Source: an uncultured Oscillospiraceae bacterium
Lineage (GTDB): Bacteria > Bacillota > Clostridia > Oscillospirales > Oscillospiraceae
NCBI GenBank assembly: GCA_947623745.1
Contig: CANQHN010000013.1
Coordinates: 1 to 64,000, forward strand
Length of the DNA stretch: 64,000 bases
Direction of reading: 5' to 3'
Under the pieces are notes generated by a model, which did no database searches, was not told the DNA's origin, and was given only the letters and a program-made list of their open reading frames with translations. Positions 1 to 64,000 of the stretch are shown in pieces. Position 1 is the stretch's first letter, and the number at the start of each line of letters is the position of its first letter. Position numbers and translations under genes: made by a program.

Positions 1-90
1 CTTTTTTAAGTTTTTTCAAACTTTTTCAGTGCTTTCCTCCGCCGGGGTTTCCCCGTCTATCCTTCGCCGCTCCTCGCAGACAGCTTTGCT

Positions 91-119
91 ATGATAGCAC
101 ACTCTCGAGGCTTTGTCAA
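91..119 (-). promoter_or_regulatory. Promoter P2, leftward (rrn-like)
   Basis: Read on the minus strand this is TTGACA (114-119), a 17-nt spacer and TATCAT (91-96). It is the second of two similar promoters; both spacers contain or border a CTCGAG motif. The transcript would leave the window on the left. Confidence 0.6.
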
Positions 120-181
120 GAACTTTTTTCGTTCTCCCAAACTTTTTTGTTCTGACGTCCCGCTCTCTCGAGCGCTTGCTT

Positions 182-210
182 ATCTTAGCAGAACATCCCT
201 CCCTTGTCAA
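182..210 (-). promoter_or_regulatory. Promoter P1, leftward (rrn-like)
   Basis: Minus strand TTGACA (205-210), a 17-nt spacer and TAAGAT (182-187). It lies 91 bp upstream of P2. Tandem consensus promoters of this kind are usual for rRNA operons in Firmicutes, but the gene they serve lies outside the window. Confidence 0.55.
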
Positions 211-405
211 CACCCTTTTTCATCTTTTTTTCAGGTTTTTTTGCGGAATTGTCCTCCCATTTTCTGGGCCCACAAGATGTGGTGTGTGTCCGTGGCAGGC
301 GCACAGTTGTCCCCGAATTTCTCTCTTGCGGAAGACATTGGTTTGTGGTAGTCTACTATTACATTTATTTAATTGTGTTGATCCAGCACCGAAGGAGGCC
401 GCCCC

Positions 406-1326
406 ATGCCTATCCGCATCCCTGACTCCCTGCCCGCCACCACCATCCTGGAGCAGGAGAACATCTTTGTCATGACTGAGTACCGGGCCTTCCACCAGGA
501 TATCCGCCCGCTGAACCTGCTCATTCTGAACCTGATGCCCACCAAGGTGGTCACCGAGACCCAGCTGCTGCGGCGGCTGTCCAACTCCCCCCTCCAGGTG
601 CAGGTGGAGCTGCTGAAAACCGCCAGCCACGTCTCCCAGAACACCGACGCCAGCCACCTGTCCTCCTTCTATACCACCTTCGACGCCATCCGGGAGAAGA
701 AGTACGACGGAATGATCATCACCGGCGCGCCGGTGGAGAACCTGGACTTCGCCGATGTGGACTACTGGCCCGAGCTGTGCGAGATCATGGAGTGGACCCG
801 CTCCCACGTCCACTCCACCCTCCACATCTGCTGGGGCGCCCAGGCCGGACTGTTCTACCACTACGGCATCCCCAAGTACCCACTGGAGCGCAAGCTGTTC
901 GGCGTGTTCCCCCACCGGGCGCTGAAGGTGCAGTCCCCCCTGTTCCGGGGCTTTGACGACGTGTTCTATGTCCCCCACTCCCGCTACACCGAGAACCACG
1001 CCGAGGACATCCTGGCCAAGCCCGAGCTGGAGCTGCTGGCCGTCTCCGACCAGGCCGGCGTCTTTGCGGTGAAGAGCCGGGACAACCGCCGCTTCTTCAT
1101 CACCGGCCACCCGGAGTACGACCCGGACACCCTGGCCAACGAGTACTTCCGGGACGTGAACAAGGGTCTGGATATCCAAGTGCCCGCCAACTACTTCCCG
1201 GATGACGACCCGTCCAATCCCCCGCTGGTGCGCTGGCGCTCCGCCGCCCAGCTGTTCTACTCCAACTGGCTCAACTACTACGTCTACCAGACCACCCCCT
1301 ACGACGTCCGGGATATCCACAATTAA
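406..1326 (+). CDS. metAA: Homoserine O-acetyltransferase (MetA family)
   Basis: A 306-residue MetA-family enzyme that acylates the hydroxyl of L-homoserine, the first committed step of methionine synthesis, in the cytoplasm. The catalytic set is visible: Cys142 in HICWGAQAG, His235 and Glu237 in TGHPEYDP. Residue 111 is Glu (APVENLDF). In characterised members Glu at this position favours acetyl-CoA and Gly favours succinyl-CoA, so acetyltransferase activity is predicted; that is inference from a known specificity residue. Full family length. The ATG has an AAGGAGG site 8 nt upstream. It appears cotranscribed with the dipeptidase 24 nt downstream. No SAM or T-box element was seen upstream. 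Confidence 0.95.
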
Positions 1327-1350
1327 GATTAAAGGAAAGGATGTGTCCCT

Positions 1351-2820
1351 ATGGCCCAGTTCCCGCTCACCCCGGAAAATGCCCAGGCCCTCGCCGCTTT
1401 GGAGCGCGTCGGCCTGAAACAGCGGTTCCTGTACTACTTCGCCCACCTGTCCTCCATTCCCCGGGGCTCCGGCAACGTGAAGCAGGTCAGCGACTACTGC
1501 GCCCAGTTCGCTCGGGAGCACGGCCTGCGGTACGTCCAGGACTCCTATTATAATGTAGTGATCTACAAGGACGCCGCCCCCGGCTATAAGGACCACCCCG
1601 CCGTCATCCTCCAGGGCCACCTGGACATGGTGACCGTCCAGACGGAGGACAGCCGTCTGGATCTGACCAGGGACCCCATCCGGCTCCAGACCGACGGCAA
1701 ATATCTGTGGGCCGACAGGACCTCCCTGGGCGCCGACGACGGCATCGCCGTGGCCTACGCCATGGCCATCCTGGAGGCGGACGACCTCCCCCACCCGCCT
1801 CTGGAGGCGGTGTTCACCGTGGACGAGGAGACCGGCATGGACGGCGCCCACGGCCTGGACCCCAGCCTGCTCCAGGGCAGGGTGCTGCTCAACATGGACA
1901 GCGAGGACGAGGGCCGCTTCACCGCCGGGTGCGCCGGCGGCTGCAAGTGCCGTCTGACCCTGCCTGTCCGCCGGGAGGCGGCCTCCGGGGTGCTGGCCGG
2001 CGTACAGGTCGGCGGCCTGCGGGGCGGCCACTCCGGCACCATGATCGGCGAGGGCCGGGCCAACGCCTGCCAGCTGCTGGCCGGACTGCTCCGGCGCCTG
2101 GAGCCCTGCGGCATCCGCCTGGTCTCCTGCGCCGGCGGCAAGAAGGACAACGCCATCCCCGACAGCGCCGCGGCCCAGATCCTGCTCCCCCCGGATGAAC
2201 AGGAGCGCGCCCTGCAGCTCACCGCCGCTTTCCAGGAGGAGCTGAGAAAGACCTACGCCCAGGCCGACCCCGGTGTGACCGCCGCCCTGGACATCGCCGG
2301 CCCTGTCACCGGCTGTCCCGCCCTGGACGAGACGGCCACCCGCAATCTGACAGACCTGCTGCTGGAGCTGCCCTGCGGCCTGCAGGCCATGATGGCCGAT
2401 ATGCCCCTGCCCGAGACCTCCGCCAACATCGGCATCCTGACCCTGGAGGACGAACAGGCCGTCGTCCACGTCTCCATCCGCAGCTGCGTCAAGCAGAAGT
2501 GCGGGGAGATGGCCGGCCGGGTGGAGCAGATCGCCCGGGCTCACGGGGCGCGGAGCGAGGTCAGCGGGGCCTACCCCCCCTGGGAGTACCGGCAGGAGTC
2601 CCCCCTGTGGGACCTGATCCTGCGGCTCTACCCCGGCGCGGAGGTCAACGTGATCCACGCGGGGCTGGAGTGCGGCCTGTTCTACGAGAAGCTCCCGGGG
2701 CTGGACGCCATCTCCTTCGGTCCCACGCTGGAGGACATCCACACCCCCAAGGAGCGCTTTGAGCTGGCCTCGGCGGTCCGGACCTGGGAGTTCGTGCTGA
2801 AGCTGCTGGCGAACCTGTGA
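1351..2820 (+). CDS. pepD: Aminoacyl-histidine dipeptidase (PepD, M20)
   Basis: A 489-residue M20-family metallopeptidase of the PepD (beta-Ala-His/Xaa-His dipeptidase) type, expected to hydrolyse small dipeptides in the cytoplasm with two metal ions. Metal and catalytic motifs are in order: QGHLDMV (His90, Asp92), GADDGIA (Asp129/130), VDEETGM (Glu159/160), NMDSED (Asp183), and a late His in FGPTLEDIHTP. The region between is the family's dimerisation/lid domain. Start ATG follows AAAGGAAAGG. It lies 24 nt after metA and is probably in the same transcript; the functional link may be peptide-derived amino acid supply, which is inference. Confidence 0.93.
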   Translation: MAQFPLTPENAQALAALERVGLKQRFLYYFAHLSSIPRGSGNVKQVSDYCAQFAREHGLRYVQDSYYNVVIYKDAAPGYKDHPAVILQGHLDMVTVQTEDSRLDLTRDPIRLQTDGKYLWADRTSLGADDGIAVAYAMAILEADDLPHPPLEAVFTVDEETGMDGAHGLDPSLLQGRVLLNMDSEDEGRFTAGCAGGCKCRLTLPVRREAASGVLAGVQVGGLRGGHSGTMIGEGRANACQLLAGLLRRLEPCGIRLVSCAGGKKDNAIPDSAAAQILLPPDEQERALQLTAAFQEELRKTYAQADPGVTAALDIAGPVTGCPALDETATRNLTDLLLELPCGLQAMMADMPLPETSANIGILTLEDEQAVVHVSIRSCVKQKCGEMAGRVEQIARAHGARSEVSGAYPPWEYRQESPLWDLILRLYPGAEVNVIHAGLECGLFYEKLPGLDAISFGPTLEDIHTPKERFELASAVRTWEFVLKLLANL

Positions 2821-2890
2821 GAGCCTGTCCCCGGGCCGCCCCACGCCCGGCCGGACCCAGGAGAGCATACCTCACCCCCCCGCCTATCAG

Positions 2891-2923
2891 CGCCCCGGCG
2901 AGACAGTTTGCCGGGGCGCTTTT
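2891..2923 (+). terminator. Terminator after pepD
   Basis: CGCCCCGGC (2891-2899) pairs with GCCGGGGCG (2910-2918), 10-nt loop, followed by CTTTT. It closes the metA-pepD unit. Confidence 0.85.
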
Positions 2924-3015
2924 CCGCCGGTTTTCACGCAGCGACTTCCGTCCTCCCCCGGTGCATATTTCCTGTTTTACCTCCCCTTTCTTTCGTTAAA
3001 ATGTTGTTAATTTCA

Positions 3016-3044
3016 TTGTTTTCCCCTCTGTGAACCGCTATGAT
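3016..3044 (+). promoter_or_regulatory. Promoter of the dehydratase-activase unit
   Basis: TTGTTT (3016-3021), 17-nt spacer, TATGAT (3039-3044), 45 bp before the start codon. The -35 is weak and the -10 is good. Confidence 0.5.
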
Positions 3045-3088
3045 ATAGGGGCTCAGAGGGCGCCCATTTTATTAAAGGAAGGTTCGCT

Positions 3089-6025
3089 ATGGGTCTTCGC
3101 GTCGGTATCGACATCGGCTCCACCACGGTCAAGGTGGTGGTGCTGGACGAACAGAATAAACTGCTTTTCCGCTCCTACGAGCGGCACTTCTCCAAGACCC
3201 GGGAGCGGGCGCTGGAGACGCTGCGGTCCATCTCGGACCTGCTCGCCGGACAGGAGATCAAGCTGGTCATCACCGGCTCGGCCGGCCTGGGCGTCGCCAA
3301 GGCCGCCGGGCTGGATTTTGTCCAGGAGGTGTACGCCACCGCCGCCGCCGTCAACACCTACATCCCGGACACCGACGCGGTCATCGAGCTGGGGGGCGAG
3401 GACGCCAAGATCATCTTCTTCGGCGGGGCCCTGGAGGAGCGGATGAACGGCTCCTGCGCCGGCGGCACCGGCGCCTTCATCGACCAGATGGCCACCCTGA
3501 TGAACGTCACTGTGAACGAGCTGGACGAGCTGTCCCTCAGGCACGAAAAAATATACCCCATCGCCTCCCGCTGCGGCGTGTTCGCCAAGAGCGACATCCA
3601 GCCCATCCTCAACCAGGGCGGGCGGAAGGAGGACGTGGCCGCCTCCATCTTCCAGGCTGTGGTGGACCAGACGGTGGCCGGGCTCACCCAGGGCCGGGAG
3701 CTGAAGGGCAAGATCGTCTTTCTGGGCGGTCCCCTCCACTTCCTCATGGGCCTGCGGGAGCGGTTTGTCCAGACCTTGAAGCTGGATGAGGAGCACGCCA
3801 TTTTCCCCGCCGACGGCGACTGCTTCGCCGCCATGGGCGCGGCCCTGTGCTCCACCGACTACGGGTCCATCCCCTTCGAGCAGGCCCTCAAGCGCCTGGA
3901 CGAGAGCCGGGAGGCCAACACCTCCGCCGACACCATGCCCCCCCTGTTCGACTCCCAGGCCGACTACGACGCCTTCTGCGCCAGGCACAACGCCAGCCGC
4001 CCCCCGGAGGCGGACGCGGAGACCTACTCCGGCCCGGCCTGGCTGGGCATCGACGCCGGCTCCACCACCACCAAGCTGGTGCTCATCACCGCCGACGGCG
4101 GCCTGCTCTATACTTACTACCACTCCAACCAGGGCAACCCGGTTGCCATCGTGCTGGAGCAGCTGAAAAAAATCTACGCTCTGTGCGGGGACCGGATCAC
4201 GATCAAGGGCGCCGCCGTCACCGGCTACGGCGAGGACCTGATCAAGAGCGCCTTCTCCTGCGACCTGGGCCTGGTGGAGACCGTGGCTCACTACAAGGCC
4301 GCCGCCCACTTCAACCCCGATGTGGACTTCATCATCGACATCGGCGGCCAGGACATGAAGTGCTTCAAGATCCGCAACGGCGCGGTGGATTCCATCATGC
4401 TCAACGAGGCCTGCTCCTCCGGCTGCGGCTCCTTCATCGAGACCTTCGCCAAGGCCCTGGGCTACTCCATCGCCGACTTCGCCAAAATGGGCCTGTTCGC
4501 CAAAAAGCCGGTGAACCTGGGTTCCCGCTGCACCGTGTTCATGAACTCCAGCGTGAAGCAGGCCCAGAAGGACGGGGCCTCCGTGGAGGACATCTCCGCG
4601 GGTTTGTCCATCTCCATCGTGAAAAACGCGGTGTACAAGGTCATCCGGGCCGCCAGCGCCGACGATCTGGGCCAGCACATCGTGGTCCAGGGCGGCACCT
4701 TCCACAACGACGCGGTGCTCCGCGCCTTCGAGCGGGAGCTGGGCCGGGAGGTCACCCGCCCCACCATCGCCGGCATCATGGGGGCCTTCGGGGCCGCCCT
4801 GGCCGCCCGGGACCTGCACCTGGAGGAGAGCGCCCTGCTCTCCCCCCAGACCCTGGAGCGGTTCACCCACACCGCCCGGCCCGCCACCTGCGGGCTGTGC
4901 ACCAACCACTGCTCCCTCACCGTCAACTCCTTCGACGGCGGGCGCAGGTTCCTCTCGGGCAACCGCTGCTCCCGCCCCCTGGGGGAGGAGCCCCAGCGCC
5001 AGCCCGACCTGATGCGCTACAAGTACGAGAAGCTGCGCGCCCTCCAGGGGAACGGCGACGGCGACGGCTCCCGGGGCCGGATCGGCATCCCCTTCGGGCT
5101 GAACATGTACGAGAACCTGCCCTTCTGGTTCACCTTCTTCACCAGGCTGAACTTCGAGGTGGTCCTCTCCCCTGAGTCCTCCCGCCGGCTGTACCTGAAG
5201 GGCCAGCGCACCATCCCCTCCGACACGGTGTGCTACCCCGCCAAGCTACTCCACGGCCACGTAGAGGCCCTGGTGGAGCGGGGGGTGGACGCCATCTGGT
5301 ACCCCTGCATGTCCTACAACAACGACGAGGGCATCGGCGACAACCACTACAACTGCCCCGTGGTGGCCTACTACCCCGAGCTGCTGGCCGCCAACATCCC
5401 CTCCCTGAAAACCACCCGCTTCCTCAACCCCTACGTGGGCCTGTGGCGCCATCACGACTTCAAGAAGCGCATCTCCGCGCTGATGGAACAGGAGTTCGGC
5501 ATCCCCAAGAGGGAGGTGGTGGACGCCGCCGAGGCCGCCTACCAGGCCTACCACGCCTATGTGGAGGACGTGCGGCAGATGGGCCGCAAGTGCATCGAGC
5601 ACGCCCGGGCCCACGGCAAAAACATCATCGTGGTCTGCGGCCGGCCCTACCACATCGACCCGGAGATCAACCACGGCATCAACGACCTGATCACCTCCTT
5701 CGGCTTCGTGCTGGTCACCGAGGACGCGCTGAGCTACCTGGAGGGCTACGCCCCCCGGAAGGTGCTCAACCAGTGGACCTTCCAGAGCCGGATGTACAAC
5801 GCCGCCCGCTATGTGTGCACCCAGCCGGACATGCAGGTGGTGCAGCTGGTGTCTTTCGGCTGCGGCACCGACGCCATCACCACCGACGAGATGCGCTCCA
5901 TCCTGGAGGGCGGCGGCAAGCTGTATACCCAGCTGAAGATCGACGACATCAGCAACCTGGGGGCGGTGAAGATCCGCATCCGGTCCCTCATGGCCGCCAT
6001 CGACGCGAGGAAAAACGAGGGATAA
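3089..6025 (+). CDS. Tandem 2-hydroxyacyl-CoA dehydratase activase-like protein
   Basis: A 978-residue protein with two ASKHA-type ATPase domains (BadF/BadG/HgdC family) in tandem, about residues 1-270 and 318-590, then a DUF2229-type region. Each ATPase half starts with a phosphate loop (GIDIGSTTVK; GIDAGSTTTK). Each half carries the two cysteines that in the homodimeric activator HgdC hold one bridging [4Fe-4S] cluster: Cys123/Cys162 and Cys442/Cys481, both pairs 39 residues apart as in HgdC. The C-terminal part has a CGLCTNHC cluster and further Cys (SDTVCYP, WYPCMSY) like dehydratase subunits. Known members inject ATP-energised electrons into a dehydratase; the substrate of this large form is unknown. 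Start ATG follows AAAGGAAGG. Its partner is the next gene. Confidence 0.8.
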   Translation: MGLRVGIDIGSTTVKVVVLDEQNKLLFRSYERHFSKTRERALETLRSISDLLAGQEIKLVITGSAGLGVAKAAGLDFVQEVYATAAAVNTYIPDTDAVIELGGEDAKIIFFGGALEERMNGSCAGGTGAFIDQMATLMNVTVNELDELSLRHEKIYPIASRCGVFAKSDIQPILNQGGRKEDVAASIFQAVVDQTVAGLTQGRELKGKIVFLGGPLHFLMGLRERFVQTLKLDEEHAIFPADGDCFAAMGAALCSTDYGSIPFEQALKRLDESREANTSADTMPPLFDSQADYDAFCARHNASRPPEADAETYSGPAWLGIDAGSTTTKLVLITADGGLLYTYYHSNQGNPVAIVLEQLKKIYALCGDRITIKGAAVTGYGEDLIKSAFSCDLGLVETVAHYKAAAHFNPDVDFIIDIGGQDMKCFKIRNGAVDSIMLNEACSSGCGSFIETFAKALGYSIADFAKMGLFAKKPVNLGSRCTVFMNSSVKQAQKDGASVEDISAGLSISIVKNAVYKVIRAASADDLGQHIVVQGGTFHNDAVLRAFERELGREVTRPTIAGIMGAFGAALAARDLHLEESALLSPQTLERFTHTARPATCGLCTNHCSLTVNSFDGGRRFLSGNRCSRPLGEEPQRQPDLMRYKYEKLRALQGNGDGDGSRGRIGIPFGLNMYENLPFWFTFFTRLNFEVVLSPESSRRLYLKGQRTIPSDTVCYPAKLLHGHVEALVERGVDAIWYPCMSYNNDEGIGDNHYNCPVVAYYPELLAANIPSLKTTRFLNPYVGLWRHHDFKKRISALMEQEFGIPKREVVDAAEAAYQAYHAYVEDVRQMGRKCIEHARAHGKNIIVVCGRPYHIDPEINHGINDLITSFGFVLVTEDALSYLEGYAPRKVLNQWTFQSRMYNAARYVCTQPDMQVVQLVSFGCGTDAITTDEMRSILEGGGKLYTQLKIDDISNLGAVKIRIRSLMAAIDARKNEG

Positions 6026-6130
6026 AGAGTTAAGAGTGAAGATTGGAGAGTGGAGAGTGAAGATTTTTTCCGATGTCCTTCACCATACCACCTATCTCCA
6101 CTCTCCAATCTCCAATCTCAACTCTCTATA
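6026..6130 (+). repeat. Imperfect inverted repeat of GAGAGTGGA-type units
   Basis: The left arm, starting directly after the activase stop codon (6026-6062), is built of short purine units such as GAAGATTGGAGAGTGGAGAG. The right arm (about 6091-6130) is its near reverse complement. About 27 of the first 33 positions pair, with a loop of roughly 30 nt. It could fold as a long RNA hairpin between the two cistrons. Confidence 0.75.
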
Positions 6131-6146
6131 AGAAAGGAACCCTGTT

Positions 6147-7478
6147 ATGGCACAGCTCGTATACGACAAGGACGGCCGTCTCCTGTTCACCAAGGAGATG
6201 AAAAAGGAGTACACCCTGCTCATGCCCCAGATGCTCCCCGTCCACTTTGGTATGATGAAAAAGCTGCTGGAGCGTGAGGGGTTCAAGGTGGATATGCTCA
6301 CCACCAACCACCGGGGCATCGTAGACGAGGGGCTCAAGTACGTCCACAACGACACCTGCTATCCCGCCCTGCTGGTCATCGGCCAGCTGATCGACGCGGT
6401 GAAGCACGGCGGCTACGACCCCCACAAGGTGGCCCTGCTCATCACCCAGACCGGAGGCGGCTGCCGGGCCTCCAACTACATCCACCTGCTGCGCAAGGCG
6501 CTGGAAAAGGCCGGCATGGCCTACATCCCCGTGATCTCGGTGAACCTGTCCGGGCTGGAGCACAACCCCGGCTTCTCCCTGACCATTCCCTTCATTCGCA
6601 AGGCCATTTTCGCCATGATGTACGGCGATATCATCGTCAACGTGGCCAACCAGGTCCGCCCCTACGAGGTGGAGCCCGGCGCCACCGACCGGATGATTGA
6701 GGACTGGTCCCACCGGCTGGTGGAGGGCTTCCAGGCGGGCAAGGGCATGAGCCGGGGCCAGATGCGCAAAATATTCGACGAGATCTGCGCCGACTTCGCC
6801 GCCATCCCGGTCCAGGGGGAGCCCAAGATCCGGGTGGGCGTCGTGGGTGAGATCTACGTGAAGTTCGCCCCTCTGGGCAACAACAACCTGGAGCAGTTCC
6901 TTCTGTCCGAGGGGGCGGAGCCCGTGGTGCCCGGCCTGACCGACTTCATCATCTTCAAAATCTACAACCGGGTGGCCGATGTGGAGCTGTACGGTGGCAA
7001 GTGGATCAAGAAGGCGGCCTGCAAGGTGTTCATGGGCTATGTGGAGGGCTGCCAGAAGGACATGATCGCCGCTCTGGAGCACTCGGGCCGCTTCCGCGCC
7101 CCCGGCACCTTCCAGCAGCTGCACAGCCTGATCCGCGGCTACCTGGGGGACGGCAACAAGATGGGGGAGGGCTGGCTGCTCACCGCCGAGATGCTGGAGC
7201 TGATCCACTCCGGCACCCCTAATATCGTCTGCACCCAGCCCTTCGGGTGCCTGCCCAACCACATCGTGGGCAAGGGGATGCTGCGCAAGCTGAAGGACGA
7301 CTACCCGTACAGCAACATCGTGGCCATCGACTACGACCCCGGCGCCACCAAGATCAACCAGGAGAATCGGATCAAGCTCATGCTGGCTAACGCAAAGGCT
7401 CTGAGCCAGCGGGCGGCCCAGGCGGAGCACAACTCCCAGGCTGAACACAGCCCCCAGGCCGAACCGGCCGCAGTATAA
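6147..7478 (+). CDS. 2-hydroxyacyl-CoA dehydratase-like partner protein
   Basis: A 443-residue protein of the COG3581 type, related to the alpha/beta subunits of 2-hydroxyacyl-CoA dehydratases. Cysteines in conserved settings are visible: HNDTCYPALL, TQTGGGCRASNY and CTQPFGCLPNH, likely iron-sulfur ligands. In many Firmicutes this sequence is the C-terminal part of one giant polypeptide with the preceding tandem activase; here it is a separate gene 121 bp downstream. The C-terminal 30 residues (repeated QAEH/SQAE units) are low complexity. ATG follows AAGAAAGGA. The role is inferred to be radical or electron-transfer chemistry on an unknown substrate. Confidence 0.75.
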   Translation: MAQLVYDKDGRLLFTKEMKKEYTLLMPQMLPVHFGMMKKLLEREGFKVDMLTTNHRGIVDEGLKYVHNDTCYPALLVIGQLIDAVKHGGYDPHKVALLITQTGGGCRASNYIHLLRKALEKAGMAYIPVISVNLSGLEHNPGFSLTIPFIRKAIFAMMYGDIIVNVANQVRPYEVEPGATDRMIEDWSHRLVEGFQAGKGMSRGQMRKIFDEICADFAAIPVQGEPKIRVGVVGEIYVKFAPLGNNNLEQFLLSEGAEPVVPGLTDFIIFKIYNRVADVELYGGKWIKKAACKVFMGYVEGCQKDMIAALEHSGRFRAPGTFQQLHSLIRGYLGDGNKMGEGWLLTAEMLELIHSGTPNIVCTQPFGCLPNHIVGKGMLRKLKDDYPYSNIVAIDYDPGATKINQENRIKLMLANAKALSQRAAQAEHNSQAEHSPQAEPAAV

Positions 7479-7485
7479 AAAATAT

Positions 7486-7530
7486 AAGGCCCCGGCTCAT
7501 TCGAGCCGGGGCCTTGTTTTATTGTTTTTT
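7486..7530. terminator. Terminator between convergent genes
   Basis: A 13-bp perfect stem, AAGGCCCCGGCTC (7486-7498) with its complement (7503-7515), 4-nt loop, then a T-rich tract on the plus strand. It ends the dehydratase unit and lies at the 3' end of the leftward obg operon. Confidence 0.85.
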
Positions 7531-7890
7531 ATCCGCTCTGCGGTATCCGATCTCCACATGGGGCGCGCGCCGGGCCACCTGGGCGAGCAGCGCCTTGCCG
7601 GAATCGGTGTCCCGGATGGAGGTCTTGTGGACCTGCCCGCCGGTGTCCACCGCCATGAGGAAGATGGGGGAGGCGTCCACCACCCCGCAGCACATGCGAG
7701 CGGCGACCTGCTCCTTGCGCAGATAGAGCTGCTTCAGCTCCCCATAGGGCAGCACGCCCACCCCGGTGAGGCCGGGGTAAAACAGGCAGGTCTCCCCTGC
7801 GCGGACGGCCCCCACGCTGCCAGAGCGCCGGAACTCCCCCTCCAGGTCCCCCTGGGGCAGGGGGGCGCTGGTCTCAGATCGGAATTTCAT
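7519..7890 (-). CDS. Conserved hypothetical protein
   Basis: A 123-residue soluble protein that I do not recognise. It is the last gene of the leftward unit, 29 nt after obgE. It has no signal peptide or membrane segment. Two cysteines are adjacent (RMCCGVVDAS) and the C-terminus is basic (RRADKKQ). The frame agrees with local codon use and the end coincides with the shared terminator, so it is probably real. Position after obgE would fit a translation-related or stress function, but nothing in the sequence shows it. Confidence 0.6.
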   Translation of the reverse strand: MKFRSETSAPLPQGDLEGEFRRSGSVGAVRAGETCLFYPGLTGVGVLPYGELKQLYLRKEQVAARMCCGVVDASPIFLMAVDTGGQVHKTSIRDTDSGKALLAQVARRAPHVEIGYRRADKKQ

Positions 7891-7919
7891 GGGCGCCGCC
7901 TCCTCTCGCCGGCCAGCGC

Positions 7920-9200
7920 TCAGCGCTGGTACTCAAATTCCAGGTCGTACAGGGAGACGATCTCCCCATCCTGGATGCCCATGCTCTCCAGCCGGTCGAA
8001 CAGGCCAGACTGGCGCAGCACCTTGTCGAACCAGTTGCGGGACTCGTAGTCCCCGAAGTTCACGTTGGCGATGAGCCGCTGGAGCCAGGGGGCCTCCACC
8101 ACCCAGGTGTCGTCGTAGCGCTGGATGGTCACCTCGCCGCTGGTGTCCACCTCGGGGGGCCGCTCCACATAGGTGGGCTCGTACACCGTCACCGGGGGCA
8201 GCTGGGCCAGCTCCTGGGCGGCCTTTTTCATCAGCTCCCTGGTGCCCTGGTGGGAGGCGGCGGACAGCTCGAACAGCTCCAGGCCCAGGCCCTCCACGTG
8301 CTCGCGCAGCCGGTCCAGCAGTGCGGGGTCGGTCATGATGTCCACCTTGTTGGCCGCCACGATCATCTTCCGGGCGGCCAGCTCCGGGGACCAGCTGGCC
8401 AGCTCCGCGTTGATGGCCTCGAAGTCCTCCACCGGGTCCCGGCCCTCGCTGCCCGACACGTCCACCACGTGGATGAGCAGGCGGCAGCGGTCGATGTGGC
8501 GCAGGAAGTCGTGGCCCAGGCCGGCGCCCTCCGCCGCCCCCTCGATGATGCCGGGGATATCGGCCATGACGAAGGAGACCCCCTCGTCCACATACACCAC
8601 CCCCAGGTTGGGGAACAGGGTGGTGAAGTGGTAGTTGGCGATCTTGGGCTGGGCCCGGCTGACCACGCTCAAAAGGGTGGACTTGCCCACGTTGGGGAAC
8701 CCCACCAGCCCCACGTCAGCCAGCAGCTTCAGCTCCAGCACCACCTCCCGGCTCTCGCCGGGCAGGCCAGCCTTGGCGAAGCGGGGGGCCTGCCGGGTGG
8801 GAGTGGCGAAGTGCTTGTTGCCCCAGCCGCCCCGGCCGCCCCGGCACAGGACGAAGGGCTGCTGGTCGGACATGTCGTGGATGATCTCATTGGTGGCCGC
8901 GTCCCGGATGACGGTGCCACGGGGGACCCGGAGGACCAGGTCCTCCCCGTCCTTGCCGGAGCATCGCTTGCCCTGGCCGTCGGCGCCGTTGGGCGCGGTG
9001 TATTTGCGTTTGTAGCGGAAGTCCATCAGGGTGGACATATGGTCGTCGATGGTGACCACCACGTTGCCGCCCCGGCCGCCGTCGCCCCCGTCGGGGCCGC
9101 CGGCGGCCACGTACTTTTCCCGGTGGAAGGAGACCACTCCGCTGCCCCCGTTGCCGGAGCGGACGGTGATCTTCGCGGTATCTACAAAGGGTGCTGCCAT
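7920..9200 (-). CDS. obgE: GTPase Obg/CgtA
   Basis: A 426-residue Obg GTPase that binds the 50S subunit, acts late in its assembly and links GTP/ppGpp status to growth. The N-terminal glycine-rich Obg fold (about 1-158) is clear, with repeated GGxGG motifs. The G domain has GFPNVGKST (168-176), DIPG (214-217) and NKVD. The last ~75 residues match the Obg C-terminal (OCT) domain. In Bacillus Obg also influences the stress and sporulation signalling chains. Start ATG is 17 nt after degV, so the genes are cotranscribed. Confidence 0.96.
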   Translation of the reverse strand: MAAPFVDTAKITVRSGNGGSGVVSFHREKYVAAGGPDGGDGGRGGNVVVTIDDHMSTLMDFRYKRKYTAPNGADGQGKRCSGKDGEDLVLRVPRGTVIRDAATNEIIHDMSDQQPFVLCRGGRGGWGNKHFATPTRQAPRFAKAGLPGESREVVLELKLLADVGLVGFPNVGKSTLLSVVSRAQPKIANYHFTTLFPNLGVVYVDEGVSFVMADIPGIIEGAAEGAGLGHDFLRHIDRCRLLIHVVDVSGSEGRDPVEDFEAINAELASWSPELAARKMIVAANKVDIMTDPALLDRLREHVEGLGLELFELSAASHQGTRELMKKAAQELAQLPPVTVYEPTYVERPPEVDTSGEVTIQRYDDTWVVEAPWLQRLIANVNFGDYESRNWFDKVLRQSGLFDRLESMGIQDGEIVSLYDLEFEYQR

Positions 9201-9217
9201 TGGGTCCTCCTAAATGC

Positions 9218-10087
9218 TCATCGCTCGCTGCCCAGGTAGAACAGCGCCACGGTCCCCGGACCGGCGTGGGCGCCGATGACAGGGCCGATGTGGTTGAGAT
9301 GGATGTCCTGGATGCCGAACCGCTCCCGCACCATATTGGCCACGGTCTCGGCGTCCTCCAGACAGTCGCCGTGACTGATGAACACAGGGGCCTCCCGGTC
9401 GGTGAGAGTGGCCTCCATCTTGTCCACCAGGGCCTTCAGGGAGGCCGCCCGCCCCCGGGCCTTGGCAATGTTGATCAGGTGCCCCTCGTTGTCCACGTGG
9501 AGGACTGGCTTGATCTGCAGCATGGAGCCCACCACGGCGGTGGTGGCGGAGACGCGGCCGCCCCGCTTGAGGAAGTGCAGGTCGTCCACGGTGAACTGGT
9601 GGCACAGGTGGAGCTTGTTGGCCTCGGCCCAGTCCCGGACCTCCTCAATGCTCCTGCCCCTGCGCTGCTCCCGGACGGCCAGCCAGACCAGCAGGCCCTG
9701 CCCCAGGGAGGCGCACAGGGTGTCCACCACGTAGATCCTGCGCTCCGGGTAGCGGCTTTTCAGCTCATCGGCGGCCATCACGGCGGAGTTGCAGGTGGTG
9801 GACAGGCCGGAGGAGAAGGCCAGCACCAGCACGTCCCTCCCCGCCTGGAGCAGGGGCTCCATGGCCTGGATATAATCGCCCATGTTGACGGCGGCGGTGG
9901 TGGCCACCTCGCCGGCGCGCAGCAGCTCGTAGAAGTGGTGGAGCTCCATCTCTCGGTTGTCGGGGTAGTTGGCGTAGGTCTTTCCCTGGATGATGAACTG
10001 CAGGGGGAGCACCTCGACGCCCAGCTGCCGCACCATATCCGCGGACAGGTCGGCGGAGGAGTCGGTAAGGATCACAAAATCAGACAT
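9218..10087 (-). CDS. DegV family fatty-acid-binding protein
   Basis: A 289-residue DegV protein. Members bind a fatty acid between two domains; some act as the FakB subunit that presents fatty acids to the FakA kinase. Family landmarks: FVILTDSSADL at the N-terminus, the ATTAAV loop, SSGLSTTCNSA around the binding pocket and KRGGRVSATTA. No fakA-like kinase is present in the window, so the partner is unknown. It sits between a DUF1836 gene (34 nt upstream) and obgE (17 nt downstream) in one operon. Confidence 0.9.
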   Translation of the reverse strand: MSDFVILTDSSADLSADMVRQLGVEVLPLQFIIQGKTYANYPDNREMELHHFYELLRAGEVATTAAVNMGDYIQAMEPLLQAGRDVLVLAFSSGLSTTCNSAVMAADELKSRYPERRIYVVDTLCASLGQGLLVWLAVREQRRGRSIEEVRDWAEANKLHLCHQFTVDDLHFLKRGGRVSATTAVVGSMLQIKPVLHVDNEGHLINIAKARGRAASLKALVDKMEATLTDREAPVFISHGDCLEDAETVANMVRERFGIQDIHLNHIGPVIGAHAGPGTVALFYLGSER

Positions 10088-10121
10088 GACACGACCTCTT
10101 TTCTTTCACAATGAATGCCCG

Positions 10122-10670
10122 TCAGGGCTGTTTTTTGCTCTTTCTCTCCGGCTTCTCCTCCGAGTGGGGGGAGGGGCGCAGGATATCCAGGATCCGGGCG
10201 CAGGCCAGCTGGTTGGCGTAGCTGTGAAGGGCCAGGTCCAGGGCCACCCGGGCCAGGTCCTCCCGGGGGGTGTCCGGGTCCAGGGCGTCGGCGGTGTCCT
10301 CCAGGGCCAGGTCCAGGGCGGCGCAGAAGTAGTTGTACAGCCGCTCCGGGTCGCCCTGCTGCTCCCGCCCGGCGCTGAGGAGCACCCCCATGTCCCGTAC
10401 CGTCAGCACCTTTTTCAGGGCGGACACAGCGGTGAGATAGCCCAGGTGGACCGGGCCGTAGCGCTTGCCTTCGGCCCGGGGGACCAGGCCGTCCTTGATG
10501 TAGTTGTTCACCATGGCGGAGGTGAGCGCCTCCCCCTCACCGAAGTGGATCAGCTGCCGGGGCAGGTAGGCCACCAACTGGTCCATGTACAGCGAGATGT
10601 CGGGCAGCATCTTCCACTCGGCGGGGCGCTCCTGCTCCATGCGCTGCTTCAGATCCAGTAATTCTTCCAC
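10122..10670 (-). CDS. DUF1836 domain protein
   Basis: A 182-residue protein of the DUF1836 family. The central region (SAMVNNYIKDGLVPR, YGPVHLGYLTAVSALK) resembles a MerR-like winged-helix module, so DNA binding is plausible but unproven. The start is GTG, supported by GGAGGGGG 8-9 nt upstream. The C-terminal tail is very basic and Pro/Ser-rich. It is the first gene of the degV-obgE operon and could be its local regulator. Confidence 0.75.
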   Translation of the reverse strand: MEELLDLKQRMEQERPAEWKMLPDISLYMDQLVAYLPRQLIHFGEGEALTSAMVNNYIKDGLVPRAEGKRYGPVHLGYLTAVSALKKVLTVRDMGVLLSAGREQQGDPERLYNYFCAALDLALEDTADALDPDTPREDLARVALDLALHSYANQLACARILDILRPSPHSEEKPERKSKKQP

Positions 10671-10701
10671 GTGACGGCCCCCTCCAGGTATTATTACAGA
10701 T

Positions 10702-10730
10702 ATGATATCATCTTGTTTTCAAAATTGCAA
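10702..10730 (-). promoter_or_regulatory. Promoter of the DUF1836-degV-obgE operon
   Basis: Minus strand TTGCAA (725-730 of this kilobase), 17-nt spacer, TATCAT (10702-10707), about 30 nt before the GTG start. Confidence 0.6.
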
Positions 10731-10745
10731 CAGGAAACCCGCTTT

Positions 10746-11645
10746 TTACGCCCCGCGGCGGCGCTCCAGCCGCTCCCGCAGCTGATCCAGGGCCTGTCCG
10801 TGCCGGATGGAGCGCATATCGGGGAACGCCTGCATCAGACGGCGCTGGCCAAAGGCCTCCCGCTCCGTCAGCTCCTGCAGCTCGGCGCTCCACTGCTCGA
10901 TCCGGACGCGCAGGGCGGCCTCCCGCTCGTGCAGGCGCTCCGCGGCCGCGGCCCGGTGCTGGACCAGGTCCTCCCGCAGAGCGGCCCCCTTCTCCGTGGC
11001 GCCCTGCACCCGCTCCGCCAGGTCCTCCCGCAGAACGGCGCTCTTCTCCGAGGCGTCGATCACCCGCTCCGCCAGGCCCTCCCCCAGCTCGTTGGAGGCG
11101 GACTTGATCTGGGCGGCCAGCTCGTCGATGCGGGACAGGCGGCGGTTGAACTTGGCGATGGTGGACACTGTGGCGGCCAGGTCCACCGACATGGCTCCGG
11201 CGCACACCCACAGAGCTACGACCCCCAGGGTGTGGGGGATCAGGTAGATGAACAGCTCCACCGTGGGGTGGAGGATATACACCACGAAGGTGCAGGCCAG
11301 GCCCCACATGACAGAGAAGCGCAGGCAGATATAGCCCCTCAGGTTGAAGGGCTCATTGGAGTAGTCCCACCAGTGCTGGTGGAAGATCTTCTCCAAAACG
11401 TAGCCGGTGATCAGCTCCAGCAGGGAGGTCAGCAGCATGGCCCCGAAGAACAGGGCCAGCCAGTACCCCTTCAGCGGCTCCAGAAAGGCCAGCACGATGA
11501 CCACCCCGAAGCCGTAAATGGGACAGACCGGGCCGTTGAGGAATCCCCGGTTGACGAATTTCCCGGTGCGCAGGGCGGCGAAGGCCACCTCGGCGCACCA
11601 GCCGAGGAAGGCGTAGATGAAAAAAATGCACAGGAACTGGTACAT
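10746..11645 (-). CDS. PF06541-type membrane protein with C-terminal coiled coil
   Basis: A putative multi-span membrane protein of the family named 'putative ABC-transporter type IV' (PF06541), about 299 residues from the chosen ATG. About five hydrophobic segments cover residues 1-160, with family motifs GWCAEV, PVCPIYGFG and WDYSNEPFNLRGYICL. The remaining ~140 residues are charged, predicted cytoplasmic coiled coil, including an 18-residue tandem repeat (LAERVIDASEKSAVLRED then LAERVQGATEKGAALRED). The function is unknown; no ATPase partner is nearby. The start at 11645 is preferred over 11678 because GGGAGGT lies just upstream of it. A shorter relative is at 25097. Confidence 0.75.
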   Translation of the reverse strand: MYQFLCIFFIYAFLGWCAEVAFAALRTGKFVNRGFLNGPVCPIYGFGVVIVLAFLEPLKGYWLALFFGAMLLTSLLELITGYVLEKIFHQHWWDYSNEPFNLRGYICLRFSVMWGLACTFVVYILHPTVELFIYLIPHTLGVVALWVCAGAMSVDLAATVSTIAKFNRRLSRIDELAAQIKSASNELGEGLAERVIDASEKSAVLREDLAERVQGATEKGAALREDLVQHRAAAAERLHEREAALRVRIEQWSAELQELTEREAFGQRRLMQAFPDMRSIRHGQALDQLRERLERRRGA

Positions 11646-11738
11646 GGGCAGGACCTCCCGGAGATGCAGATTCAGCACCAGAGAAGTATAGCGCGTTTCG
11701 CCGGAAAAGTCCAGGCTTTCCTGTCGGGACCGCGGGCC

Positions 11739-12740
11739 TCACAGGGGGGAGGCGGCCTTCCCGGCGAGAAAGTCCAGCACCCTCTGCCGCTGGTCCTCGT
11801 CGGTGATGGGGGCGGGCTGCCAGTTGTTCAGCTTCCCGGTGTAGACGTAGCAGGGGATATAGGACACCTCCTGGCTGAGCACCTGGCCCTGGTCCACGGT
11901 GAGCAGCAGCTTGCAGATCACCGTCCGGTTCTCGCAGGTGGCCCCGCCGCCAAAGCAGAAGTTGCCCACGGAGTAGAGGATGTTCACCCCGTGGTAGACC
12001 TCAGCGGGCTGGAGCACGTGGGGGTGGTTGCCGATGACCAGGTCGGCCCCGCCGTCCACCAGACGGCGGCTGGCCCGCACCCGCCAGGCCTCCGGCTCGT
12101 ACACCCGCTCTCTCCCGCCGTGGTAAAAGACGATCTGGAAGTCGGACTTCTCCTCCGCCGCCTGGATGCGCTTGAGGATGGCCTGCTCCTGGCCCTCCAC
12201 CCATAGCCCGTGGCAGATGATGGCGATGGTGAACCCGTTCTTCTCGTAGTACATGGTCACGTCGTTGGTGCCGTAGGGGATCCCCTCCGCCTCCAGGGCG
12301 GCGATGGTGTCCCGCTTCCCCTGGGCCCCGTAGTCCCCCACGTGGTTGTTGGCCAGGGAGACGTACTCGATGCTGCCGGCGGTCAAAATCCTGGCGTTGG
12401 AGGCGGGGCCCCGGTACCAGTAGGCCGGGTCGTGGTCCTTGACCGTCTCGGCCAGGGGCCGGTCGGTGAGCACGTTCTCCAGGTTGACCAGGGTGAAGTC
12501 GTCGGCGGAAAAAATATCGTACACTTTTTCAAAAAAGTAGGAGGGCTCGTAGTTGGCGGCGTACCAGTTGAAGGACCCCTGCTGCCGTCCCCCCATGGAG
12601 GTGGCCAGCATACAGTCCCCGGCGATGGAGATGTCGATGGTGAACTGTGTGGAGGGCGTGAGCATCTCCTGGATGCCGCTGGGCAGACTGATCTGGAGGA
12701 CCATCGCGGTGGTGAGCAGCGCGGACAGAAGTTTTCCCAT
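11739..12740 (-). CDS. CapA-family metallophosphatase-like protein
   Basis: A 333-residue protein with an N-terminal signal or anchor segment (residues ~2-20) followed by a CapA/PgsA-type domain, related to calcineurin-like phosphatases and linked in some bacteria to poly-gamma-glutamate export. Visible motifs: IAGDCML, NLENVL, NNHVGDYG, YHGGRE and GNHPHVLQ. It is not accompanied by capB/capC, so a polyglutamate role is unlikely to be complete here. A cell-surface hydrolase is the safer reading. ATG at 12740 (after AGAGAGG) is used; a TTG codon directly precedes it. Confidence 0.85.
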   Translation of the reverse strand: MGKLLSALLTTAMVLQISLPSGIQEMLTPSTQFTIDISIAGDCMLATSMGGRQQGSFNWYAANYEPSYFFEKVYDIFSADDFTLVNLENVLTDRPLAETVKDHDPAYWYRGPASNARILTAGSIEYVSLANNHVGDYGAQGKRDTIAALEAEGIPYGTNDVTMYYEKNGFTIAIICHGLWVEGQEQAILKRIQAAEEKSDFQIVFYHGGRERVYEPEAWRVRASRRLVDGGADLVIGNHPHVLQPAEVYHGVNILYSVGNFCFGGGATCENRTVICKLLLTVDQGQVLSQEVSYIPCYVYTGKLNNWQPAPITDEDQRQRVLDFLAGKAASPL

Positions 12741-12823
12741 CAAGCCTCTCTCCCCTCTGGCGTATATCCAAAATAACTATACCCCCGCGGGCGGCATACC
12801 GTCAAGAAAAGGTTTCCAAATTT

Positions 12824-13711
12824 TCACAGGCCGCCCTCCCGCTGGCTCTCCTCCAGGGCGAACCGGCGGAAGGCCTGGGCCTGGGGGCTGAGCACCCGGG
12901 TGCGGCTGGTGGCCAGGTAGAAGATGCGGAAGGCGGCCCGGTCCTCCAGTGGGATGAGCCTGACCCCGCAGACGGCCAGCTGCGGGTCCTCGGGCAGGAG
13001 GGACACGCCGAAGTGCTGCCCCACCAGGTTGGCGATGGCGTAGTCCTCCCCCATGCGCAGTACGATCTCCGGCGCCAGCCCCTGGGCCTGGAACAGGTCC
13101 TCCAGGTAGTGGGTCCGGTCGGTGGACAGGATCAGGGGATACTGTGCCACCTGGGCCAGGCTGGTGCGCTCCCGCCCGGCCAGGGGGTGCCCCGGCGGGA
13201 CCACCGCGCACAGAGGGCGGCGCAGGATGGGCTCGAAGCGGATGTCGGGCTGGTCGTCCAGATAGGCGCAGAACCCCAGCTCGCTCACCCCGGCGCGCAC
13301 CTCCTCCAGCACCCGGGGGGTGCTGCCCTGGCTGAACTGGAAGAAGTAGTGCTCCGCGGGATTTTTGTCCAGATACCGCCGGGTCAGCACGGGCAGGTAG
13401 CTGGAGGACAGGTAGTAGTTCACCGACAGCAAAATATTCATCCGCGCCGGGTCAGCCAGCTCCCGCACCCTCTGCACACCGGTGTCCACCTCCCGGATGG
13501 CGGCGGTGATGTGGGTAGCGAACACCGTCCCATACGGGGACAGCGCCACCCCCCGCCCCCGGCGCTCGAACAGGGGGGCGCCCAGCTCCTCCTCCAGGGC
13601 GCGGATAGAGCGGCTGAGGGAGGGCTGGGCGATGCCCAGCTCGTCGGCGGTGCGCTGGTAGTGGAGCGTGCGGGAGAGATGGGCAAAGACGCGCAGCTGG
13701 GTCAGGTTCAT
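12824..13711 (-). CDS. LysR-family transcriptional regulator
   Basis: A 295-residue LysR regulator. Residues 1-60 are the winged helix-turn-helix (MNLTQLRVFAHLSRTLHYQR, ADELGIAQPSLSRSIRALE). The rest is a two-lobed periplasmic-binding-like effector domain. The start at 13711 has AAGGAGAGG upstream; an upstream in-frame ATG lacks a site. No divergent metabolic gene points to its target; the neighbours are capA-like (83 nt downstream, same strand) and a Zn-ribbon gene (divergent). The ligand is unknown. Confidence 0.9.
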   Translation of the reverse strand: MNLTQLRVFAHLSRTLHYQRTADELGIAQPSLSRSIRALEEELGAPLFERRGRGVALSPYGTVFATHITAAIREVDTGVQRVRELADPARMNILLSVNYYLSSSYLPVLTRRYLDKNPAEHYFFQFSQGSTPRVLEEVRAGVSELGFCAYLDDQPDIRFEPILRRPLCAVVPPGHPLAGRERTSLAQVAQYPLILSTDRTHYLEDLFQAQGLAPEIVLRMGEDYAIANLVGQHFGVSLLPEDPQLAVCGVRLIPLEDRAAFRIFYLATSRTRVLSPQAQAFRRFALEESQREGGL

Positions 13712-13765
13712 ACCGGCCTCTCCTTTTAATAACATATTTGGTATGATTTAGAACAGGAATTGGGA

Positions 13766-13794
13766 TTGTTTTCCTCCCCTCCCCCTGCTATCAT
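13766..13794 (+). promoter_or_regulatory. Promoter of the Zn-ribbon gene
   Basis: TTGTTT (13766-13771), 17-nt spacer, TATCAT (13789-13794). It implies a 5' leader of about 135 nt, which contains a short GGCCCGG/CCGGGCC-type hairpin near 13876-13891. Confidence 0.5.
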
Positions 13795-13938
13795 AAGCTT
13801 ACAGCAAGAGAGGAACCAGCGCAAGTCCTAAATGAAAATTTTTGAATCTGCGCGGTTTTTCGACAGCTTATCCAGGGGCCCGGCTTCGGGCCTCTACTAG
13901 AACAAAATTTGCCGATTTCAAGAAAGGAAGTCATTACT

Positions 13939-14211
13939 ATGTCCGAAACTGTTATGAAAAAAATCTGCCCCAGCTGCAAGGCCGAAATGGAGCTGTCGGT
14001 GAAGTCCTACCCCATGGGCAGCGCCTTCATCAAGGACCGCTTCCACGTGGACATCTACCGCTGCCCCGTCTGCCAGAAGGTGGAGCTGTTCGCCGCGGAG
14101 AGCGACATGGTCACCTGCCCCGTCTGCGGCAGTGTCCACCCCGCCCATGAGAAGTGCGTCAAGTGCGCCCTGGACTCCGCCTTCGACGGCACCTATACCC
14201 AGGTCAAGTAA
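13939..14211 (+). CDS. Small eight-cysteine zinc-ribbon protein
   Basis: A 90-residue protein with four CxxC knuckles: Cys10/13, Cys42/45, Cys60/63 and Cys73/76, enough for two zinc ribbons. It has no signal peptide and is likely cytoplasmic. The start ATG has AGAAAGGAAG upstream; an upstream TTG would add ten residues without a site. The function is unknown. It is a single-gene unit between the LysR gene and a hairpin plus repeat element. Confidence 0.7.
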   Translation: MSETVMKKICPSCKAEMELSVKSYPMGSAFIKDRFHVDIYRCPVCQKVELFAAESDMVTCPVCGSVHPAHEKCVKCALDSAFDGTYTQVK

Positions 14212-14253
14212 AACAGACCATCCTCGATTTCCTCCCTCTCTTCTTTCTTCTTG

Positions 14254-14289
14254 CAGAACGGCCCGCCGGAGCTCCGGCGGGCCGTTCTG
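14254..14289. terminator. Strong hairpin after the Zn-ribbon gene
   Basis: A 17-bp perfect stem (14254-14270 with 14273-14289), 2-nt centre, followed by TAATTG rather than a clean T run. It is terminator-like, and repeat copy A begins 6 nt later. Confidence 0.55.
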
Positions 14290-14294
14290 TAATT

Positions 14295-14560
14295 GTCCAA
14301 AAAGGCTGCAGCCCGCGGCAGCGCGCGTCGTCGCAAGCTCTATATCCTTCGCTTCCGCCTACGGCGAAAGCTCACTCATTACGCTGCTCCTCCTTTCCCA
14401 GCCGAACCCGCTGCGCTGGGCTTCGGCTGGGGACCCATTTTCCAACTCGAACGTTTGCGGGCCGAGAGGAATTTTTCCCGACGTGCACGCCGCCGGGAAA
14501 AATAGATTTCAATTCTTCGCGCCTGCGGGCGCGAACTCTGCGAGGCTTTTTCGACAAACT
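14295..14560 (+). repeat. Modular intergenic repeat, copy A
   Basis: First of four related elements (others at 24810, 25652, 38461). It ends with TTCGCGCC-TGCG-GGCGCGAA (14516-14535) and CTCTGCGAGGCTTTTTCGAC. It contains ATTTTTCCCG (14471-14480) pairing with CGGGAAAAAT (14494-14503). It shares with copy D a ~125-bp cassette (about 14326-14452) that has its own hairpins. The GTCAAAAAAGGCC hairpin of the other copies is reduced to GTCCAAAAAGG here. It fills the gap between the Zn-ribbon gene and the GTPase gene. No open frame is credible. Confidence 0.85.
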
Positions 14561-14585
14561 GAAAACAGCTGAGCGTTTTATATTC

Positions 14586-17243
14586 CTATTTCGCTCCGCC
14601 CTCCCGGCGGGTGACGTTGGCGGTGTATTTCAGCTTGTCCCTCTCCCGGCCCTTCCGGTTGTGCTCCCGGATGAACCGCTCCAGCTCCCCCTGGACCTGC
14701 TCCACCTCCTGGCGGAAGGTGCGGGCGGAGATGCGCAGGGCCCCGTGGCCCAGGATGATGAGCTGCTCCAGGCCGTCGGAGGTGGCCACCCGCACCTTGT
14801 GGTGCCGGCCCAGGTCGTAGGTGGCCTTCTCGATGTAGGCGTCGGCGGTCTCCGCCTCCTTGGTGTAGACCACGTAGATGCCCCCTGTTTTCTCCACCGA
14901 GCCGGGGTTGTTCTTCACCTTGTAGGCATCAAAAACCAGGATGACCTCACACTGGCGGGCGGCCCGGTAGTTTTTCAGAAGGTCGGTGAGGGCGGCCCGG
15001 GCGTCGTCCACGTCCTCCTGGGCCAGCTGCTTCAGGTCCTCCCAGGCGAAGATGATGTTGTAGCCGTCCACCAGCAGGTACTCCGGCCCGGTCTTTTGGG
15101 GCTGGATGGGGGCGGAGTACCGGGTCTCGTCCAGGCTGGTGCGGGCGGGCTTCTTCGTGGGCTGGAAGGCCCGCTCCCCCACCTTGCCGTAGGTGCGCTC
15201 AAAGATGGCCTGGAGCTGCTTGTCCTGCTCCAGAGACGGCCCCGGCCGGGACACCCGGCCCCCCATGGGAACCTGGGGCGCGTCCTCCCCCGGCGCCCCG
15301 TCCAGATCCAGGCCGCTGTCCAGGTGGGCCAGCTCCGGCACCTTGTCCCAGGGTACCACATACCCCGCCCCGTGGTCGCAGAACACCGAGCCGGTGGGGT
15401 TGAGCACGTCCCGCTCCGGGTCGTAGCCGATCCGGGCCACCACCTCCTCCTGGTCAGCGCAGGGCCGGTAGCCCGCAAAGCGGGTGAACAGCCGTCCCCG
15501 GCCCTTGGTGTAGGCGCTGACCTGCCGCCAGTAGTCCCGCATTTTGGACACCGGGGCGCTGCCGGTGAGCAGGGACAGCTCTCCCGCCCCCTCGGGGCTC
15601 TGGAACTCGCCGCCCATGGCCTGCACGTCGGCCATGGCCCGGCCCACGCAGTCCCCGGGCAGCTCCAGCCGGAAGGCGTACCAGGGCTCCAGCAGGATGT
15701 TCTGAGCGCCCATCAGCCCCTGCCGCACCGCCCGGTAGGTGGCCTGGCGGAAGTCGCCCCCCTCGGTGTGCTTCAGATGGGCCCGCCCGGCTATCAGCGT
15801 GATCTTCATATCGGTGATGGGGGAGCCGGTGAGCACCCCCAGGTGGACCTTCTCATACAGGTGGGTGAGCACCAGCCGCTGCCAGTTCAAATCCAGCTCG
15901 TCGGTGCCGCACGCGCTTTCAAACCGCAGGCCGCTGCCCCGCTCCCCCGGCTCCAGCAACAGGTGCACCTCGGCGTAGTGGCGCAGGGGCTCGAAGTGGC
16001 CGATGCCCTCCGCCGGGGCGGCGATGGTCTCCCGGTAGACGATGCTCCCCTGGCTGAAGGTGACCTCCAGGCCGAACCGCTCCAGGATCACCCGTTTGAG
16101 CACCTCCAGCTGGATCTCCCCCATCAGCTGCAGGTGGATCTCCCCCAAAGTCTCGTTCCACACCAGGTGGAGCTGGGGGTCCTCCTCCTCCAGCTGGCTG
16201 AGCCTGGGCATCACCGCGTGGGGGTCGCACCCGGCGGGCAGGCACAGCTGGAAGCTGAGCACCGGCTCCAGCACCGGCGCGCCGCCATCCTTCTCCGTCC
16301 CCAGGCCCTCCCCAGGCCGGGTCCTGCTCAGGCCGGTGACGGCGCACACCGTTCCGGCCTCCACGGCGTCGGCGGTCTTATACTTGGCCCCGGAGTAGAT
16401 GCGAATCTGGTCCACCTTCTCGCTCCAGGCCCCCTCCCCGGCCCCGCCGGAGAGCAGGTCCTTCACCGCCAGCCGCCCGCCGGTGACCTTCAGGTAGGTC
16501 AGCCGGACCCCCTGGGGGTCCCGGGCGATCTTGAACACCCGGGCGCCGAACTCGGACGGGCAGGCCGGGTCTGGAGCGTAGCGCTCCAGGCCGTCTAAAA
16601 ACTCCTCCACCCCCTGCACCTTCAGGGCCGATCCGAACCAGCAGGGGAACAGCTTCCGCTGGGCGATGAGGGTGGACAGCTCCCCCTGGGAAATCTCCCC
16701 GGTCTCCAGGTACTGCTCCATGGCCTCCTCGCCGCACAGGGCCGCGCTCTCCCAGAAGGCGTCGTCCCGGGGGGCGGAGAAGTCCACACAGTTGTCGTCC
16801 AGCCGGGCGCGCAGCTCGGAGAGCAGGGCCTCCCGCCCCGCCGTCTCCAGGTCCATCTTGTTGATAAAGAGGAATGTGGGGATGCGGTGCCGCCGCAGCA
16901 GCTGCCACAGGGTGTAGGTGTGGCCCTGCACCCCGTCGGTGCCGCTGATGACCAGGATGGCGCAGTCCAGCACCTGCAAGGTGCGCTCCATCTCCGCGGA
17001 GAAGTCCACGTGCCCCGGCGTGTCCAGCAGGGTGACCTCCCGCTCCCGCAGGGGCAGCACCGCCTGCTTGGAGAAGATGGTGATCCCCCGCTCCCGCTCC
17101 AGGGCGTCGGTATCCAGGAAGGCGTCCTGGTGGTCCACCCGGCCCAGCCTGTTGATGCTGCCGCTGAGGTAGAGCATGGCCTCGGACAGGGTGGTCTTGC
17201 CCGCGTCCACGTGGGCCAGGATTCCCGCGACCAGTTTTTTCAT
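14586..17243 (-). CDS. TetM/EF-G-like ribosomal GTPase fused to a YacP/Rae1 NYN nuclease
   Basis: An 885-residue protein. Residues 1-~650 match translation GTPases of the Tet(M)/EF-G class: AHVDAGKTT (10-18), DTPGH (74-78), NKMD (128-131), then the elongation-factor domains II to V. After a Pro-rich linker, residues ~720-885 are a complete NYN/YacP domain with every acidic motif: VDGYN (Asp726), VFDA (Asp772), KEAETAD (Glu798, Asp801) and ATSD (Asp823), plus the GALRxSAR helix. In Bacillus subtilis the stand-alone YacP (Rae1) cleaves mRNA in the ribosomal A site. A ribosome-binding GTPase carrying such a nuclease would deliver it to the A site; this is inference. Tetracycline protection is possible but not shown. 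It is single-gene, with repeat copy A at its 3' end. Confidence 0.88.
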   Translation of the reverse strand: MKKLVAGILAHVDAGKTTLSEAMLYLSGSINRLGRVDHQDAFLDTDALERERGITIFSKQAVLPLREREVTLLDTPGHVDFSAEMERTLQVLDCAILVISGTDGVQGHTYTLWQLLRRHRIPTFLFINKMDLETAGREALLSELRARLDDNCVDFSAPRDDAFWESAALCGEEAMEQYLETGEISQGELSTLIAQRKLFPCWFGSALKVQGVEEFLDGLERYAPDPACPSEFGARVFKIARDPQGVRLTYLKVTGGRLAVKDLLSGGAGEGAWSEKVDQIRIYSGAKYKTADAVEAGTVCAVTGLSRTRPGEGLGTEKDGGAPVLEPVLSFQLCLPAGCDPHAVMPRLSQLEEEDPQLHLVWNETLGEIHLQLMGEIQLEVLKRVILERFGLEVTFSQGSIVYRETIAAPAEGIGHFEPLRHYAEVHLLLEPGERGSGLRFESACGTDELDLNWQRLVLTHLYEKVHLGVLTGSPITDMKITLIAGRAHLKHTEGGDFRQATYRAVRQGLMGAQNILLEPWYAFRLELPGDCVGRAMADVQAMGGEFQSPEGAGELSLLTGSAPVSKMRDYWRQVSAYTKGRGRLFTRFAGYRPCADQEEVVARIGYDPERDVLNPTGSVFCDHGAGYVVPWDKVPELAHLDSGLDLDGAPGEDAPQVPMGGRVSRPGPSLEQDKQLQAIFERTYGKVGERAFQPTKKPARTSLDETRYSAPIQPQKTGPEYLLVDGYNIIFAWEDLKQLAQEDVDDARAALTDLLKNYRAARQCEVILVFDAYKVKNNPGSVEKTGGIYVVYTKEAETADAYIEKATYDLGRHHKVRVATSDGLEQLIILGHGALRISARTFRQEVEQVQGELERFIREHNRKGRERDKLKYTANVTRREGGAK

Positions 17244-17397
17244 GGGGTCACCGCCTTGGAAGATGTTTTTTGTATTCTAGCATAAACGGGCGTGAGATTC
17301 AACCGGGGCGGTCCGCGCCTTGACACAAGGAAAGGCGGTATGCTACTATGGGTACACAACACAGGCGGGACAATGCCTCGCCGGGAGGAGGCACATC

Positions 17398-17880
17398 ATG
17401 AAGAAAACTCTGACAGCCGCGATCCTGGCGGTCCTGCTGCTCGCCGGCTGCGGAGCGGGCGAAAACACGCCGGGGGCTGCCTCCAGCGCGCCCGCCGATT
17501 TTCCTGTCGTGGGGGAGCCCTCCAGATTCTCCGGAGATCCCTTGGAGACGGTGACCGCGGCGCTGGAATGCTCCCAGTATCCCGGTGATACCCAGGACCT
17601 GACCATCTCTGTGACGAACACCGGCCAGGCCGAGGCCAGCGTGGGCGCCGCCGACCTGGAGCTGCTCCAGGACGAGGTGTGGTACTCGCTGAACCTTGCG
17701 CCGCGGGATGGGGGCTACTGGGGTCCCCCCGCGGATCTCTACTACATCTCTCCGGGGCAGACGCGGTCCTTTTCCCTAGCCCTGGCTGCGTACGGCTCCC
17801 CGCTGAAGGCCGGCCGCTACCGCGTGGTGTTCTCCACGCCGGAGGGCTCCTATGCCGCCGTGGAATTTGACATCACCTAA
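17398..17880 (+). CDS. Lipoprotein with Ig-like domain
   Basis: A 160-residue lipoprotein: lipid signal peptide ending LLLAGCG (Cys17), a short low-complexity linker, then a beta-rich domain like bacterial Ig-like (Big) modules (LTISVTNTGQAEASV, SPGQTRSFSLAL, LKAGRYRVVFST). The start ATG is chosen because GGGAGGAGG precedes it. It is a single gene between divergent and convergent neighbours, and its partner is unknown. Confidence 0.75.
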   Translation: MKKTLTAAILAVLLLAGCGAGENTPGAASSAPADFPVVGEPSRFSGDPLETVTAALECSQYPGDTQDLTISVTNTGQAEASVGAADLELLQDEVWYSLNLAPRDGGYWGPPADLYYISPGQTRSFSLALAAYGSPLKAGRYRVVFSTPEGSYAAVEFDIT

Positions 17881-17898
17881 ACTGATCTGAAACGCACA

Positions 17899-17930
17899 AA
17901 AGCGCCCCGTCCGCCGGACGGGGCGCTTTC
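17899..17930. terminator. Bidirectional terminator
   Basis: A 14-bp perfect stem AAAGCGCCCCGTCC (17899-17912) with its complement (17916-17929), loop GCC. It serves the lipoprotein gene and, from the other side, serA. Confidence 0.85.
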
Positions 17931-17940
17931 CGTTTCGCAC

Positions 17941-19113
17941 TCAGTGGTTCAGGATCCGCACCCGGATGATGCCGGGGATGGTCCGCAGGTCATCGGCCAC
18001 CGTGTCGGACAGGCGGGTGTTCACGTCGATGATGGTGTAGGCATAGCTGTTCCGGGCGCGGCTGGTCATATTCTCCACGTTGATGTTGTCCTTGGACATG
18101 ATGTTCATGAGCTGGGACAGCATGGAGGGGATGTTCTTGTGGATGACGCAGGCCCGGGCCACGCCGCTGCGCTGCTGGCTCAGGGCGGGCATGTTCACAG
18201 AGTTGCGGATGTTGCCGTTGACCAGGTAGTCCTCCAGCTCCCGGGCGGCCATAACGGCGCAGTTCTCCTCGCTCTCGGGGGTGGAGGCGCCCAGGTGGGG
18301 CAGGGCCACCACGTTGTGGACGGTGGCGATCTTGGCGTTGGGGAAGTCGGTGACATACTTGGCCACCCGGCCGGACTCCAGGGCCTCGATCATGTCGTCG
18401 TCACACACCAGCTCGCCCCGGGCCAGGTTCAGCACCCGCACCTGCCCCTTCATCTTGCTGATGGCGGCGGCGTTGATGAAGTCCTTGGTCTCGGGGGTGT
18501 AGGGGATGTGCAGGGTGATGTAGTCGGCCACCTGATAGAGCTCGTTGACGTCCTTGACCACGTGGATGTGCCGGTCCAGCCGCAGGGCGGCGTCCACCGA
18601 CAGGTAGGGATCGTAGCCGTACACGTCCATGCCCAGGTCCAGGGCGATGTTGCCCACCAGCGCGCCGATGGCGCCCAGGCCGATGACACCGATGGTCTTG
18701 CGGTAGAGCTCGGGGCCGGCGAAGGCGCTCTTGCCCTTCTCCACGGCCACCGCCACGTCCACGTTGGGCGTGTGGGCCTGCTCCTGGACCCAGTCCGCGC
18801 CGCCCAGCACGTCCCGGGAGGCGATGAGCATGGCGGCGATGACCAGCTCCTTCACCGCGTTGGCGTTGGCGCCGGGGGTGTTGAACACCACGATGCCCGC
18901 CTCGGAGCAGCGGTCCAGGGGGATGTTGTTGGTGCCCGCCCCGGCCCGGGCGATGGCCCGCAGGCTCTCGGGGAACACATAGTCGTGCATTTTCGCGGAG
19001 CGGACCAGGATTCCGTCCTCGTTCTCCACGTTGTCGCCCACCTGGAACCGGCTCTTGTCCAGCTGGTTGATCCCGGCGGCGGCGATCTTGTTCAGGGTCT
19101 TGATGCGGTACAT
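17941..19113 (-). CDS. serA: D-3-phosphoglycerate dehydrogenase
   Basis: A 390-residue short-form SerA, catalysing NAD-dependent oxidation of 3-phosphoglycerate to 3-phosphohydroxypyruvate, the first step of serine synthesis. Rossmann motif GLGAIG (145-150), catalytic Arg232 (NLARGEL) and His273 (PHLGAST). The last ~70 residues are an ACT domain (NINVENMTSRARNSYAYTI), the usual serine feedback site. ATG follows GAGGTAATG. It lies 71 nt after serC in one leftward unit. No serB follows. Confidence 0.96.
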   Translation of the reverse strand: MYRIKTLNKIAAAGINQLDKSRFQVGDNVENEDGILVRSAKMHDYVFPESLRAIARAGAGTNNIPLDRCSEAGIVVFNTPGANANAVKELVIAAMLIASRDVLGGADWVQEQAHTPNVDVAVAVEKGKSAFAGPELYRKTIGVIGLGAIGALVGNIALDLGMDVYGYDPYLSVDAALRLDRHIHVVKDVNELYQVADYITLHIPYTPETKDFINAAAISKMKGQVRVLNLARGELVCDDDMIEALESGRVAKYVTDFPNAKIATVHNVVALPHLGASTPESEENCAVMAARELEDYLVNGNIRNSVNMPALSQQRSGVARACVIHKNIPSMLSQLMNIMSKDNINVENMTSRARNSYAYTIIDVNTRLSDTVADDLRTIPGIIRVRILNH

Positions 19114-19184
19114 GTCACATTACCTCGGATCTAAATTGATTGGGCTCAGTTGGCCTTGTCAAAGGCGCGGATGAAGGGGCCCCA

Positions 19185-20270
19185 TTAGTTCTCCCGGTCG
19201 AACTTCCGGATGAAGTCGCACAGCTTCTCCACGCCCTCCACAGGCATGGCATTGTAGATGCTGGCGCGCATCCCGCCCACGCTGCGGTGGCCCTTCAGGT
19301 TGACGAACCCGGCCTCCGTGGCCTCCTTGACGAACTTGGCGTCCAACTCCTCACTGGCGGTGCGGAAGGTGACGTTCATACCGGAGCGGAAGGGCTTCTC
19401 CGCCGCACACTGGAACAGCCGGGAGCTGTCCAGGGTGTCGTAGAGCATCCCGGAGCGCTTGCGCTTGAGGGCCTCCATGCCGGGGACGCCGCCGTTCTCC
19501 TCCACCCAGTCCAGGGTCAGGCCCAGCATGTAGATGCACCAGCAGGGCGGGGTGTTGTACATGGAGTCCTTGTCGATCATGGCCTTGTAGTCCATCATGA
19601 CGGGGGTGTAGGGCAGGGCGTGACCGGCCAGGTCCTCCCGGATGATGACCACGGTCAGGCCGGCGGGGGCCATGTTCTTCTGGGCGCCGGCGTAAATGAT
19701 GCCGTACCTGGACACGTCCACAGGGCGGGAGAGGATGTTGGAGGACATGTCGCAGGCAATGGGCACGTCGCCGGTCTCGGGGATATACTGCCACTCGGTG
19801 CCATAGATGGTGTTGTTAGCGCAGTAGTAGAAGTAGCTGGCCTCGGGGTCCAGCCTGAGCTGGTCCTGGCTGGGGATGTAGGTGTGGTTGCGGTCGGCGG
19901 TGGAGGCGGCCACGTTGATCTGGCCGAACTTCTCGGCCTCCTTGTAGGCCAGATTGGAGAAGTTGCCGGTGACGGCGTAGTCGGCCTTGCCGGTCCTGCC
20001 GATGAGGTTCAGGGGGATGGCGGAGAACTGGCCGGTGGCGCCGGTCTGAAGGAACAGGATCTTATAGCCCTCGGGCACGTTCATCAGCCGGCGGAGCTTG
20101 GCCTGGGTCTCCTCGAAGATCTGAATGAACACCTTTGAGCGGTGGCTCATCTCCATCACAGACTGGCCGGAGCCCCGGTAGTTGGTGATCTCGGACGCCG
20201 CACGCTCCAGAGCAGAGAGAGGGAGCATGGAAGGCCCCGCGGAGAAGTTGTAAACACGCTGATCGCTCAT
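19185..20270 (-). CDS. serC: Phosphoserine aminotransferase
   Basis: A 361-residue PLP enzyme converting 3-phosphohydroxypyruvate plus glutamate to O-phosphoserine, and possibly the analogous step of pyridoxal phosphate synthesis. Family motifs: MSHR (41-44), GATGQF (77-82), NTIYGTEW (153-160) and the PLP lysine Lys198 in AGAQKNMAPAG. It is the first gene of the serC-serA operon and has a consensus promoter (listed) and a leader hairpin. Confidence 0.96.
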   Translation of the reverse strand: MSDQRVYNFSAGPSMLPLSALERAASEITNYRGSGQSVMEMSHRSKVFIQIFEETQAKLRRLMNVPEGYKILFLQTGATGQFSAIPLNLIGRTGKADYAVTGNFSNLAYKEAEKFGQINVAASTADRNHTYIPSQDQLRLDPEASYFYYCANNTIYGTEWQYIPETGDVPIACDMSSNILSRPVDVSRYGIIYAGAQKNMAPAGLTVVIIREDLAGHALPYTPVMMDYKAMIDKDSMYNTPPCWCIYMLGLTLDWVEENGGVPGMEALKRKRSGMLYDTLDSSRLFQCAAEKPFRSGMNVTFRTASEELDAKFVKEATEAGFVNLKGHRSVGGMRASIYNAMPVEGVEKLCDFIRKFDREN

Positions 20271-20304
20271 GAGGAAGTGCCCCTTTCCATACGAATAATC
20301 TTTC

Positions 20305-20322
20305 GTCCGGGCTTTCCCGGAC
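20305..20322 (-). promoter_or_regulatory. Leader hairpin of serC-serA
   Basis: GTCCGGG and CCCGGAC (20305-20311 / 20316-20322) form a 7-bp stem with a 4-nt loop in the serC leader, roughly 5-25 nt after the predicted transcript start. The role is unknown; it may only stabilise the mRNA. Confidence 0.4.
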
Positions 20323-20332
20323 AGTAAAAGTT

Positions 20333-20361
20333 ATTATAATCACGCCGGCCCCCGGTGTCAA
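20333..20361 (-). promoter_or_regulatory. Promoter of serC-serA
   Basis: Perfect consensus on the minus strand: TTGACA (20356-20361), 17-nt spacer, TATAAT (20333-20338). Confidence 0.8.
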
Positions 20362-20525
20362 TCGCCGCAGAGGAAAATTTGCACCTTTTTAGCCTGTTCG
20401 CCCTGAATTTTCCACTTTTTCACGATTTTTCCCTCAGCAGCCGGGCTGTTTTGGTCATTTTTTCTCCTGGTGGTCCAATTCTGTGGAAACGATGGATTTT
20501 TTCGCAAAAATGGGTGAAAAAACAG

Positions 20526-20555
20526 TTGATTTCAGATCAGCAGATAGAGTATGAT
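20526..20555 (+). promoter_or_regulatory. Promoter of hydCBA
   Basis: TTGATT (20526-20531), 18-nt spacer, TATGAT (20550-20555). The leader then carries a 7-bp hairpin TCCGGGT/ACCCGGA (20598-20614) ending just before the AAAGGAGG ribosome site. The rest of the 363-nt divergent region between serC and hydC is A/T-rich with no gene. Confidence 0.6.
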
Positions 20556-20633
20556 GTAAGCAGGATTTTGCGCCTGGAGGGGCGAAGCAACTAACCATCC
20601 GGGTCCGACCCGGAAAAAGGAGGAAATCGACCC

Positions 20634-21128
20634 ATGCCAAACTGTAAAACGGTAGTACCCTACCGCGGTACGCCGGAGCAGGAGGAGGAGCTGCTCCGGT
20701 TCGTGGCGGAACACAAGGGGCAGCCGGGCGGCGTGATGCCCGCGCTGCAAAAGACCCAGCAGATCTTCGGCTATCTGCCGGAGGAGGCCCTGATCCTGGT
20801 GGCGGAGGGGATGGACGTCCCCCTGTCCGAGCTGTACAGCGTGGCCTCGTTCTACGCCCAGTTCTCCTTCAACCCCAAGGGGGAGCACCAGGTCTCCGTG
20901 TGCCTGGGCACCGCCTGCTACGTCAAGGGCTCGGCGGACGTGCTGGAGGCCGTGGAGAAAAAGCTGGGCATCCGCACCGGCTCCATCACCCGGGACGGGC
21001 GGTTCTCCCTGGACGCCACCCGGTGCATCGGCGCCTGCGGCCTGGCCCCGGTGATGACCGTGGGCGGCGACGTGTACGGGCGGCTCACCCCCGACCAGGT
21101 GGGCGCCATCCTGGACAAATATATGTGA
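20634..21128 (+). CDS. hydC: NuoE-like [2Fe-2S] subunit of NAD(P)-linked hydrogenase
   Basis: A 164-residue thioredoxin-fold [2Fe-2S] subunit (NuoE/HydC/HndA family). Cluster ligands Cys90, Cys95, Cys131 and Cys135 (SVCLGTAC ... RCIGACG). It carries electrons within a soluble complex with the two downstream proteins. It is the first gene of a three-gene operon, 19 nt before hydB. ATG is preceded by AAAGGAGGAAA. Confidence 0.93.
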   Translation: MPNCKTVVPYRGTPEQEEELLRFVAEHKGQPGGVMPALQKTQQIFGYLPEEALILVAEGMDVPLSELYSVASFYAQFSFNPKGEHQVSVCLGTACYVKGSADVLEAVEKKLGIRTGSITRDGRFSLDATRCIGACGLAPVMTVGGDVYGRLTPDQVGAILDKYM

Positions 21129-21147
21129 GAGGGGAGGGGCGGAAAAC

Positions 21148-23028
21148 TTGAAGACCATCGACCAACTGGAGCAGATCCGCGCGGAGATCAGCGCGGAGAT
21201 GGCCCCCCGTTTCGCTGCGGACCGCGCCCAGGGCGTGGAGCGGCACATCATGGTGTGCGCCGGCACCGGCTGCACCTCCTCCAAGAGCCTTACGATCATT
21301 GAGCGGTTCAAGGCCGAGCTGGAGGCCCAGGGCGCCGCGGAGCACAACCGCGTGGTCCGCACCGGCTGCTTCGGCCTGTGCGCCATGGGTCCCGTGGTGC
21401 TGGTGTACCCCGAGGGCATCTTCTACAGCCACGTCACCCCCGACGATGTGCCCGAAATCGTCTCCGAGCACATCCTGAAGGGTAATCTGGTGGAGCGGCT
21501 GCTCCACCGGGAGGCCGACACCGGCGAGGCCACCCACCACCTGGAGGACATGGAGTTCTACAAGCCCCAGATGCGCATCGCCCTGCGCAACTGCGGCAAG
21601 ATCGACCCGGAGAACATCGATGAGTATCTGGCGGTGGACGGCTACAAGGCCCTCACCCGCATCCTGACTGAAAAGACTCCCGCCCAGGAGATCATCGACG
21701 CCGTGAAGGCCTCCGGCCTGCGGGGCCGGGGCGGCGCCGGCTTCTCCACCGGCCAGAAGTGGCAGTTCGCCGCCAACGCCGACAGCGAGGACGGGGTGAA
21801 GTTCGTCTGCTGCAACGCTGACGAGGGCGACCCCGGCGCGTTCATGGACCGCTCCATCCTGGAGGGCGACCCCCACAGCGTCATCGAGGCCATGATCGTC
21901 GCCGGCTACGCCATCGGGGCCCACCAGGGCTACATCTACGTCCGGGCCGAGTACCCCATCGCGGTGCACCGCCTGGAGGTGGCCATCGGCCAGGCCAAGG
22001 AGTACGGCCTGCTGGGCGAGGACATCCTGGGCAGCGGGTTCAGCTTCGACCTGGGTCTGCGCCTGGGCGCCGGCGCCTTCGTCTGCGGCGAGGAGACCGC
22101 CCTGATGACCTCCATCGAGGGCCGCCGGGGCGAGCCCCGGCCCCGTCCCCCCTTCCCCGCGGTGAAGGGCCTGTTCCAGCGCCCCACCCTGCTCAACAAC
22201 GTGGAGACCTACGCCAACGTCACCTGGATCCTGAACCACGGCGCCGACGCCTATGCCGCCATCGGCACCGAGAAGTCCAAGGGCACCAAGGTGTTCGCCC
22301 TGGGCGGCAAGATCACCAACACTGGTCTGGTGGAGGTCCCCATGGGCACCACCCTGCGCACCATCATATACGACATCGGCGGCGGCTGCCCCAACGGCAA
22401 GAAGTTCAAGGCCGCCCAGACCGGCGGCCCCTCCGGCGGCTGCATCCCCGAGTCCCTCATCGACACCCCCATCGACTACGACTCCCTCACCGCCATCGGT
22501 TCCATGATGGGCTCCGGCGGCCTGATCGTCATGGACGAGGACAACTGCATGGTGGACATCGCCAAGTTCTTCCTGTCCTTCTGCGTGGACGAGTCCTGCG
22601 GCAAGTGCGCCCCCTGCCGGATCGGCACCAAGCGCCTGTACGACCTGCTGGACAAGATCACCAAGGGGGAGGGCACCCTCCAGGACCTGGACACCATCGA
22701 GGAGCTGTGCTACCACCTGAAGGACTCCGCCCTGTGCGCCCTGGGCCAGACCGCCCCCAACCCGGTGCTGTCCACCCTGAAGCACTTCCGGGACGAGTAC
22801 GTGGCCCACGTGGTGGAGAAGCGCTGCCCCGCCGGCGTGTGCAAGGACCTGCTGCGCTACGACGTGGACCCGGACAAGTGCAAGGGCTGCACCCTGTGTA
22901 CCCGCATCTGCCCCGCCGGGGCCATCTCCGGTGTGCTGCGCGCGCCCCACTCCATCGATCACACCAAGTGCGTCAAATGCGGCGCCTGCATGGAGACCTG
23001 TCGCTTCGGCGCCATCTCCAAGCACTGA
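21148..23028 (+). CDS. hydB: NuoF-like NAD(P)H/FMN subunit of hydrogenase
   Basis: A 626-residue diaphorase subunit. N-terminal [2Fe-2S] thioredoxin-like domain (Cys37, Cys42, Cys74, Cys78), then the NuoF flavin/nucleotide domain (GLRGRGGAGFSTG; CNADEGDPGAFMDRS), the [4Fe-4S] motif ESCGKCAPCRIG and a C-terminal two-cluster ferredoxin domain (CKGCTLCTRICP; CVKCGACMETCR). This layout is that of HydB/HndC from electron-bifurcating or NADP-reducing hydrogenases. The start is TTG at 21148, after GGGAGGGGCGG; no nearer ATG keeps the conserved N-terminus. It lies 16 nt before hydA. Confidence 0.93.
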   Translation: MKTIDQLEQIRAEISAEMAPRFAADRAQGVERHIMVCAGTGCTSSKSLTIIERFKAELEAQGAAEHNRVVRTGCFGLCAMGPVVLVYPEGIFYSHVTPDDVPEIVSEHILKGNLVERLLHREADTGEATHHLEDMEFYKPQMRIALRNCGKIDPENIDEYLAVDGYKALTRILTEKTPAQEIIDAVKASGLRGRGGAGFSTGQKWQFAANADSEDGVKFVCCNADEGDPGAFMDRSILEGDPHSVIEAMIVAGYAIGAHQGYIYVRAEYPIAVHRLEVAIGQAKEYGLLGEDILGSGFSFDLGLRLGAGAFVCGEETALMTSIEGRRGEPRPRPPFPAVKGLFQRPTLLNNVETYANVTWILNHGADAYAAIGTEKSKGTKVFALGGKITNTGLVEVPMGTTLRTIIYDIGGGCPNGKKFKAAQTGGPSGGCIPESLIDTPIDYDSLTAIGSMMGSGGLIVMDEDNCMVDIAKFFLSFCVDESCGKCAPCRIGTKRLYDLLDKITKGEGTLQDLDTIEELCYHLKDSALCALGQTAPNPVLSTLKHFRDEYVAHVVEKRCPAGVCKDLLRYDVDPDKCKGCTLCTRICPAGAISGVLRAPHSIDHTKCVKCGACMETCRFGAISKH

Positions 23029-23044
23029 GAAGGGGGGAAGAACC

Positions 23045-24805
23045 ATGGCTGAGAAAACTGTCAACCTGACCATCAACGGCCTGGACGTCACCGTCCCCGC
23101 CGGCACCACCATCCTGGAGGCCGCCCGCTCCGTGGGCATCCGCGTCCCCACCCTGTGCTTCCTCAAGGGCGTCAACGAGATCGGCGCCTGCCGCATCTGC
23201 GTGGTGGAGGTGAAGGGGGCCAGGAGCCTTGTGGCCTCCTGCGTCTACCCGGTGAGCGAGGGCATGGTGGTGAACACCAACTCTGAACGGGTGCGCCACT
23301 CCCGCCAGCTCACCCTGGAGCTCATCATGTCCAACCACCGCATGGACTGCCTGACCTGCGCCCGCAACTCCCACTGCGAGCTGCTCTCCCTGGCCAACGA
23401 GCTGGGCATCGACGCGGTGCGCTACGCCAACGACCACCTGCTGCCCCAGATTGAGGACTCCGCGCCCCACCTGATCCGGGACAACTCCAAGTGCGTCCTG
23501 TGCCGCCGGTGCGTCTCCGCCTGCCACAAGCTGCAGTCGGTGGGCGTCATCAGCCCCAACGAGCGCGGTTTCAGGACCCACATCTCCTCCGCCTACGACC
23601 GCAACCTGGACGAGACCGACTGCGTCTCCTGCGGCCAGTGCATCGTGGCCTGCCCCACCGGCGCGCTCACCGTGAAGGACGACACCGCCAAGGTGTGGGC
23701 CGCCCTGAACGACCCCACCAAGCACGTGGTGGTGGCCCCGGCCCCCGCCGTCCGGGTCACCGAGGGCGAGTGCCACGGCCTGCCCATCGGCACCAACGTG
23801 GAGGGCAAGCTCATCACCGCCCTGCACCGCCTGGGCTTTGACAAGGTGTTCGACGTGGACACCGCCGCGGACCTGACCATCATGGAGGAGGGCACCGAGT
23901 TCCTGGACCGCCTGCAGAATGGCGGCGTGCTGCCCATGATCACCTCCTGCTCCCCCGGCTGGGTGCGCTACTGCGAGATGCACCAGCCCGAGCTGATCCC
24001 CAACCTGTCCTCCTGCAAGTCCCCCCAGCAGATGCTGGGCTCCATGGTAAAGACCTACTACGCCGAGAAGGCGGGCATCGACCCCAAGGACATCGTGATG
24101 GTGTCCGTCATGCCCTGCACCGCTAAGAAGTATGAGGTCCAGCGTGAGGAGCAGCGCCTGCCCAACGGCTGTATGCCGGTGGATATCTCTATCACCACCC
24201 GGGAGCTCAGCCGCATGATCAAGCGGGCCGGCCTGCTGTTCGACCACCTGCCCGACGGCCAGTTCGACCCCCTGCTGGGCGTGTCCACCGGCGCGGGCAC
24301 CATCTTCGGCGTCACCGGCGGCGTGATGGAGGCCGCCCTGCGCACCGTGTCGGTCAAGCTGGCCGGCGAGGGGATGCAGGTGGACTTCCGGGAGGTCCGG
24401 GGCATGAAGGGCGTCAAGGAGGCGGGCTACTTCCTGCCCGGGCGCACCGTGCGGGTGGCCGTGGCCTCCGGCCTGGCCAACGCCAAGGCCCTGCTGGAGC
24501 GGGTCAAGAACGGCCAGGCCCACTACGATTTCATCGAGATCATGGGCTGTCCCGGCGGCTGCATCAACGGCGGCGGCCAGCCCACCCAAAGCGCCGAGGT
24601 GCGCAGCTTCACCGACGTGGCGGGCCTGCGGGCCAAGGCCCTGTACCAGCAGGACATGGACATGCCCCTGCGCCGCAGCCACGAGAACCCAGAGATCCAG
24701 GCCATCTACAGGGATTACCTGGGCGAACCCGGCGGCCACAAGGCCCACGAGCTGCTGCACACCCACTACGTGCCCATGAAGAAGTACCGCCCGGATCAAA
24801 TTTGA
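23045..24805 (+). CDS. hydA: [FeFe]-hydrogenase, multidomain type
   Basis: A 586-residue group A [FeFe]-hydrogenase. N-terminal [2Fe-2S] domain (Cys38, 49, 52, 66), a His/Cys [4Fe-4S] site (His98, Cys102, 105, 111), a two-[4Fe-4S] ferredoxin domain (Cys150-160 and 193-203), then the H-cluster domain with L1 TSCSPGW (300-306), L2 MPCTAKKYE and L3 EIMGCPGGCINGGGQP. L1 has Ser in the second Cys position, a variant seen in the family. With HydB and HydC it should form a soluble NAD(P)H/ferredoxin-linked H2-producing or -oxidising enzyme. Which nucleotide, and whether it bifurcates, cannot be read from sequence. Maturases HydEFG are not in the window. Confidence 0.95.
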   Translation: MAEKTVNLTINGLDVTVPAGTTILEAARSVGIRVPTLCFLKGVNEIGACRICVVEVKGARSLVASCVYPVSEGMVVNTNSERVRHSRQLTLELIMSNHRMDCLTCARNSHCELLSLANELGIDAVRYANDHLLPQIEDSAPHLIRDNSKCVLCRRCVSACHKLQSVGVISPNERGFRTHISSAYDRNLDETDCVSCGQCIVACPTGALTVKDDTAKVWAALNDPTKHVVVAPAPAVRVTEGECHGLPIGTNVEGKLITALHRLGFDKVFDVDTAADLTIMEEGTEFLDRLQNGGVLPMITSCSPGWVRYCEMHQPELIPNLSSCKSPQQMLGSMVKTYYAEKAGIDPKDIVMVSVMPCTAKKYEVQREEQRLPNGCMPVDISITTRELSRMIKRAGLLFDHLPDGQFDPLLGVSTGAGTIFGVTGGVMEAALRTVSVKLAGEGMQVDFREVRGMKGVKEAGYFLPGRTVRVAVASGLANAKALLERVKNGQAHYDFIEIMGCPGGCINGGGQPTQSAEVRSFTDVAGLRAKALYQQDMDMPLRRSHENPEIQAIYRDYLGEPGGHKAHELLHTHYVPMKKYRPDQI

Positions 24806-24809
24806 TCCC

Positions 24810-24983
24810 ATCAAAAGCCTCGCAGAGTTCGCGCCCGCAGGCGCGAAAAATTGCAATCTATTTTTCCCGGCGGCATGTACGTCGGGAAAAATTCCTCTCG
24901 GCCCGCAAACGTGCGAGCGCAGCGAGTGCGCTGCCGCGGGCCGCAGCCCTTTGTCAAAAAAGGCCAAAGGCCTTTTTTGACAG
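24810..24983 (-). repeat. Modular intergenic repeat, copy B
   Basis: Same family as copy A but in reverse orientation and without either cassette. It starts with AAAAGCCTCGCAGAGTTCGC, has the CCCGGCGGCATGTACGTCGG core, and ends in the perfect hairpin GTCAAAAAAGGCC-AAA-GGCCTTTTTTGAC (24953-24981). It lies directly after the hydA stop codon. Confidence 0.85.
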
Positions 24984-24987
24984 TCTC

Positions 24988-25020
24988 AAGGAGGCCGCCT
25001 GGGGCGGTCTCCTTCTTTTT
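24988..25020 (+). terminator. Terminator of the hydCBA operon
   Basis: A 12-bp stem (24988-24999 with 25003-25014, one G-T pair), 3-nt loop, followed by CTTTTT. It sits beyond repeat copy B, so the repeat is inside the predicted hydCBA transcript. Confidence 0.75.
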
Positions 25021-25096
25021 CACTAAAATTTGCTGAAACCTTCCCGTATGAACCGCCGGCCGGCCGCCCACCCTAACGGTAACGGAGGGTGGACGG

Positions 25097-25633
25097 ATGG
25101 AGTGGTTCTGGGATTTCGTACTGTACAGCTTTTTTGGTTTTCTGCTGGAGGTGGCTTACGCCCGCGCCTCCCGCGGCCGGCCGGACCGGAAGTGCCTGCT
25201 CCTGCTGCCCCTGTGCCCGGTGTACGGCCTGGGGGCGCTGGCCATTCTGGCCCTGGCCCCGCTGGCGGGGAGCAGTCCGGTCCTGCTGTTCTTCGCCGGG
25301 GGAGCGGCGGCCACGGCGGTGGAGTATGGGGCCGCCCTGTGGTACGCAAAGGGGCTGGGGGTGTCCTTCTGGGACTACTCCGGCCTGCCGGGCAGCGTGG
25401 AGGGGCGGGTGTGCCTGCCCTTCTCCCTGGTCTGGGGGGCGCTGGCCCTGCTGCTGACGTACTGGGTCCACCCGGCGCTGGGGCGGTGGGCGGCGGACAT
25501 CCCCGACCCGGTGACCGCCTCCATGGCGGCCCTGGTGCTGGGGGACATGGCGGTGTCCGGTCTGATGCTGCGGCGCACCGGCGACCGCTCCTGCTTACAG
25601 TGGTACAAAAAGATACAGGCACAGGCCCCCTAG
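25097..25633 (+). CDS. PF06541-type membrane protein, short form
   Basis: A 178-residue membrane protein with about five hydrophobic segments, of the same family as the gene at 10746 (shared signatures: FFGFLLEVAY, PLCPVYGLG, FWDYSGLPGSVEGRVCL). It lacks the long coiled-coil tail of that protein. ATG at 25097 follows CGGAGGG. The function is unknown; 'ABC transporter permease' is a family label only, since no ATPase or binding protein is near. Confidence 0.75.
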   Translation: MEWFWDFVLYSFFGFLLEVAYARASRGRPDRKCLLLLPLCPVYGLGALAILALAPLAGSSPVLLFFAGGAAATAVEYGAALWYAKGLGVSFWDYSGLPGSVEGRVCLPFSLVWGALALLLTYWVHPALGRWAADIPDPVTASMAALVLGDMAVSGLMLRRTGDRSCLQWYKKIQAQAP

Positions 25634-25646
25634 GGCCTGTGCCTGT
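25615..25646. terminator. Hairpin at the end of the PF06541 gene, first copy
   Basis: A 14-bp perfect stem (25615-25628 with 25633-25646) overlapping the stop codon. The central 25 nt (25620-25644) recur exactly at 25899-25923 on the other side of repeat copy C. Confidence 0.8.
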
Positions 25647-25651
25647 CAGCT

Positions 25652-25889
25652 TGTCGAAAAAGCCTCGCAGAGTTCGCGCCTGCAGGCGCGAATCTGATTT
25701 AATCCATTTTTTCCGGCGGCGCGCCCCAGGGCGGTCTCTCTTGCCCCTTCGGGGCAATTCACCTTCTGTACGTCGGAAAAATACATCTCGACCCGCAAAC
25801 GTGCGAGTTGTCCACCTTTGGCGGACAGCGAGTGCGCTGCCGCGGGCCGCAGTTCTTTGTCAAAAAAGGCTTTCGGCCTTTTTTGACAG
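25652..25889 (-). repeat. Modular intergenic repeat, copy C
   Basis: Reverse orientation like copy B. It carries a ~45-bp cassette with the hairpin TTGCCCC-TTC-GGGGCAA inserted in the loop of the CCCGGCGGC/GTACGTCGG core; copy D has the same cassette and A and B lack it. It ends with the GTCAAAAAAGGC/GCCTTTTTTGAC hairpin. It is flanked by two exact copies of a 25-nt palindromic hairpin sequence. Confidence 0.85.
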
Positions 25890-25898
25890 TCTCACAGA

Positions 25899-25923
25899 CA
25901 CAGGCCCCCTAGGGCCTGTGCCT
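25899..25923. repeat. Second copy of the palindromic terminator sequence
   Basis: Exact 25-nt repeat of 25620-25644, itself a hairpin with a 9-bp stem (25899-25907 / 25912-25920). It lies between repeat copy C and the 3' end of the metallophosphoesterase gene. Confidence 0.85.
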
Positions 25924-25935
25924 ATAAACCTTATT

Positions 25936-27024
25936 CTACTCTGACAGGCGGCCGAAGTACCAGCCGGTGATGCCGTCCTTCTTGCACAGCGCCCCTTGAC
26001 TCGTTCGGACCACCAGGGACAGCCTGTCGCCCGGGCTGACGGCCAGGCGGTAGTCGGTGGAGTCCTCGCACCACATCCCCCTGGGTCCGGAGCGCAGGTA
26101 GGAGTTCAGGACCCACAGCTCCCGCCCCGTCTCCAGGTGGCGGCACAGGGACAGCTCCTCCCCCCGCTCCAGCAGCTCCAGCTTGCTGCGGCCCCAGCGG
26201 ATGTTCACCGAGTCGGCGCTCTCCTCCTGGGCATCCAGGGCGGTGAACACGGGCAGGCCGTCATAGGCCTCCCAGGAGAAGCTCTCCGACCCCTCCTCCG
26301 GGATGATGAGGGCGTTGAGCTGGCCGTCCAGCTTGAGCACACACCCCCCGTCGATGGAGATGATCTTCCGCTCCGGCAAAACCCAGGGCGCCGCCCGGGG
26401 CACCTTAGGGTCGTACAGGGTGACGGGCCAGTGGCCCACCACCACCCACTTGCCGAAGCTGCGTCCCTGGCCCACGAAGTTGTCGTTCTTCTTGCACCGC
26501 CAGCTGTCCAGCTCCTCCATGTGCTCCAGGGAGGGGACTCCGCCGTGGACGAATACAAAGTGCTCCGTCTCCAGGATGGTGGGCAGGTCCTTCAGCCAGG
26601 CCCGCAGCTCCGGGTAGGCCGCGCGCAGGACGGTACGGAAGGCGGGCAGGTCGTCCCAGCCCTCGTAGCCCATCTCGGCGGCCAGCTGCCGCAGGGTGCT
26701 CTCCGGGTGGGCGGGGAGGTAGACGGAGAAAAATCCGCTGTCCCACTCGTCGTCCTCGAAGAAGTGGGACACCAGCCCGTCGCAGTTGCCGCTGATGGGG
26801 TAGACGGTGTGGGTCCGGCACAGCTCCATCACGTACCGCAGCAGGGGCAGGCTGTCCCGCCCCTTCTCCAGCATATCCCCCAGCAGGATCAGGATATCAT
26901 CTTTGGAAAACTTGACCTTTTCCAGCAGGGCGCGGAAAAAGGGCAGGTTGCCGTGGATATCGCTGACCACCAGGATGCGCCGCCCCGGCTCCAGCCGCGG
27001 GCGGATGACGACAGCTTTTTCCAT
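25936..27024 (-). CDS. Metallophosphoesterase (PPP-like) with extra C-terminal domain
   Basis: A 362-residue protein. The first ~230 residues are a calcineurin-like phosphoesterase with VSDIHGN, LGDMLEKG, SGNCDG, VHGG and VGHWP in the usual order, giving the two-metal site. It is closest to the Ser/Thr protein phosphatase/ApaH type, with Cys in the GNH(E/D) position (GNCD). The remaining ~130 residues form an extra domain of unknown role. The substrate is unknown. ATG follows GGGAGGGG. It lies 31 nt downstream of prmA on the same strand and is probably cotranscribed. Confidence 0.82.
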   Translation of the reverse strand: MEKAVVIRPRLEPGRRILVVSDIHGNLPFFRALLEKVKFSKDDILILLGDMLEKGRDSLPLLRYVMELCRTHTVYPISGNCDGLVSHFFEDDEWDSGFFSVYLPAHPESTLRQLAAEMGYEGWDDLPAFRTVLRAAYPELRAWLKDLPTILETEHFVFVHGGVPSLEHMEELDSWRCKKNDNFVGQGRSFGKWVVVGHWPVTLYDPKVPRAAPWVLPERKIISIDGGCVLKLDGQLNALIIPEEGSESFSWEAYDGLPVFTALDAQEESADSVNIRWGRSKLELLERGEELSLCRHLETGRELWVLNSYLRSGPRGMWCEDSTDYRLAVSPGDRLSLVVRTSQGALCKKDGITGWYFGRLSE

Positions 27025-27055
27025 GACATTCCCCTCCCTCTCCGCGAAAAACCGC

Positions 27056-28003
27056 TTACTTCGCCAGCCTGGCCTCCAGGGCCACCCAGCCGCTCTTCTC
27101 CCGTCTCTTAGTGACTGTCAGGCCGCTGCGCCTCAGCGCCGCCTCCACCTCCCCGGCCCGGGTGTCGATGATGCCCGAGCACAGGAATATTCCGTCCTCC
27201 GCCAGCAACTGGGGGACCTTGGCGGACAGGGGGATGATCACATCGGCCACAATGTTGGCCAGCACCAGGTCATAGCGCCGCCCGGCCAGCTCCCGGAGCA
27301 GGCCGGCGTCGGTGAGCACGCCCCCGGCCCGGACGGTGTAGCGGTCCCGGTCAATGCCGTTGAGGGCGGCGTTCTCGTATGCCACGTCCACCGCCTTGGG
27401 GTCGATGTCCACCGCCCAGGCGCCCCCGGCCCCCAGGCACAGGGCCGCGATGGACAAGATGCCGCTGCCGCAGCCCAGGTCCAGCACGGCGCAGCCCGTC
27501 CGGGTGTGCTCCTCCACCCCCTCCAGGCACAGCTGGGTGGAGGCGTGGGACCCGGTGCCGAAGGTGAGGCCGGGGTTCAGGTACAGGGGGCTGCGCCCCT
27601 GGGGCACGGGCTGGTCCCGCTCCCACTCGGGCACCACGTACAGCCGCTCCCCGATAGACAGGGGCTTATAGTATTTCTGCCAGCTGTACGCCCAGTCGTT
27701 GTCCGCCAGGGGGGTGACGGTGTACTCACAGTCCAGGCCCCGGACATACTGCTCCAGCTGGGCGCGGCCGTCCGCGTCGTCGGTGACATAGAACTTCACC
27801 CGGGCCACGCCCCGCATCCGGTCCAGCAGCTCCTGGTCCACGTAGTCCCAGTACTTCCGGTTCTCCTCCAGAAAGCGCAGGAAATCCCTCTCGTCCTCGA
27901 TGACCAGCTGGGACATCCCGGCGGCGGTGAGCTTGGCGGTGAGCTCGTCCAGCCGCTCCGGCGCGGTGGAGACGGCCACCTCCAGCCATTTGATCTCGTC
28001 CAT
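27056..28003 (-). CDS. prmA: Ribosomal protein L11 methyltransferase
   Basis: A 315-residue SAM-dependent methyltransferase of the PrmA family that methylates ribosomal protein L11. The N-terminal substrate-binding domain is followed by the Rossmann fold: TFGTGSHAST, VLDLGCGSGIL (SAM motif I), AVDIDPKAV and the post-motif NIVADVI. The start at 28003 is chosen because GGAGG lies 5 nt upstream; longer in-frame versions would run through the rpmA terminator. Confidence 0.93.
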   Translation of the reverse strand: MDEIKWLEVAVSTAPERLDELTAKLTAAGMSQLVIEDERDFLRFLEENRKYWDYVDQELLDRMRGVARVKFYVTDDADGRAQLEQYVRGLDCEYTVTPLADNDWAYSWQKYYKPLSIGERLYVVPEWERDQPVPQGRSPLYLNPGLTFGTGSHASTQLCLEGVEEHTRTGCAVLDLGCGSGILSIAALCLGAGGAWAVDIDPKAVDVAYENAALNGIDRDRYTVRAGGVLTDAGLLRELAGRRYDLVLANIVADVIIPLSAKVPQLLAEDGIFLCSGIIDTRAGEVEAALRRSGLTVTKRREKSGWVALEARLAK

Positions 28004-28028
28004 GCGTTCCTCCAAAAAAGTCATAGCA

Positions 28029-28060
28029 AAAAGCCGCAAACGGACCCGTTTGCGGCTTTT
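28029..28060 (-). terminator. Terminator after rpmA
   Basis: A 14-bp perfect stem (28029-28042 with 28047-28060), 4-nt loop. Read on the minus strand it is followed by a T run. It separates rplU-prp-rpmA from prmA. Confidence 0.85.
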
Positions 28061-28070
28061 GTTCAGCGGA

Positions 28071-28355
28071 TTACTGCGCGGCCTCCACGATGGAGACCTG
28101 CTTGCGGTCCTTCCCCAGGCGCTCAAACTTGACCGTGCCGTCCTTCAGGGCGAACAGGGTGTCGTCGCTGCCCTTGCCCACGTTCACACCGGGGTGGATG
28201 TGGGTGCCCCGCTGCCGGACCAGGATGTTGCCGGCCAGGACGAACTGCCCGTCGCCGCGCTTGACGCCCAGGCGCTTGGCCTCGGAATCACGGCCGTTGC
28301 GGGTGGAGCCGACGCCCTTTTTATGGGCGAAAAACTGCAAACCGATGTTCAGCAT
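28071..28355 (-). CDS. rpmA: 50S ribosomal protein L27
   Basis: A 94-residue L27. The N-terminus [14 protein letters not shown] has the extension typical of Firmicutes L27, which Prp removes after LQFF so that the mature tail can reach the peptidyl-transferase centre. The body ([35 protein letters not shown]) is standard. The GGAGGTG site overlaps the end of prp, 4 nt upstream. Confidence 0.97.
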
Positions 28356-28359
28356 TGTC

Positions 28360-28689
28360 TTACACCTCCATAACGGTAATATGTTCGGGGTACTCCTCAC
28401 TGAGCTGGACGAGGTGGACCAGCAGGGCGGCCAGAAGGGTCTGGCAGGCGCTCTCTGCATCCTGGCCCAGCTTTGCGGGGAGCTTGAGTGAGAGGTAGGC
28501 GTCCTTGTCCCGGACCTTCACCGGGGCCTCCAGCCCCAGCACATCGTTGACGGCGCACTCAATGAGCCGCGCGGCGCTGGTGACAGCGGCGCACACGATG
28601 TCCTCCCCCTCGGGGGCGTAGCCGCTGTGGCCTTGGATCTCAAATCCGGTCAGGCGGCCGCCCTCACTGTGAAATGCGGCGGTGGTCAT
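28360..28689 (-). CDS. prp: Ribosomal-processing cysteine protease Prp
   Basis: A 109-residue Prp/YsxB protease that trims the N-terminal extension of L27. The catalytic dyad is visible as His21 (GHSGYA) and Cys33 (EDIVCAAVT). It lies between rplU and rpmA, overlapping the rplU stop by one base (TGATG), the usual Firmicutes arrangement. Confidence 0.95.
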
Positions 28690-29000
28690 CAGGCGTTGAT
28701 GGCGTTGATCTGCACCTTGGTGTAGGGCTGACGGTGGCCCTGACGCTTGCGGTAACCCTTCTTGGGGTTGTACTTGAAGATGCGGATCTTCTTGCCCTTA
28801 CCGTTCTTCACCACGGTGGCGGTGACGGACGCGCCCTCCACCACGGGGGCGCCGAAGGTGGCGTTGTCGCCGTCCAGCACGGCCAGCACCTGGTCGAAGG
28901 TGACGGTCTGGCCGGCCTCGGCCTCCAGCTTCTCGATAAACAGGGTGTCGCCCTCGGCAACCTTGTACTGCTTACCGCCGGTCACGATAATAGCGTTCAT
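28689..29000 (-). CDS. rplU: 50S ribosomal protein L21
   Basis: A 103-residue L21 ([38 protein letters not shown]), a structural protein of the large subunit that binds 23S rRNA. The start ATG at 29000 follows AAGGAG. It is the first gene of rplU-prp-rpmA. Confidence 0.97.
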
Positions 29001-29003
29001 TCT

Positions 29004-29098
29004 CTGTTTCAACTCCTTTATTACGGGCTCGCTCTCCTGGGAGGGAGGTCCCCCTCCGCTTGTTTTCGGGCATAAAAACCCGCCCCACTCAAAGCGGC
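29004..29098 (-). promoter_or_regulatory. Structured rplU leader (L21-leader candidate)
   Basis: Between the promoter and the ribosome site the minus strand can fold as CCGCTT...AAGCGG enclosing GGGC/GCCC, followed by a GGAGG/CCTCC stem. Firmicutes rplU operons often carry an L21 leader RNA in this place. A match to that family is likely from position and size but was not tested. Confidence 0.45.
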
Positions 29099-29104
29099 TT
29101 TGAT

Positions 29105-29133
29105 ATTTTAACAACGATTCGCTTGGAAGTCAA
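29105..29133 (-). promoter_or_regulatory. Promoter of rplU-prp-rpmA
   Basis: Minus strand TTGACT (29128-29133), 17-nt spacer, TAAAAT (29105-29110). Confidence 0.65.
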
Positions 29134-29162
29134 TAGAAAATCCCGGTTTTCTGCAAATATTT

Positions 29163-29963
29163 TTAGAAATAGAACCGGTGGCAGCCGATGGTCTCGTAGT
29201 AAGTACAGTTCTCCACGATCCACGTCCCCTCGGACAGGGCCGGAGCGAAGAAGTACAGGCACTCCCCCACCACCTGGGCCCCCTCCAGGGCCGCCTTGGC
29301 CGCCAGGACGCTGGAGGCCGTGGGCTCCAGGAACACCGAGCCGTTCTCCACCGGCTCGAACTGCCAGGTGCCCTGGAAGTCGAAGATCACGTCCTTGATG
29401 CTGTCCGGGTACTGGGGACTGGCCACCCGGTTGAGCACCACGTTCCCCACGGCGATCTGCCCCAGCAGGGGCTCCCCCCGGCTCTCCGCCGAGATGATGC
29501 GGGACAGCCAGTACAGGTCCTCCCGGTCGTAGTCCGCCTTGGGGATCCTGGACGCCCTCCAGGTCAGGGCGGCGACGCCCCGCTGCCCATCCCAGTCCGC
29601 CTGGCCCCCCAGGGCGCTGGCCAGCAGGCGCAGGGGCAGGCAGGCGTGGCCGTCCACCACCCGCACCCCGCCCGGGACGTACAGCGCCCGGCCGTTGACC
29701 TCCACACAGCACGCCCCGGGGGAGGCGGTCAGCGTCAAATCTCTGCCCTTCAGCCGCGCTGTCGTCCCGTCCCAGGTCAGCGTGCTCCCGGTCTCCCGGC
29801 TCAGGGCTTTCAGCGTCAGATAGCTGGTGCCGTCCTCCACCCAGCCCTCCTCCGCCGGGAGAGATTTCCCGTTGACCTGCACCGTCGCAGCGGAGGCGGG
29901 GGCGGCCAGCAGCAGGGCCGCCAGCGCTCCGGTGGCGGCCCGCCTGATCCAATTGTGTTTCAT
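29163..29963 (-). CDS. SleB/CwlJ-type cell-wall hydrolase
   Basis: A 266-residue secreted protein: signal peptide ending in PASA-A near residue 26, a copper-amine-oxidase-N-like/stalk domain (about 27-130), then a SleB/CwlJ hydrolase domain (DLYWLSRIISAESRGEP, GQIAVGNVVLNRV, IGCHRFYF). Such enzymes cut spore cortex or vegetative peptidoglycan; the catalytic Glu is in SAESRGE. ATG follows GGAGGAG. It is a single-gene unit. Confidence 0.88.
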   Translation of the reverse strand: MKHNWIRRAATGALAALLLAAPASAATVQVNGKSLPAEEGWVEDGTSYLTLKALSRETGSTLTWDGTTARLKGRDLTLTASPGACCVEVNGRALYVPGGVRVVDGHACLPLRLLASALGGQADWDGQRGVAALTWRASRIPKADYDREDLYWLSRIISAESRGEPLLGQIAVGNVVLNRVASPQYPDSIKDVIFDFQGTWQFEPVENGSVFLEPTASSVLAAKAALEGAQVVGECLYFFAPALSEGTWIVENCTYYETIGCHRFYF

Positions 29964-30335
29964 GATGTTCTCCTCCGGTTTCGATTTTGTAACCAAATTG
30001 TAACCGTTTGGAGGGCAGTCCCGCAAGCTGTAAATGTTGGAAATCCTTTTTATGATTGCCTGATCTTGACTTTCCCGCCGCGGCCACTTGGGCGGGAAAA
30101 GGCGGTATTTCCCGGCGGTTTTGGCCTTTTTTTCAGTTTAGAATACTTTTTTTATAAAATATTTTTGTTTTAAAATACTCGGTACGAAAAAGAACCGGCG
30201 TTTTCGCCGGTCCTCCCGCCTTTCAGCCCCGCACGGGCACAGCAAGATACAACATCTCTCGCTGAGGGAAGTTTTTCACCCGGCGGCGCAAAAAAAGTGT
30301 CCCCGGGTTTGAACCCGGGGACACTTTTTTGTATC
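29964..30335. other. Intergenic region without a gene
   Basis: It contains the sleB-like promoter: minus strand TTGCGG (30021-30026), 18-nt spacer, TACAAT (29997-30002). Two direct copies of TTGTAACC, 11 nt apart, overlap its -10. Then come an A/T-rich tract (about 30130-30180), a hairpin ACCGGCG/CGCCGGT (30194-30211) that reads as a minus-strand terminator, and the strong terminator at 30291-30330. No open frame is credible. Confidence 0.55.
30291..30330. terminator. Terminator after the DUF4358 gene
   Basis: A 19-bp perfect inverted repeat (30291-30309 with 30312-30330) with A and T runs at the ends, so it works in both directions. It ends the leftward lipoprotein operon. Confidence 0.9.
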
Positions 30336-30812
30336 TCACTGGATCTCCAGAATCTCTCTGACCTTCTCCATATCCGCGGCCACCACCAGGGCCAGGGTGT
30401 TCCCCCGGCGCTCCACCAGCGCGTCCTCCAGCTTGGGGAGCTCGGCGGGGCGGTAGTCCCGGTTGTCCTCGATCTCCCCGGCCAGGTAATCGGCCAGGGC
30501 CTCCTGGGCAGTCTGGGCGGAGTCCTCACTGTCGAAGATCAGCACGGTCCCCTCCTCACAGGTGGCCCCGGCGGAGCGCCGGGCCGCGCAGCCGGTGAGG
30601 GCCTCCCGCTCCAACCCCGCGTCGGCCAGGCCGTACAGAGCGAAGGCTACGTCGCCGTCCAGCTCCTCCAGCTCCTCGCTGAACGCACCGCCCTGGGCCA
30701 GGGCCTCCACCTGCCCGGTGGTAAATTCCGCGGGCTCCGCGTCCGTCTGCTGGCCGCAGCCGGGCAGCAGCAAGAGCAGGGCACAGCAGATCAGGGTCAA
30801 AAACCGTTTCAT
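30336..30812 (-). CDS. DUF4358-type lipoprotein
   Basis: A 158-residue lipoprotein with a lipid signal peptide (LLLLPGCG, Cys19) and a DUF4358-like domain (GLADAGLEREALTG, EGTVLIFDSEDS, ALVVAADMEKVREIL). The family is common in gut clostridia and often sits beside SGNH or acyltransferase surface genes. The function is unknown. It lies 13 nt after the SGNH lipoprotein gene, same operon. Confidence 0.75.
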   Translation of the reverse strand: MKRFLTLICCALLLLLPGCGQQTDAEPAEFTTGQVEALAQGGAFSEELEELDGDVAFALYGLADAGLEREALTGCAARRSAGATCEEGTVLIFDSEDSAQTAQEALADYLAGEIEDNRDYRPAELPKLEDALVERRGNTLALVVAADMEKVREILEIQ

Positions 30813-30825
30813 ACCGCAAAACTCC

Positions 30826-31926
30826 TCACAGTTCGGGATAGAGGGTGGAAAACTCCACCGTGTGGGTCTGTAGGTACTCCAGCCACTTCTTGCAGCTGCT
30901 GGTCTTCAGGTGGATGCCGTCGCTGCTGGCGTCGGCGGGCAGGGAGCCGTTCTCGTCGGCAAAGCAGGGGTTCAGGTCCAGAAAGGCCACCTGCTTCTCC
31001 TCGGCGGCCTGCTTCATTAGGTCGTTGTAGACCAACAGGTGCTCGTTGGTCAGGTAGGGCGAGCCCCCGGTCTTGGCGATGACCTCCTCGTTGAGGGGGA
31101 TCAGGCCCTGGATGTAGATGACGGCGTTGGGCTGGGCGTCGCGGATGGCGTCGATGGCGTCGCAGTACGCCTTGTAAAAGCCCTTGTCGTTGTTGTAGCC
31201 CAGCTCGTTGACCCCCAGGGACAGGTAAACCTTGCCGTACTCCTTGAGGGCCAGGGCCTCCAGCAGGGTGTAGGACTTGCCGTCGATCTTCAGGGCCTTC
31301 TTGGCGGACAGGCGGAAGATAGACAGGCCGTTGGAGGTCAGGTTGTCCCCACAGCCGATGCCGCTGTACAGCATGAAGCCGTTGGTGCGGGAGTCGCCCA
31401 CAAAGGCGGCGTCCTCAAAGTAGGACTTGTCCACCGCCTCGCTCTCGGGCACGGGCTGGGAGAAGTCGTAGCCGCCGTCCTCCGGCGTCTGGAGCTCCGA
31501 GGCGGACGCATCCGGGTCCTGCTCCGGGTCCTGGGCCGGTCCGGCGGGGTCGAATTCATCGGGGGGCGTCTGCTGGGAGGCGTCGGGCGGCTCCGGCGCG
31601 GGGGTGCTCTCCGAGGAGGGTGGGTCCTGGCGGGGCGGCTTGGCCTGCGCCGGCTGTTCCGCCCTGGACGAACTGGCCGCCGGGGCGGCGGAGCTGGCCG
31701 ACGGGCTCACAGAGGCGGACGCCGAGCTGCCGGCCGAAGCATCGGAGCGGTCAGGTGAGTCCGATGAACTGCCGGCGGGGGTGCCGGGGACGGACGCCGG
31801 GCCGACGGAGCCGATATCTGAACTTTTAGAGGAACTGCCCGGGGCGGCCTGGGGCGCGCCGCAGGCGGACAGCAGCAGGACCAGGGCCAGGACAATATAG
31901 AGAAGAGGACGAAATTTGCGCGTCAT
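30826..31926 (-). CDS. SGNH/GDSL-hydrolase-like lipoprotein
   Basis: A 366-residue lipoprotein: signal peptide with LLLSACG, a ~130-residue Ser/Ala/Pro-rich linker that probably spans the wall, then an SGNH-type domain with block I FVGDSRTNGF, an Asn-containing block III (SLGVNELG) and a C-terminal SSDGIHLK block. Such domains remove or transfer O-acyl groups on polysaccharides; the substrate is unknown. The start is placed at the ATG before RKFRPLLY. Confidence 0.8.
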   Translation of the reverse strand: MTRKFRPLLYIVLALVLLLSACGAPQAAPGSSSKSSDIGSVGPASVPGTPAGSSSDSPDRSDASAGSSASASVSPSASSAAPAASSSRAEQPAQAKPPRQDPPSSESTPAPEPPDASQQTPPDEFDPAGPAQDPEQDPDASASELQTPEDGGYDFSQPVPESEAVDKSYFEDAAFVGDSRTNGFMLYSGIGCGDNLTSNGLSIFRLSAKKALKIDGKSYTLLEALALKEYGKVYLSLGVNELGYNNDKGFYKAYCDAIDAIRDAQPNAVIYIQGLIPLNEEVIAKTGGSPYLTNEHLLVYNDLMKQAAEEKQVAFLDLNPCFADENGSLPADASSDGIHLKTSSCKKWLEYLQTHTVEFSTLYPEL

Positions 31927-31963
31927 GGGATGATCCCCTCCAAATCCTACACGGTGGTTTCTC

Positions 31964-32410
31964 TCATTTGCGGGTGATCCGGGGCAGGCGCGGGAACAGC
32001 GTCCGAAACAGGGAGGACGCCACCATGGCCCCCACGGCCAGGGCGGCCGCGATGCCCACGGTATTGAGCAGGGTGTCGAAAAACAGGGCCCGGTTCCCCT
32101 GTACGCAGTAGCTCATGGCGTAGTAGACCCCGCCCCCGGGGACCAGGGGCAGCAGGGCGATGAGCAGGTAGGAGGTGGCCGGACAGCGGCGCACCCGGGC
32201 CATGATCTCGGAGTATGTGCCGATGGCAACGGCGGCCAGGAAGGCGGCGAAGATGCTCTTTCCCCCCAGCAGGTAGACCAGCCACCCCAGAGAGCTGCCC
32301 AGGCAGCAGATCAGCTTGCCCACGCCGTAGACGTTGAAAATAAAGGTGAAGCCCAGGCAGGCCAGAAAGGCGCTGGCGCAGGGGAGCAGATAGCCGTGCA
32401 GGATCTCCAT
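31964..32410 (-). CDS. Threonine/serine exporter, small membrane subunit
   Basis: A 148-residue membrane protein of the ThrE_2 (COG3610) type with about four to five hydrophobic segments (FLACLGFTFIF, CCLGSSLGWLVY, SYLLIALLPLVPGGGVYY). It pairs with the larger ThrE-N subunit 13 nt upstream. Together they correspond to the two halves of single-chain ThrE exporters, which export threonine and serine using the proton gradient. Confidence 0.85.
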   Translation of the reverse strand: MEILHGYLLPCASAFLACLGFTFIFNVYGVGKLICCLGSSLGWLVYLLGGKSIFAAFLAAVAIGTYSEIMARVRRCPATSYLLIALLPLVPGGGVYYAMSYCVQGNRALFFDTLLNTVGIAAALAVGAMVASSLFRTLFPRLPRITRK

Positions 32411-32423
32411 TTCTCCGCCCCCC

Positions 32424-33185
32424 TTACAGGATACGGCCGATGGCCAGTCCGGCGCCGGCCCCCAGGGCGATGGCCGTCCCGGTGAGCAGGGCCTCGGCGG
32501 TGCGGCTCAGCCCGGAGATCATATCCCCGGCCATGATCTCCCGCATGGCGTTGGTGAGGGCCACGCCGGGCACCAGGGCCATCAGCGCGCTGATGGTGAC
32601 CACGTCCACATCCGCGCCCACACCCAGGCGGACCAGGATCAGGGCCAGCAGCGAGCCCACCGCGCTGCAGATCGCGGTGCGGAAAAAGGCGTTGGAGCCC
32701 ATGAATTTTTTCCCATACAGCACACACACGCCCACCGTCAGCCCGCACAGGCTGGCGCACAGCACGTCCCGCAGCCCGCCGCCGAACAGGGGGGCGAAAA
32801 AGGCGGTGCCGATGGCGTGGCCCAGCAGGATCTGGGAGGCCCGGTAGACGTGGGTGCGGCCCGACAGGCCGTCCACCTGGGCCTGGGCCTCCTCCAACGG
32901 CGGGGTCTGGACGCACAGCCGGCGGCACAAGGCGTTGCACCGCTCCAGCAGCTCGATGTCGGTGCCGTGGCCGGGGATACGCCGCATCCGGGTGATGGGG
33001 TGCCCCTGGGGGGTGGTGACGCTGACGATAAGGGCGTTGGGGATGGCAAACACCTGGGGCTCCTCCAAACCGTAGGCGCGGAGCAGGCGGTAGATGGACT
33101 CCTCCACCCGGTAGATCTCCGCCCCACTGGACATCAGCTTATAGCCCAGCTCGGTGGACAGCTCCAGCAGTTTGTCGTAATCCAT
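32424..33185 (-). CDS. Threonine/serine exporter, large subunit
   Basis: A 253-residue ThrE-N family (COG2966) protein. Cytoplasmic N-terminal region (LGYKLMSSGAEIYRVEES, GHGTDIELLERCN) followed by about five membrane segments from residue ~115. The SSGAE(I/T)YR motif is diagnostic. ATG follows GCAGGAGGG. It is translated with the small subunit gene directly downstream. Confidence 0.88.
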   Translation of the reverse strand: MDYDKLLELSTELGYKLMSSGAEIYRVEESIYRLLRAYGLEEPQVFAIPNALIVSVTTPQGHPITRMRRIPGHGTDIELLERCNALCRRLCVQTPPLEEAQAQVDGLSGRTHVYRASQILLGHAIGTAFFAPLFGGGLRDVLCASLCGLTVGVCVLYGKKFMGSNAFFRTAICSAVGSLLALILVRLGVGADVDVVTISALMALVPGVALTNAMREIMAGDMISGLSRTAEALLTGTAIALGAGAGLAIGRIL

Positions 33186-33279
33186 CGAAATCCCTCCTGC
33201 AACAGGATACCAGCTTTTCTGCCCGACGGCAACAACAATTCGGTTACAAACAAAAATTTTCGGCCGCAGCCCTCCCCAA

Positions 33280-34698
33280 TCACTCCTCCGCCGAGGGGTG
33301 GTGCCCCTCCACCGCCAGGTGGGGCTTCTCCGTGGGGGCCACTCTGGCGAAGGCGCGCTTGCGGACGAACAGGTAGACGCCGATCTGGAAGGCGCCGGTG
33401 ATGATCCAGGTGATGGGGTAGGAGTTGAACAGGGTCTCCGGCGTGGGGTACAGGGGGAAGATGGTGTACACCCACACCAGCCGCAGCAGGCAGGAGCCCA
33501 CCAGGGAGCCCACCATAGGCACCACCGAGTAACCCAGCCCCCGCAGGGAGCCCACCATGGTGTCCATGACGCCGCAGATGGCGTACAGGCGGCCCACCCG
33601 GGCCATGCGGATCAGGCCGGCCTGGATAATGGCCTCCTGCTCCGGCCCCGGCTGGACGTAGATGGCGATGAGGTCGTGGCCGAAGTGGAAAACCAGGTTG
33701 CCCAGGATCAGCCCCGTGGCAATGGCGTAGAGCTGACAGTACACCGCCACCTTATCCACCCGGTCGCACTTGCCCGCGCCGTAGTTCTGGCCGGTGAAGG
33801 TCAGCGCCGCCTGGTAGAAGGTGTTCATGACCGCGTAGACGAAGCCCTCGATGTTCTGGGAGGCGGCGGCGCCGCTCATCATGGTGGAGCCGAAGGAGTT
33901 GACGGTGGCCTGGATGACCACATTGGACAGGGAGAACACGGCCCCCTGGAACCCGGCGGGCAGGCCCACCTGGAGGATGCGCTTCACCACCGCCGGGTCG
34001 ATGCGCAGCTGCCTGAGGTCCAGGTGCATCGCGCCCTGCTCCTTCATCAGACAGCGCAGCACCAGGCCGGCGGAGATGTACTGGGAGATGGCGGTGGCCA
34101 GGCCCACGCCGGCCACCCCCAGGTTCATGGCCAGGACGAAAAACAGGTTCATGGCCACGTTGGCCACCCCGGCGGTAAACAGGTAGTACAGGGGCCGGCG
34201 GGTGTCCCCCTGGGCCCGCAGCACGGCGCTGCCGAAGTTGTAGGCCATGGTGGCCGGCATCCCCAGGAAGTAGATGCGCAGGTACAGGGAGGCCAGGCCG
34301 ATCACGTCGTCCGGGGAGTCCATCCACCGCAGCAGCTGGGGCGCCAGGCCCACGCCCACCACCGTCAGGGCCGCGCCGCTGAGGAGGGACAGGCAGACCG
34401 AGGTGTGGACCCCCCGGCGCACCGCGTCGGGCTGGTTGGCCCCCATGTCCCGGGCGATAGTCACGTTGGTGCCCACGGACAGGCCCACGAACAGGGAGAT
34501 GAGCAGGTTGATCAGCGCCGTGTTGGAGCCCACCGCCGCCAGGGCCTCCTTGCCCACGAACTTGCCCACCACCACCACGTCCGCTGCGTTGAACAGCAGC
34601 TGCAGCAGGCTGGACGCCGCCAGAGGCAGGGCGAAGAGCAGGATCTTGCCGGCCAGGCCGCCGCTGCACATATCGATCTGATACCGCTGGGTCTTCAT
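33280..34698 (-). CDS. MATE-family efflux transporter
   Basis: A 472-residue MATE/NorM-type exporter with about twelve membrane segments in two halves (LPLAASSLLQLLFNAADVVV; AFQIGVYLFVRKR at the end). It exports cationic drugs or metabolites in exchange for Na+ or H+; the substrate is unknown. It lies 43 nt downstream of trmO on the same strand, without a dedicated regulator. Confidence 0.92.
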   Translation of the reverse strand: MKTQRYQIDMCSGGLAGKILLFALPLAASSLLQLLFNAADVVVVGKFVGKEALAAVGSNTALINLLISLFVGLSVGTNVTIARDMGANQPDAVRRGVHTSVCLSLLSGAALTVVGVGLAPQLLRWMDSPDDVIGLASLYLRIYFLGMPATMAYNFGSAVLRAQGDTRRPLYYLFTAGVANVAMNLFFVLAMNLGVAGVGLATAISQYISAGLVLRCLMKEQGAMHLDLRQLRIDPAVVKRILQVGLPAGFQGAVFSLSNVVIQATVNSFGSTMMSGAAASQNIEGFVYAVMNTFYQAALTFTGQNYGAGKCDRVDKVAVYCQLYAIATGLILGNLVFHFGHDLIAIYVQPGPEQEAIIQAGLIRMARVGRLYAICGVMDTMVGSLRGLGYSVVPMVGSLVGSCLLRLVWVYTIFPLYPTPETLFNSYPITWIITGAFQIGVYLFVRKRAFARVAPTEKPHLAVEGHHPSAEE

Positions 34699-34741
34699 AG
34701 CGGGGAAATCATTCCTTTCCTGAAATCCTGAAAAAATATGG

Positions 34742-35437
34742 TCACGCGCGCGCGATCTCCACGACGGTCAGTCTCTCCCCCGCCACCTGGAAGCGGACCT
34801 CCAGGCCGGCGAAGGTCATGCCGTAGACCCGCTCCGGGTCGGCCTGGTAGGAGGGCCGGGGGTCGTTGGAGAGCACCCCCAGCAGGGCCTCCCGCTTCTC
34901 CCCCGGGACGCGGGCGAGCAGCTCCTCCGGGCAGTCCACCTTTAGCAGCACCCGCGCCGTCACATCGGTGAACCCGCCGGAAGCCTCCGGCCGGCAGTCG
35001 GCGTAGGGCAGATAGGGCTTGATATCCAGGATGGGGGTGCCGTCCACCAGGTCGGCCCCGGACACCCGGAGCACCGGGCCCAGCTCCGGGTCCGTCTCCA
35101 CCCCCTCCAGGCGCACGCAGGACAGGGCAATGGGGTTGGGGCGGAAGGGGGAGCGGGTGGCGAACACCCCCAGGCGCCTGTTCCCCCCCAGCCGGGGCGG
35201 GCGCACCGTGGGGGACCAGCCCTCCCGCACCGCCTGGGAGAACACCCAGACCAGCCATACGTGGGAGAAATCCTCCAGCCCCCGCAGGGCAGCTGGGTCG
35301 CGGTACTCCGGCTCAAAGACCACCGTGGCCCTCAGCTGCTCCACCAGCCCGCTCTGCCGGGGTACGCCGAACTTGGTGGCAAAGTCGCTGCGGATGTGGG
35401 CGACGATCTTCATGGGATAGCTGACGGGCTCCGGCAC
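34742..35437 (-). CDS. trmO: tRNA t6A37 methyltransferase TrmO
   Basis: A 231-residue TrmO/TsaA (YaeB) protein that N6-methylates threonylcarbamoyl-adenosine at position 37 of tRNA-Thr. Family motifs: IAHIRSDF-like start (IVAHIRSDFATKFGVPRQ), EDFSHVWLVWVF and RSPFRPNPIALS. The C-terminal extension (residues ~150-231) is the usual second domain. The start is GTG at 35437, after AGGGGAGAGGACC; the later ATG lacks a ribosome site. TsaD, which supplies the t6A substrate, is encoded at 47.7 kb. Confidence 0.9.
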   Translation of the reverse strand: MPEPVSYPMKIVAHIRSDFATKFGVPRQSGLVEQLRATVVFEPEYRDPAALRGLEDFSHVWLVWVFSQAVREGWSPTVRPPRLGGNRRLGVFATRSPFRPNPIALSCVRLEGVETDPELGPVLRVSGADLVDGTPILDIKPYLPYADCRPEASGGFTDVTARVLLKVDCPEELLARVPGEKREALLGVLSNDPRPSYQADPERVYGMTFAGLEVRFQVAGERLTVVEIARA

Positions 35438-35667
35438 GGTCCTCTCCCCTCTCCTATCGAGACGTTTACAGATTAGATTACCAGCTTGCGGCGGAAAATG
35501 CAACGGCGTTCGCGCAATTTTCCAAAAATATTCTCCTTTCTCCGGCCCCGCCGAGGGAAAAACCTGCAAAGTTTACAATTTGCTCTTTTTTCCGGGGACA
35601 AAGTGTGCTATACTGAGGTGCTTTCGTAAAATCGGCGGGTTCTCCCGCTTTAAGGAGTTTCATGCTT

Positions 35668-38421
<2,754 letters not shown>

Positions 38422-38427
38422 AAAATC

Positions 38428-38455
38428 ACAGCGCCGCCCGAATGGGCGGCGCTGT
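38428..38455. terminator. GC hairpin after secA, first copy
   Basis: A 12-bp perfect stem ACAGCGCCGCCC (38428-38439) with 38444-38455. A T run follows only on the minus strand. The same GCGCCGCCC/GGGCGGCGC stem recurs at 38798-38819 beyond repeat copy D. Confidence 0.8.
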
Positions 38456-38460
38456 CGGCT

Positions 38461-38790
38461 GTCAAAAAAGGCCAATGGCCTTTTTTGACAAAGGGCTGCG
38501 GCCTGCGGCAGCGCGCGTCGTCGCAAGCTCTATATCATTCGCTTCCGCCTATGGCGAAAGCTCACTCATTACGCTGCTCCTCCTTCCCCAGACGAACCCG
38601 CTGCGCTGGGCTTCGGCTGGGGGCCCATTCTGCTCGCACGTTTGCGGACCGAGATGTATTTTTCCCGACGTACATAAGGTGAATTGCCCCGAAGGGGCAA
38701 GAGAGACCGCCCTGGGGCGTGCCGCCGGGAAAAATGGATCATATTTTATTCGCGCCTGCGGGCGCGAACTCTGCGAGGCTTTTTCGGCAA
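38461..38790 (+). repeat. Modular intergenic repeat, copy D
   Basis: The longest member. In order: GTCAAAAAAGGCC-AAT-GGCCTTTTTTGAC hairpin (38461-38489), GGGCTGCGGC segment, the ~125-bp cassette shared with copy A, ATTTTTCCCGACGTACAT, the GAATTGCCCCGAAGGGGCAA cassette shared with copy C, CCGCCGGGAAAAAT, then TTCGCGCC-TGCG-GGCGCGAA and the GCGAGGCTTTTTC end. It fills the gap between the convergent secA and response-regulator genes. Confidence 0.88.
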
Positions 38791-38797
38791 ATTGATG

Positions 38798-38826
38798 GCG
38801 CCGCCCGGTCGGGCGGCGCTGTTTTT
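38798..38826. terminator. GC hairpin, second copy, with T run
   Basis: GCGCCGCCC (38798-38806) pairs with GGGCGGCGC (38811-38819), then TGTTTTT on the plus strand. It is the likely real end of the secA transcript and abuts the response-regulator stop codon. Confidence 0.8.
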
Positions 38827-38829
38827 GTC

Positions 38830-39516
38830 TTACCGGCTGGCCAGGTAGTACCCCACGCCCCACTTGGTGCGGATGTACTCCGGGTTGGCCGGGTCCAGCT
38901 CCAGCTTCTCCCGCAGGCGGCGGATGTGCACGTCCACCGTGCGGAAGTCCCCGATGTACTCATATCCCCACACCACGTTGAGCAGGTTCTCCCGGCTGTA
39001 CACCCGGCCGGGGTTACGCATGAGCAGCTCCATCAGGTCGAACTCCTTGGCGGTCAGCTCCACCGGCTCCCCGTCCTTCCAGGCGGCCCGGGCGCCAGTG
39101 TCCAGCTGGATGTGCCCCGCCTCCAGCCGCCCGCCGGAGCGCTGCTGCACCGCCGCGCCGGACCGGCGCAGCAGGGCCCGCACCCTGGCCTTGAGCTCCA
39201 GGATGTTGAAGGGCTTGGTGATGTAGTCGTCCGCCCCGCACTCGAAGCCGATGATCTTGTCCGTGTCCTCGCTGCGGGCGGTGAGCATGATGATGGGCAC
39301 GTTGGAGAACTCCCGGATGCGCATACAGGCCTGCAGCCCGTCGATCTTGGGCATCATCAGGTCCAGGATGATCAGGTCGAAGCCGCCCTCCCGGGCCAGC
39401 TCCACCGCCTCCTCGCCGTCGTAGCCGGCCTGGACCTGGTAGCCCTCGTTCTCCAGATTGAATTTGATGCCCTTGACCAGCACCTGTTCGTCGTCTACCA
39501 CTAAAATCTTAGCCAT
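38830..39516 (-). CDS. OmpR/WalR-type response regulator
   Basis: A 228-residue two-domain response regulator. Receiver domain with acidic pocket VVDDE, phospho-acceptor Asp52 (ILDLMMPKIDG) and the TKPFN lysine; then a winged-helix OmpR/PhoB DNA-binding domain (ELTAKEFDLMELLMRNPGRV, TVDVHIRRLREKLE). It is closest in style to WalR/VicR and PhoP. No histidine kinase is adjacent: downstream is repeat copy D and secA. It overlaps the upstream comEA gene by 8 nt, so translation is coupled. ATG has AAGGAGAG. Confidence 0.92.
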   Translation of the reverse strand: MAKILVVDDEQVLVKGIKFNLENEGYQVQAGYDGEEAVELAREGGFDLIILDLMMPKIDGLQACMRIREFSNVPIIMLTARSEDTDKIIGFECGADDYITKPFNILELKARVRALLRRSGAAVQQRSGGRLEAGHIQLDTGARAAWKDGEPVELTAKEFDLMELLMRNPGRVYSRENLLNVVWGYEYIGDFRTVDVHIRRLREKLELDPANPEYIRTKWGVGYYLASR

Positions 39517-39943
39517 TGTTCTCTCCTTGTCCCGTGCCGTCCACGGTGATATAGTCCCTGACCTGTCCGAAGATGCCCTCCCCGATGCCCTTGACCTGCA
39601 TCAGGTCCTCGATGGTCTGAAAGCCGCCGTTCTCCTCCCGCCAGTCGATGATGGCCTGGGCCCGGGACGCGCCGATCTGAGGCAGGCGGGCCAGGTCCGC
39701 CGCGCCGGCGGTGTTGATGTCGATCCTCTCCCCCGGCAGCAGGCTGTCGGGCCGGGCGTCCTCTGGCCCCGCCTCACCGTCCTCCGGCTCTGTGGCTGGG
39801 GCGGACACTACCGGCGCGCGCAGGGTGGTCACCCGGTAGAGGGCGTCCCCCACCCGCTGGGAGGAGAAGTGGAGGGCGCACACCGTCAGGAATACCGCCG
39901 CCAGCAGGACGCACAGCCGGTCATGGCGAAAGATTCTCCTCAT
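39509..39943 (-). CDS. comEA: ComEA-like DNA-binding protein
   Basis: A 144-residue protein: one N-terminal membrane anchor (residues ~9-25), a linker, then a helix-hairpin-helix domain (IDINTAGAADLARLPQIGAS, ENGGFQTIEDLMQVKGIG). ComEA binds incoming DNA outside the membrane during transformation. No comEC or comEB is next to it, so natural competence is not shown. It overlaps the response-regulator gene and is divergent from the DD-carboxypeptidase gene. Confidence 0.85.
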   Translation of the reverse strand: MRRIFRHDRLCVLLAAVFLTVCALHFSSQRVGDALYRVTTLRAPVVSAPATEPEDGEAGPEDARPDSLLPGERIDINTAGAADLARLPQIGASRAQAIIDWREENGGFQTIEDLMQVKGIGEGIFGQVRDYITVDGTGQGENNG

Positions 39944-39961
39944 TTTGCTCCCTCCCGGCTG

Positions 39962-39990
39962 TTGCGGTTTGTCGAACGGTCTGTTATAAT
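39962..39990 (+). promoter_or_regulatory. Promoter of the DD-carboxypeptidase operon
   Basis: TTGCGG (39962-39967), 17-nt spacer, TATAAT (39985-39990), about 100 nt before the ATG. Confidence 0.55.
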
Positions 39991-40093
39991 GTAAGTCGTC
40001 CCTTTTCTGTCCGGCGGGGGTCTGTCCGGGACCCGGCCGGCATATCGTTTGGATACCACACTGTTATTATAACACAGCTTAGAGGATTTTCCT

Positions 40094-41455
40094 ATGAAAA
40101 AATATCGCGCTGTTTCTGTTTTGCTCGCCCTGGTGCTCTCCCTGTCCCTGTTCCCCGCCCTGCCCGCCTCCGCCCTGGAGGAGCCGGAGATCACCGCCCG
40201 CAACGCCATCCTGGTGGACGCTAACTACGGCGAGGTGCTCTTTGAAAAGGGCGGGTACGAAAAGGTCTACCCCGCCAGCGTCACCAAGGTGATGACCGCC
40301 CTGCTCACCTGCGAGGCCATTGAGCGGGGGGAGCTGTCCACCAGTCAGATCATCACCGCCAGCCCCACCTCCCAGGAGGGGCTGCACCCCAACGGCTCCA
40401 ACGCCAAGCCCCGCATCCAGGCTGGGGAGGAGATGTCGGTGGAGGACCTGCTCTACTGCCTGATGCTCCCCTCCGCCAACGAGGCGGCCAACATCCTGGC
40501 CGAGGCGGTGGCCGGCGACGTGGCCACCTTTGTGGAGCTGATGAACCGCCGGGCCGCCCAGCTGGGCTGCTCCGGCACCCACTTTGTCAACCCCCACGGC
40601 CTGCACGACGACGACCACTACACCACCCCCTACGACATCTACCTCATTTTGAAGGCCGCCATGGAGCTGCCCCTGTTCCGGACAGTGACCTACACCTCCG
40701 TCCACAAGGTCCCCCCAACCAACATTTACAGTAAGGAGCGGGAGCTGTACAACACCAACGCCCTGGTCTCCCAGTGGCAGTACCGGGGCTACCGGTACGA
40801 GCCCTGCATCGGCGGCAAGACCGGCACCACCGACGAGGCCGGCGCCTGTCTGGCCAGCGCCGCCGTAGACGGGGACGAGTACCTGATCTGCGTGGTCATG
40901 GGGGCCAGCTCCGTCCCCCGGGGGGACGGCACCTCCGACCTGAGGCAGTTCTCCGAGAGCTCCGCCCTGTTCAAGTGGGGCTTTGCCAACTTCCGGCGCA
41001 CCACCATCTCCCGGGCGGAGGAGCCGGTGGCCCAGGTGAACGTCACCCTGTCCCAGCAGGCCGACTACGTTATGGTCAAGCCGGTGGGCGAGTTCTCCCG
41101 CACCCTCCCCGTCGATATGGACCTGGACGAGATCGTGGCCACCCCCTCCCTGTTCCAGGACACCGTGGAGGCCCCGGTGGAGGAGGGCCAGGTGCTGGGC
41201 ACCATGACCTTGTCCTACCAGGGGGAGGTGTACGGCGTACTGGACCTGGTGGCCATCAACTCGGTGGAGCGCTCTGAATTCCTCTACCGCCAGGCCCAGA
41301 TCGAGTCCTTTTTCCACCAGTACGGGGCCAGGCTGCTCCTGGCCGCGGTGCTGTTGCTCCTGGTGGTGGTCATCCTGCGGGTGATGGTGTTCCAGAAGCG
41401 CCGTCCCCCCGTGGCGGCCAACCGGGGCCGGTACAGCGGGAAGCGCAGGCGATGA
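40094..41455 (+). CDS. D-alanyl-D-alanine carboxypeptidase (DacF-like)
   Basis: A 453-residue low-molecular-weight penicillin-binding protein. Signal peptide to about residue 27; active-site motifs Ser62-x-x-Lys65 (ASVTK), Ser127-Ala-Asn (PSANEA) and Lys242-Thr-Gly-Thr. A C-terminal beta domain is followed by a membrane segment (about 413-435) and a basic tail. It trims the terminal D-Ala of peptidoglycan stem peptides at the outer face of the membrane. The anchor is a true transmembrane helix rather than the amphipathic helix of PBP5. The mpg gene starts inside its stop codon. Confidence 0.92.
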   Translation: MKKYRAVSVLLALVLSLSLFPALPASALEEPEITARNAILVDANYGEVLFEKGGYEKVYPASVTKVMTALLTCEAIERGELSTSQIITASPTSQEGLHPNGSNAKPRIQAGEEMSVEDLLYCLMLPSANEAANILAEAVAGDVATFVELMNRRAAQLGCSGTHFVNPHGLHDDDHYTTPYDIYLILKAAMELPLFRTVTYTSVHKVPPTNIYSKERELYNTNALVSQWQYRGYRYEPCIGGKTGTTDEAGACLASAAVDGDEYLICVVMGASSVPRGDGTSDLRQFSESSALFKWGFANFRRTTISRAEEPVAQVNVTLSQQADYVMVKPVGEFSRTLPVDMDLDEIVATPSLFQDTVEAPVEEGQVLGTMTLSYQGEVYGVLDLVAINSVERSEFLYRQAQIESFFHQYGARLLLAAVLLLLVVVILRVMVFQKRRPPVAANRGRYSGKRRR

Positions 41456-42048
41456 GCAGACTGGACCGCTCCTTCTACGGCAGGGACACCCTGACCGTGG
41501 CCCGGGAGCTGCTGGGCAAGCACCTGGTCCGGGTCCTGCCAAGCGGCGAGAGGCTGGTGTGCGCCATCACGGAGACGGAGGCCTACATCGGCCGGATGGA
41601 CAAGGCCTGCCACGCCTACGGCTACCGGCGCACCGCCCGCACCGAGACCCTGTACGCCCGCCCGGGCACCGCCTACATCTACCTCATCTACGGTATGTAC
41701 TGCTGCCTCAACCTCGTCACCGAGGCGGAGGGCGAGCCCGCCGCGGTGCTCATCCGGGGAGGCCGCCCGGTGGAGAACGGGGACATCCTGGCGCAGCACC
41801 GCTTCGGCTGTCCCCAGGCGGGGATGACCCCTTATCAGCGGAAAAACTTCCTCAACGGCCCCGGCAAGCTGTGCAGGGCCCTCGCCCTCACCCGGACCCA
41901 GAACGGCCTGGACCTGCTGGGGGAGGAGCTGTACGTACTGGACGCCCCCGCGCCGGACCTGTCGAACGTTCGGACAGGTAAGCGCATCGGCATCGACTAC
42001 GCCCAGGAGGCCGTGGACTTCCCCTGGCGCTTCTGGCTGGAGGACTGA
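41452..42048 (+). CDS. mpg: DNA-3-methyladenine glycosylase (AAG/Mpg type)
   Basis: A 198-residue base-excision repair enzyme that removes alkylated and deaminated purines. Motifs: ARELLGKHLVR, ITETEAYIG (catalytic Glu), ACHAYGYRRTART and YLIYGMYCCLNLV. Full family length. It overlaps the carboxypeptidase gene by 4 nt (ATGA), so it is translationally coupled. The HAD gene follows 2 nt later. Confidence 0.95.
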   Translation: MSRLDRSFYGRDTLTVARELLGKHLVRVLPSGERLVCAITETEAYIGRMDKACHAYGYRRTARTETLYARPGTAYIYLIYGMYCCLNLVTEAEGEPAAVLIRGGRPVENGDILAQHRFGCPQAGMTPYQRKNFLNGPGKLCRALALTRTQNGLDLLGEELYVLDAPAPDLSNVRTGKRIGIDYAQEAVDFPWRFWLED

Positions 42049-42050
42049 GG

Positions 42051-42701
42051 ATGTTCTTTTTTGATTTGGACGGCACCCTGCTGGACTCCACCGGGGTGTG
42101 GATGGACATCGACGTGGAATTTCTGGGCAAACACGGCATCTCCCCCGTCCCGGCGGACTACACCTGGTACGTCACCCACCACAGCGCCCCCGACGCCGCC
42201 CGGTACACCCGGGAGCGGTATAACCTGCCCGAGACGGCGGAGGAGATCGTGGCCGCCTGGGGGGAGATGGCCCTGGAGGCCTACTCCCACGAGCTGCCCC
42301 TCAAGCCGGGGGCGGGGCGGTTCCTGCGCTGGTGCGCGGAACTGGGGGTGCCCATGGCCATGCTCACCTCCTGCCTGCCCCACCTGTGCCGCCCCGCTCT
42401 GGAGCGCCACGGCATCGCCGGGCTGTTCCAGGCCGTGCTCACCACCGGGGAGACGGGTCTGGAGAAGGGGGACGGGGCCCTCTACCGCATGGCGGCGGAG
42501 CGGTTCGGTTTGGCGCCGGAGGCGTGCACCCTGTTCGAGGACAACCCCGGCTACTGCGCCGCGGCCAAACAGGCCGGCTATCAGGTGGTGGGGATTTTCG
42601 ACCCCCTGTTCGCCTCCCGGCAGGAGGAGCTGAGGGCCCTGTGCGGGCCGGGGCGGTATTTGAAGGATTTTGCCGATGTGGAACCGGAGCGGTTCCTTTG
42701 A
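42051..42701 (+). CDS. HAD-family hydrolase
   Basis: A 216-residue HAD phosphatase of the beta-phosphoglucomutase/phosphoglycolate phosphatase type: FFDLDGTLLD (nucleophile Asp in DLD), cap domain ~15-80, TSCL (motif II), Lys in EKGDG, and EDNPGYCAAA (motif IV). A small phosphorylated metabolite is the likely substrate, but which one is unknown. It is the last gene of the DD-carboxypeptidase-mpg-HAD operon; ATG after GGACTGAGG. Confidence 0.9.
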   Translation: MFFFDLDGTLLDSTGVWMDIDVEFLGKHGISPVPADYTWYVTHHSAPDAARYTRERYNLPETAEEIVAAWGEMALEAYSHELPLKPGAGRFLRWCAELGVPMAMLTSCLPHLCRPALERHGIAGLFQAVLTTGETGLEKGDGALYRMAAERFGLAPEACTLFEDNPGYCAAAKQAGYQVVGIFDPLFASRQEELRALCGPGRYLKDFADVEPERFL

Positions 42702-42734
42702 AAGTTCGCCGCCCAAATGGGCGGCGAACTTTTT
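42701..42734 (+). terminator. Terminator after the HAD gene
   Basis: A 14-bp perfect stem (42701-42714 with 42719-42732) ending in a T run. It lies directly before the operator region of the next operon. Confidence 0.85.
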
Positions 42735-42742
42735 CCGCAAAA

Positions 42743-42761
42743 ATTATTGACAAACGATAAT
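42743..42761 (+). promoter_or_regulatory. Operator 1 overlapping the -35
   Basis: ATTATTGACAAACGATAAT, an imperfect inverted repeat ATTATYG-ACAAA-CRATAAT. A near-identical 19-mer lies 42 bp downstream. The site covers the -35 TTGACA (42747-42752) of the promoter TTGACA-N17-TATCCT (-10 at 42770-42775). Confidence 0.65.
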
Positions 42762-42775
42762 TCCCATGATATCCT
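42747..42775 (+). promoter_or_regulatory. Promoter of the membrane protein/HTH/lipoprotein operon
   Basis: TTGACA (42747-42752), exactly 17 nt, TATCCT (42770-42775), about 43 nt before the first start codon and sandwiched between the two operators. Confidence 0.6.
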
Positions 42776-42784
42776 CCAGGTAGA

Positions 42785-42803
42785 ATTATCGACAAACAAT
42801 AAT
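42785..42803 (+). promoter_or_regulatory. Operator 2 near the ribosome site
   Basis: ATTATCGACAAACAATAAT, the second copy of the 19-mer (17 of 19 identical). It ends 3-4 nt before the GGAGG of the first gene. The centre-to-centre distance to operator 1 is 42 bp, four helical turns. Confidence 0.65.
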
Positions 42804-42817
42804 TTTTGGAGGCCGAC

Positions 42818-43816
42818 ATGAGACGCAATCTGATCTTGATCTCCGTTCCAGCCGCGATCGGCGCGGCCCTGGCCCTGCTGGGGCAGGGGGCCAAGGGAGG
42901 GCTGACCTGGGCGGGACTGTCCGCCCCACTCACCGCCGCCGGTGAGGGGTTGCGGGCCCTGTCCCTGTCCGGGGCGGCCGGGAACCTGGCCGCCTGGGCC
43001 GCCGTGCTCCTCCTCTGCGCGCTGCCCCTGCTGCTGTTCCTCCCCGCCCGGAAGCTGGGAGTGCCCAGGGGGCGGGGGGACCTGCTGCTGCCCCTGTGCT
43101 CCCTGGTGTTGCTGGCCCTGTGCTTCTTCACAGTGAACCCCACCTGGCTGGGGGAGCCAGCCTCCGCCTTCTTCCCCGTCGCGGCGCTGTGGGCCGCGGT
43201 CTCGGTGCTGGCGGCCTGGTTCGTGCTCACCCTGCTCCGGGGGTTCGACGCCGCCCCGGCCCAGGCCCTGGGGGCCGCCATCCGGCCCCTGCTCACCGGC
43301 TGCGCCGCCCTGTGGGCCCTGGGCAGCGCCTTCGGCCGGGCGGCGGAGGCCGCGGGGCGCTGGAGCGCCGTCCTGGAGGGCAACACCGCCACCGGCGGCG
43401 CACTGATAATGGGGACCCTCCCTGACTTCCCTGACTTCCCCGGCTCGCTGAACTTCACCCTGGCAGCGCTGGTCATCCTGGCCGTTCTGGAGCTGCTGCC
43501 CGACCTGCTGGCCGCCCTGACCCTGCTGTGGGGGGCGGAGCTGGCCGGGGCGCTGGGCGCTCTGACCTTCGGCCAGGCGGAGGTGGAGCTGTGCGGCAAA
43601 ACCGCCGCCAGCTGTAGGCGTGCGGCCCAGGCCGCGGCCCTGCTGTCGGCGGCGGCCAACCTGTTCCAGCTTTGCACCCTGACCGCCCTGCGCAGCTCCT
43701 ACTTCACGGTGATCCTCCCCCTGTTCCCCGTGGTGCTCTCCGCCGCGCTGTACCTGCTGTGCCGCTGTCTGGAGCGGGGAAAACAGCTCCAGGACGACAG
43801 CGACTCCATCATCTAA
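42818..43816 (+). CDS. Polytopic membrane protein, DUF2975-like C-terminus
   Basis: A 332-residue Ala/Leu-rich protein with about eight membrane segments. I do not recognise the whole. The last ~20 residues (LCRCLERGKQLQDDSDSII) resemble the end of DUF2975 (YoaS-type) proteins, which are regularly encoded just before a small Cro-like HTH gene, as here. The usual DUF2975 protein is about half this size, so the N-terminal half may be an added or duplicated module. ATG at 42818 follows TGGAGG. It is the first gene of a three-gene operon. The function is unknown. Confidence 0.65.
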   Translation: MRRNLILISVPAAIGAALALLGQGAKGGLTWAGLSAPLTAAGEGLRALSLSGAAGNLAAWAAVLLLCALPLLLFLPARKLGVPRGRGDLLLPLCSLVLLALCFFTVNPTWLGEPASAFFPVAALWAAVSVLAAWFVLTLLRGFDAAPAQALGAAIRPLLTGCAALWALGSAFGRAAEAAGRWSAVLEGNTATGGALIMGTLPDFPDFPGSLNFTLAALVILAVLELLPDLLAALTLLWGAELAGALGALTFGQAEVELCGKTAASCRRAAQAAALLSAAANLFQLCTLTALRSSYFTVILPLFPVVLSAALYLLCRCLERGKQLQDDSDSII

Positions 43817-43827
43817 GGGGGCGCGCT

Positions 43828-44061
43828 ATGGCCATCAAGGTGTACCTGAGCGAGATTTTGAAGGAGCGGGGTATGACCAGCAAGGAGCTGTGCGCCAAGG
43901 TGGGCATCACCGAGGCCAACCTGTCCATCCTCCGCTCCGGGAAGGCCAGCGGCGTGCGGTTCCACACCATCAACAAGATCTGCTACTACCTGGACTGCGG
44001 GGTGGGGGACATCCTCCGCTTCGACGGGAGATTGGAGGAGGATACGGATGACGAGAACTAG
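43828..44061 (+). CDS. Small Cro/C1-type HTH regulator (YozG-like)
   Basis: A 77-residue helix-turn-helix protein (LSEILKERGMTSKELCAKVG, ITEANLSILRSGKASGVRFH) of the HTH_26/YozG type that accompanies DUF2975 genes. It is likely a dimeric repressor; the paired 19-mer operators in front of the operon are its obvious candidate sites (inference). The start is 11 nt after the membrane-protein gene; the last 14 nt overlap the lipoprotein gene. Confidence 0.85.
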   Translation: MAIKVYLSEILKERGMTSKELCAKVGITEANLSILRSGKASGVRFHTINKICYYLDCGVGDILRFDGRLEEDTDDEN

Positions 44062-45028
44062 ACGGCTCCTCGCGGCCCTGCTGTGCGCCGCCCTGGCCCT
44101 CACCGGCTGCCTGGCCCAGCCGGAACGGGCACCCAAGCAGGGCAGTCAGGACCGGTTTATCGGCCTGTATGTGATAGGCGAGCTGCCCGGCGGGGGGAAC
44201 TGGGCCCGGGATGCTTTTTACGACAACCCCAATCTCACCAGCTACGGCACAGACGATGTGACCATCCCGGGCGCCGGCGAGGTCAGCTTTGACCGGGAGG
44301 TGCTCTTCGCGGAGCAGAACGACGCAGGTGACTACTTTTTCCCCGGCATGGAGGGGGGCTACTCCCTTTTCTTGTACAACATTGAGCGGGAGTGGGGCCA
44401 CGCCAACGCTGTCCAGAGCAATATGGCCCCCGGCGAGGACGGCGGGGGCACCAGGATCAAGGTCACCGACGAGGGGGAGGAGAACTCCATCAGCGGCACG
44501 ATCTATGTGGGCCCGCCCCTGGGCGTGGGGGACGACTGGAACACCTGGGAACACCAGCAGGAGCAGGTCATCTGGACGGCCTACCGGGTCTACCAGACCC
44601 CGGACGGACGGGTCTACACCGACGGCTCCGGGGACAGCTACGGCGGGCCGGGCTTCAGCGTCACCACCACGGAGAGCAGCACCGAGACGGTGGACGGGGA
44701 GAGCCGGACCTGCTCTCTGGCGGTGACCCTGTCCATCCGGGAGTCCAACCGGCTGGAGACGGTCACCCTGCGGCAGTTTGACGAGGAGGACCAGCTCCTG
44801 CGCACCGATACCGTCGAGGCCGGCCAGACCGGGCAGGACATGGAGGCGGTCCCCCTCCCCCTGGACCCCGGGGCGGCCTATGTGCTGTCCACCCTGTCCT
44901 ACGCCGACGGCACCTCCAGCCGGGAGCTGCGTAACGTGGAGCCCGGCCGCACGGAGCCCATCCTTCTCGACTTTGTATTCCTGGACCCGGCGGGGCGGGG
45001 CTACCTGGCCTCGGTGGAGCTGGATTAG
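44048..45028 (+). CDS. Lipoprotein of unknown function
   Basis: A 326-residue lipoprotein (signal peptide ending ALTGCL, Cys20) rich in Asp/Glu/Gly and beta-strand patterns, with no recognised domain. An N-terminal part (FIGLYVIGELPGGGNW) is followed by a large extracytoplasmic region; no catalytic motif stands out. It overlaps the HTH gene by 14 nt, so it belongs to the same regulated operon as the membrane protein and is likely its surface partner. It ends at a terminator. Confidence 0.7.
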   Translation: MTRTRRLLAALLCAALALTGCLAQPERAPKQGSQDRFIGLYVIGELPGGGNWARDAFYDNPNLTSYGTDDVTIPGAGEVSFDREVLFAEQNDAGDYFFPGMEGGYSLFLYNIEREWGHANAVQSNMAPGEDGGGTRIKVTDEGEENSISGTIYVGPPLGVGDDWNTWEHQQEQVIWTAYRVYQTPDGRVYTDGSGDSYGGPGFSVTTTESSTETVDGESRTCSLAVTLSIRESNRLETVTLRQFDEEDQLLRTDTVEAGQTGQDMEAVPLPLDPGAAYVLSTLSYADGTSSRELRNVEPGRTEPILLDFVFLDPAGRGYLASVELD

Positions 45029-45048
45029 ACCTTGACCACTCCCGTTTC

Positions 45049-45090
45049 GGGCGGGCCGTGAAAAACGCGGCCCGCCCTCTTATTATTTTC
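45049..45090 (+). terminator. Terminator of the HTH/lipoprotein operon
   Basis: GGGCGGGCCG (45049-45058) with CGGCCCGCCC (45068-45077), 9-nt loop, then TCTTATTATTTT. Confidence 0.8.
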
Positions 45091-45138
45091 TCCATTTGTT
45101 AATATAATATTAAATATTAGATTTAATCATTTTTGATA

Positions 45139-45167
45139 TTGATAATTCCCGGCGGCGGTGGTATACT
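45139..45167 (+). promoter_or_regulatory. Promoter of the hemolysin III gene
   Basis: TTGATA (45139-45144), 17-nt spacer, TATACT (45162-45167). A second TTGATA lies 6 nt upstream. Confidence 0.6.
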
Positions 45168-45208
45168 AACTACAGTAAAGCATCCGCCCTTCCTGGAAAG
45201 GAGTTCTT

Positions 45209-45937
45209 ATGTCTCATCCCGTTACAAGAACCGTTTCCGCCCCCGAGCTGACCATCCCCCGTCCCAGCCGCCGCCCCCGTGCCAAGCGGGACCCCTACGA
45301 CGGGCTGCGCCCCTGGTCGGCCATCACCCACGGGATCGGGGCCGTTCTGGCCGTCATCGGCACCGCCCTGCTCCTGCTGCGGGCCGGCGGGCCGGGGGCC
45401 CTCAGATTCTGGGCCTTCGCCGTCTACGGCATCTCCATGATCGGGCTGTACACCGCCTCCACCCTGTACCACTGTATTAACACCACCGTGGCCGGGCGGC
45501 TGGCCCTGCGCAAATTCGACCACTGCTCCATCTACCTGCTCATCGCCGGCAGCTACACCCCCATCTGCCTGGTGGCCCTGGGCACCACCCAGGCGCTGAT
45601 CCTGTGCGGCGCGGTGTGGGCGGTGGGCTTGGCGGGGATGGTGCTGTCCATCGCCTGGATCGACTGCCCCCGGTGGCTGACCAGCGGGGTGTACCTGTTC
45701 ATGGGCTGGCTGGCCATCACCGCCGTGGGCCCCCTCGTCCGGGCCCTGCCCCCCGCAGGCATGTTCGCCCTGGTGCTGGGCGGGGTGCTCTACTCGGTGG
45801 GCGGCGTGCTGTACGCGGTGAAGTGGCCGGGCCGGAACAACCCCCGCTTCGGCTGCCACGAGATCTTCCACGTGTTCATCCTCCTGGGCAGCATGTGCCA
45901 CTTCTGGCTGATCTATCAGGTAGCAGCGGCCCTGTAA
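45209..45937 (+). CDS. Hemolysin III/PAQR-family membrane protein
   Basis: A 242-residue protein with seven membrane segments after a basic ~30-residue N-terminus. Family motifs: ITHGIGAVLAV, STLYHC, FDHCSIYLLIAGSYTP and the late HEIFHVFILLGS; the conserved His/Asp residues form a metal site in PAQR proteins. The hemolysin name is historical; a role in membrane lipid homeostasis is more likely. It is a single gene with its own promoter and terminator. Confidence 0.9.
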   Translation: MSHPVTRTVSAPELTIPRPSRRPRAKRDPYDGLRPWSAITHGIGAVLAVIGTALLLLRAGGPGALRFWAFAVYGISMIGLYTASTLYHCINTTVAGRLALRKFDHCSIYLLIAGSYTPICLVALGTTQALILCGAVWAVGLAGMVLSIAWIDCPRWLTSGVYLFMGWLAITAVGPLVRALPPAGMFALVLGGVLYSVGGVLYAVKWPGRNNPRFGCHEIFHVFILLGSMCHFWLIYQVAAAL

Positions 45938-45956
45938 TTCAAAACCAAATCAAAAC

Positions 45957-45990
45957 CCAGCGGCCGCAGCCTTTTGGCTGCGGCCGCTGG
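45957..45990. terminator. Bidirectional hairpin between hemolysin III and gluQRS
   Basis: A 15-bp perfect stem CCAGCGGCCGCAGCC (45957-45971) with 45976-45990, loop TTTT, followed by TCTTCTGTTTT. Confidence 0.8.
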
Positions 45991-46003
45991 TCTTCTGTTT
46001 TCC

Positions 46004-46930
46004 TCATTGGGGGCCGATCCGGATGTCCTCCCGGGGCAACTTATCCCAGGCGAACAGGGGCAGGAGCTCCCGGGGGGTGATGCCCTCCGGCCGGTCGATG
46101 AGCCCGGCCAGCCAGGCCAGACGTCCCACCAACTCGGGGGCGGAGCACTGCTTCTGGAGCTGTCCCAGCTCCTGGTCCCGGTCCCGCTTGGCCAGCCTCC
46201 GCCCGTCGGCGGCCAGCAGCAGCGGCACGTGGCCGTACTCCGGCCGGGGACAGGCCAGCAGGTCCTGGAGGTAGTTCTGGCGGGGCGTGGAGTCCAGCAG
46301 GTCCCTCCCCCGCACCACCTGGGTGACCCCCATGGCCGCATCGTCCACCACCACGGCCAGCTGATAGGCGTACACCCCGTCGGACCGGCGCAGGATAAAG
46401 TCCCCGCAGTCCCGCTCCAAATTTTCCTGAAATACCCCCTGGAGCAGGTCGGTAAAAGCGTACTTCCTGTCCGGGACGCGGACGCGCCATGCGGGCCGCC
46501 TGGTTTTGGCCAGCCCGACCCGCTCCGCCGCGCTGAGGCGGCGGCACCGGCCGTCGTAGACCTGGACGCCGTCGGAGCGGTGAGGGGCCGAGGCGGCCAG
46601 CCGCTCCGCCCGGGTGCAGAAGCAGGGATAGACCAGCCCCTGGCGCTCCAGCTGCGCAAAGGCGGCGGCATAGAGCTCCGTCCGCGCGCTCTGGTAAACG
46701 GGGGCCCCGTCCCAGTCCAGGCCCAGCCACTCCAGGTCCCGCATCACCTGATCGCAGTACTCCCGCCGGCAGCGGTCCGGGTCCAGGTCCTCCAGCCGGA
46801 GCACCACGCTCCCCCCGGCGCTCCGGACGGACAGCCAGGCGATCAGGCAGGCCCACAGGTTGCCCAGGTGCATCCGCCCGCTGGGGCTGGGGGCGAAGCG
46901 CCCCACGACCCGGCCGGACGGGCCGCTCAT
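46004..46930 (-). CDS. gluQRS: Glutamyl-Q tRNA(Asp) synthetase
   Basis: A 308-residue GluRS paralogue lacking the anticodon-binding domain. It activates glutamate and attaches it to queuosine in tRNA-Asp. Class I signature SPSGRMHLGNL, a cysteine zinc knuckle (YPCFCTRAE ... GRCRRL) and a KMSKS-like GRRLAKRD. The start at 46930 (GGAGGAG upstream) gives the family's usual N-terminus; a GTG at 46993 would add 21 residues. It lies 63 nt after the zincin gene and is probably cotranscribed. Confidence 0.92.
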   Translation of the reverse strand: MSGPSGRVVGRFAPSPSGRMHLGNLWACLIAWLSVRSAGGSVVLRLEDLDPDRCRREYCDQVMRDLEWLGLDWDGAPVYQSARTELYAAAFAQLERQGLVYPCFCTRAERLAASAPHRSDGVQVYDGRCRRLSAAERVGLAKTRRPAWRVRVPDRKYAFTDLLQGVFQENLERDCGDFILRRSDGVYAYQLAVVVDDAAMGVTQVVRGRDLLDSTPRQNYLQDLLACPRPEYGHVPLLLAADGRRLAKRDRDQELGQLQKQCSAPELVGRLAWLAGLIDRPEGITPRELLPLFAWDKLPREDIRIGPQ

Positions 46931-46993
46931 CTGCTCCTCCGGCGGCGGGACGGGACCCGGCCTGTCCTGAAAAAGTCGATCCTGCTCACGCAC

Positions 46994-47389
46994 TCAGTCC
47001 TCCTCCCCGCCGTCCGCGTCCCCATACTCCTCCAGGGCCTGGCGCAGGAACTCCGCGTCCTTGTCGTCCAGGTCGTGGAGCATGGCGGTGTCCTCCATGT
47101 GGTGGGTGAATTCGTGGGCCACGGTGGCGAAGATCTCCTCCCGCCACGCCTGCTCGTCCTCCTCCGCCAGCACGGCGGCGAAGGAGCCGTAGTAGAGCAG
47201 GATGTATCGCCCCAGCATGTCGTGGCAGTACTCCCCCATGATGTACATCTCCCCCTCGGGGAAATCCGGGTCGGGCAGGGCCTGCTCCTCCAGCTGGATC
47301 CCGCCGTCCAGCTCCCGGAAAAAGGCGTCGGGGAACTCCCCGGCGATCTCCTCCAGCAGGTCGCCCATCCGCTCATAGCTCAGGACCAC
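46994..47389 (-). CDS. Zincin-like metallopeptidase family protein
   Basis: A 131-residue member of the minigluzincin-like family PF06262. The zinc motif HEFTH is present (TVAHEFTHHMED), with acidic residues on both sides. The small size and lack of a signal peptide are typical. The substrate is unknown. GTG at 47389 is preferred because AAAGGGAG lies upstream; a longer start at 47410 is possible. The promoter lies only 24 nt upstream. Confidence 0.8.
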   Translation of the reverse strand: MVLSYERMGDLLEEIAGEFPDAFFRELDGGIQLEEQALPDPDFPEGEMYIMGEYCHDMLGRYILLYYGSFAAVLAEEDEQAWREEIFATVAHEFTHHMEDTAMLHDLDDKDAEFLRQALEEYGDADGGEED

Positions 47390-47412
47390 AAAACCACTCC
47401 CTTTCCACACCC

Positions 47413-47441
47413 ATTATACCGCCTGCCGGACGGGGCCGCAA
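47413..47441 (-). promoter_or_regulatory. Promoter of zincin-gluQRS
   Basis: Minus strand TTGCGG (47436-47441), 17-nt spacer, TATAAT (47413-47418). Confidence 0.65.
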
Positions 47442-47714
47442 GTCTGAACCAGCTTCCCTGCACCGCCCGGCCCGGAGCGGCCGGTTTTTTCCTCCGGGGC
47501 CGGGGCTTGACATAACAGGCCCCCCGGCGGCCTGTCTACAAAAAGTTTTACACACTTTCCACAGTTTTTTCCACAAAAATTTGGAAAAGGGCCCGAGGTT
47601 TCCGTCGAAAAGGCCCGGATTTCAAATCCATTTCCCACCTTCGGGCCGGGAAAACGGTCTGTTTTAGTTTACATAACTCCTAAATTCCGTTTCAAACAGT
47701 ACAAAACGTAGCAA

Positions 47715-47743
47715 GCCGGGCCCCAGAAGGGCCCGGCCCGTTT
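47715..47743. terminator. Hairpin after tsaD
   Basis: GCCGGGCCC (47715-47723) with GGGCCCGGC (47729-47737), loop of 5. The T run (CGTTTTT) is on the plus-strand side, so it is a poor terminator for tsaD itself; on the minus strand CTTGCTACGTTTT follows. Confidence 0.5.
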
Positions 47744-47744
47744 T

Positions 47745-48755
47745 TCACCCCAGAGAGATATCCCGGGTGGCGTAGGCGTTCAGCTCCAGGCCGGCCCGCC
47801 GGCCTGCCAGGTACTCGTAGTACCCCTGGCAGCCGATCATGGCGGCGTTGTCGCCGCACCAGCGCAGCTCGGGCAGGTACAGCCTGTCCCCGCTCCCGGC
47901 GCAGGCCGCCTGGAGGTCGGCGCGGATGCGGCTGTTGGCGGCCACGCCCCCGGCGATGGCGACCTTACCGTACCCCCGCTCCGCCGCGGCCTCCATCACC
48001 CGGGGCACCAGGGACTCGCTCACCGCCCGGCCGAAGCTGGCGGCGAAGCTGGGCAGCTCCAGCTCCTCCCCCTTCTGCTGGGCGTTGTGGATCAGGTTCA
48101 GCGCGGCGGTCTTGAGGCCGGAGAAGGACATATCCAGCTCCGCCCCCTGGACGTGGGCCCGGGGCAGCTCATACCGGCTGTCGTCCCCCCCATGGGCCAG
48201 GGCGTCCATGGGTGCGCCGCCGGGGTAGCCGATGCCCAGCACCCGGGCCACCTTGTCAAAGCACTCCCCCGCCGCGTCGTCCCGGGTGGAGCCCAGCACC
48301 TCCATGTCCGTGTAGAACCTGACGTCCACGATGGCGGTGGTGCCGCCGGACACGCACAGGCAGACGAAGGGGGGCTCCAGCTCCGGATAGGTCAGGTAGT
48401 TGGCGGCGATGTGCCCCCGGACGTGGTGGACGGGGATCAAGGGCACCCCCAGGGCCATGGCCGCCCCCTTGGCAAAGTTGACCCCCACCAGTACCGCGCC
48501 GATGAGGCCGGGGGCGTAGGTCACCGCCACGGCGTCCACCTGGCCCTTGGACAACCCGGACTGCTCCAGGGCCAGGTCGGTCAGGCCGGTGATGGACTCG
48601 ATGTGCTTGCGGGAGGCGAGCTCCGGTACCACGCCGCCGTAGATCCGGTGCATCTCGATCTGGGAGGACACGCAGCTGGACAGCACGGTCCGGCCGTTCC
48701 GGACCACGGCGGCGGCGGTGTCGTCACAGGAGGATTCAATGGCCAAAATATTCAT
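47745..48755 (-). CDS. tsaD: tRNA N6-threonylcarbamoyladenosine synthase TsaD
   Basis: A 336-residue TsaD (Gcp/YgjD), the transferase that puts the threonylcarbamoyl group on A37 of ANN-decoding tRNAs. Motifs: AIESSCDDTAAAV at the N-terminus, metal histidines in PVHHVRGH, VSGGTTA and a C-terminal RWCGDNAAMI. It works with TsaB, TsaC and TsaE, none of which are in the window. It follows the GNAT gene by 9 nt in the rimI-GNAT-tsaD operon. Confidence 0.97.
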   Translation of the reverse strand: MNILAIESSCDDTAAAVVRNGRTVLSSCVSSQIEMHRIYGGVVPELASRKHIESITGLTDLALEQSGLSKGQVDAVAVTYAPGLIGAVLVGVNFAKGAAMALGVPLIPVHHVRGHIAANYLTYPELEPPFVCLCVSGGTTAIVDVRFYTDMEVLGSTRDDAAGECFDKVARVLGIGYPGGAPMDALAHGGDDSRYELPRAHVQGAELDMSFSGLKTAALNLIHNAQQKGEELELPSFAASFGRAVSESLVPRVMEAAAERGYGKVAIAGGVAANSRIRADLQAACAGSGDRLYLPELRWCGDNAAMIGCQGYYEYLAGRRAGLELNAYATRDISLG

Positions 48756-48764
48756 AGGTTCCCC

Positions 48765-49307
48765 TCACAGGATCTTCAAAAAATGTTTCATAAAGTGGTC
48801 AGACACCCCGGAGCGGTACAGCTCCAGGTAGGCGTCCCGCAGGTTTTCGCCCTCCCCCAGGACCAGCACCTGGTAGTGGACGCCGTACAGCAGCACGTCG
48901 AACCCGGCGTACCGGAACCCCAGCCGCCGGTAGAACCCCAGCCGCCGCTCCTGGAGGGCACGCTCCTCCGGCCGCTCCGCCGTGGGGGCCTCCGACTCCA
49001 CCAGGACGGGTCGGCCCGGCAGATAGCGCTCCGCCGCACGGCGGACCAGCTCTGCCCCCAGGCCCTCTCCCCGGCGCTCCGGGACGGTGAGCAGATAGTC
49101 CAGCAGGACGCACTTCTGGCTGTGCCAGAACAGCCCCCAGCTCACCTCCCGGTCCCCGTCCTCCAGGGCCAGGGGGTCGTAGCAGCCCGCCCTCATATGG
49201 GCGGCCATGACGGAGTAGGGCTTGAGCTCGTTGGGGGGGAAGGCCCGGCGCAGCGCCGTCTTATGCAGTTGTTTCAGCTCCGGGGCCGTCAGCAGGCGCA
49301 GTTCCAT
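48765..49307 (-). CDS. GNAT-family N-acetyltransferase
   Basis: A 180-residue GNAT protein. The acetyl-CoA motif is visible in modified form (LTVPERRGEGLGAELVRRA) with a late FYRRLGFRYAGF. The target is unknown. Its first 47 nt overlap the end of rimI and it runs into tsaD with 9 nt between, so it is tightly embedded in the operon. Confidence 0.87.
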   Translation of the reverse strand: MELRLLTAPELKQLHKTALRRAFPPNELKPYSVMAAHMRAGCYDPLALEDGDREVSWGLFWHSQKCVLLDYLLTVPERRGEGLGAELVRRAAERYLPGRPVLVESEAPTAERPEERALQERRLGFYRRLGFRYAGFDVLLYGVHYQVLVLGEGENLRDAYLELYRSGVSDHFMKHFLKIL

Positions 49308-49749
49308 GGCCGAACTCCCTTGTCATGATGATGGCGTCCTCTCTGGGGCGCTGGTAGTAGTCCCGCCGGCGGCCGGCCTCCTCAAAGCCGAACTTCCGGT
49401 ACAGGGCGATGGCCGCCGCGTTGGAGGCGCGCACCTCCAGGGTGAGGAAGGCCAGGCGCTCCTGCCCGAAGCGGCAGAACACGTCCAGCAGGGCGGAGGC
49501 CACCCCGTGGCGGCGGGCGGCGGGCTCCACGGCGATGTTGTCGATGTACCCCTCGTCCAGCACCGCGGTCAGCCCCGCGTAGCCCAGCACGCCCCCCTCC
49601 CCGTCCTCGGCCACGATAAAGCTGGCCTGGGGGTTGTAGAGCTCCTCCTCCAGGGAGGCATAGCTCCAGGGGTCGGCGAAGCACTCCCGCTCCAGGGCGG
49701 CGATCTGCTCCAAATGGCTGCGGTCCATGGGGACGATGACGTATTCCAT
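49261..49749 (-). CDS. rimI: Ribosomal protein S18-alanine N-acetyltransferase
   Basis: A 162-residue RimI-type GNAT (YIDNIAVEPAARRHGVASAL, LEVRASNAAAIALYRKFGF, RRRDYY). It acetylates the N-terminus of S18; RimI genes are classic neighbours of tsaD/tsaB. The C-terminal ~15 residues lie in the overlap with the next gene. ATG follows GGAGGTCCCCT. Confidence 0.9.
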   Translation of the reverse strand: MEYVIVPMDRSHLEQIAALERECFADPWSYASLEEELYNPQASFIVAEDGEGGVLGYAGLTAVLDEGYIDNIAVEPAARRHGVASALLDVFCRFGQERLAFLTLEVRASNAAAIALYRKFGFEEAGRRRDYYQRPREDAIIMTREFGHGTAPADGPGAETTA

Positions 49750-49881
49750 AGGGGACCTCCTTCCCGGATTTGGTGTGTATTATACAATAAAACGGCGCGC
49801 TTTGTAAAGGGGCGGTTTGGGGCCCGGCCCCTTTCGGATGTGCCCGATCCCAGATGATTCCCGTTATTTGTAAATTCCCTC

Positions 49882-49909
49882 TTGCAATCCCGCCGCAGCC
49901 TGCTATAAT
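49882..49909 (+). promoter_or_regulatory. Promoter of ribU
   Basis: TTGCAA (49882-49887), 16-nt spacer, TATAAT (49904-49909), placing the start of transcription shortly before the riboswitch. Confidence 0.65.
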
Positions 49910-49933
49910 AGAGGGCGAACAACTGAATCGCTT

Positions 49934-50044
49934 GTCTTCAGGGCGGGGTGAGATTCCCCACTGGCGGTAAAGTCCGCGACCCGCGAAAGCGGCTGACCCG
50001 GTGCGACTCCGGGACCAACGGTATAGTCCGGATGGAAGAAGATG
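49934..50044 (+). promoter_or_regulatory. FMN riboswitch (RFN element)
   Basis: A clear RFN aptamer: CTTCAGGGCGGGGTGAGATT at the 5' side, CCCCACTGGCGGTAAAGTCC, GCGACCCGCGAAAGC, CGGTGCGACTCCGGGACC and the closing GTATAGTCCGGATGGAAGAA. Downstream (about 50051-50100) AAAACAATACA can pair with TGTATGTTTT around the GCGCCGTTCGGCGC hairpin, a likely expression platform. FMN should switch off the riboflavin transporter. Confidence 0.95.
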
Positions 50045-50154
50045 TGTGGAAAACAATACACGCGCCGTTCGGCGCGCATGCGCACCTCCTTGTATGTTTT
50101 GCACCTGGAAGACACAGTCTTTCAGGGGTATCAAAACAGTAAGGAGTGTTTTTT

Positions 50155-50844
50155 ATGTCCGATCCCGCAAGCGTCCAGTCCCCCTCCGCCCCCCGCGTCA
50201 ACACCAAGACCGTCGTCAGCCTGGCCATGCTCATCGCCATCGCCTACGTGGTGATGTGGATGTGCAAGCCCATCCCCAAGGTGTTCGGCATCCTCCAGTT
50301 CGACTTCAAGGACTGCGTCATCTGCATCGGCGGCCTGATCTTTGGCCCCATGGCCGCCGCCGTCTCCGCCTTCCTGGTGGCCTTTATCGAGATGATCTCC
50401 GCCAGCGGCACCGGCCCCGTGGGGATGCTGATGAACTTCCTGTCCACCGCCAGCTTCTGCTGCGCCGCCTCCTACCTCTACAAGCGCAACCGCACCCAGA
50501 TGGGCGCGGTGGTCAGCCTGGCCGCCGGCGTGGGGGCCATGGTGGTCACCATGCTGGTGTGGAACTACCTGGTCACCCCCGTCTATCAGCACATCCCCCG
50601 GGAGACCGTGGCCGCCATGCTGCCCACCCTGTTCCTCCCCTTCAACCTGGTCAAGGGCGGGCTGAACGCCGCCGCCACCATGCTGCTGTACAAGCCGGTG
50701 GTCACCGCCATGCGGGCGGCCAACCTGGTCCCCCCCTCCGAGAGCCGCCGGGAGCGGCGCTTCAGCGCGGGGTTCCTGCTGTTCTCCCTGGCCCTGCTGG
50801 CCACCTGCATCGTTTTCGCCCTGGTCATGCTGGAGATCCTGTGA
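50155..50844 (+). CDS. ribU: Riboflavin ECF transporter S component
   Basis: A 229-residue RibU-type substrate-binding subunit with about six membrane segments (TKTVVSLAMLIAIAYVVMW; FDFKDCVICIGGLIFGPMAA; FLPFNLVKGGLNA). It binds riboflavin and docks on the shared EcfAA'T module, which is encoded elsewhere. The FMN riboswitch upstream fixes the substrate. ATG at 50155 follows AAGGAG; a GTG 9 nt upstream is less likely. Confidence 0.95.
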   Translation: MSDPASVQSPSAPRVNTKTVVSLAMLIAIAYVVMWMCKPIPKVFGILQFDFKDCVICIGGLIFGPMAAAVSAFLVAFIEMISASGTGPVGMLMNFLSTASFCCAASYLYKRNRTQMGAVVSLAAGVGAMVVTMLVWNYLVTPVYQHIPRETVAAMLPTLFLPFNLVKGGLNAAATMLLYKPVVTAMRAANLVPPSESRRERRFSAGFLLFSLALLATCIVFALVMLEIL

Positions 50845-50859
50845 CACCATCCCCCCGTA

Positions 50860-50892
50860 AAAAAGCGGGGCAGGCCGCCTGCCCCGCTTTTT
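50860..50892 (+). terminator. Terminator after ribU
   Basis: A 15-bp perfect stem (50860-50874 with 50878-50892), loop CCG, A run before and T run within. Confidence 0.9.
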
Positions 50893-50935
50893 CTCTCTTC
50901 TGCCCGGACCGCGGCCCACTTTCTATGGGCCGCTC

Positions 50936-50964
50936 TTGCATTTTTCCCAAAAAACGTATATCCT
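50936..50964 (+). promoter_or_regulatory. Promoter of the 559-residue membrane-protein gene
   Basis: TTGCAT (50936-50941), 17-nt spacer, TATCCT (50959-50964), about 32 nt before the ATG. Confidence 0.5.
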
Positions 50965-50996
50965 ATGGGTAGACTAACGACTAAGGAGGGACCCCT

Positions 50997-52676
50997 ATGC
51001 AGAAACGCCGCATCCGTCTGCCCAAGACCCCGCTGGGCCGGGCTGTGTTCAGCCTGATCGTCACCGCCGTCGTGGGCTTTATCTACTTCTATGTCTCCCT
51101 GCCCGCCCTCAACCCCCAGGACAACGAGTTCTACGCCTTCCTGGCCCTGCTGTGCCTGGTGTATATCATCAGCGTCTTTATCACCTCGGTGAAGCCCACG
51201 GACAACGTGGTGCGCACCCCGGTGGAGCGGCTGAAGGAGTGGTTCTCCTTCGTGCTGCACAGCTGCCTGCCGGTGGGCATCCTGCTGGCGGCGGTGGTGG
51301 TGGTGTCCCTGGTGGGGGAGCTCATCTCCATGCCCATCTTCCGGGCGGCAGCCTACCGGGACCTGCTCACCGTCCAGGAGGGGGACTTCGCCCAGGACGT
51401 GGCCCAGATCTCCTTCAATGAGATCCCCACCCTGGACCGCGCCTCGGCCAACTTCCTGGGGGACCGCCAGATGGGCACACTGAGCGACATGGTCAGCCAG
51501 TTCGAGTACTCCAACGACTCCACCCAGATCAACTACCAGGGCCGGCCCGTCCGGGTGGCCCCCATCGCCTACGCCGACCTGGTCAAGTGGTTTACCAACC
51601 GGGGGCAGGGCCTGCCCGCCTACGTGGTGGTGGACATGGTCACCCAGGAGGCCACCGTCACCCGGCTCACGGAGGGCATCAAATACTCCTTCTCCGAGCC
51701 GCTGAACCGGAACGTCTACCGCCACCTGCGGTTCCACTACCCCACCATGATGTTCTCCACCCCGGAGTTCGAGATCGACGAGAACGGCCACCCCTGGTGG
51801 ATCGCCCCCCGCCTGGTCAAGACCATCGGCCTGTTCGGGGGCCGGGACATCCAGGGTGCGGTGCTGGTGGACGCCGTCACCGGCGACTGCCAGTACTATG
51901 AGGAGGTCCCCGCCTGGGTGGACACCCTCTACACCCCCGACCTCATCATGGAGCAGTACGACTACCACGGCACCCTGATCCACGGCTTCATCAACTCCAT
52001 CCTGGGTCAGCGGGACGTGACCATGACCACCAGCGGCTACAACTATATCGCCATGAACGACGACGTGTACGTCTACACCGGCGTCACCTCCGCCAACGCC
52101 GACCAGTCCAACCTGGGCTTCCTGCTGTGCAATATGCGCACCAAGGAGACCCACTACTACGTGGCCCCCGGCGCCACCGAGACCGCCGCCCAGGCCTCCG
52201 CCATGGGCGTGGTCCAGGACCTGGGCTATATCGCCACCTTCCCCCTGCTGCTGAACATCTCCGGCCAGCCCACCTACTTCATCCCCCTGATGGACGCCAC
52301 CAATCTGGTGAAGAGCTACGCCATGGTCAACGTGGCCCAGTACCAGCTGGTGGCCACCGGCTCCACGGTGTCCGCCTGCGAGCAGACCTATATCAAGATG
52401 CTCTCCGACCGGGGAATCGTCCAGTCCGGCCAGATCCCCGTCACCCAGGACGAGGCCCGGGGCATTGTGGCGGAGATCCGCACCGCCGTGCTCAACGGGA
52501 CCAGCTGGTACTATATCCGCCTGACCGGCGGCGAGGTATTTTACGCCGTCTCCGCCGCCCAGGACCAGAACGTCATCATCCTCAACGAGGGCGACCGGGT
52601 ATCCATCCAGTACGCCGTGCCCGAGCAGGGGGAGAGCCCCGCCATCCTGGAGGGCTACAGCCTGACCATCCTCTAA
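50997..52676 (+). CDS. Membrane-anchored protein of unknown function
   Basis: A 559-residue protein with three N-terminal membrane segments (about 14-34, 47-64, 90-111) and a ~445-residue outer domain. I recognise no enzyme motif. The stretch GAVLVDAVTGDCQYYEEVP resembles the beta-hairpin units of PepSY-like domains, which would fit an inhibitor or folding role, but this is a weak reading. The strong promoter, AAGGAGGG ribosome site and a perfect terminator show a genuine single-gene unit. Confidence 0.7.
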   Translation: MQKRRIRLPKTPLGRAVFSLIVTAVVGFIYFYVSLPALNPQDNEFYAFLALLCLVYIISVFITSVKPTDNVVRTPVERLKEWFSFVLHSCLPVGILLAAVVVVSLVGELISMPIFRAAAYRDLLTVQEGDFAQDVAQISFNEIPTLDRASANFLGDRQMGTLSDMVSQFEYSNDSTQINYQGRPVRVAPIAYADLVKWFTNRGQGLPAYVVVDMVTQEATVTRLTEGIKYSFSEPLNRNVYRHLRFHYPTMMFSTPEFEIDENGHPWWIAPRLVKTIGLFGGRDIQGAVLVDAVTGDCQYYEEVPAWVDTLYTPDLIMEQYDYHGTLIHGFINSILGQRDVTMTTSGYNYIAMNDDVYVYTGVTSANADQSNLGFLLCNMRTKETHYYVAPGATETAAQASAMGVVQDLGYIATFPLLLNISGQPTYFIPLMDATNLVKSYAMVNVAQYQLVATGSTVSACEQTYIKMLSDRGIVQSGQIPVTQDEARGIVAEIRTAVLNGTSWYYIRLTGGEVFYAVSAAQDQNVIILNEGDRVSIQYAVPEQGESPAILEGYSLTIL

Positions 52677-52694
52677 GTCTGGCCCCATCAAAGC

Positions 52695-52733
52695 AAAAAA
52701 GTACCGGCTGTCTGGGACAGCCGGTACTTTTTT
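52695..52733. terminator. Bidirectional terminator
   Basis: An 18-bp perfect stem (52695-52712 with 52716-52733) with A and T runs on either side, between the 559-residue gene and rplT. Confidence 0.9.
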
Positions 52734-52739
52734 GTTCTT

Positions 52740-53096
52740 TTACGCCAGGGCCTTCTTGGCGGTCTCGGTGAGCTGGGTGAAAGCGGCCTTGTTGTTGACG
52801 GCCAGCTCGGCCAGCATCTTGCGGTTGATGACCACGCCGGCCTTCTTCAGGCCGTTCATGAAGGTGGAGTAGTTCATGCCGTTGAGCTTGCAGCCGGCGC
52901 TGATGCGGGTGATCCACAGCTGACGGAAGTCGCGCTTCTTCAGCTTACGGCCGGTGTAGGCGTAGGTCAGGGACTTCATCATGGCCTGGTTGGCCATCTT
53001 GAAGTGCTTGGACTTGGAACCCCAGTAGCCCTTGGCCAGCTTGAGGATCTTATTTCTTCTCTTGCGCGTCATCATCGCGCCTTTCACTCTTGCCAT
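52740..53096 (-). CDS. rplT: 50S ribosomal protein L20
   Basis: A 118-residue L20 ([50 protein letters not shown]). It is an early 23S rRNA-binding assembly protein and, in Firmicutes, the repressor of its own operon through the infC leader. It is the last gene of infC-rpmI-rplT; ATG after GGGAGGTAAC. Confidence 0.97.
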
Positions 53097-53116
53097 TGCT
53101 TGTTACCTCCCTTTCC

Positions 53117-53326
53117 TTACTTGTACAGGATCATGCGCTTGATGGCGGCCTCGTTGGTCTTGTCGGCATAGGTGGTGCCGCGCAGGGCCCGCTTGAGCTT
53201 GGTGGTCTTACCGTGGCCGTTGAGCAGGTGGCGCTTCTTGGTCATGGCGCGCTTGACCTTGCCGGTCTTGGTGAGGGAGAAACGCTTTTTGGCGCCGCTG
53301 TGGGTCTTGATCTTGATCTTCGGCAT
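53117..53326 (-). CDS. rpmI: 50S ribosomal protein L35
   Basis: A 69-residue L35 (MPKIKIKTHSGAKKRFSLT, HLLNGHGKTTKLKR). Normal size is about 65. It lies 17 nt after infC and 20 nt before rplT; AAAAGGAG precedes the ATG. Confidence 0.97.
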   Translation of the reverse strand: MPKIKIKTHSGAKKRFSLTKTGKVKRAMTKKRHLLNGHGKTTKLKRALRGTTYADKTNEAAIKRMILYK

Positions 53327-53343
53327 AACAAAAACTCCTTTTC

Positions 53344-53871
53344 TTACTTTTTCTCCTTGTTGGGCTTGGGGGACAGGAAGATGGACATGTGCCGGCCCTC
53401 CAGCTTGGGGGCCTTATCCATCACCGCCACCTCTGCGCAGGACTCGGCAAACTTTATCAGCAGGTCCTGGCCGATATTGGTGTGGGCCATCTCCCGCCCG
53501 CGGAACCGCACCGTGATCTTGCAGCGGTTGCCCTCGGACAAGAATTTCTGTGCGTTGCGCAGCTTGACATTGAAATCATTGATGTCGATGCTGGGGGACA
53601 TGCGGACCTCTTTGATCTCCACCACGCGCTGGTTCTTGCGGGCTTCCTTCTCACGCTTGGTCTGCTCGAACCGGTATTTACCGTAATCCATCAGCTTGCA
53701 CACCGGCGGTACGGCGTTGGGGGAGATCTTGACCAGGTCCAGCTCCCGCTCCTCGGCCATGCGCAGGGCGTCCTGGGCGGACATGATGCCAAGCTGCTCG
53801 CCAGACTCGGAGATCAGGCGGACCTCCTTATCCCGGATCTCTTCGTTGGTTTGATGAGCTGTGTTCGCGAT
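53344..53871 (-). CDS. infC: Translation initiation factor IF-3
   Basis: A 175-residue IF-3 with both domains joined by the basic helix (NTAHQTNEEIRDKEVRLIS; YRFEQTKREKEARKNQ; FRGREMAHTNIG). IF-3 checks start-codon pairing and keeps subunits apart. No ATG, GTG or TTG is properly spaced from the ribosome site: AGGAGGTG is followed by CTTCCC and then ATC at 53871. An AUC start fits the family habit of rare start codons (AUU in Bacillus and E. coli), used for self-control because IF-3 rejects them. A GTG at 53880 falls inside the ribosome site and is unlikely. Confidence 0.92.
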   Translation of the reverse strand: MANTAHQTNEEIRDKEVRLISESGEQLGIMSAQDALRMAEERELDLVKISPNAVPPVCKLMDYGKYRFEQTKREKEARKNQRVVEIKEVRMSPSIDINDFNVKLRNAQKFLSEGNRCKITVRFRGREMAHTNIGQDLLIKFAESCAEVAVMDKAPKLEGRHMSIFLSPKPNKEKK

Positions 53872-54022
53872 GGGAAGCACCTCCTAACAAAAATAAATGC
53901 GGTCGGCATAAACAGTCAGCCGCTCCGCAACAAAACCGCACCGGTCGCCCGGTGAGGTGACTTTGTTGACCCTTTGGCGTGAGCCTGGGGTGAGGCGCAT
54001 GACTGCTCCTGCTTTGTTGTAC
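53872..54022 (-). promoter_or_regulatory. infC operon leader (L20-leader type) with attenuator
   Basis: About 150 nt of leader between the promoter and the infC start. Near its end GCGG-AG-CGGC pairs with GCCG-A-CCGC (53899-53928 on the map) and is followed on the minus strand by ATTTATTTTTG, an intrinsic terminator just before the ribosome site. Firmicutes infC operons carry an L20-binding leader that works by such attenuation. The L20-binding core was not verified. Confidence 0.6.
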
Positions 54023-54028
54023 CGTGGT

Positions 54029-54057
54029 ATCATACCAGCTATTTTCTCCGCTGTCAA
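54029..54057 (-). promoter_or_regulatory. Promoter of infC-rpmI-rplT
   Basis: Minus strand TTGACA (54052-54057), 17-nt spacer, TATGAT (54029-54034). Confidence 0.75.
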
Positions 54058-54086
54058 GGGGTTTTTCTCTCTTTTTGCGGAATTTC

Positions 54087-54707
54087 TCACCGCCCGGCCA
54101 GCAGCCCCTGCAGCTGGCCCAGCAGCTCCAGGGACTTGAACTTGAGCACATAGCCGCTCTCCCCGGTGATCAGCGCGGCCTGGCCGGGGGTGAAGCTGCC
54201 CGCCTGGACCGCCTGCTCCACGCTCTGGCTGGCCGCCCCCAGGCACAGGGGCGGGAAGGCCACGCACCACCAGTTCTGCCCCTCCCCCTCGCCGATGACG
54301 ATGCGCAGCGCGTCGTACTCCCCGGCGGGGAGGGCGAAATCCTCATACCGCTTAGTGGGGAACCAGCACCGCTCCAGCCTGGCGGTCACCGGCTGGTCCA
54401 CCCCCCACTCCTCGGCCACGGCCCGGCCGGCGCCGGCCAGCTCCCACAGGTGGCTGGACAGGGCCTCCAGGGCCTGCTCCCGGGTGGCGCCGGGGCCGTA
54501 CAGCTCCTCCGCCCGCTCCAGTACCCGGTCCCGGACGGCCAGCTTCAGCGCCTGGTCCTCCGGGCTGTCGGAGTTGGCGATGACGTGCAGGCGGACGACG
54601 CTCCCCGCCAGGGCGGCCTGCTCCCGGCCGGCCCAGGCCGCGAACACCATAGCGAACAGCACCCCGGCCATCAGGGCCAGCTCCCAGCGCTTCAAACTGC
54701 GATCCAT
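54087..54707 (-). CDS. spoIIR: Stage II sporulation protein R
   Basis: A 206-residue SpoIIR: one N-terminal membrane/signal segment (about 10-27), then the conserved VVRLHVIANSDSPEDQALK core and a C-terminal SpoIIR region. The forespore secretes it to trigger SpoIIGA processing of pro-sigma-E in the mother cell. ATG at 54707 comes 6 nt after a terminator-like hairpin whose 3' arm (GGACGGTG) looks like the only ribosome site. No sigma-F promoter was identified. Confidence 0.9.
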   Translation of the reverse strand: MDRSLKRWELALMAGVLFAMVFAAWAGREQAALAGSVVRLHVIANSDSPEDQALKLAVRDRVLERAEELYGPGATREQALEALSSHLWELAGAGRAVAEEWGVDQPVTARLERCWFPTKRYEDFALPAGEYDALRIVIGEGEGQNWWCVAFPPLCLGAASQSVEQAVQAGSFTPGQAALITGESGYVLKFKSLELLGQLQGLLAGR

Positions 54708-54751
54708 AAAAACACCGTCCAAACTTCTTATTTCACAGAAGTCTGGACGGT
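54708..54751 (-). terminator. Terminator after ispE overlapping the spoIIR ribosome site
   Basis: A 15-position stem (54714-54728 with 54737-54751; one A-C mismatch), 8-nt loop. On the minus strand it ends in GGACGGTGTTTTT, and the T run leads straight into the spoIIR ATG. Confidence 0.8.
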
Positions 54752-54762
54752 TTCTCCGCATT

Positions 54763-55635
54763 CTAAACCGTTTGCGCCAGATAGACGTCGCGAAATTCCG
54801 CCCGCAGCGCGTCATAGGCGCTCTGGGCCTGCCCCTCGTCCTCAAACAGGCCGAAGGCGGTGGGCCCGGTGCCGCTCATGGCCGCGCCCAGGGCGCCGCA
54901 GTCGATGAGGGTGTGCTTGATGCCCTCCACCCGGGCCTGCTGCCGCTCCGGCAGCACATCCTGAAAGACGTTGTACATCCGCCGGGCCACGCCGGGCAGG
55001 TCCCCAGCCTCCAGGGCGGAGAGCACCCCGGCGGTGTCCGGCCGGCGGCGGATCTTCACCGAGTCGATGCGGGCAAACAGCTCCGGGGTGGAGATGGAGA
55101 ACTCCGGCTTGCACACCACGGCCCAGCACTCCGGCAGCGCGGGCAGGGGCGTCAGGACCTCCCCCCGGCCTTCGGCCAGGGCGGTGCCGCCCAGCACGCA
55201 GTAGGGCACGTCGGAGCCGATCTGCTCCCCGATCCTGGCCAGCTGTTCCGGGGTGAAGGGGGCGCCCTCCTTCTGGTTCAGGGCCCGCAGCACCGCCGCG
55301 GCGTCGCTGCTACCCCCGGCCATCCCGGCGCAGACGGGGATGCGCTTGTCGATGGTGATATCCAGGGGCCTGGGCTCCGCCCCCAGCGCCTCCCAGAAGC
55401 GGCGGGCGGCCAGGGCGGCCAGATTTTTCTCCCCGGTGGGCAAAAATTTCAGCTCGGTGAACACCCGGGTCTCCGCCCCCGTGCCGGGGGCGATGTCCAG
55501 GGTGTCGCACAGGGAGATGGACTGCATCACCATGCGCAGGTCGTGGTAGCCGTCGTCCCGGCGGCCCAGCACGTCCAGGGTCAGATTCAATTTTGCCTGC
55601 GCCTGCACCCGCACGGCGGTCACCTCCCGGGTCAT
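54763..55635 (-). CDS. ispE: 4-diphosphocytidyl-2-C-methyl-D-erythritol kinase
   Basis: A 290-residue GHMP kinase of the MEP isoprenoid pathway. AKLNLTLDVLGRRDDGYHDL at the substrate site, ATP loop PVCAGMAGGSSDAAAV and C-terminal GALGAAMSGTGPTAFG. The start at 55635 overlaps the DUF1015 gene by 4 nt (ATGA). No other isoprenoid gene is close. Confidence 0.95.
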   Translation of the reverse strand: MTREVTAVRVQAQAKLNLTLDVLGRRDDGYHDLRMVMQSISLCDTLDIAPGTGAETRVFTELKFLPTGEKNLAALAARRFWEALGAEPRPLDITIDKRIPVCAGMAGGSSDAAAVLRALNQKEGAPFTPEQLARIGEQIGSDVPYCVLGGTALAEGRGEVLTPLPALPECWAVVCKPEFSISTPELFARIDSVKIRRRPDTAGVLSALEAGDLPGVARRMYNVFQDVLPERQQARVEGIKHTLIDCGALGAAMSGTGPTAFGLFEDEGQAQSAYDALRAEFRDVYLAQTV

Positions 55636-56918
55636 ACGCGGATCTTCCGCCCCTCCAGGTAGAACCGCTTGTCCTGGGCCTGGCCCATGGAGAAGGTCTT
55701 GCGGGGCAGCATCCCGTCGTGGATGACGGTGGGGAACAGCATCCCCTTGTCCAGCGCGGGCATCAGGAAGGCGATGCTCCGGGGCCGCTCGGCCAGGGAG
55801 CGGGCCACGTCCTCCCCGTGTATGTAGTCGATGGCGACCTTTCGGTGGTCCTCCAGCCACTCGTCCAGGAAGGCCTGGAGGGTGGCAACCGGGAGCTGGG
55901 CCTTGGGATTCGGGACGGTGACGGTCCCCTCGGTGTAGCCGTGGAACCAGTGCAGCACGTGGCCCTCCCCCGTCCCGTAATAGGCACCGGGGTAGGCAGC
56001 CACCAGGTCGTCCAGCAGCTGCTTCGGGTCCAGGTTGGTCAGCAGGCGGTGGATGGGCTGGAACTCCAGCGCGTCGTCCCGCAGGTTGATCAGCTCCACC
56101 AGGGCGTACCGGTCGGGCATATTGCCCCAGAGCTCCGGGGGCAGCAGGCGCTTGCGGCGCTCGTAGCACTCCTTGGCGGTGGCCAGGGAGTGGTTGCCGT
56201 CCCCCACGGCGAAGAGCAGCACGGGCAGGTCCTTCGTGCCATACCGGGCGTTGAAGGCCTCCGGGTCAGCCAGGGCGGCCAGGGCCCCGGCCACCTGCTC
56301 CTTCTGGGCCCGGCCCAGCTGCCAGCCCCGGACATGGCCGCCCCCCTCCATCAGCTGGAAGTCATACAGGGCGTGCATCTCCCCGGTCTGCCCCTCCAGG
56401 GGCTCGATGACCGTCTTTTGGGGGTCGTCGGCCAGGAGCATCACGTGGGGCAGCTCCAGGGGGGCGTTCTTCCGCACCGCCACCCGGGGCGGGATGCGGG
56501 AAAATACGGTGCCCTCGGTGGCCCGGAGCATAGTGGAGGCGCCCGGCTCGTAGTCGTACTCCTCCAGGTCCACCATGCCCACCAGCCCCCTGCGGACCCT
56601 GCCGCTGCTCAGGGTGCGCTCCACGTAGATCAGGCTGTCGGGGTACTCGGCAAACACGCCGGCGCGGAGATACCGGGTCATGGTGGTGTTGATCTCCATG
56701 ATGTCGGTCTCCACGCTGGGGCCCTCCAGGCAGCTCTCCGGCAGGATCAGCCGCAGGGTGGAGGGGGCGCGGCCCACCCGCTCCTCCACCCGCTGCCAAT
56801 ACTCGGGCTGGGAGGTGTACTGGTCGCAGGCCACCACGCTCCAGAGGGTCATGTCACAGTTCCGGGGCAGCAGGATATTGGCCGGTTTGAAGGGCAGCTT
56901 GTCAAATAATGTCTCCAT
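55632..56918 (-). CDS. DUF1015 family protein
   Basis: A 428-residue DUF1015 protein. The N-terminal part resembles ParB-like nucleotide-binding folds and has DGNHSLATAKECYE in the centre (residues ~240-255). Some ParB-fold relatives are ADP-dependent serine kinases (SerK), and DUF1015 genes occur near serine genes in other clostridia. Here the next gene upstream is thrH, a phosphoserine/homoserine-type phosphatase. A kinase role is a guess. It lies 28 nt after thrH. Confidence 0.8.
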   Translation of the reverse strand: METLFDKLPFKPANILLPRNCDMTLWSVVACDQYTSQPEYWQRVEERVGRAPSTLRLILPESCLEGPSVETDIMEINTTMTRYLRAGVFAEYPDSLIYVERTLSSGRVRRGLVGMVDLEEYDYEPGASTMLRATEGTVFSRIPPRVAVRKNAPLELPHVMLLADDPQKTVIEPLEGQTGEMHALYDFQLMEGGGHVRGWQLGRAQKEQVAGALAALADPEAFNARYGTKDLPVLLFAVGDGNHSLATAKECYERRKRLLPPELWGNMPDRYALVELINLRDDALEFQPIHRLLTNLDPKQLLDDLVAAYPGAYYGTGEGHVLHWFHGYTEGTVTVPNPKAQLPVATLQAFLDEWLEDHRKVAIDYIHGEDVARSLAERPRSIAFLMPALDKGMLFPTVIHDGMLPRKTFSMGQAQDKRFYLEGRKIRV

Positions 56919-56946
56919 GACGTCGTCCTCCTTCTGGGGCGCGGGC

Positions 56947-57549
56947 TTACTCCATGGCGCTGCGGATGGCGGCGAGCAGCTCGCCGTACTCCTCGTAGGC
57001 GGGCAGCTCCGGGTGGTCGGCCTTGATCTGGGCCGTGCTCTTGAACAGGAACCCGGCCTTGCTGGCCTGGATCATGGCCAGGTCGTTGTAGCTGTCCCCG
57101 GCGGCGATGGTGTCGAAGCCGATGGACTGCAGGGCCTTCACCGTGGTCAGCTTGGACTGGGTGCAGCGCATCTGGAACCCGGTGATCTCCCCGTCCCGGG
57201 CCACCTCCAGGGTGTTGCAGAACAGGGTGGGCCAGCCCAGCTTCCTCATCAGGGGCATGGCGAACTGCTCAAAGGTGTCGCTGAGGATGACCACCTGGGT
57301 GAAGGAGCGCAGCTCGTCCAGGAACTCCCGGGCGCCGGGCATGGGCTCGATCCTGGCGATGGTCGCCTGGATCTCCTTCAGGCCCAGGCCGTGCTCCTTG
57401 AGGATGCCCAGCCGCCAGTGCATCAGCTTGTTGTAATCCGGCTCGTCCCGGGTGGTGCGGCGCAGCTCGGGGATCCCTGTTGCCTCGGAAAAGGCGATCC
57501 AGATCTCGGGCACCAGTACGCCCTCCATATCAAGGCAGGTGATATACAC
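56947..57549 (-). CDS. thrH: ThrH-type phosphoserine phosphatase/homoserine phosphotransferase
   Basis: A 200-residue HAD enzyme: MYITCLDMEGVLVPEIW (nucleophile Asp7, acid Glu9), SDTFEQF, Lys in QSKLTTVK and GDSYNDLAMI. ThrH from Pseudomonas dephosphorylates phosphoserine and can transfer the phosphate to homoserine. With serA and serC at 18-20 kb and no serB in the window, it is a good candidate for the last step of serine synthesis. The operon position is between the aminotransferase (34 nt) and DUF1015. Confidence 0.88.
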   Translation of the reverse strand: MYITCLDMEGVLVPEIWIAFSEATGIPELRRTTRDEPDYNKLMHWRLGILKEHGLGLKEIQATIARIEPMPGAREFLDELRSFTQVVILSDTFEQFAMPLMRKLGWPTLFCNTLEVARDGEITGFQMRCTQSKLTTVKALQSIGFDTIAAGDSYNDLAMIQASKAGFLFKSTAQIKADHPELPAYEEYGELLAAIRSAME

Positions 57550-57583
57550 GTTTCCCCACTCCTAATCGTAATATTTTGTCGCT

Positions 57584-58774
57584 TTATTGCTCGCCGTAGC
57601 TCTGGCGGCGGCGCAGGTTGGTCAGGAAGTTGTCCATGCGGTTGAGGGCCTCGGCGATGTCCCGCATGGAGGCGGCGTAGCAGGCCCGCACATAGCCCTC
57701 GCCCCCGGGGCCGAAGGCGTTGCCGGGGATGACGGCCACCCGCTCCTCCCGGAGGAACCGCTCACAGAACTCCTCGGAGGTCATGCCGGTGGACTTGATG
57801 CAGGGAAAGACGTAGAAGGCCCCCTTGGGCTCGAAGCAGTCCAGGCCGATGCGGTTGAGGCTCTCCACCAGGTAGCGGCGGCGGCCGTCGTACTCCTCCC
57901 GCATCCGCTCGATGTCCGCGTCGCCGTTGCGCATGGCCTCCACCGCGGCGTACTGACTGGTGGTGGGGGCGGACATGATGCCGAACTGGTGCAGCTTGGT
58001 CATGGCGCCGATGATGGGCCTGGGCCCAAAGACGTAGCCCATGCGCCAGCCTGTCATGGCGTGGCTCTTGGAGAAGCCGTTGACCACCACGGTGCGCTCC
58101 TTCATCCCGGTCAGATTGGCCATGGACACGTGGCGCTGGCCGTAGGTTAGCTCGGCGTAGATCTCATCGGAAAGCACCATGATGTCGGTGCCCTTGAGCA
58201 CCTCGGCGATGGCCTCCAGGTCTGCGCGCTCCATGATGCCGCCGGTAGGGTTGGAGGGGAAGGGCAGCACCAGCACCTTGGTCCTGGGGGTGATGGCGCT
58301 TTTCAGCTCCTCGGCGGTGAGGCGGAACTGATTTTTCGCCTTCAGCTCCAGGTAGACGGGGGTTCCGCCGGCCATCTGGGCCAGGGGGCCGTAGCAGACG
58401 AAGGAGGGCACGGGGACGATGACCTCGTCCCCCGGGTCCAGCAGCACCCGCAGGGCCAGGTCGATGGCCTCGCTTCCGCCCACGGTGACGACGATCTCGC
58501 CGTTGTAGTCGTAGCGCAGGTCAAAGCGCCGCTCCAGGTAGCTGGCGATCTCCCGGCGCAGCTCAGCCATGCCGGCGTTGGAGGTGTACTTGGTGTAGCC
58601 CCGCTCCAGGGAGTAGATGCCCGCGTCCCGGATGTGCCAGGGGGTGACGAAGTCGGGCTCGCCGATCCCCAGGGAAATCGCGTCCTTCATCTCCTCCAGG
58701 ATGTCGAAAAAGCGGCGGATGCCGGAGGGCTGGATGCTCTGGATGCGCTGGTTGAGGATGTTCTCGTAGTTCAT
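57584..58774 (-). CDS. Class I/II aminotransferase (PLP)
   Basis: A 396-residue fold-type I aminotransferase similar to PatA/AspC-like enzymes. ISLGIGEPDF (substrate loop), SNPTGG, SDEIYAELTY and the PLP lysine Lys236 in NGFSKSHAMTGWRMG; the Arg in VRACYA binds the substrate carboxylate. The amino donor and acceptor cannot be assigned; aromatic, branched or aspartate substrates are possible. It overlaps the upstream Lrp-family gene by 4 nt, so the regulator is likely dedicated to it. Confidence 0.9.
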   Translation of the reverse strand: MNYENILNQRIQSIQPSGIRRFFDILEEMKDAISLGIGEPDFVTPWHIRDAGIYSLERGYTKYTSNAGMAELRREIASYLERRFDLRYDYNGEIVVTVGGSEAIDLALRVLLDPGDEVIVPVPSFVCYGPLAQMAGGTPVYLELKAKNQFRLTAEELKSAITPRTKVLVLPFPSNPTGGIMERADLEAIAEVLKGTDIMVLSDEIYAELTYGQRHVSMANLTGMKERTVVVNGFSKSHAMTGWRMGYVFGPRPIIGAMTKLHQFGIMSAPTTSQYAAVEAMRNGDADIERMREEYDGRRRYLVESLNRIGLDCFEPKGAFYVFPCIKSTGMTSEEFCERFLREERVAVIPGNAFGPGGEGYVRACYAASMRDIAEALNRMDNFLTNLRRRQSYGEQ

Positions 58775-59250
58775 ACGAAGATATACTCCCTTTCCTGGGG
58801 CTCCTGGGGCCGGAACACCAGGTGCTTCTCTTTATATTTCTTCAAAATGAAGTGGGTGGCGGTGCCGGTGACGCCCTGGATGGGTGCCAGGCGCTCCGAC
58901 ACGAACTGGGCCACCTCCCGCAGAGTGCGCCCGGAGATGATGACCGTCAAGTCAAAGGCGCCGCTCATCAGGTACATGCTCTCCACCTCTTCATACTGGT
59001 AGATGCGCTCGGCGATGCGGTCGTACCCATTGATGGACTGGGGGGTGATCTTCACCTCGATCAGGGCGGTGACGGCCTCCCGCCGGGTGCGGTCCCAGTC
59101 GATGACGGCCTGGTAGCCCAGCAGGACCCCCTCCCGCTCCAGGCGGGCGATCTCGGCTCTGACCTCGTCCTCGGTCATGCCGGCCTGGGCCGCCAGCTGG
59201 GCGGTGGTCTGCCTGCAGTCCCTCTCCAACAGTTCCAACAGCTTGCTCAT
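58771..59250 (-). CDS. Lrp/AsnC-family transcriptional regulator
   Basis: A 159-residue Lrp-type regulator: N-terminal winged helix (about 1-60) and a RAM/ACT-like effector domain (VTALIEVKITPQ; VESMYLMSGAFDLTVII). It probably senses an amino acid. It is the first gene of the aminotransferase-thrH-DUF1015-ispE run and is coupled to the aminotransferase by ATGA. The start at 59250 has AAGGGAG. Confidence 0.92.
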   Translation of the reverse strand: MSKLLELLERDCRQTTAQLAAQAGMTEDEVRAEIARLEREGVLLGYQAVIDWDRTRREAVTALIEVKITPQSINGYDRIAERIYQYEEVESMYLMSGAFDLTVIISGRTLREVAQFVSERLAPIQGVTGTATHFILKKYKEKHLVFRPQEPQEREYIFV

Positions 59251-59359
59251 GGCGGTCTGCTCCCTTCCCTCTGTGCGCCGGGGCACGGATACAAATACAT
59301 TATGGTATTATACTTGATTTCCGCGCGGATTGCAACGGCTGTTTCCTGCCAGGAAGAAA

Positions 59360-59395
59360 AAACTCCGGCGCGCGGAAGGCCGCGCGCCGGAGTTT
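59360..59395 (-). terminator. Terminator of the TAXI-TRAP operon
   Basis: A 16-bp perfect stem (59360-59375 with 59380-59395), loop AAGG, followed on the minus strand by TTTTTT. Confidence 0.88.
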
Positions 59396-59433
59396 GGACT
59401 GATCTTGCCTTTGATCAAAACAGGGAGCTGCCG

Positions 59434-61440
59434 TTACGCCTTCTGGGCGCCCTTGCGGCTGCCCAGGAACTGGAACACGCACACGCCGCCCACCAGCACC
59501 AGGCCGATGATATCGGTGGCGGTGCCGGGGATCAGCATACACAGGCCGCCGGCGGCGATCGCCACCCGGAACAGGGGGTTGAGCGGCTTGAACACGAAGC
59601 CGTTGAGTCCGGCCGCCACGCCAAAGATGCCCAGCAGGGCGGTGACCACGATCTGGATCACCTGGACCACCATCATGGCGGTGGTCGTCCCGGCGTCGAA
59701 GATCAGGAGCATGGAGGGGCTCATGGCGAAGATATAGGGCACGATGAATGCCGCGATGGCCAATCTCGTGGCGTTGAAGGCCGTTTTCATGGGCGGAGCC
59801 TTGGCGATGGCGGAGCCGGCGTAGGCGGCCAGGGCCACAGGCGGGGTGATGTCGGCCACGATGCCGAAGTAGAACACAAAGAAGTGGGCCGCCAGAGCGG
59901 GGACCTTCATCTGGATCAGGATGGGGGCGCAGGTGGAGGCCATGATGCAGTAGTTGGCGGTGGTGGGCACGCCCATGCCCAGCACGATGCAGCACAGCAT
60001 GGTCAGGAACAGGGCGACGATGGTGCGCCCGTTGGCCACGGTGACGATGGCGGTGATGAGCTTGGAGGCCAGACCGGTCATGTTGATGCTGCCGGAGATG
60101 ACGCCGGCGATGCCGCAGGCCGCGGCCACCGAGATACAGCTCTTGGCGCCGTTGGCCAGGGCGTCGAACAGGACGGCGGGGGTCATGCGGTTGTCCTTAT
60201 TGAAGATGCCCACCACGATGGCCAGCACGATGGCCACGGCGGCGGAGAAGGCCATGGTCCGGCTGCCGCTGGACACCAGATACACCAGCACCACCAGGGG
60301 GATCAGCAGGTAGATCTTGGGCAGCAGCTTCCGGAACACGGGCAGCTCCTCCTTGGGGATACCCTTCAGCCCCAGCTTCTGTGCCTCCAGGTGGACGCAG
60401 ATGAAGATGCCGGTGAAGTACAGCACGGCGGGCAGGATGGCCCGGACGATGATGTTGGAGTAGGGCGTGCTGGTATACTCGGCCATGAGGAAGGCCGCCG
60501 CGCCCATGATGGGGGGCATGATCTGGCCGCCGGTGGAGGCCGCGGCCTCCACGGCCCCGGCGAACTCGGGCTTGTAGCCGGTCTTTTTCATCATGGGGAT
60601 GGTGACCGAGCCGGTGGTGACCGTGTTGCCCACGGAGGAGCCGGACACCATGCCGCACAGGGCGGAGGAGATGACGGCCACCTTGGCCGGGCCGCCGGAG
60701 GCGGCGCCCGCCACGCAGTTGGCCAGGCTGATGAAGAAGTCAGAGATGCCGGTGCGCTCCAGGAAGGCGCCGAAGATGATGAACACCACGATAAATTTGG
60801 CGCACACCTGGATGGGGGTGGTGAGGATGCCGGTGGTCTGATAGAACAGGCCGATGGTCACCTGGCGGACGGCCCGCGCCGCGCCCAGGTTCCGGGTGAA
60901 GCAGTAGTAGTAGAGCGCGTACAGCAGGAACACGCCCGCCACGCACAGGATGGGGATGCCCACGCTCCGGCGGCACAGCTCCACCACAGCGATGATGCCG
61001 ATGACGCCGATGACGATCTCATAGGTCTTGATGTTCATGGTGCCCAGGCGGATGGTCAGGTCAGCGGCGTTGACCACCACATAGAAGAAGGCCCCCGCGC
61101 CCAGGACCATGAGGGCCCAGTCGTACCAGGGCATGTAGTTGGTCCGCTGGAGTCCCTTCTTCGCCGGGTAGGTGAGGTAGCCGATGATGATGATGCAGCC
61201 CACAAAGGAGGGGTAGCGGACCAGGTCCAGCCAGGTGGCGAACAGGGTCACGTAGATGGAGAACAGGGAGAAGGCCGCCAGGATCACGTAGAAGGCCGTC
61301 TTTTGCCAGCCCTCCCAGACACGGGTGTTGGACTCCCGGTCGTACTTCTTCATGATCTCGTCTACCGCGGCGGCGGCGTCCAGCGCCTCATTCTCCGCCG
61401 CTTCTACAGGAGGGGATGTTTGCTCTTTTTTCTTGGCCAT
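59434..61440 (-). CDS. TRAP transporter permease (fused 4TM/12TM)
   Basis: A 668-residue fused DctQM-type permease with about 16-18 membrane segments; the first ~60 residues are acidic and cytoplasmic. The large-subunit motif GMVSGSSVGNTVTTGSVTIP and the second copy GMGVPTTANYCIMAS are clear. With the TAXI binding protein upstream it forms a Na+- or H+-driven importer for organic acids, possibly glutamate or other dicarboxylates. It lies 143 nt after the binding-protein gene. Confidence 0.93.
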   Translation of the reverse strand: MAKKKEQTSPPVEAAENEALDAAAAVDEIMKKYDRESNTRVWEGWQKTAFYVILAAFSLFSIYVTLFATWLDLVRYPSFVGCIIIIGYLTYPAKKGLQRTNYMPWYDWALMVLGAGAFFYVVVNAADLTIRLGTMNIKTYEIVIGVIGIIAVVELCRRSVGIPILCVAGVFLLYALYYYCFTRNLGAARAVRQVTIGLFYQTTGILTTPIQVCAKFIVVFIIFGAFLERTGISDFFISLANCVAGAASGGPAKVAVISSALCGMVSGSSVGNTVTTGSVTIPMMKKTGYKPEFAGAVEAAASTGGQIMPPIMGAAAFLMAEYTSTPYSNIIVRAILPAVLYFTGIFICVHLEAQKLGLKGIPKEELPVFRKLLPKIYLLIPLVVLVYLVSSGSRTMAFSAAVAIVLAIVVGIFNKDNRMTPAVLFDALANGAKSCISVAAACGIAGVISGSINMTGLASKLITAIVTVANGRTIVALFLTMLCCIVLGMGVPTTANYCIMASTCAPILIQMKVPALAAHFFVFYFGIVADITPPVALAAYAGSAIAKAPPMKTAFNATRLAIAAFIVPYIFAMSPSMLLIFDAGTTTAMMVVQVIQIVVTALLGIFGVAAGLNGFVFKPLNPLFRVAIAAGGLCMLIPGTATDIIGLVLVGGVCVFQFLGSRKGAQKA

Positions 61441-61527
61441 ACAGTACCTCCAGACGGTGTGCCGCAGAGGCCGTTGGAGCGGTCATAGTGCCTATGGCCG
61501 TCCCTGCCGCCTCTGCCGCGAATATGG

Positions 61528-61555
61528 GGAGTGCCGCGCGTGGGCGCGGCACTCC
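61528..61555 (-). promoter_or_regulatory. Intercistronic hairpin between TAXI genes
   Basis: A 12-bp perfect stem (61528-61539 with 61544-61555), loop GTGG, no T run. It probably protects the upstream binding-protein message and lowers permease expression, as between malE and malF in E. coli. Neighbouring GCAGAGGC/GCCTCTGC halves at about 61464-61516 could form a larger stem. Confidence 0.55.
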
Positions 61556-61583
61556 TGGTTCCTTACGTGCAAACGGTTCGGCC

Positions 61584-62645
61584 TCAGCCGATGGTGATGC
61601 CCTTCTCAGCGAAGTACTTGGCAGCGCCGGGGGAGAAGGGGGCGTTGATACCCTCAGTGGCGAAGGTCAGGTCCAGCTCGGCGCCCTTGGCGTGGAGCTC
61701 GGTGATGGCGTCCTTGTTCTCGAAGATGGTGGACACGATGGTGTAGGCCACATCGTCGTCGATGTCCGCCCGGGCGATCAGGGTCGCCTTGGTGGTGATG
61801 GTGGTGGCCTCCTCGTCAAAGCCCTTGTAGGTGCCGGCGGGGATGGTGTAGGCGGCGTACCAGGGGGAGTCGGCCAGCAGCTTGTTCATGTGCTCCTGAT
61901 CGATGGAGACCAGGTACACGGTCTTGGCGGCGGCCAGGTCGGTGATGGCGGGGGTGGGGGCGCCGGCGGTCTGGACGGCCACGTCGATCTTGCCGTCCTT
62001 CAGGCTCTCGGTGGAATCACCGAAGGACTGGTACACGGGGGTGATGTCGTCCAGGGTCATGCCGTAGGCGGCCAGGATGTCCACGGTGTTGTAGTAGGTG
62101 CCGGAGCCCACGTCGCCCACGCAGACGCTCTTGCCCCTCATGTCCTCAACGGACTTGATGCTGGGGTCGCAGGTGACCAGCTGGACGGTCTCGGCGTACA
62201 GGGCGGCCAGGGCCACGAAGCTCTGGACCGCGCCGGACTCAGCGTAGGTGTTGGTGCCGTTGTAGGCGTAGCTGAGCACGTCGGACTGGACGGTGGCCAG
62301 GTCGTACATCTGCTGGTCGATGCCGGTGATGTTGGCGGCGGAGCCGCCGGTCTCGTTGACGGTGATGTCGATGCCGGTATTCTGGCCCAGATAGGTGGCC
62401 AGAACGCCGCCGTAGGCGTAGTAGGTGCCGGAAGAGCCACCGGTACCCATGGTCAGGTTGGCGGTCACGTCAGAACCGCCGCCAGTGGGGGTGCTGGCAG
62501 CCGGAGCGCTGGCAGCAGGGGCGCTGGCCGCGGGAGCACTGGCAGCAGGAGTGCTGGCCGCAGGAGTGTTGGTGGACCCGCCGCCACAGGCCGCCAGACT
62601 CAGGGCCATTGCAAGGGACAGGGCCAGAGCGATCGCTTTTTTCAT
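61584..62645 (-). CDS. TAXI-family TRAP solute-binding protein
   Basis: A 353-residue lipoprotein (SLAACG, Cys20) with a low-complexity linker of about seven AASAP/AASTP units, then the TAXI binding domain (LTMGTGGSSGTYYAYGGVLA, VGDVGSGTYYNTVDILAAYG, VAVQTAGAPTPAI). It captures the ligand for the downstream permease. ATG at 62645 follows ATAGGAGG; an earlier in-frame start lacks a site. Confidence 0.93.
   Translation of the reverse strand: MKKAIALALSLAMALSLAACGGGSTNTPAASTPAASAPAASAPAASAPAASTPTGGGSDVTANLTMGTGGSSGTYYAYGGVLATYLGQNTGIDITVNETGGSAANITGIDQQMYDLATVQSDVLSYAYNGTNTYAESGAVQSFVALAALYAETVQLVTCDPSIKSVEDMRGKSVCVGDVGSGTYYNTVDILAAYGMTLDDITPVYQSFGDSTESLKDGKIDVAVQTAGAPTPAITDLAAAKTVYLVSIDQEHMNKLLADSPWYAAYTIPAGTYKGFDEEATTITTKATLIARADIDDDVAYTIVSTIFENKDAITELHAKGAELDLTFATEGINAPFSPGAAKYFAEKGITIG
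62487..62575 (-). repeat. 12-bp tandem repeats in the TAXI lipoprotein linker
   Basis: About seven degenerate 12-bp units encoding A-A-S-(A/T)-P blocks. Such a tract can change length by slippage in 12-bp steps without breaking the frame. Confidence 0.7.
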
Positions 62646-62700
62646 GTTCTCATTCCTCCTATTCAAGCTTTTCAGCCGTTGCCAGCCTACTTGCAAGATT

Positions 62701-62729
62701 ATTATATTGTATTTTTACAAAAAGGTCAA
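62701..62729 (-). promoter_or_regulatory. Promoter of the TAXI-TRAP operon
   Basis: Minus strand TTGACC (62724-62729), 17-nt spacer, TATAAT (62701-62706). The 62730-62864 stretch upstream is A/T-rich and without a gene. Confidence 0.7.
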
Positions 62730-62864
62730 GAGAATTTTTTATCGTTTTTGTAAATTGCATTCATCCTGTCATTTTCGTCCATTTTCTTTATGAATGCATT
62801 GTGCTAAAGAGCCGCATTCCCGATTTTGAATCAAATGATTCACTTTTTAGTTTTCGTAAAAATT

Positions 62865-64000
62865 TTATTTTTCATTCATGGCCTGCTCCAACTTGCAAAG
62901 TGCTTTTTTCTCGATGCGGGATACCTCGGGGCGCGGCTGCTGTAAGCGGTCCGCCTCCGCCTCCCTGCGCGGGGGACGGAAGCGCACCTTCAGCAGCACC
63001 TTCCGGTCCTGGGTCAGCTCCGCCCGGTCCACCAGGCTCACCAGCACCGCCCGGTCCCCCGGGGCCTGCGCGGCAAACCGGCGGGCCAGCTCCCGGGCGA
63101 CCGCCCCCTCATCCGCCGGCCTGCGCTCCAGCCGCGCCAGCTGCCCCTCCAGCCCGGCGCGCTCCTCCCGCGCCCGGGCGGACAGGCGCAGGTAGTCCTC
63201 CCGCTCCAGGGTCCCCTCCAGCTGGTCCAGGTACATCCTGTCCAGCCGGGCGGTCAGCGCGCCGATCCGCGCGGTGAGGGCCCGGCGCTCCGCCCCGGCG
63301 TCCCCTCCCGAAGTCCCCCGGAGCACCCGGAGGGCCTCGCCGCACAGGTTCTCCCCCTCCATCCACGCTCCCCACAGCTGTTCCAACGCCTCCAGCACCG
63401 CCTGCATCACCCGGCTCTCCCGGGCGGTGTGGCTGGTACACGCCCCGGCGCCGGTATGGCGCTGGTAAGTCCGGCAGATGAAGTAGAGCACGTCCTCCCC
63501 CGCCGCGTTGGGCCGGTTGATCACCCCCAGGGGGGCGCCGCACTCGCGGCAGAAGATCAGCCCCTTCAGCGGAAAGTCGTACTGCCGGCTGCGGGTGCGG
63601 CGGCGGCTGCGCAGCAGCGCCTGCACCCGGTCGAAGGTGTCCCGGTCCACCAGGGGCTGGTGGGTGTTCTCCACCACCACCCACTCCTCCGGGGGGCGGC
63701 GAATGCTCTTTTTGCTCTTGTAGCTCACCTTGACCCGCCGGCCCTGCACCAGATTGCCGGCGTAGGTCTCGTTGCGCAGCAGGTCGGACACCCGCTCCGG
63801 GCTCCACAGCCCGGTACAGGGTCCCGGCCGGGCCACGGTCAGCCCGGCGTAGACGGCGGGGGTGGGAACCCCTCCGGCGTTGAGCCGCCGGGCGATCTCC
63901 CGGCAGCTCGCCCCCTCCAGGGCCAGGGCGAAGATATGCCGCACCACGGGGGCGGCCCCCGGGTCGGGGACGATCCTGTTCTTTTCCGTGGGGTGCATCC
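62865..64000 (-). CDS. Large serine recombinase, partial (5' end outside window)
   Basis: At least 377 residues of a large serine recombinase, cut by the right edge. Visible: the Recombinase domain (VVRHIFALALEGASCREIAR, WSPERVSDLLRNETYAGNLV), the zinc-ribbon domain (FCRECGAPLG ... CRTYQRHTGAGACTSH) and a C-terminal Arg/Glu-rich coiled coil. The catalytic Ser domain must lie beyond 64000. These enzymes integrate phages or conjugative elements, usually from the end next to the attachment site, so this may mark the edge of an integrated element that extends to the right. Confidence 0.9.
   Translation of the reverse strand, partial: MHPTEKNRIVPDPGAAPVVRHIFALALEGASCREIARRLNAGGVPTPAVYAGLTVARPGPCTGLWSPERVSDLLRNETYAGNLVQGRRVKVSYKSKKSIRRPPEEWVVVENTHQPLVDRDTFDRVQALLRSRRRTRSRQYDFPLKGLIFCRECGAPLGVINRPNAAGEDVLYFICRTYQRHTGAGACTSHTARESRVMQAVLEALEQLWGAWMEGENLCGEALRVLRGTSGGDAGAERRALTARIGALTARLDRMYLDQLEGTLEREDYLRLSARAREERAGLEGQLARLERRPADEGAVARELARRFAAQAPGDRAVLVSLVDRAELTQDRKVLLKVRFRPPRREAEADRLQQPRPEVSRIEKKALCKLEQAMNEK

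Follow-up and report, generated by a model that had tools for sequence, protein, structure and literature searches.

The window, by which we mean the whole stretch of 64,000 nucleotides that was analysed, carries on its reverse strand a gene in which an EF-G-type translation GTPase is followed in frame by a nuclease domain of the YacP/Rae1 type. The gene and its parts are listed below; invariant positions were counted in an alignment of 66 rows, namely the window protein and 65 taken from the 80 loci that represent its best relatives.

14586..17243, minus strand: whole fusion gene, 885 codons plus stop, ATG start (Pfam)
16572..17243, minus strand: GTPase (G) domain, aa 1-224, with AHVDAGKTT, RGIT, DTPGH and NKMD (Pfam; 60 of 224 positions invariant)
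16308..16571, minus strand: EF-G domain II, aa 225-312 (Pfam, below cut-off, 22.4 vs. 27 bits)
16050..16271, minus strand: EF-G domain III, aa 325-398 (Pfam)
15696..16049, minus strand: EF-G domain IV, aa 399-516, the domain proportionally richest in invariant positions (Pfam; 40 of 118 invariant)
15960..16007, minus strand: putative loop I of domain IV, aa 413-428, GIGHFEPLRHYAEVHL (alignment; 11 of 16 invariant)
15744..15788, minus strand: putative loop III of domain IV, aa 486-500, GRAHLKHTEGGDFRQ (alignment; 11 of 15 invariant; unlike Tet(O) and TetB(P))
15444..15695, minus strand: EF-G domain V, aa 517-600 (Pfam)
15324..15443, minus strand: SVFCxHGAG-type extension, aa 601-640, which Tet(O) and TetB(P) lack (strands and a helix in the model)
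15084..15323, minus strand: tether, aa 641-720 (pLDDT below 50 at 650-670 and 689-716; short helix at 671-685)
14709..15083, minus strand: YacP/Rae1-type NYN nuclease domain, aa 721-845, with the acids D726, D772, D801 and D823 (Pfam, match to B. subtilis YacP)
14589..14708, minus strand: divergent C-terminal helix, aa 846-885, at the position of the EKWRR-type tail of stand-alone Rae1 (model, alignment)

The Pfam domains GTP_EFTU (6-224, 3.6e-49), EFG_III (327-397), EFG_IV (400-513) and EFG_C (517-598) score above their cut-offs, as does NYN_YacP (723-870, 3.9e-48) with 164 bits against a curated cut-off of 24.6; EF-G_D2 is the only domain below its own threshold. Invariant positions make up 171 of the 885 residues of the full protein. 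They include K16, T17, D74-H78, N128, K129 and D131 of the GTPase and D726, N729, D772, T799, D801 and D823 of the nuclease. The earlier note had described a complete EF-G-type GTPase running in frame into an NYN/YacP domain with its motifs intact, and this is what was found: a single 885-codon frame in which the motifs are present and their key residues invariant. A chance frame or a mis-assembly was ruled out, since both parts lie in one frame in all 80 kept loci.

Of the stretches compared in the 66 rows, none is more conserved than the two of domain IV designated loops I and III, and, on our reading of the alignments, these two probably correspond to tip loops of this domain. The tether varies from 65 to 111 residues across the same rows, with only two of its 80 positions invariant. 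A single AlphaFold2 model constructed from the 66 aligned fusions has a mean pLDDT of 83.1 and a pTM of 0.61, and all 50 structural matches listed for it are chains of the EF-G/EF-2 type.

No conserved neighbour genes were found around the fusion: the largest cluster of neighbours touches 17 of the 80 loci, of which 55 have at least 3 kb on both sides. Several other features of the window can be noted. A dispersed repeat of about 270 nt (14296-14562) has one end 23 nt past the fusion gene's stop codon; further stretches of it lie at 24813-24917, 25646-25810 and 38490-38795, and the window's own genome contains 48 matching stretches, many of them partial. Convergent with the fusion gene is a 100-aa frame (13909-14211, plus strand) that has several Cys-x-x-Cys pairs, and an FMN riboswitch is located at 49930-50047 on the plus strand (112.6 bits).

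The GTPase part has the features of the EF-G (EF2) group, i.e., the G domain, domains III-V and the GTPase motifs, and a sequence search matched it to solved structures of EF-G, TetO and TetM. The earlier description of this part as TetM-like does not hold in the sense of tetracycline protection. The protein misses the curated scores of both the NCBIfam tet_protect model (395.3 bits, cut-off 775) and the Tet(M) model (209.7 bits, cut-off 1420), and loop III of its domain IV differs from the Tet type in an alignment that includes a single Tet(O) and a single TetB(P). In a tree of 72 selected GTPase rows (46 fused, 20 unfused and 6 outside), built by a quick method with SH-aLRT support only, all 46 fused rows cluster with a support of 99, together with a single unfused row that comes from a Ligilactobacillus salivarius megaplasmid. 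The remaining 19 unfused rows make up a second group with a support of 92, short of the 95 that the tool sets as its mark. Outside both groups fall Tet(O) and TetB(P) as well as two EF-G-type GTPases of the window's own genome. Tet(O) and TetB(P) thus do not group with the window GTPase, which has a subfamily of its own (SH-aLRT 99 in the same quick tree). Judged by these sequence comparisons, the GTPase represents a subfamily distinct from Tet(O) and TetB(P), the two proteins used in both the alignment and the tree, from which Tet(M) itself is absent. The two other GTPases encoded by the same genome are of EF-G size (707 and 701 aa), and we read them as EF-G. A 669-aa GTPase found in one further genome (G367, locus L157) lacks the SVFCxHGAG-type extension and is intermediate between the fusion's subfamily and Tet proteins.

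As for the nuclease part, it matches the solved B. subtilis YacP/Rae1 structures (5mq8 and 5mq9) at 3.9e-24, and its catalytic residues are invariant, in agreement with the YacP/Rae1 type assigned to it earlier. Fused domains were compared with stand-alone ones: the 48 fused domains include a contig-cut copy of 160 aa (G499), classed as fused, and the 26 stand-alone domains come from the 30 best-scoring loci of the phylum draw described below, which is not an even sample. D726, N729, D772, D801 and D823 are present in all 74 rows. The EKWRR-type tail is found in none of the 48 fused domains and in 23 of the 26 stand-alone ones; two arginines near the C-terminal end are retained in 2 of 48 (the window's protein included) and 20 of 26, respectively. 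In several Lachnospiraceae fused copies, a degraded remnant of the tail region can be recognised by eye. Differences also occur near the active site: Tyr774 is present in all 48 fused domains, whereas His occupies the same place in 19 of the 26 stand-alone ones, and the position after ATSD (824) is mostly small in the fused domains and aromatic or large in the stand-alone ones. Given that Tyr774 and the small residue at 824 differ from stand-alone Rae1, the substrate may differ as well.

Passages of recent papers describe Rae1 as a translation-dependent endonuclease whose action on mRNA takes place in the A site of the ribosome. The R166P substitution in B. subtilis Rae1 is given in a passage of PMC6613710 among the mutations read as loss of function. 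In the B. subtilis Rae1 sequence, R166 is the second arginine of the EKWRR tail, and we suggest that this tail may serve docking on the ribosome. Its absence from the fusions is what would be expected if docking has passed to the GTPase.

In public genomes, at least 587 relatives of the fusion were found, of which the best 80 were kept, so that the set leans towards full-length copies; each of the 80 is one frame of at least 845 aa containing both parts. Judging by their record titles, they come from Oscillospiraceae, Lachnospiraceae and further Clostridia. The fusion is a protein of many gut bacteria of clostridial type. A draw of 398 genomes of the phylum was searched with a subfamily profile of 16 rows covering residues 395-645, the C-terminal extension included. 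Matches that span almost the full profile and score at least 278 bits were obtained in 29 genomes, followed by one partial match at 199.7 bits and the rest at 143 bits or less. Twenty-three of the 29 genomes encode the fusion (frames of at least 857 aa) and six the unfused GTPase (651-674 aa).

In the nuclease tree, from which three duplicate rows were left out, the 48 fused domains form one clade (100/99.6, the bootstrap not being fully settled) separate from the 26 stand-alone domains. The distances of the two halves correlate at 0.643 over 46 fusions, and none of 2000 permutations gave a value as high (maximum 0.334). The halves of the fusion have evolved together. The fusion has essentially one origin, and the join is real and old. 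Among mobile elements, only two of 72,556 plasmid records cover at least 80% of the fusion protein. Two records named 'Bacteriophage sp.' (MT835514.1 and MT835563.1) also cover at least 80% of it; these are unverified and unannotated faecal scaffolds, possibly bacterial contigs, and phage carriage was not accepted on their basis.

Absence of a stand-alone yacP where the fusion occurs had been set beforehand as a test, and it was borne out: no second YacP domain was found in any of 70 fusion genomes, a count that takes in the genome of the window and enters overlaps only once. The window's own genome (97.9% complete, 76 contigs) has a single YacP match, which is the fused one. In a control for the YacP search, 2 of 14 named genomes gave a match, one of them B. 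subtilis. A YacP match was found in 208 of the 398 genomes of the phylum draw (205 above the cut-off), exactly one in each of the 23 fused genomes; for three of these, its placement rests on the fused frame itself holding the domain. YacP matches were also found in 185 of the 375 genomes without the fusion, with frame lengths available only among the matches listed. In a draw of 147 genomes of the order, YacP was present in 43 and no match was detected in 104. Forty-two of the 43 domains lie in frames of at least 833 aa, and the last one is cut by a contig end; no second match was found in any of the 43, the cut copy included. That copy, the 160-aa domain of G499, looked like a stand-alone YacP and was rejected as such because of the contig end.

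The 70 genomes are related and hence do not represent 70 independent events, so that exchanges within families are the stronger evidence. In one family (f62), one genome has the fusion and four have the stand-alone copy. Another (f77) contains nine genomes with the fusion, one with the stand-alone copy and nine without YacP. No second YacP accompanies the fusion in either family (1 of 1 and 9 of 9). The fusion thus seems to replace the stand-alone rae1 of its relatives.

The unfused relatives of the GTPase are annotated partly as 'translation factor GTPase family protein', and some are carried on lactobacillus megaplasmids. In the order draw, 10 of the 52 GTPase-bearing genomes have the GTPase without the nuclease and none of the 10 has a YacP match, six of them being less than 90% complete. 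Of the six unfused-GTPase genomes of the phylum draw, four have a separate YacP and two do not. An unfused GTPase in genomes without any YacP indicates that the GTPase probably has a function of its own. In the L. salivarius megaplasmid (L112:3529-5920), the unfused gene adjoins rpsN, which encodes ribosomal protein S14. An apparent double copy in one genome (G498) was discarded, as 4.2 kb around its unfused copy is identical to G536 from a different family, which is likely contamination of a contig. Of the 40 plasmid rows listed, 32 bear the annotation 'TetM/TetW/TetO/TetS family tetracycline resistance ribosomal protection protein'; a single one of these is fused, and the rest are unfused. 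Such annotation of the subfamily may inflate resistance counts.

Starting from the observed joined architecture, conserved active-site residues, replacement pattern and homologies, we propose that the protein could be a ribosome-directed mRNA endonuclease in which the GTPase has taken over docking for a tethered Rae1-type nuclease, and which has replaced free Rae1 in these Clostridia. We put the probability of this reading at about 0.5. The A-site role of Rae1, together with the tightest constraint falling on the loops of domain IV, suggests a division in which docking is performed by the GTPase and cutting by the nuclease. As to how it might work, we infer ribosome binding, its trigger, the order of the steps, the cutting site and a link to tmRNA as follows. 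The EF-G-type GTPase would dock in the factor site with the tip of domain IV in the decoding region, and a tether some 80 residues long would link it to the Rae1-type NYN nuclease. Its GTP form would bind a ribosome whose A site is vacant or blocked, and domain IV would probe or clear that site. GTP hydrolysis would then release domain IV, after which the tethered nuclease could cut the mRNA within or next to the A site and leave a truncated message for rescue by tmRNA. Because domain IV and the nuclease cannot share one A site, the cut would have to follow the departure of domain IV or fall on the neighbouring message. The window's own genome has a tmRNA match of 140.1 bits against an Rfam cut-off of 47. 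Drugs of the A site other than tetracycline are a possible trigger or protected target.

In favour of the ribosome-directed endonuclease count the invariant active sites, the conservation of the loops, the lack of a second YacP, the swaps within families, the coevolution of the halves, the lost EKWRR tail, the A-site role of Rae1 and the tmRNA of the same genome. Against it count the unfused GTPases in genomes without YacP, the unfused L. salivarius copy inside the fused group of the tree, the inability of one A site to hold both parts, the altered residues near the active site and the lack of conserved neighbour genes. A bolder version is more tentative: a GTP-powered rescue factor that senses an obstructed A site, clears it, cuts the message and hands the ribosome to tmRNA, and that might have replaced Rae1 and made its cutting GTP-gated in gut Clostridia of the Oscillospiraceae and Lachnospiraceae type.

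Alternatively, the two activities may be only loosely coupled, the GTPase having a ribosome task of its own and Rae1 working as before, merely co-located with it. The existence of unfused GTPases and the long, poorly conserved tether are consistent with such an arrangement. However, no free Rae1 occurs beside the fusion in any fusion genome searched, the tail of free Rae1 is lost in the fusions, and in the order draw YacP domains lie in fused-length frames in 42 of 43 cases, the last being cut by a contig end. We therefore consider loose coupling doubtful, if still a serious competitor. It is unlikely that the protein is an rRNA or tRNA maturation enzyme seated on assembling ribosomes by its GTPase. 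Atkinson, in a passage of PMC4342817, refers to Anantharaman and Aravind 2006 for a role of the NYN domain in rRNA/tRNA maturation, but in passages of later papers B. subtilis Rae1 is presented as an mRNA nuclease that depends on the ribosome, and the lack of a YacP match in 104 of 147 genomes of the order would be odd for a needed step. The least likely reading is protection against tetracycline or another A-site drug with the nuclease as an added resistance step, as suggested in a passage of Atkinson 2015 (PMC4342817): the fold is related to Tet proteins and Tet-type names prevail among the plasmid rows listed (32 of 40, one of the 32 fused), but the tet_protect score is 395 against 775, loop III is unlike that of Tet(O) and TetB(P) and the protein lies outside their branch, only two plasmid records cover the fusion even though unfused relatives occur on lactobacillus megaplasmids, and the fusion swaps with stand-alone yacP inside families f62 and f77.

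If the ribosome-directed endonuclease is real, common gut Oscillospiraceae and Lachnospiraceae would possess a translation factor that couples ribosomal GTP hydrolysis to message cutting. How A-site nucleases find ribosomes would also become testable, as the fusion names the docking partner. For surveys of resistance genes, it matters that members of the subfamily are labelled as tetracycline resistance proteins in public plasmid annotation while the window's protein fails the sequence tests applied here for that family.

A comparison with known systems places the fusion as follows. Elongation factor G has the same fold as the GTPase part and provides its best PDB matches both by structure and by sequence; it differs by a loop I that is four residues longer, and identity is 26% or less among the structural matches listed. 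Protection proteins of the Tet(O)/Tet(M) type share the G domain and domains II-V (the TetO match spans residues 2-596) and have no nuclease; Tet(O) and TetB(P) differ further by other domain IV loops, by the lack of the SVFCxHGAG-type extension and by their separate branch. B. subtilis Rae1/YacP shares the NYN_YacP domain and the catalytic residues, but it is a free protein, 170 residues long, that has an EKWRR tail and lacks a GTPase. The unfused relatives in Lactobacillaceae, Paenibacillus and some Clostridia are 45-50% identical over about residues 1-641, share HTxGGDFR as the core of loop III and resemble the fusion in their C-terminal extension, yet they are without the nuclease domain.

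The earlier note knew of no experimental description of the fusion; this part stands, as no experimental study of it was found in open-licence papers, whereas the architecture itself was already in print. A passage of Atkinson 2015 (BMC Genomics, PMC4342817) reports the same two-domain architecture in ten clostridiales as 'Tet' proteins and treats NYN as an acquired domain with a possible role in resistance. These proteins almost certainly belong to the same family as the window's fusion. In its passages on them, Rae1, the replacement and a separate subfamily do not appear. Thus, the architecture was known, and the single origin, the replacement of Rae1, the separate GTPase subfamily and the loss of the tail are new here.
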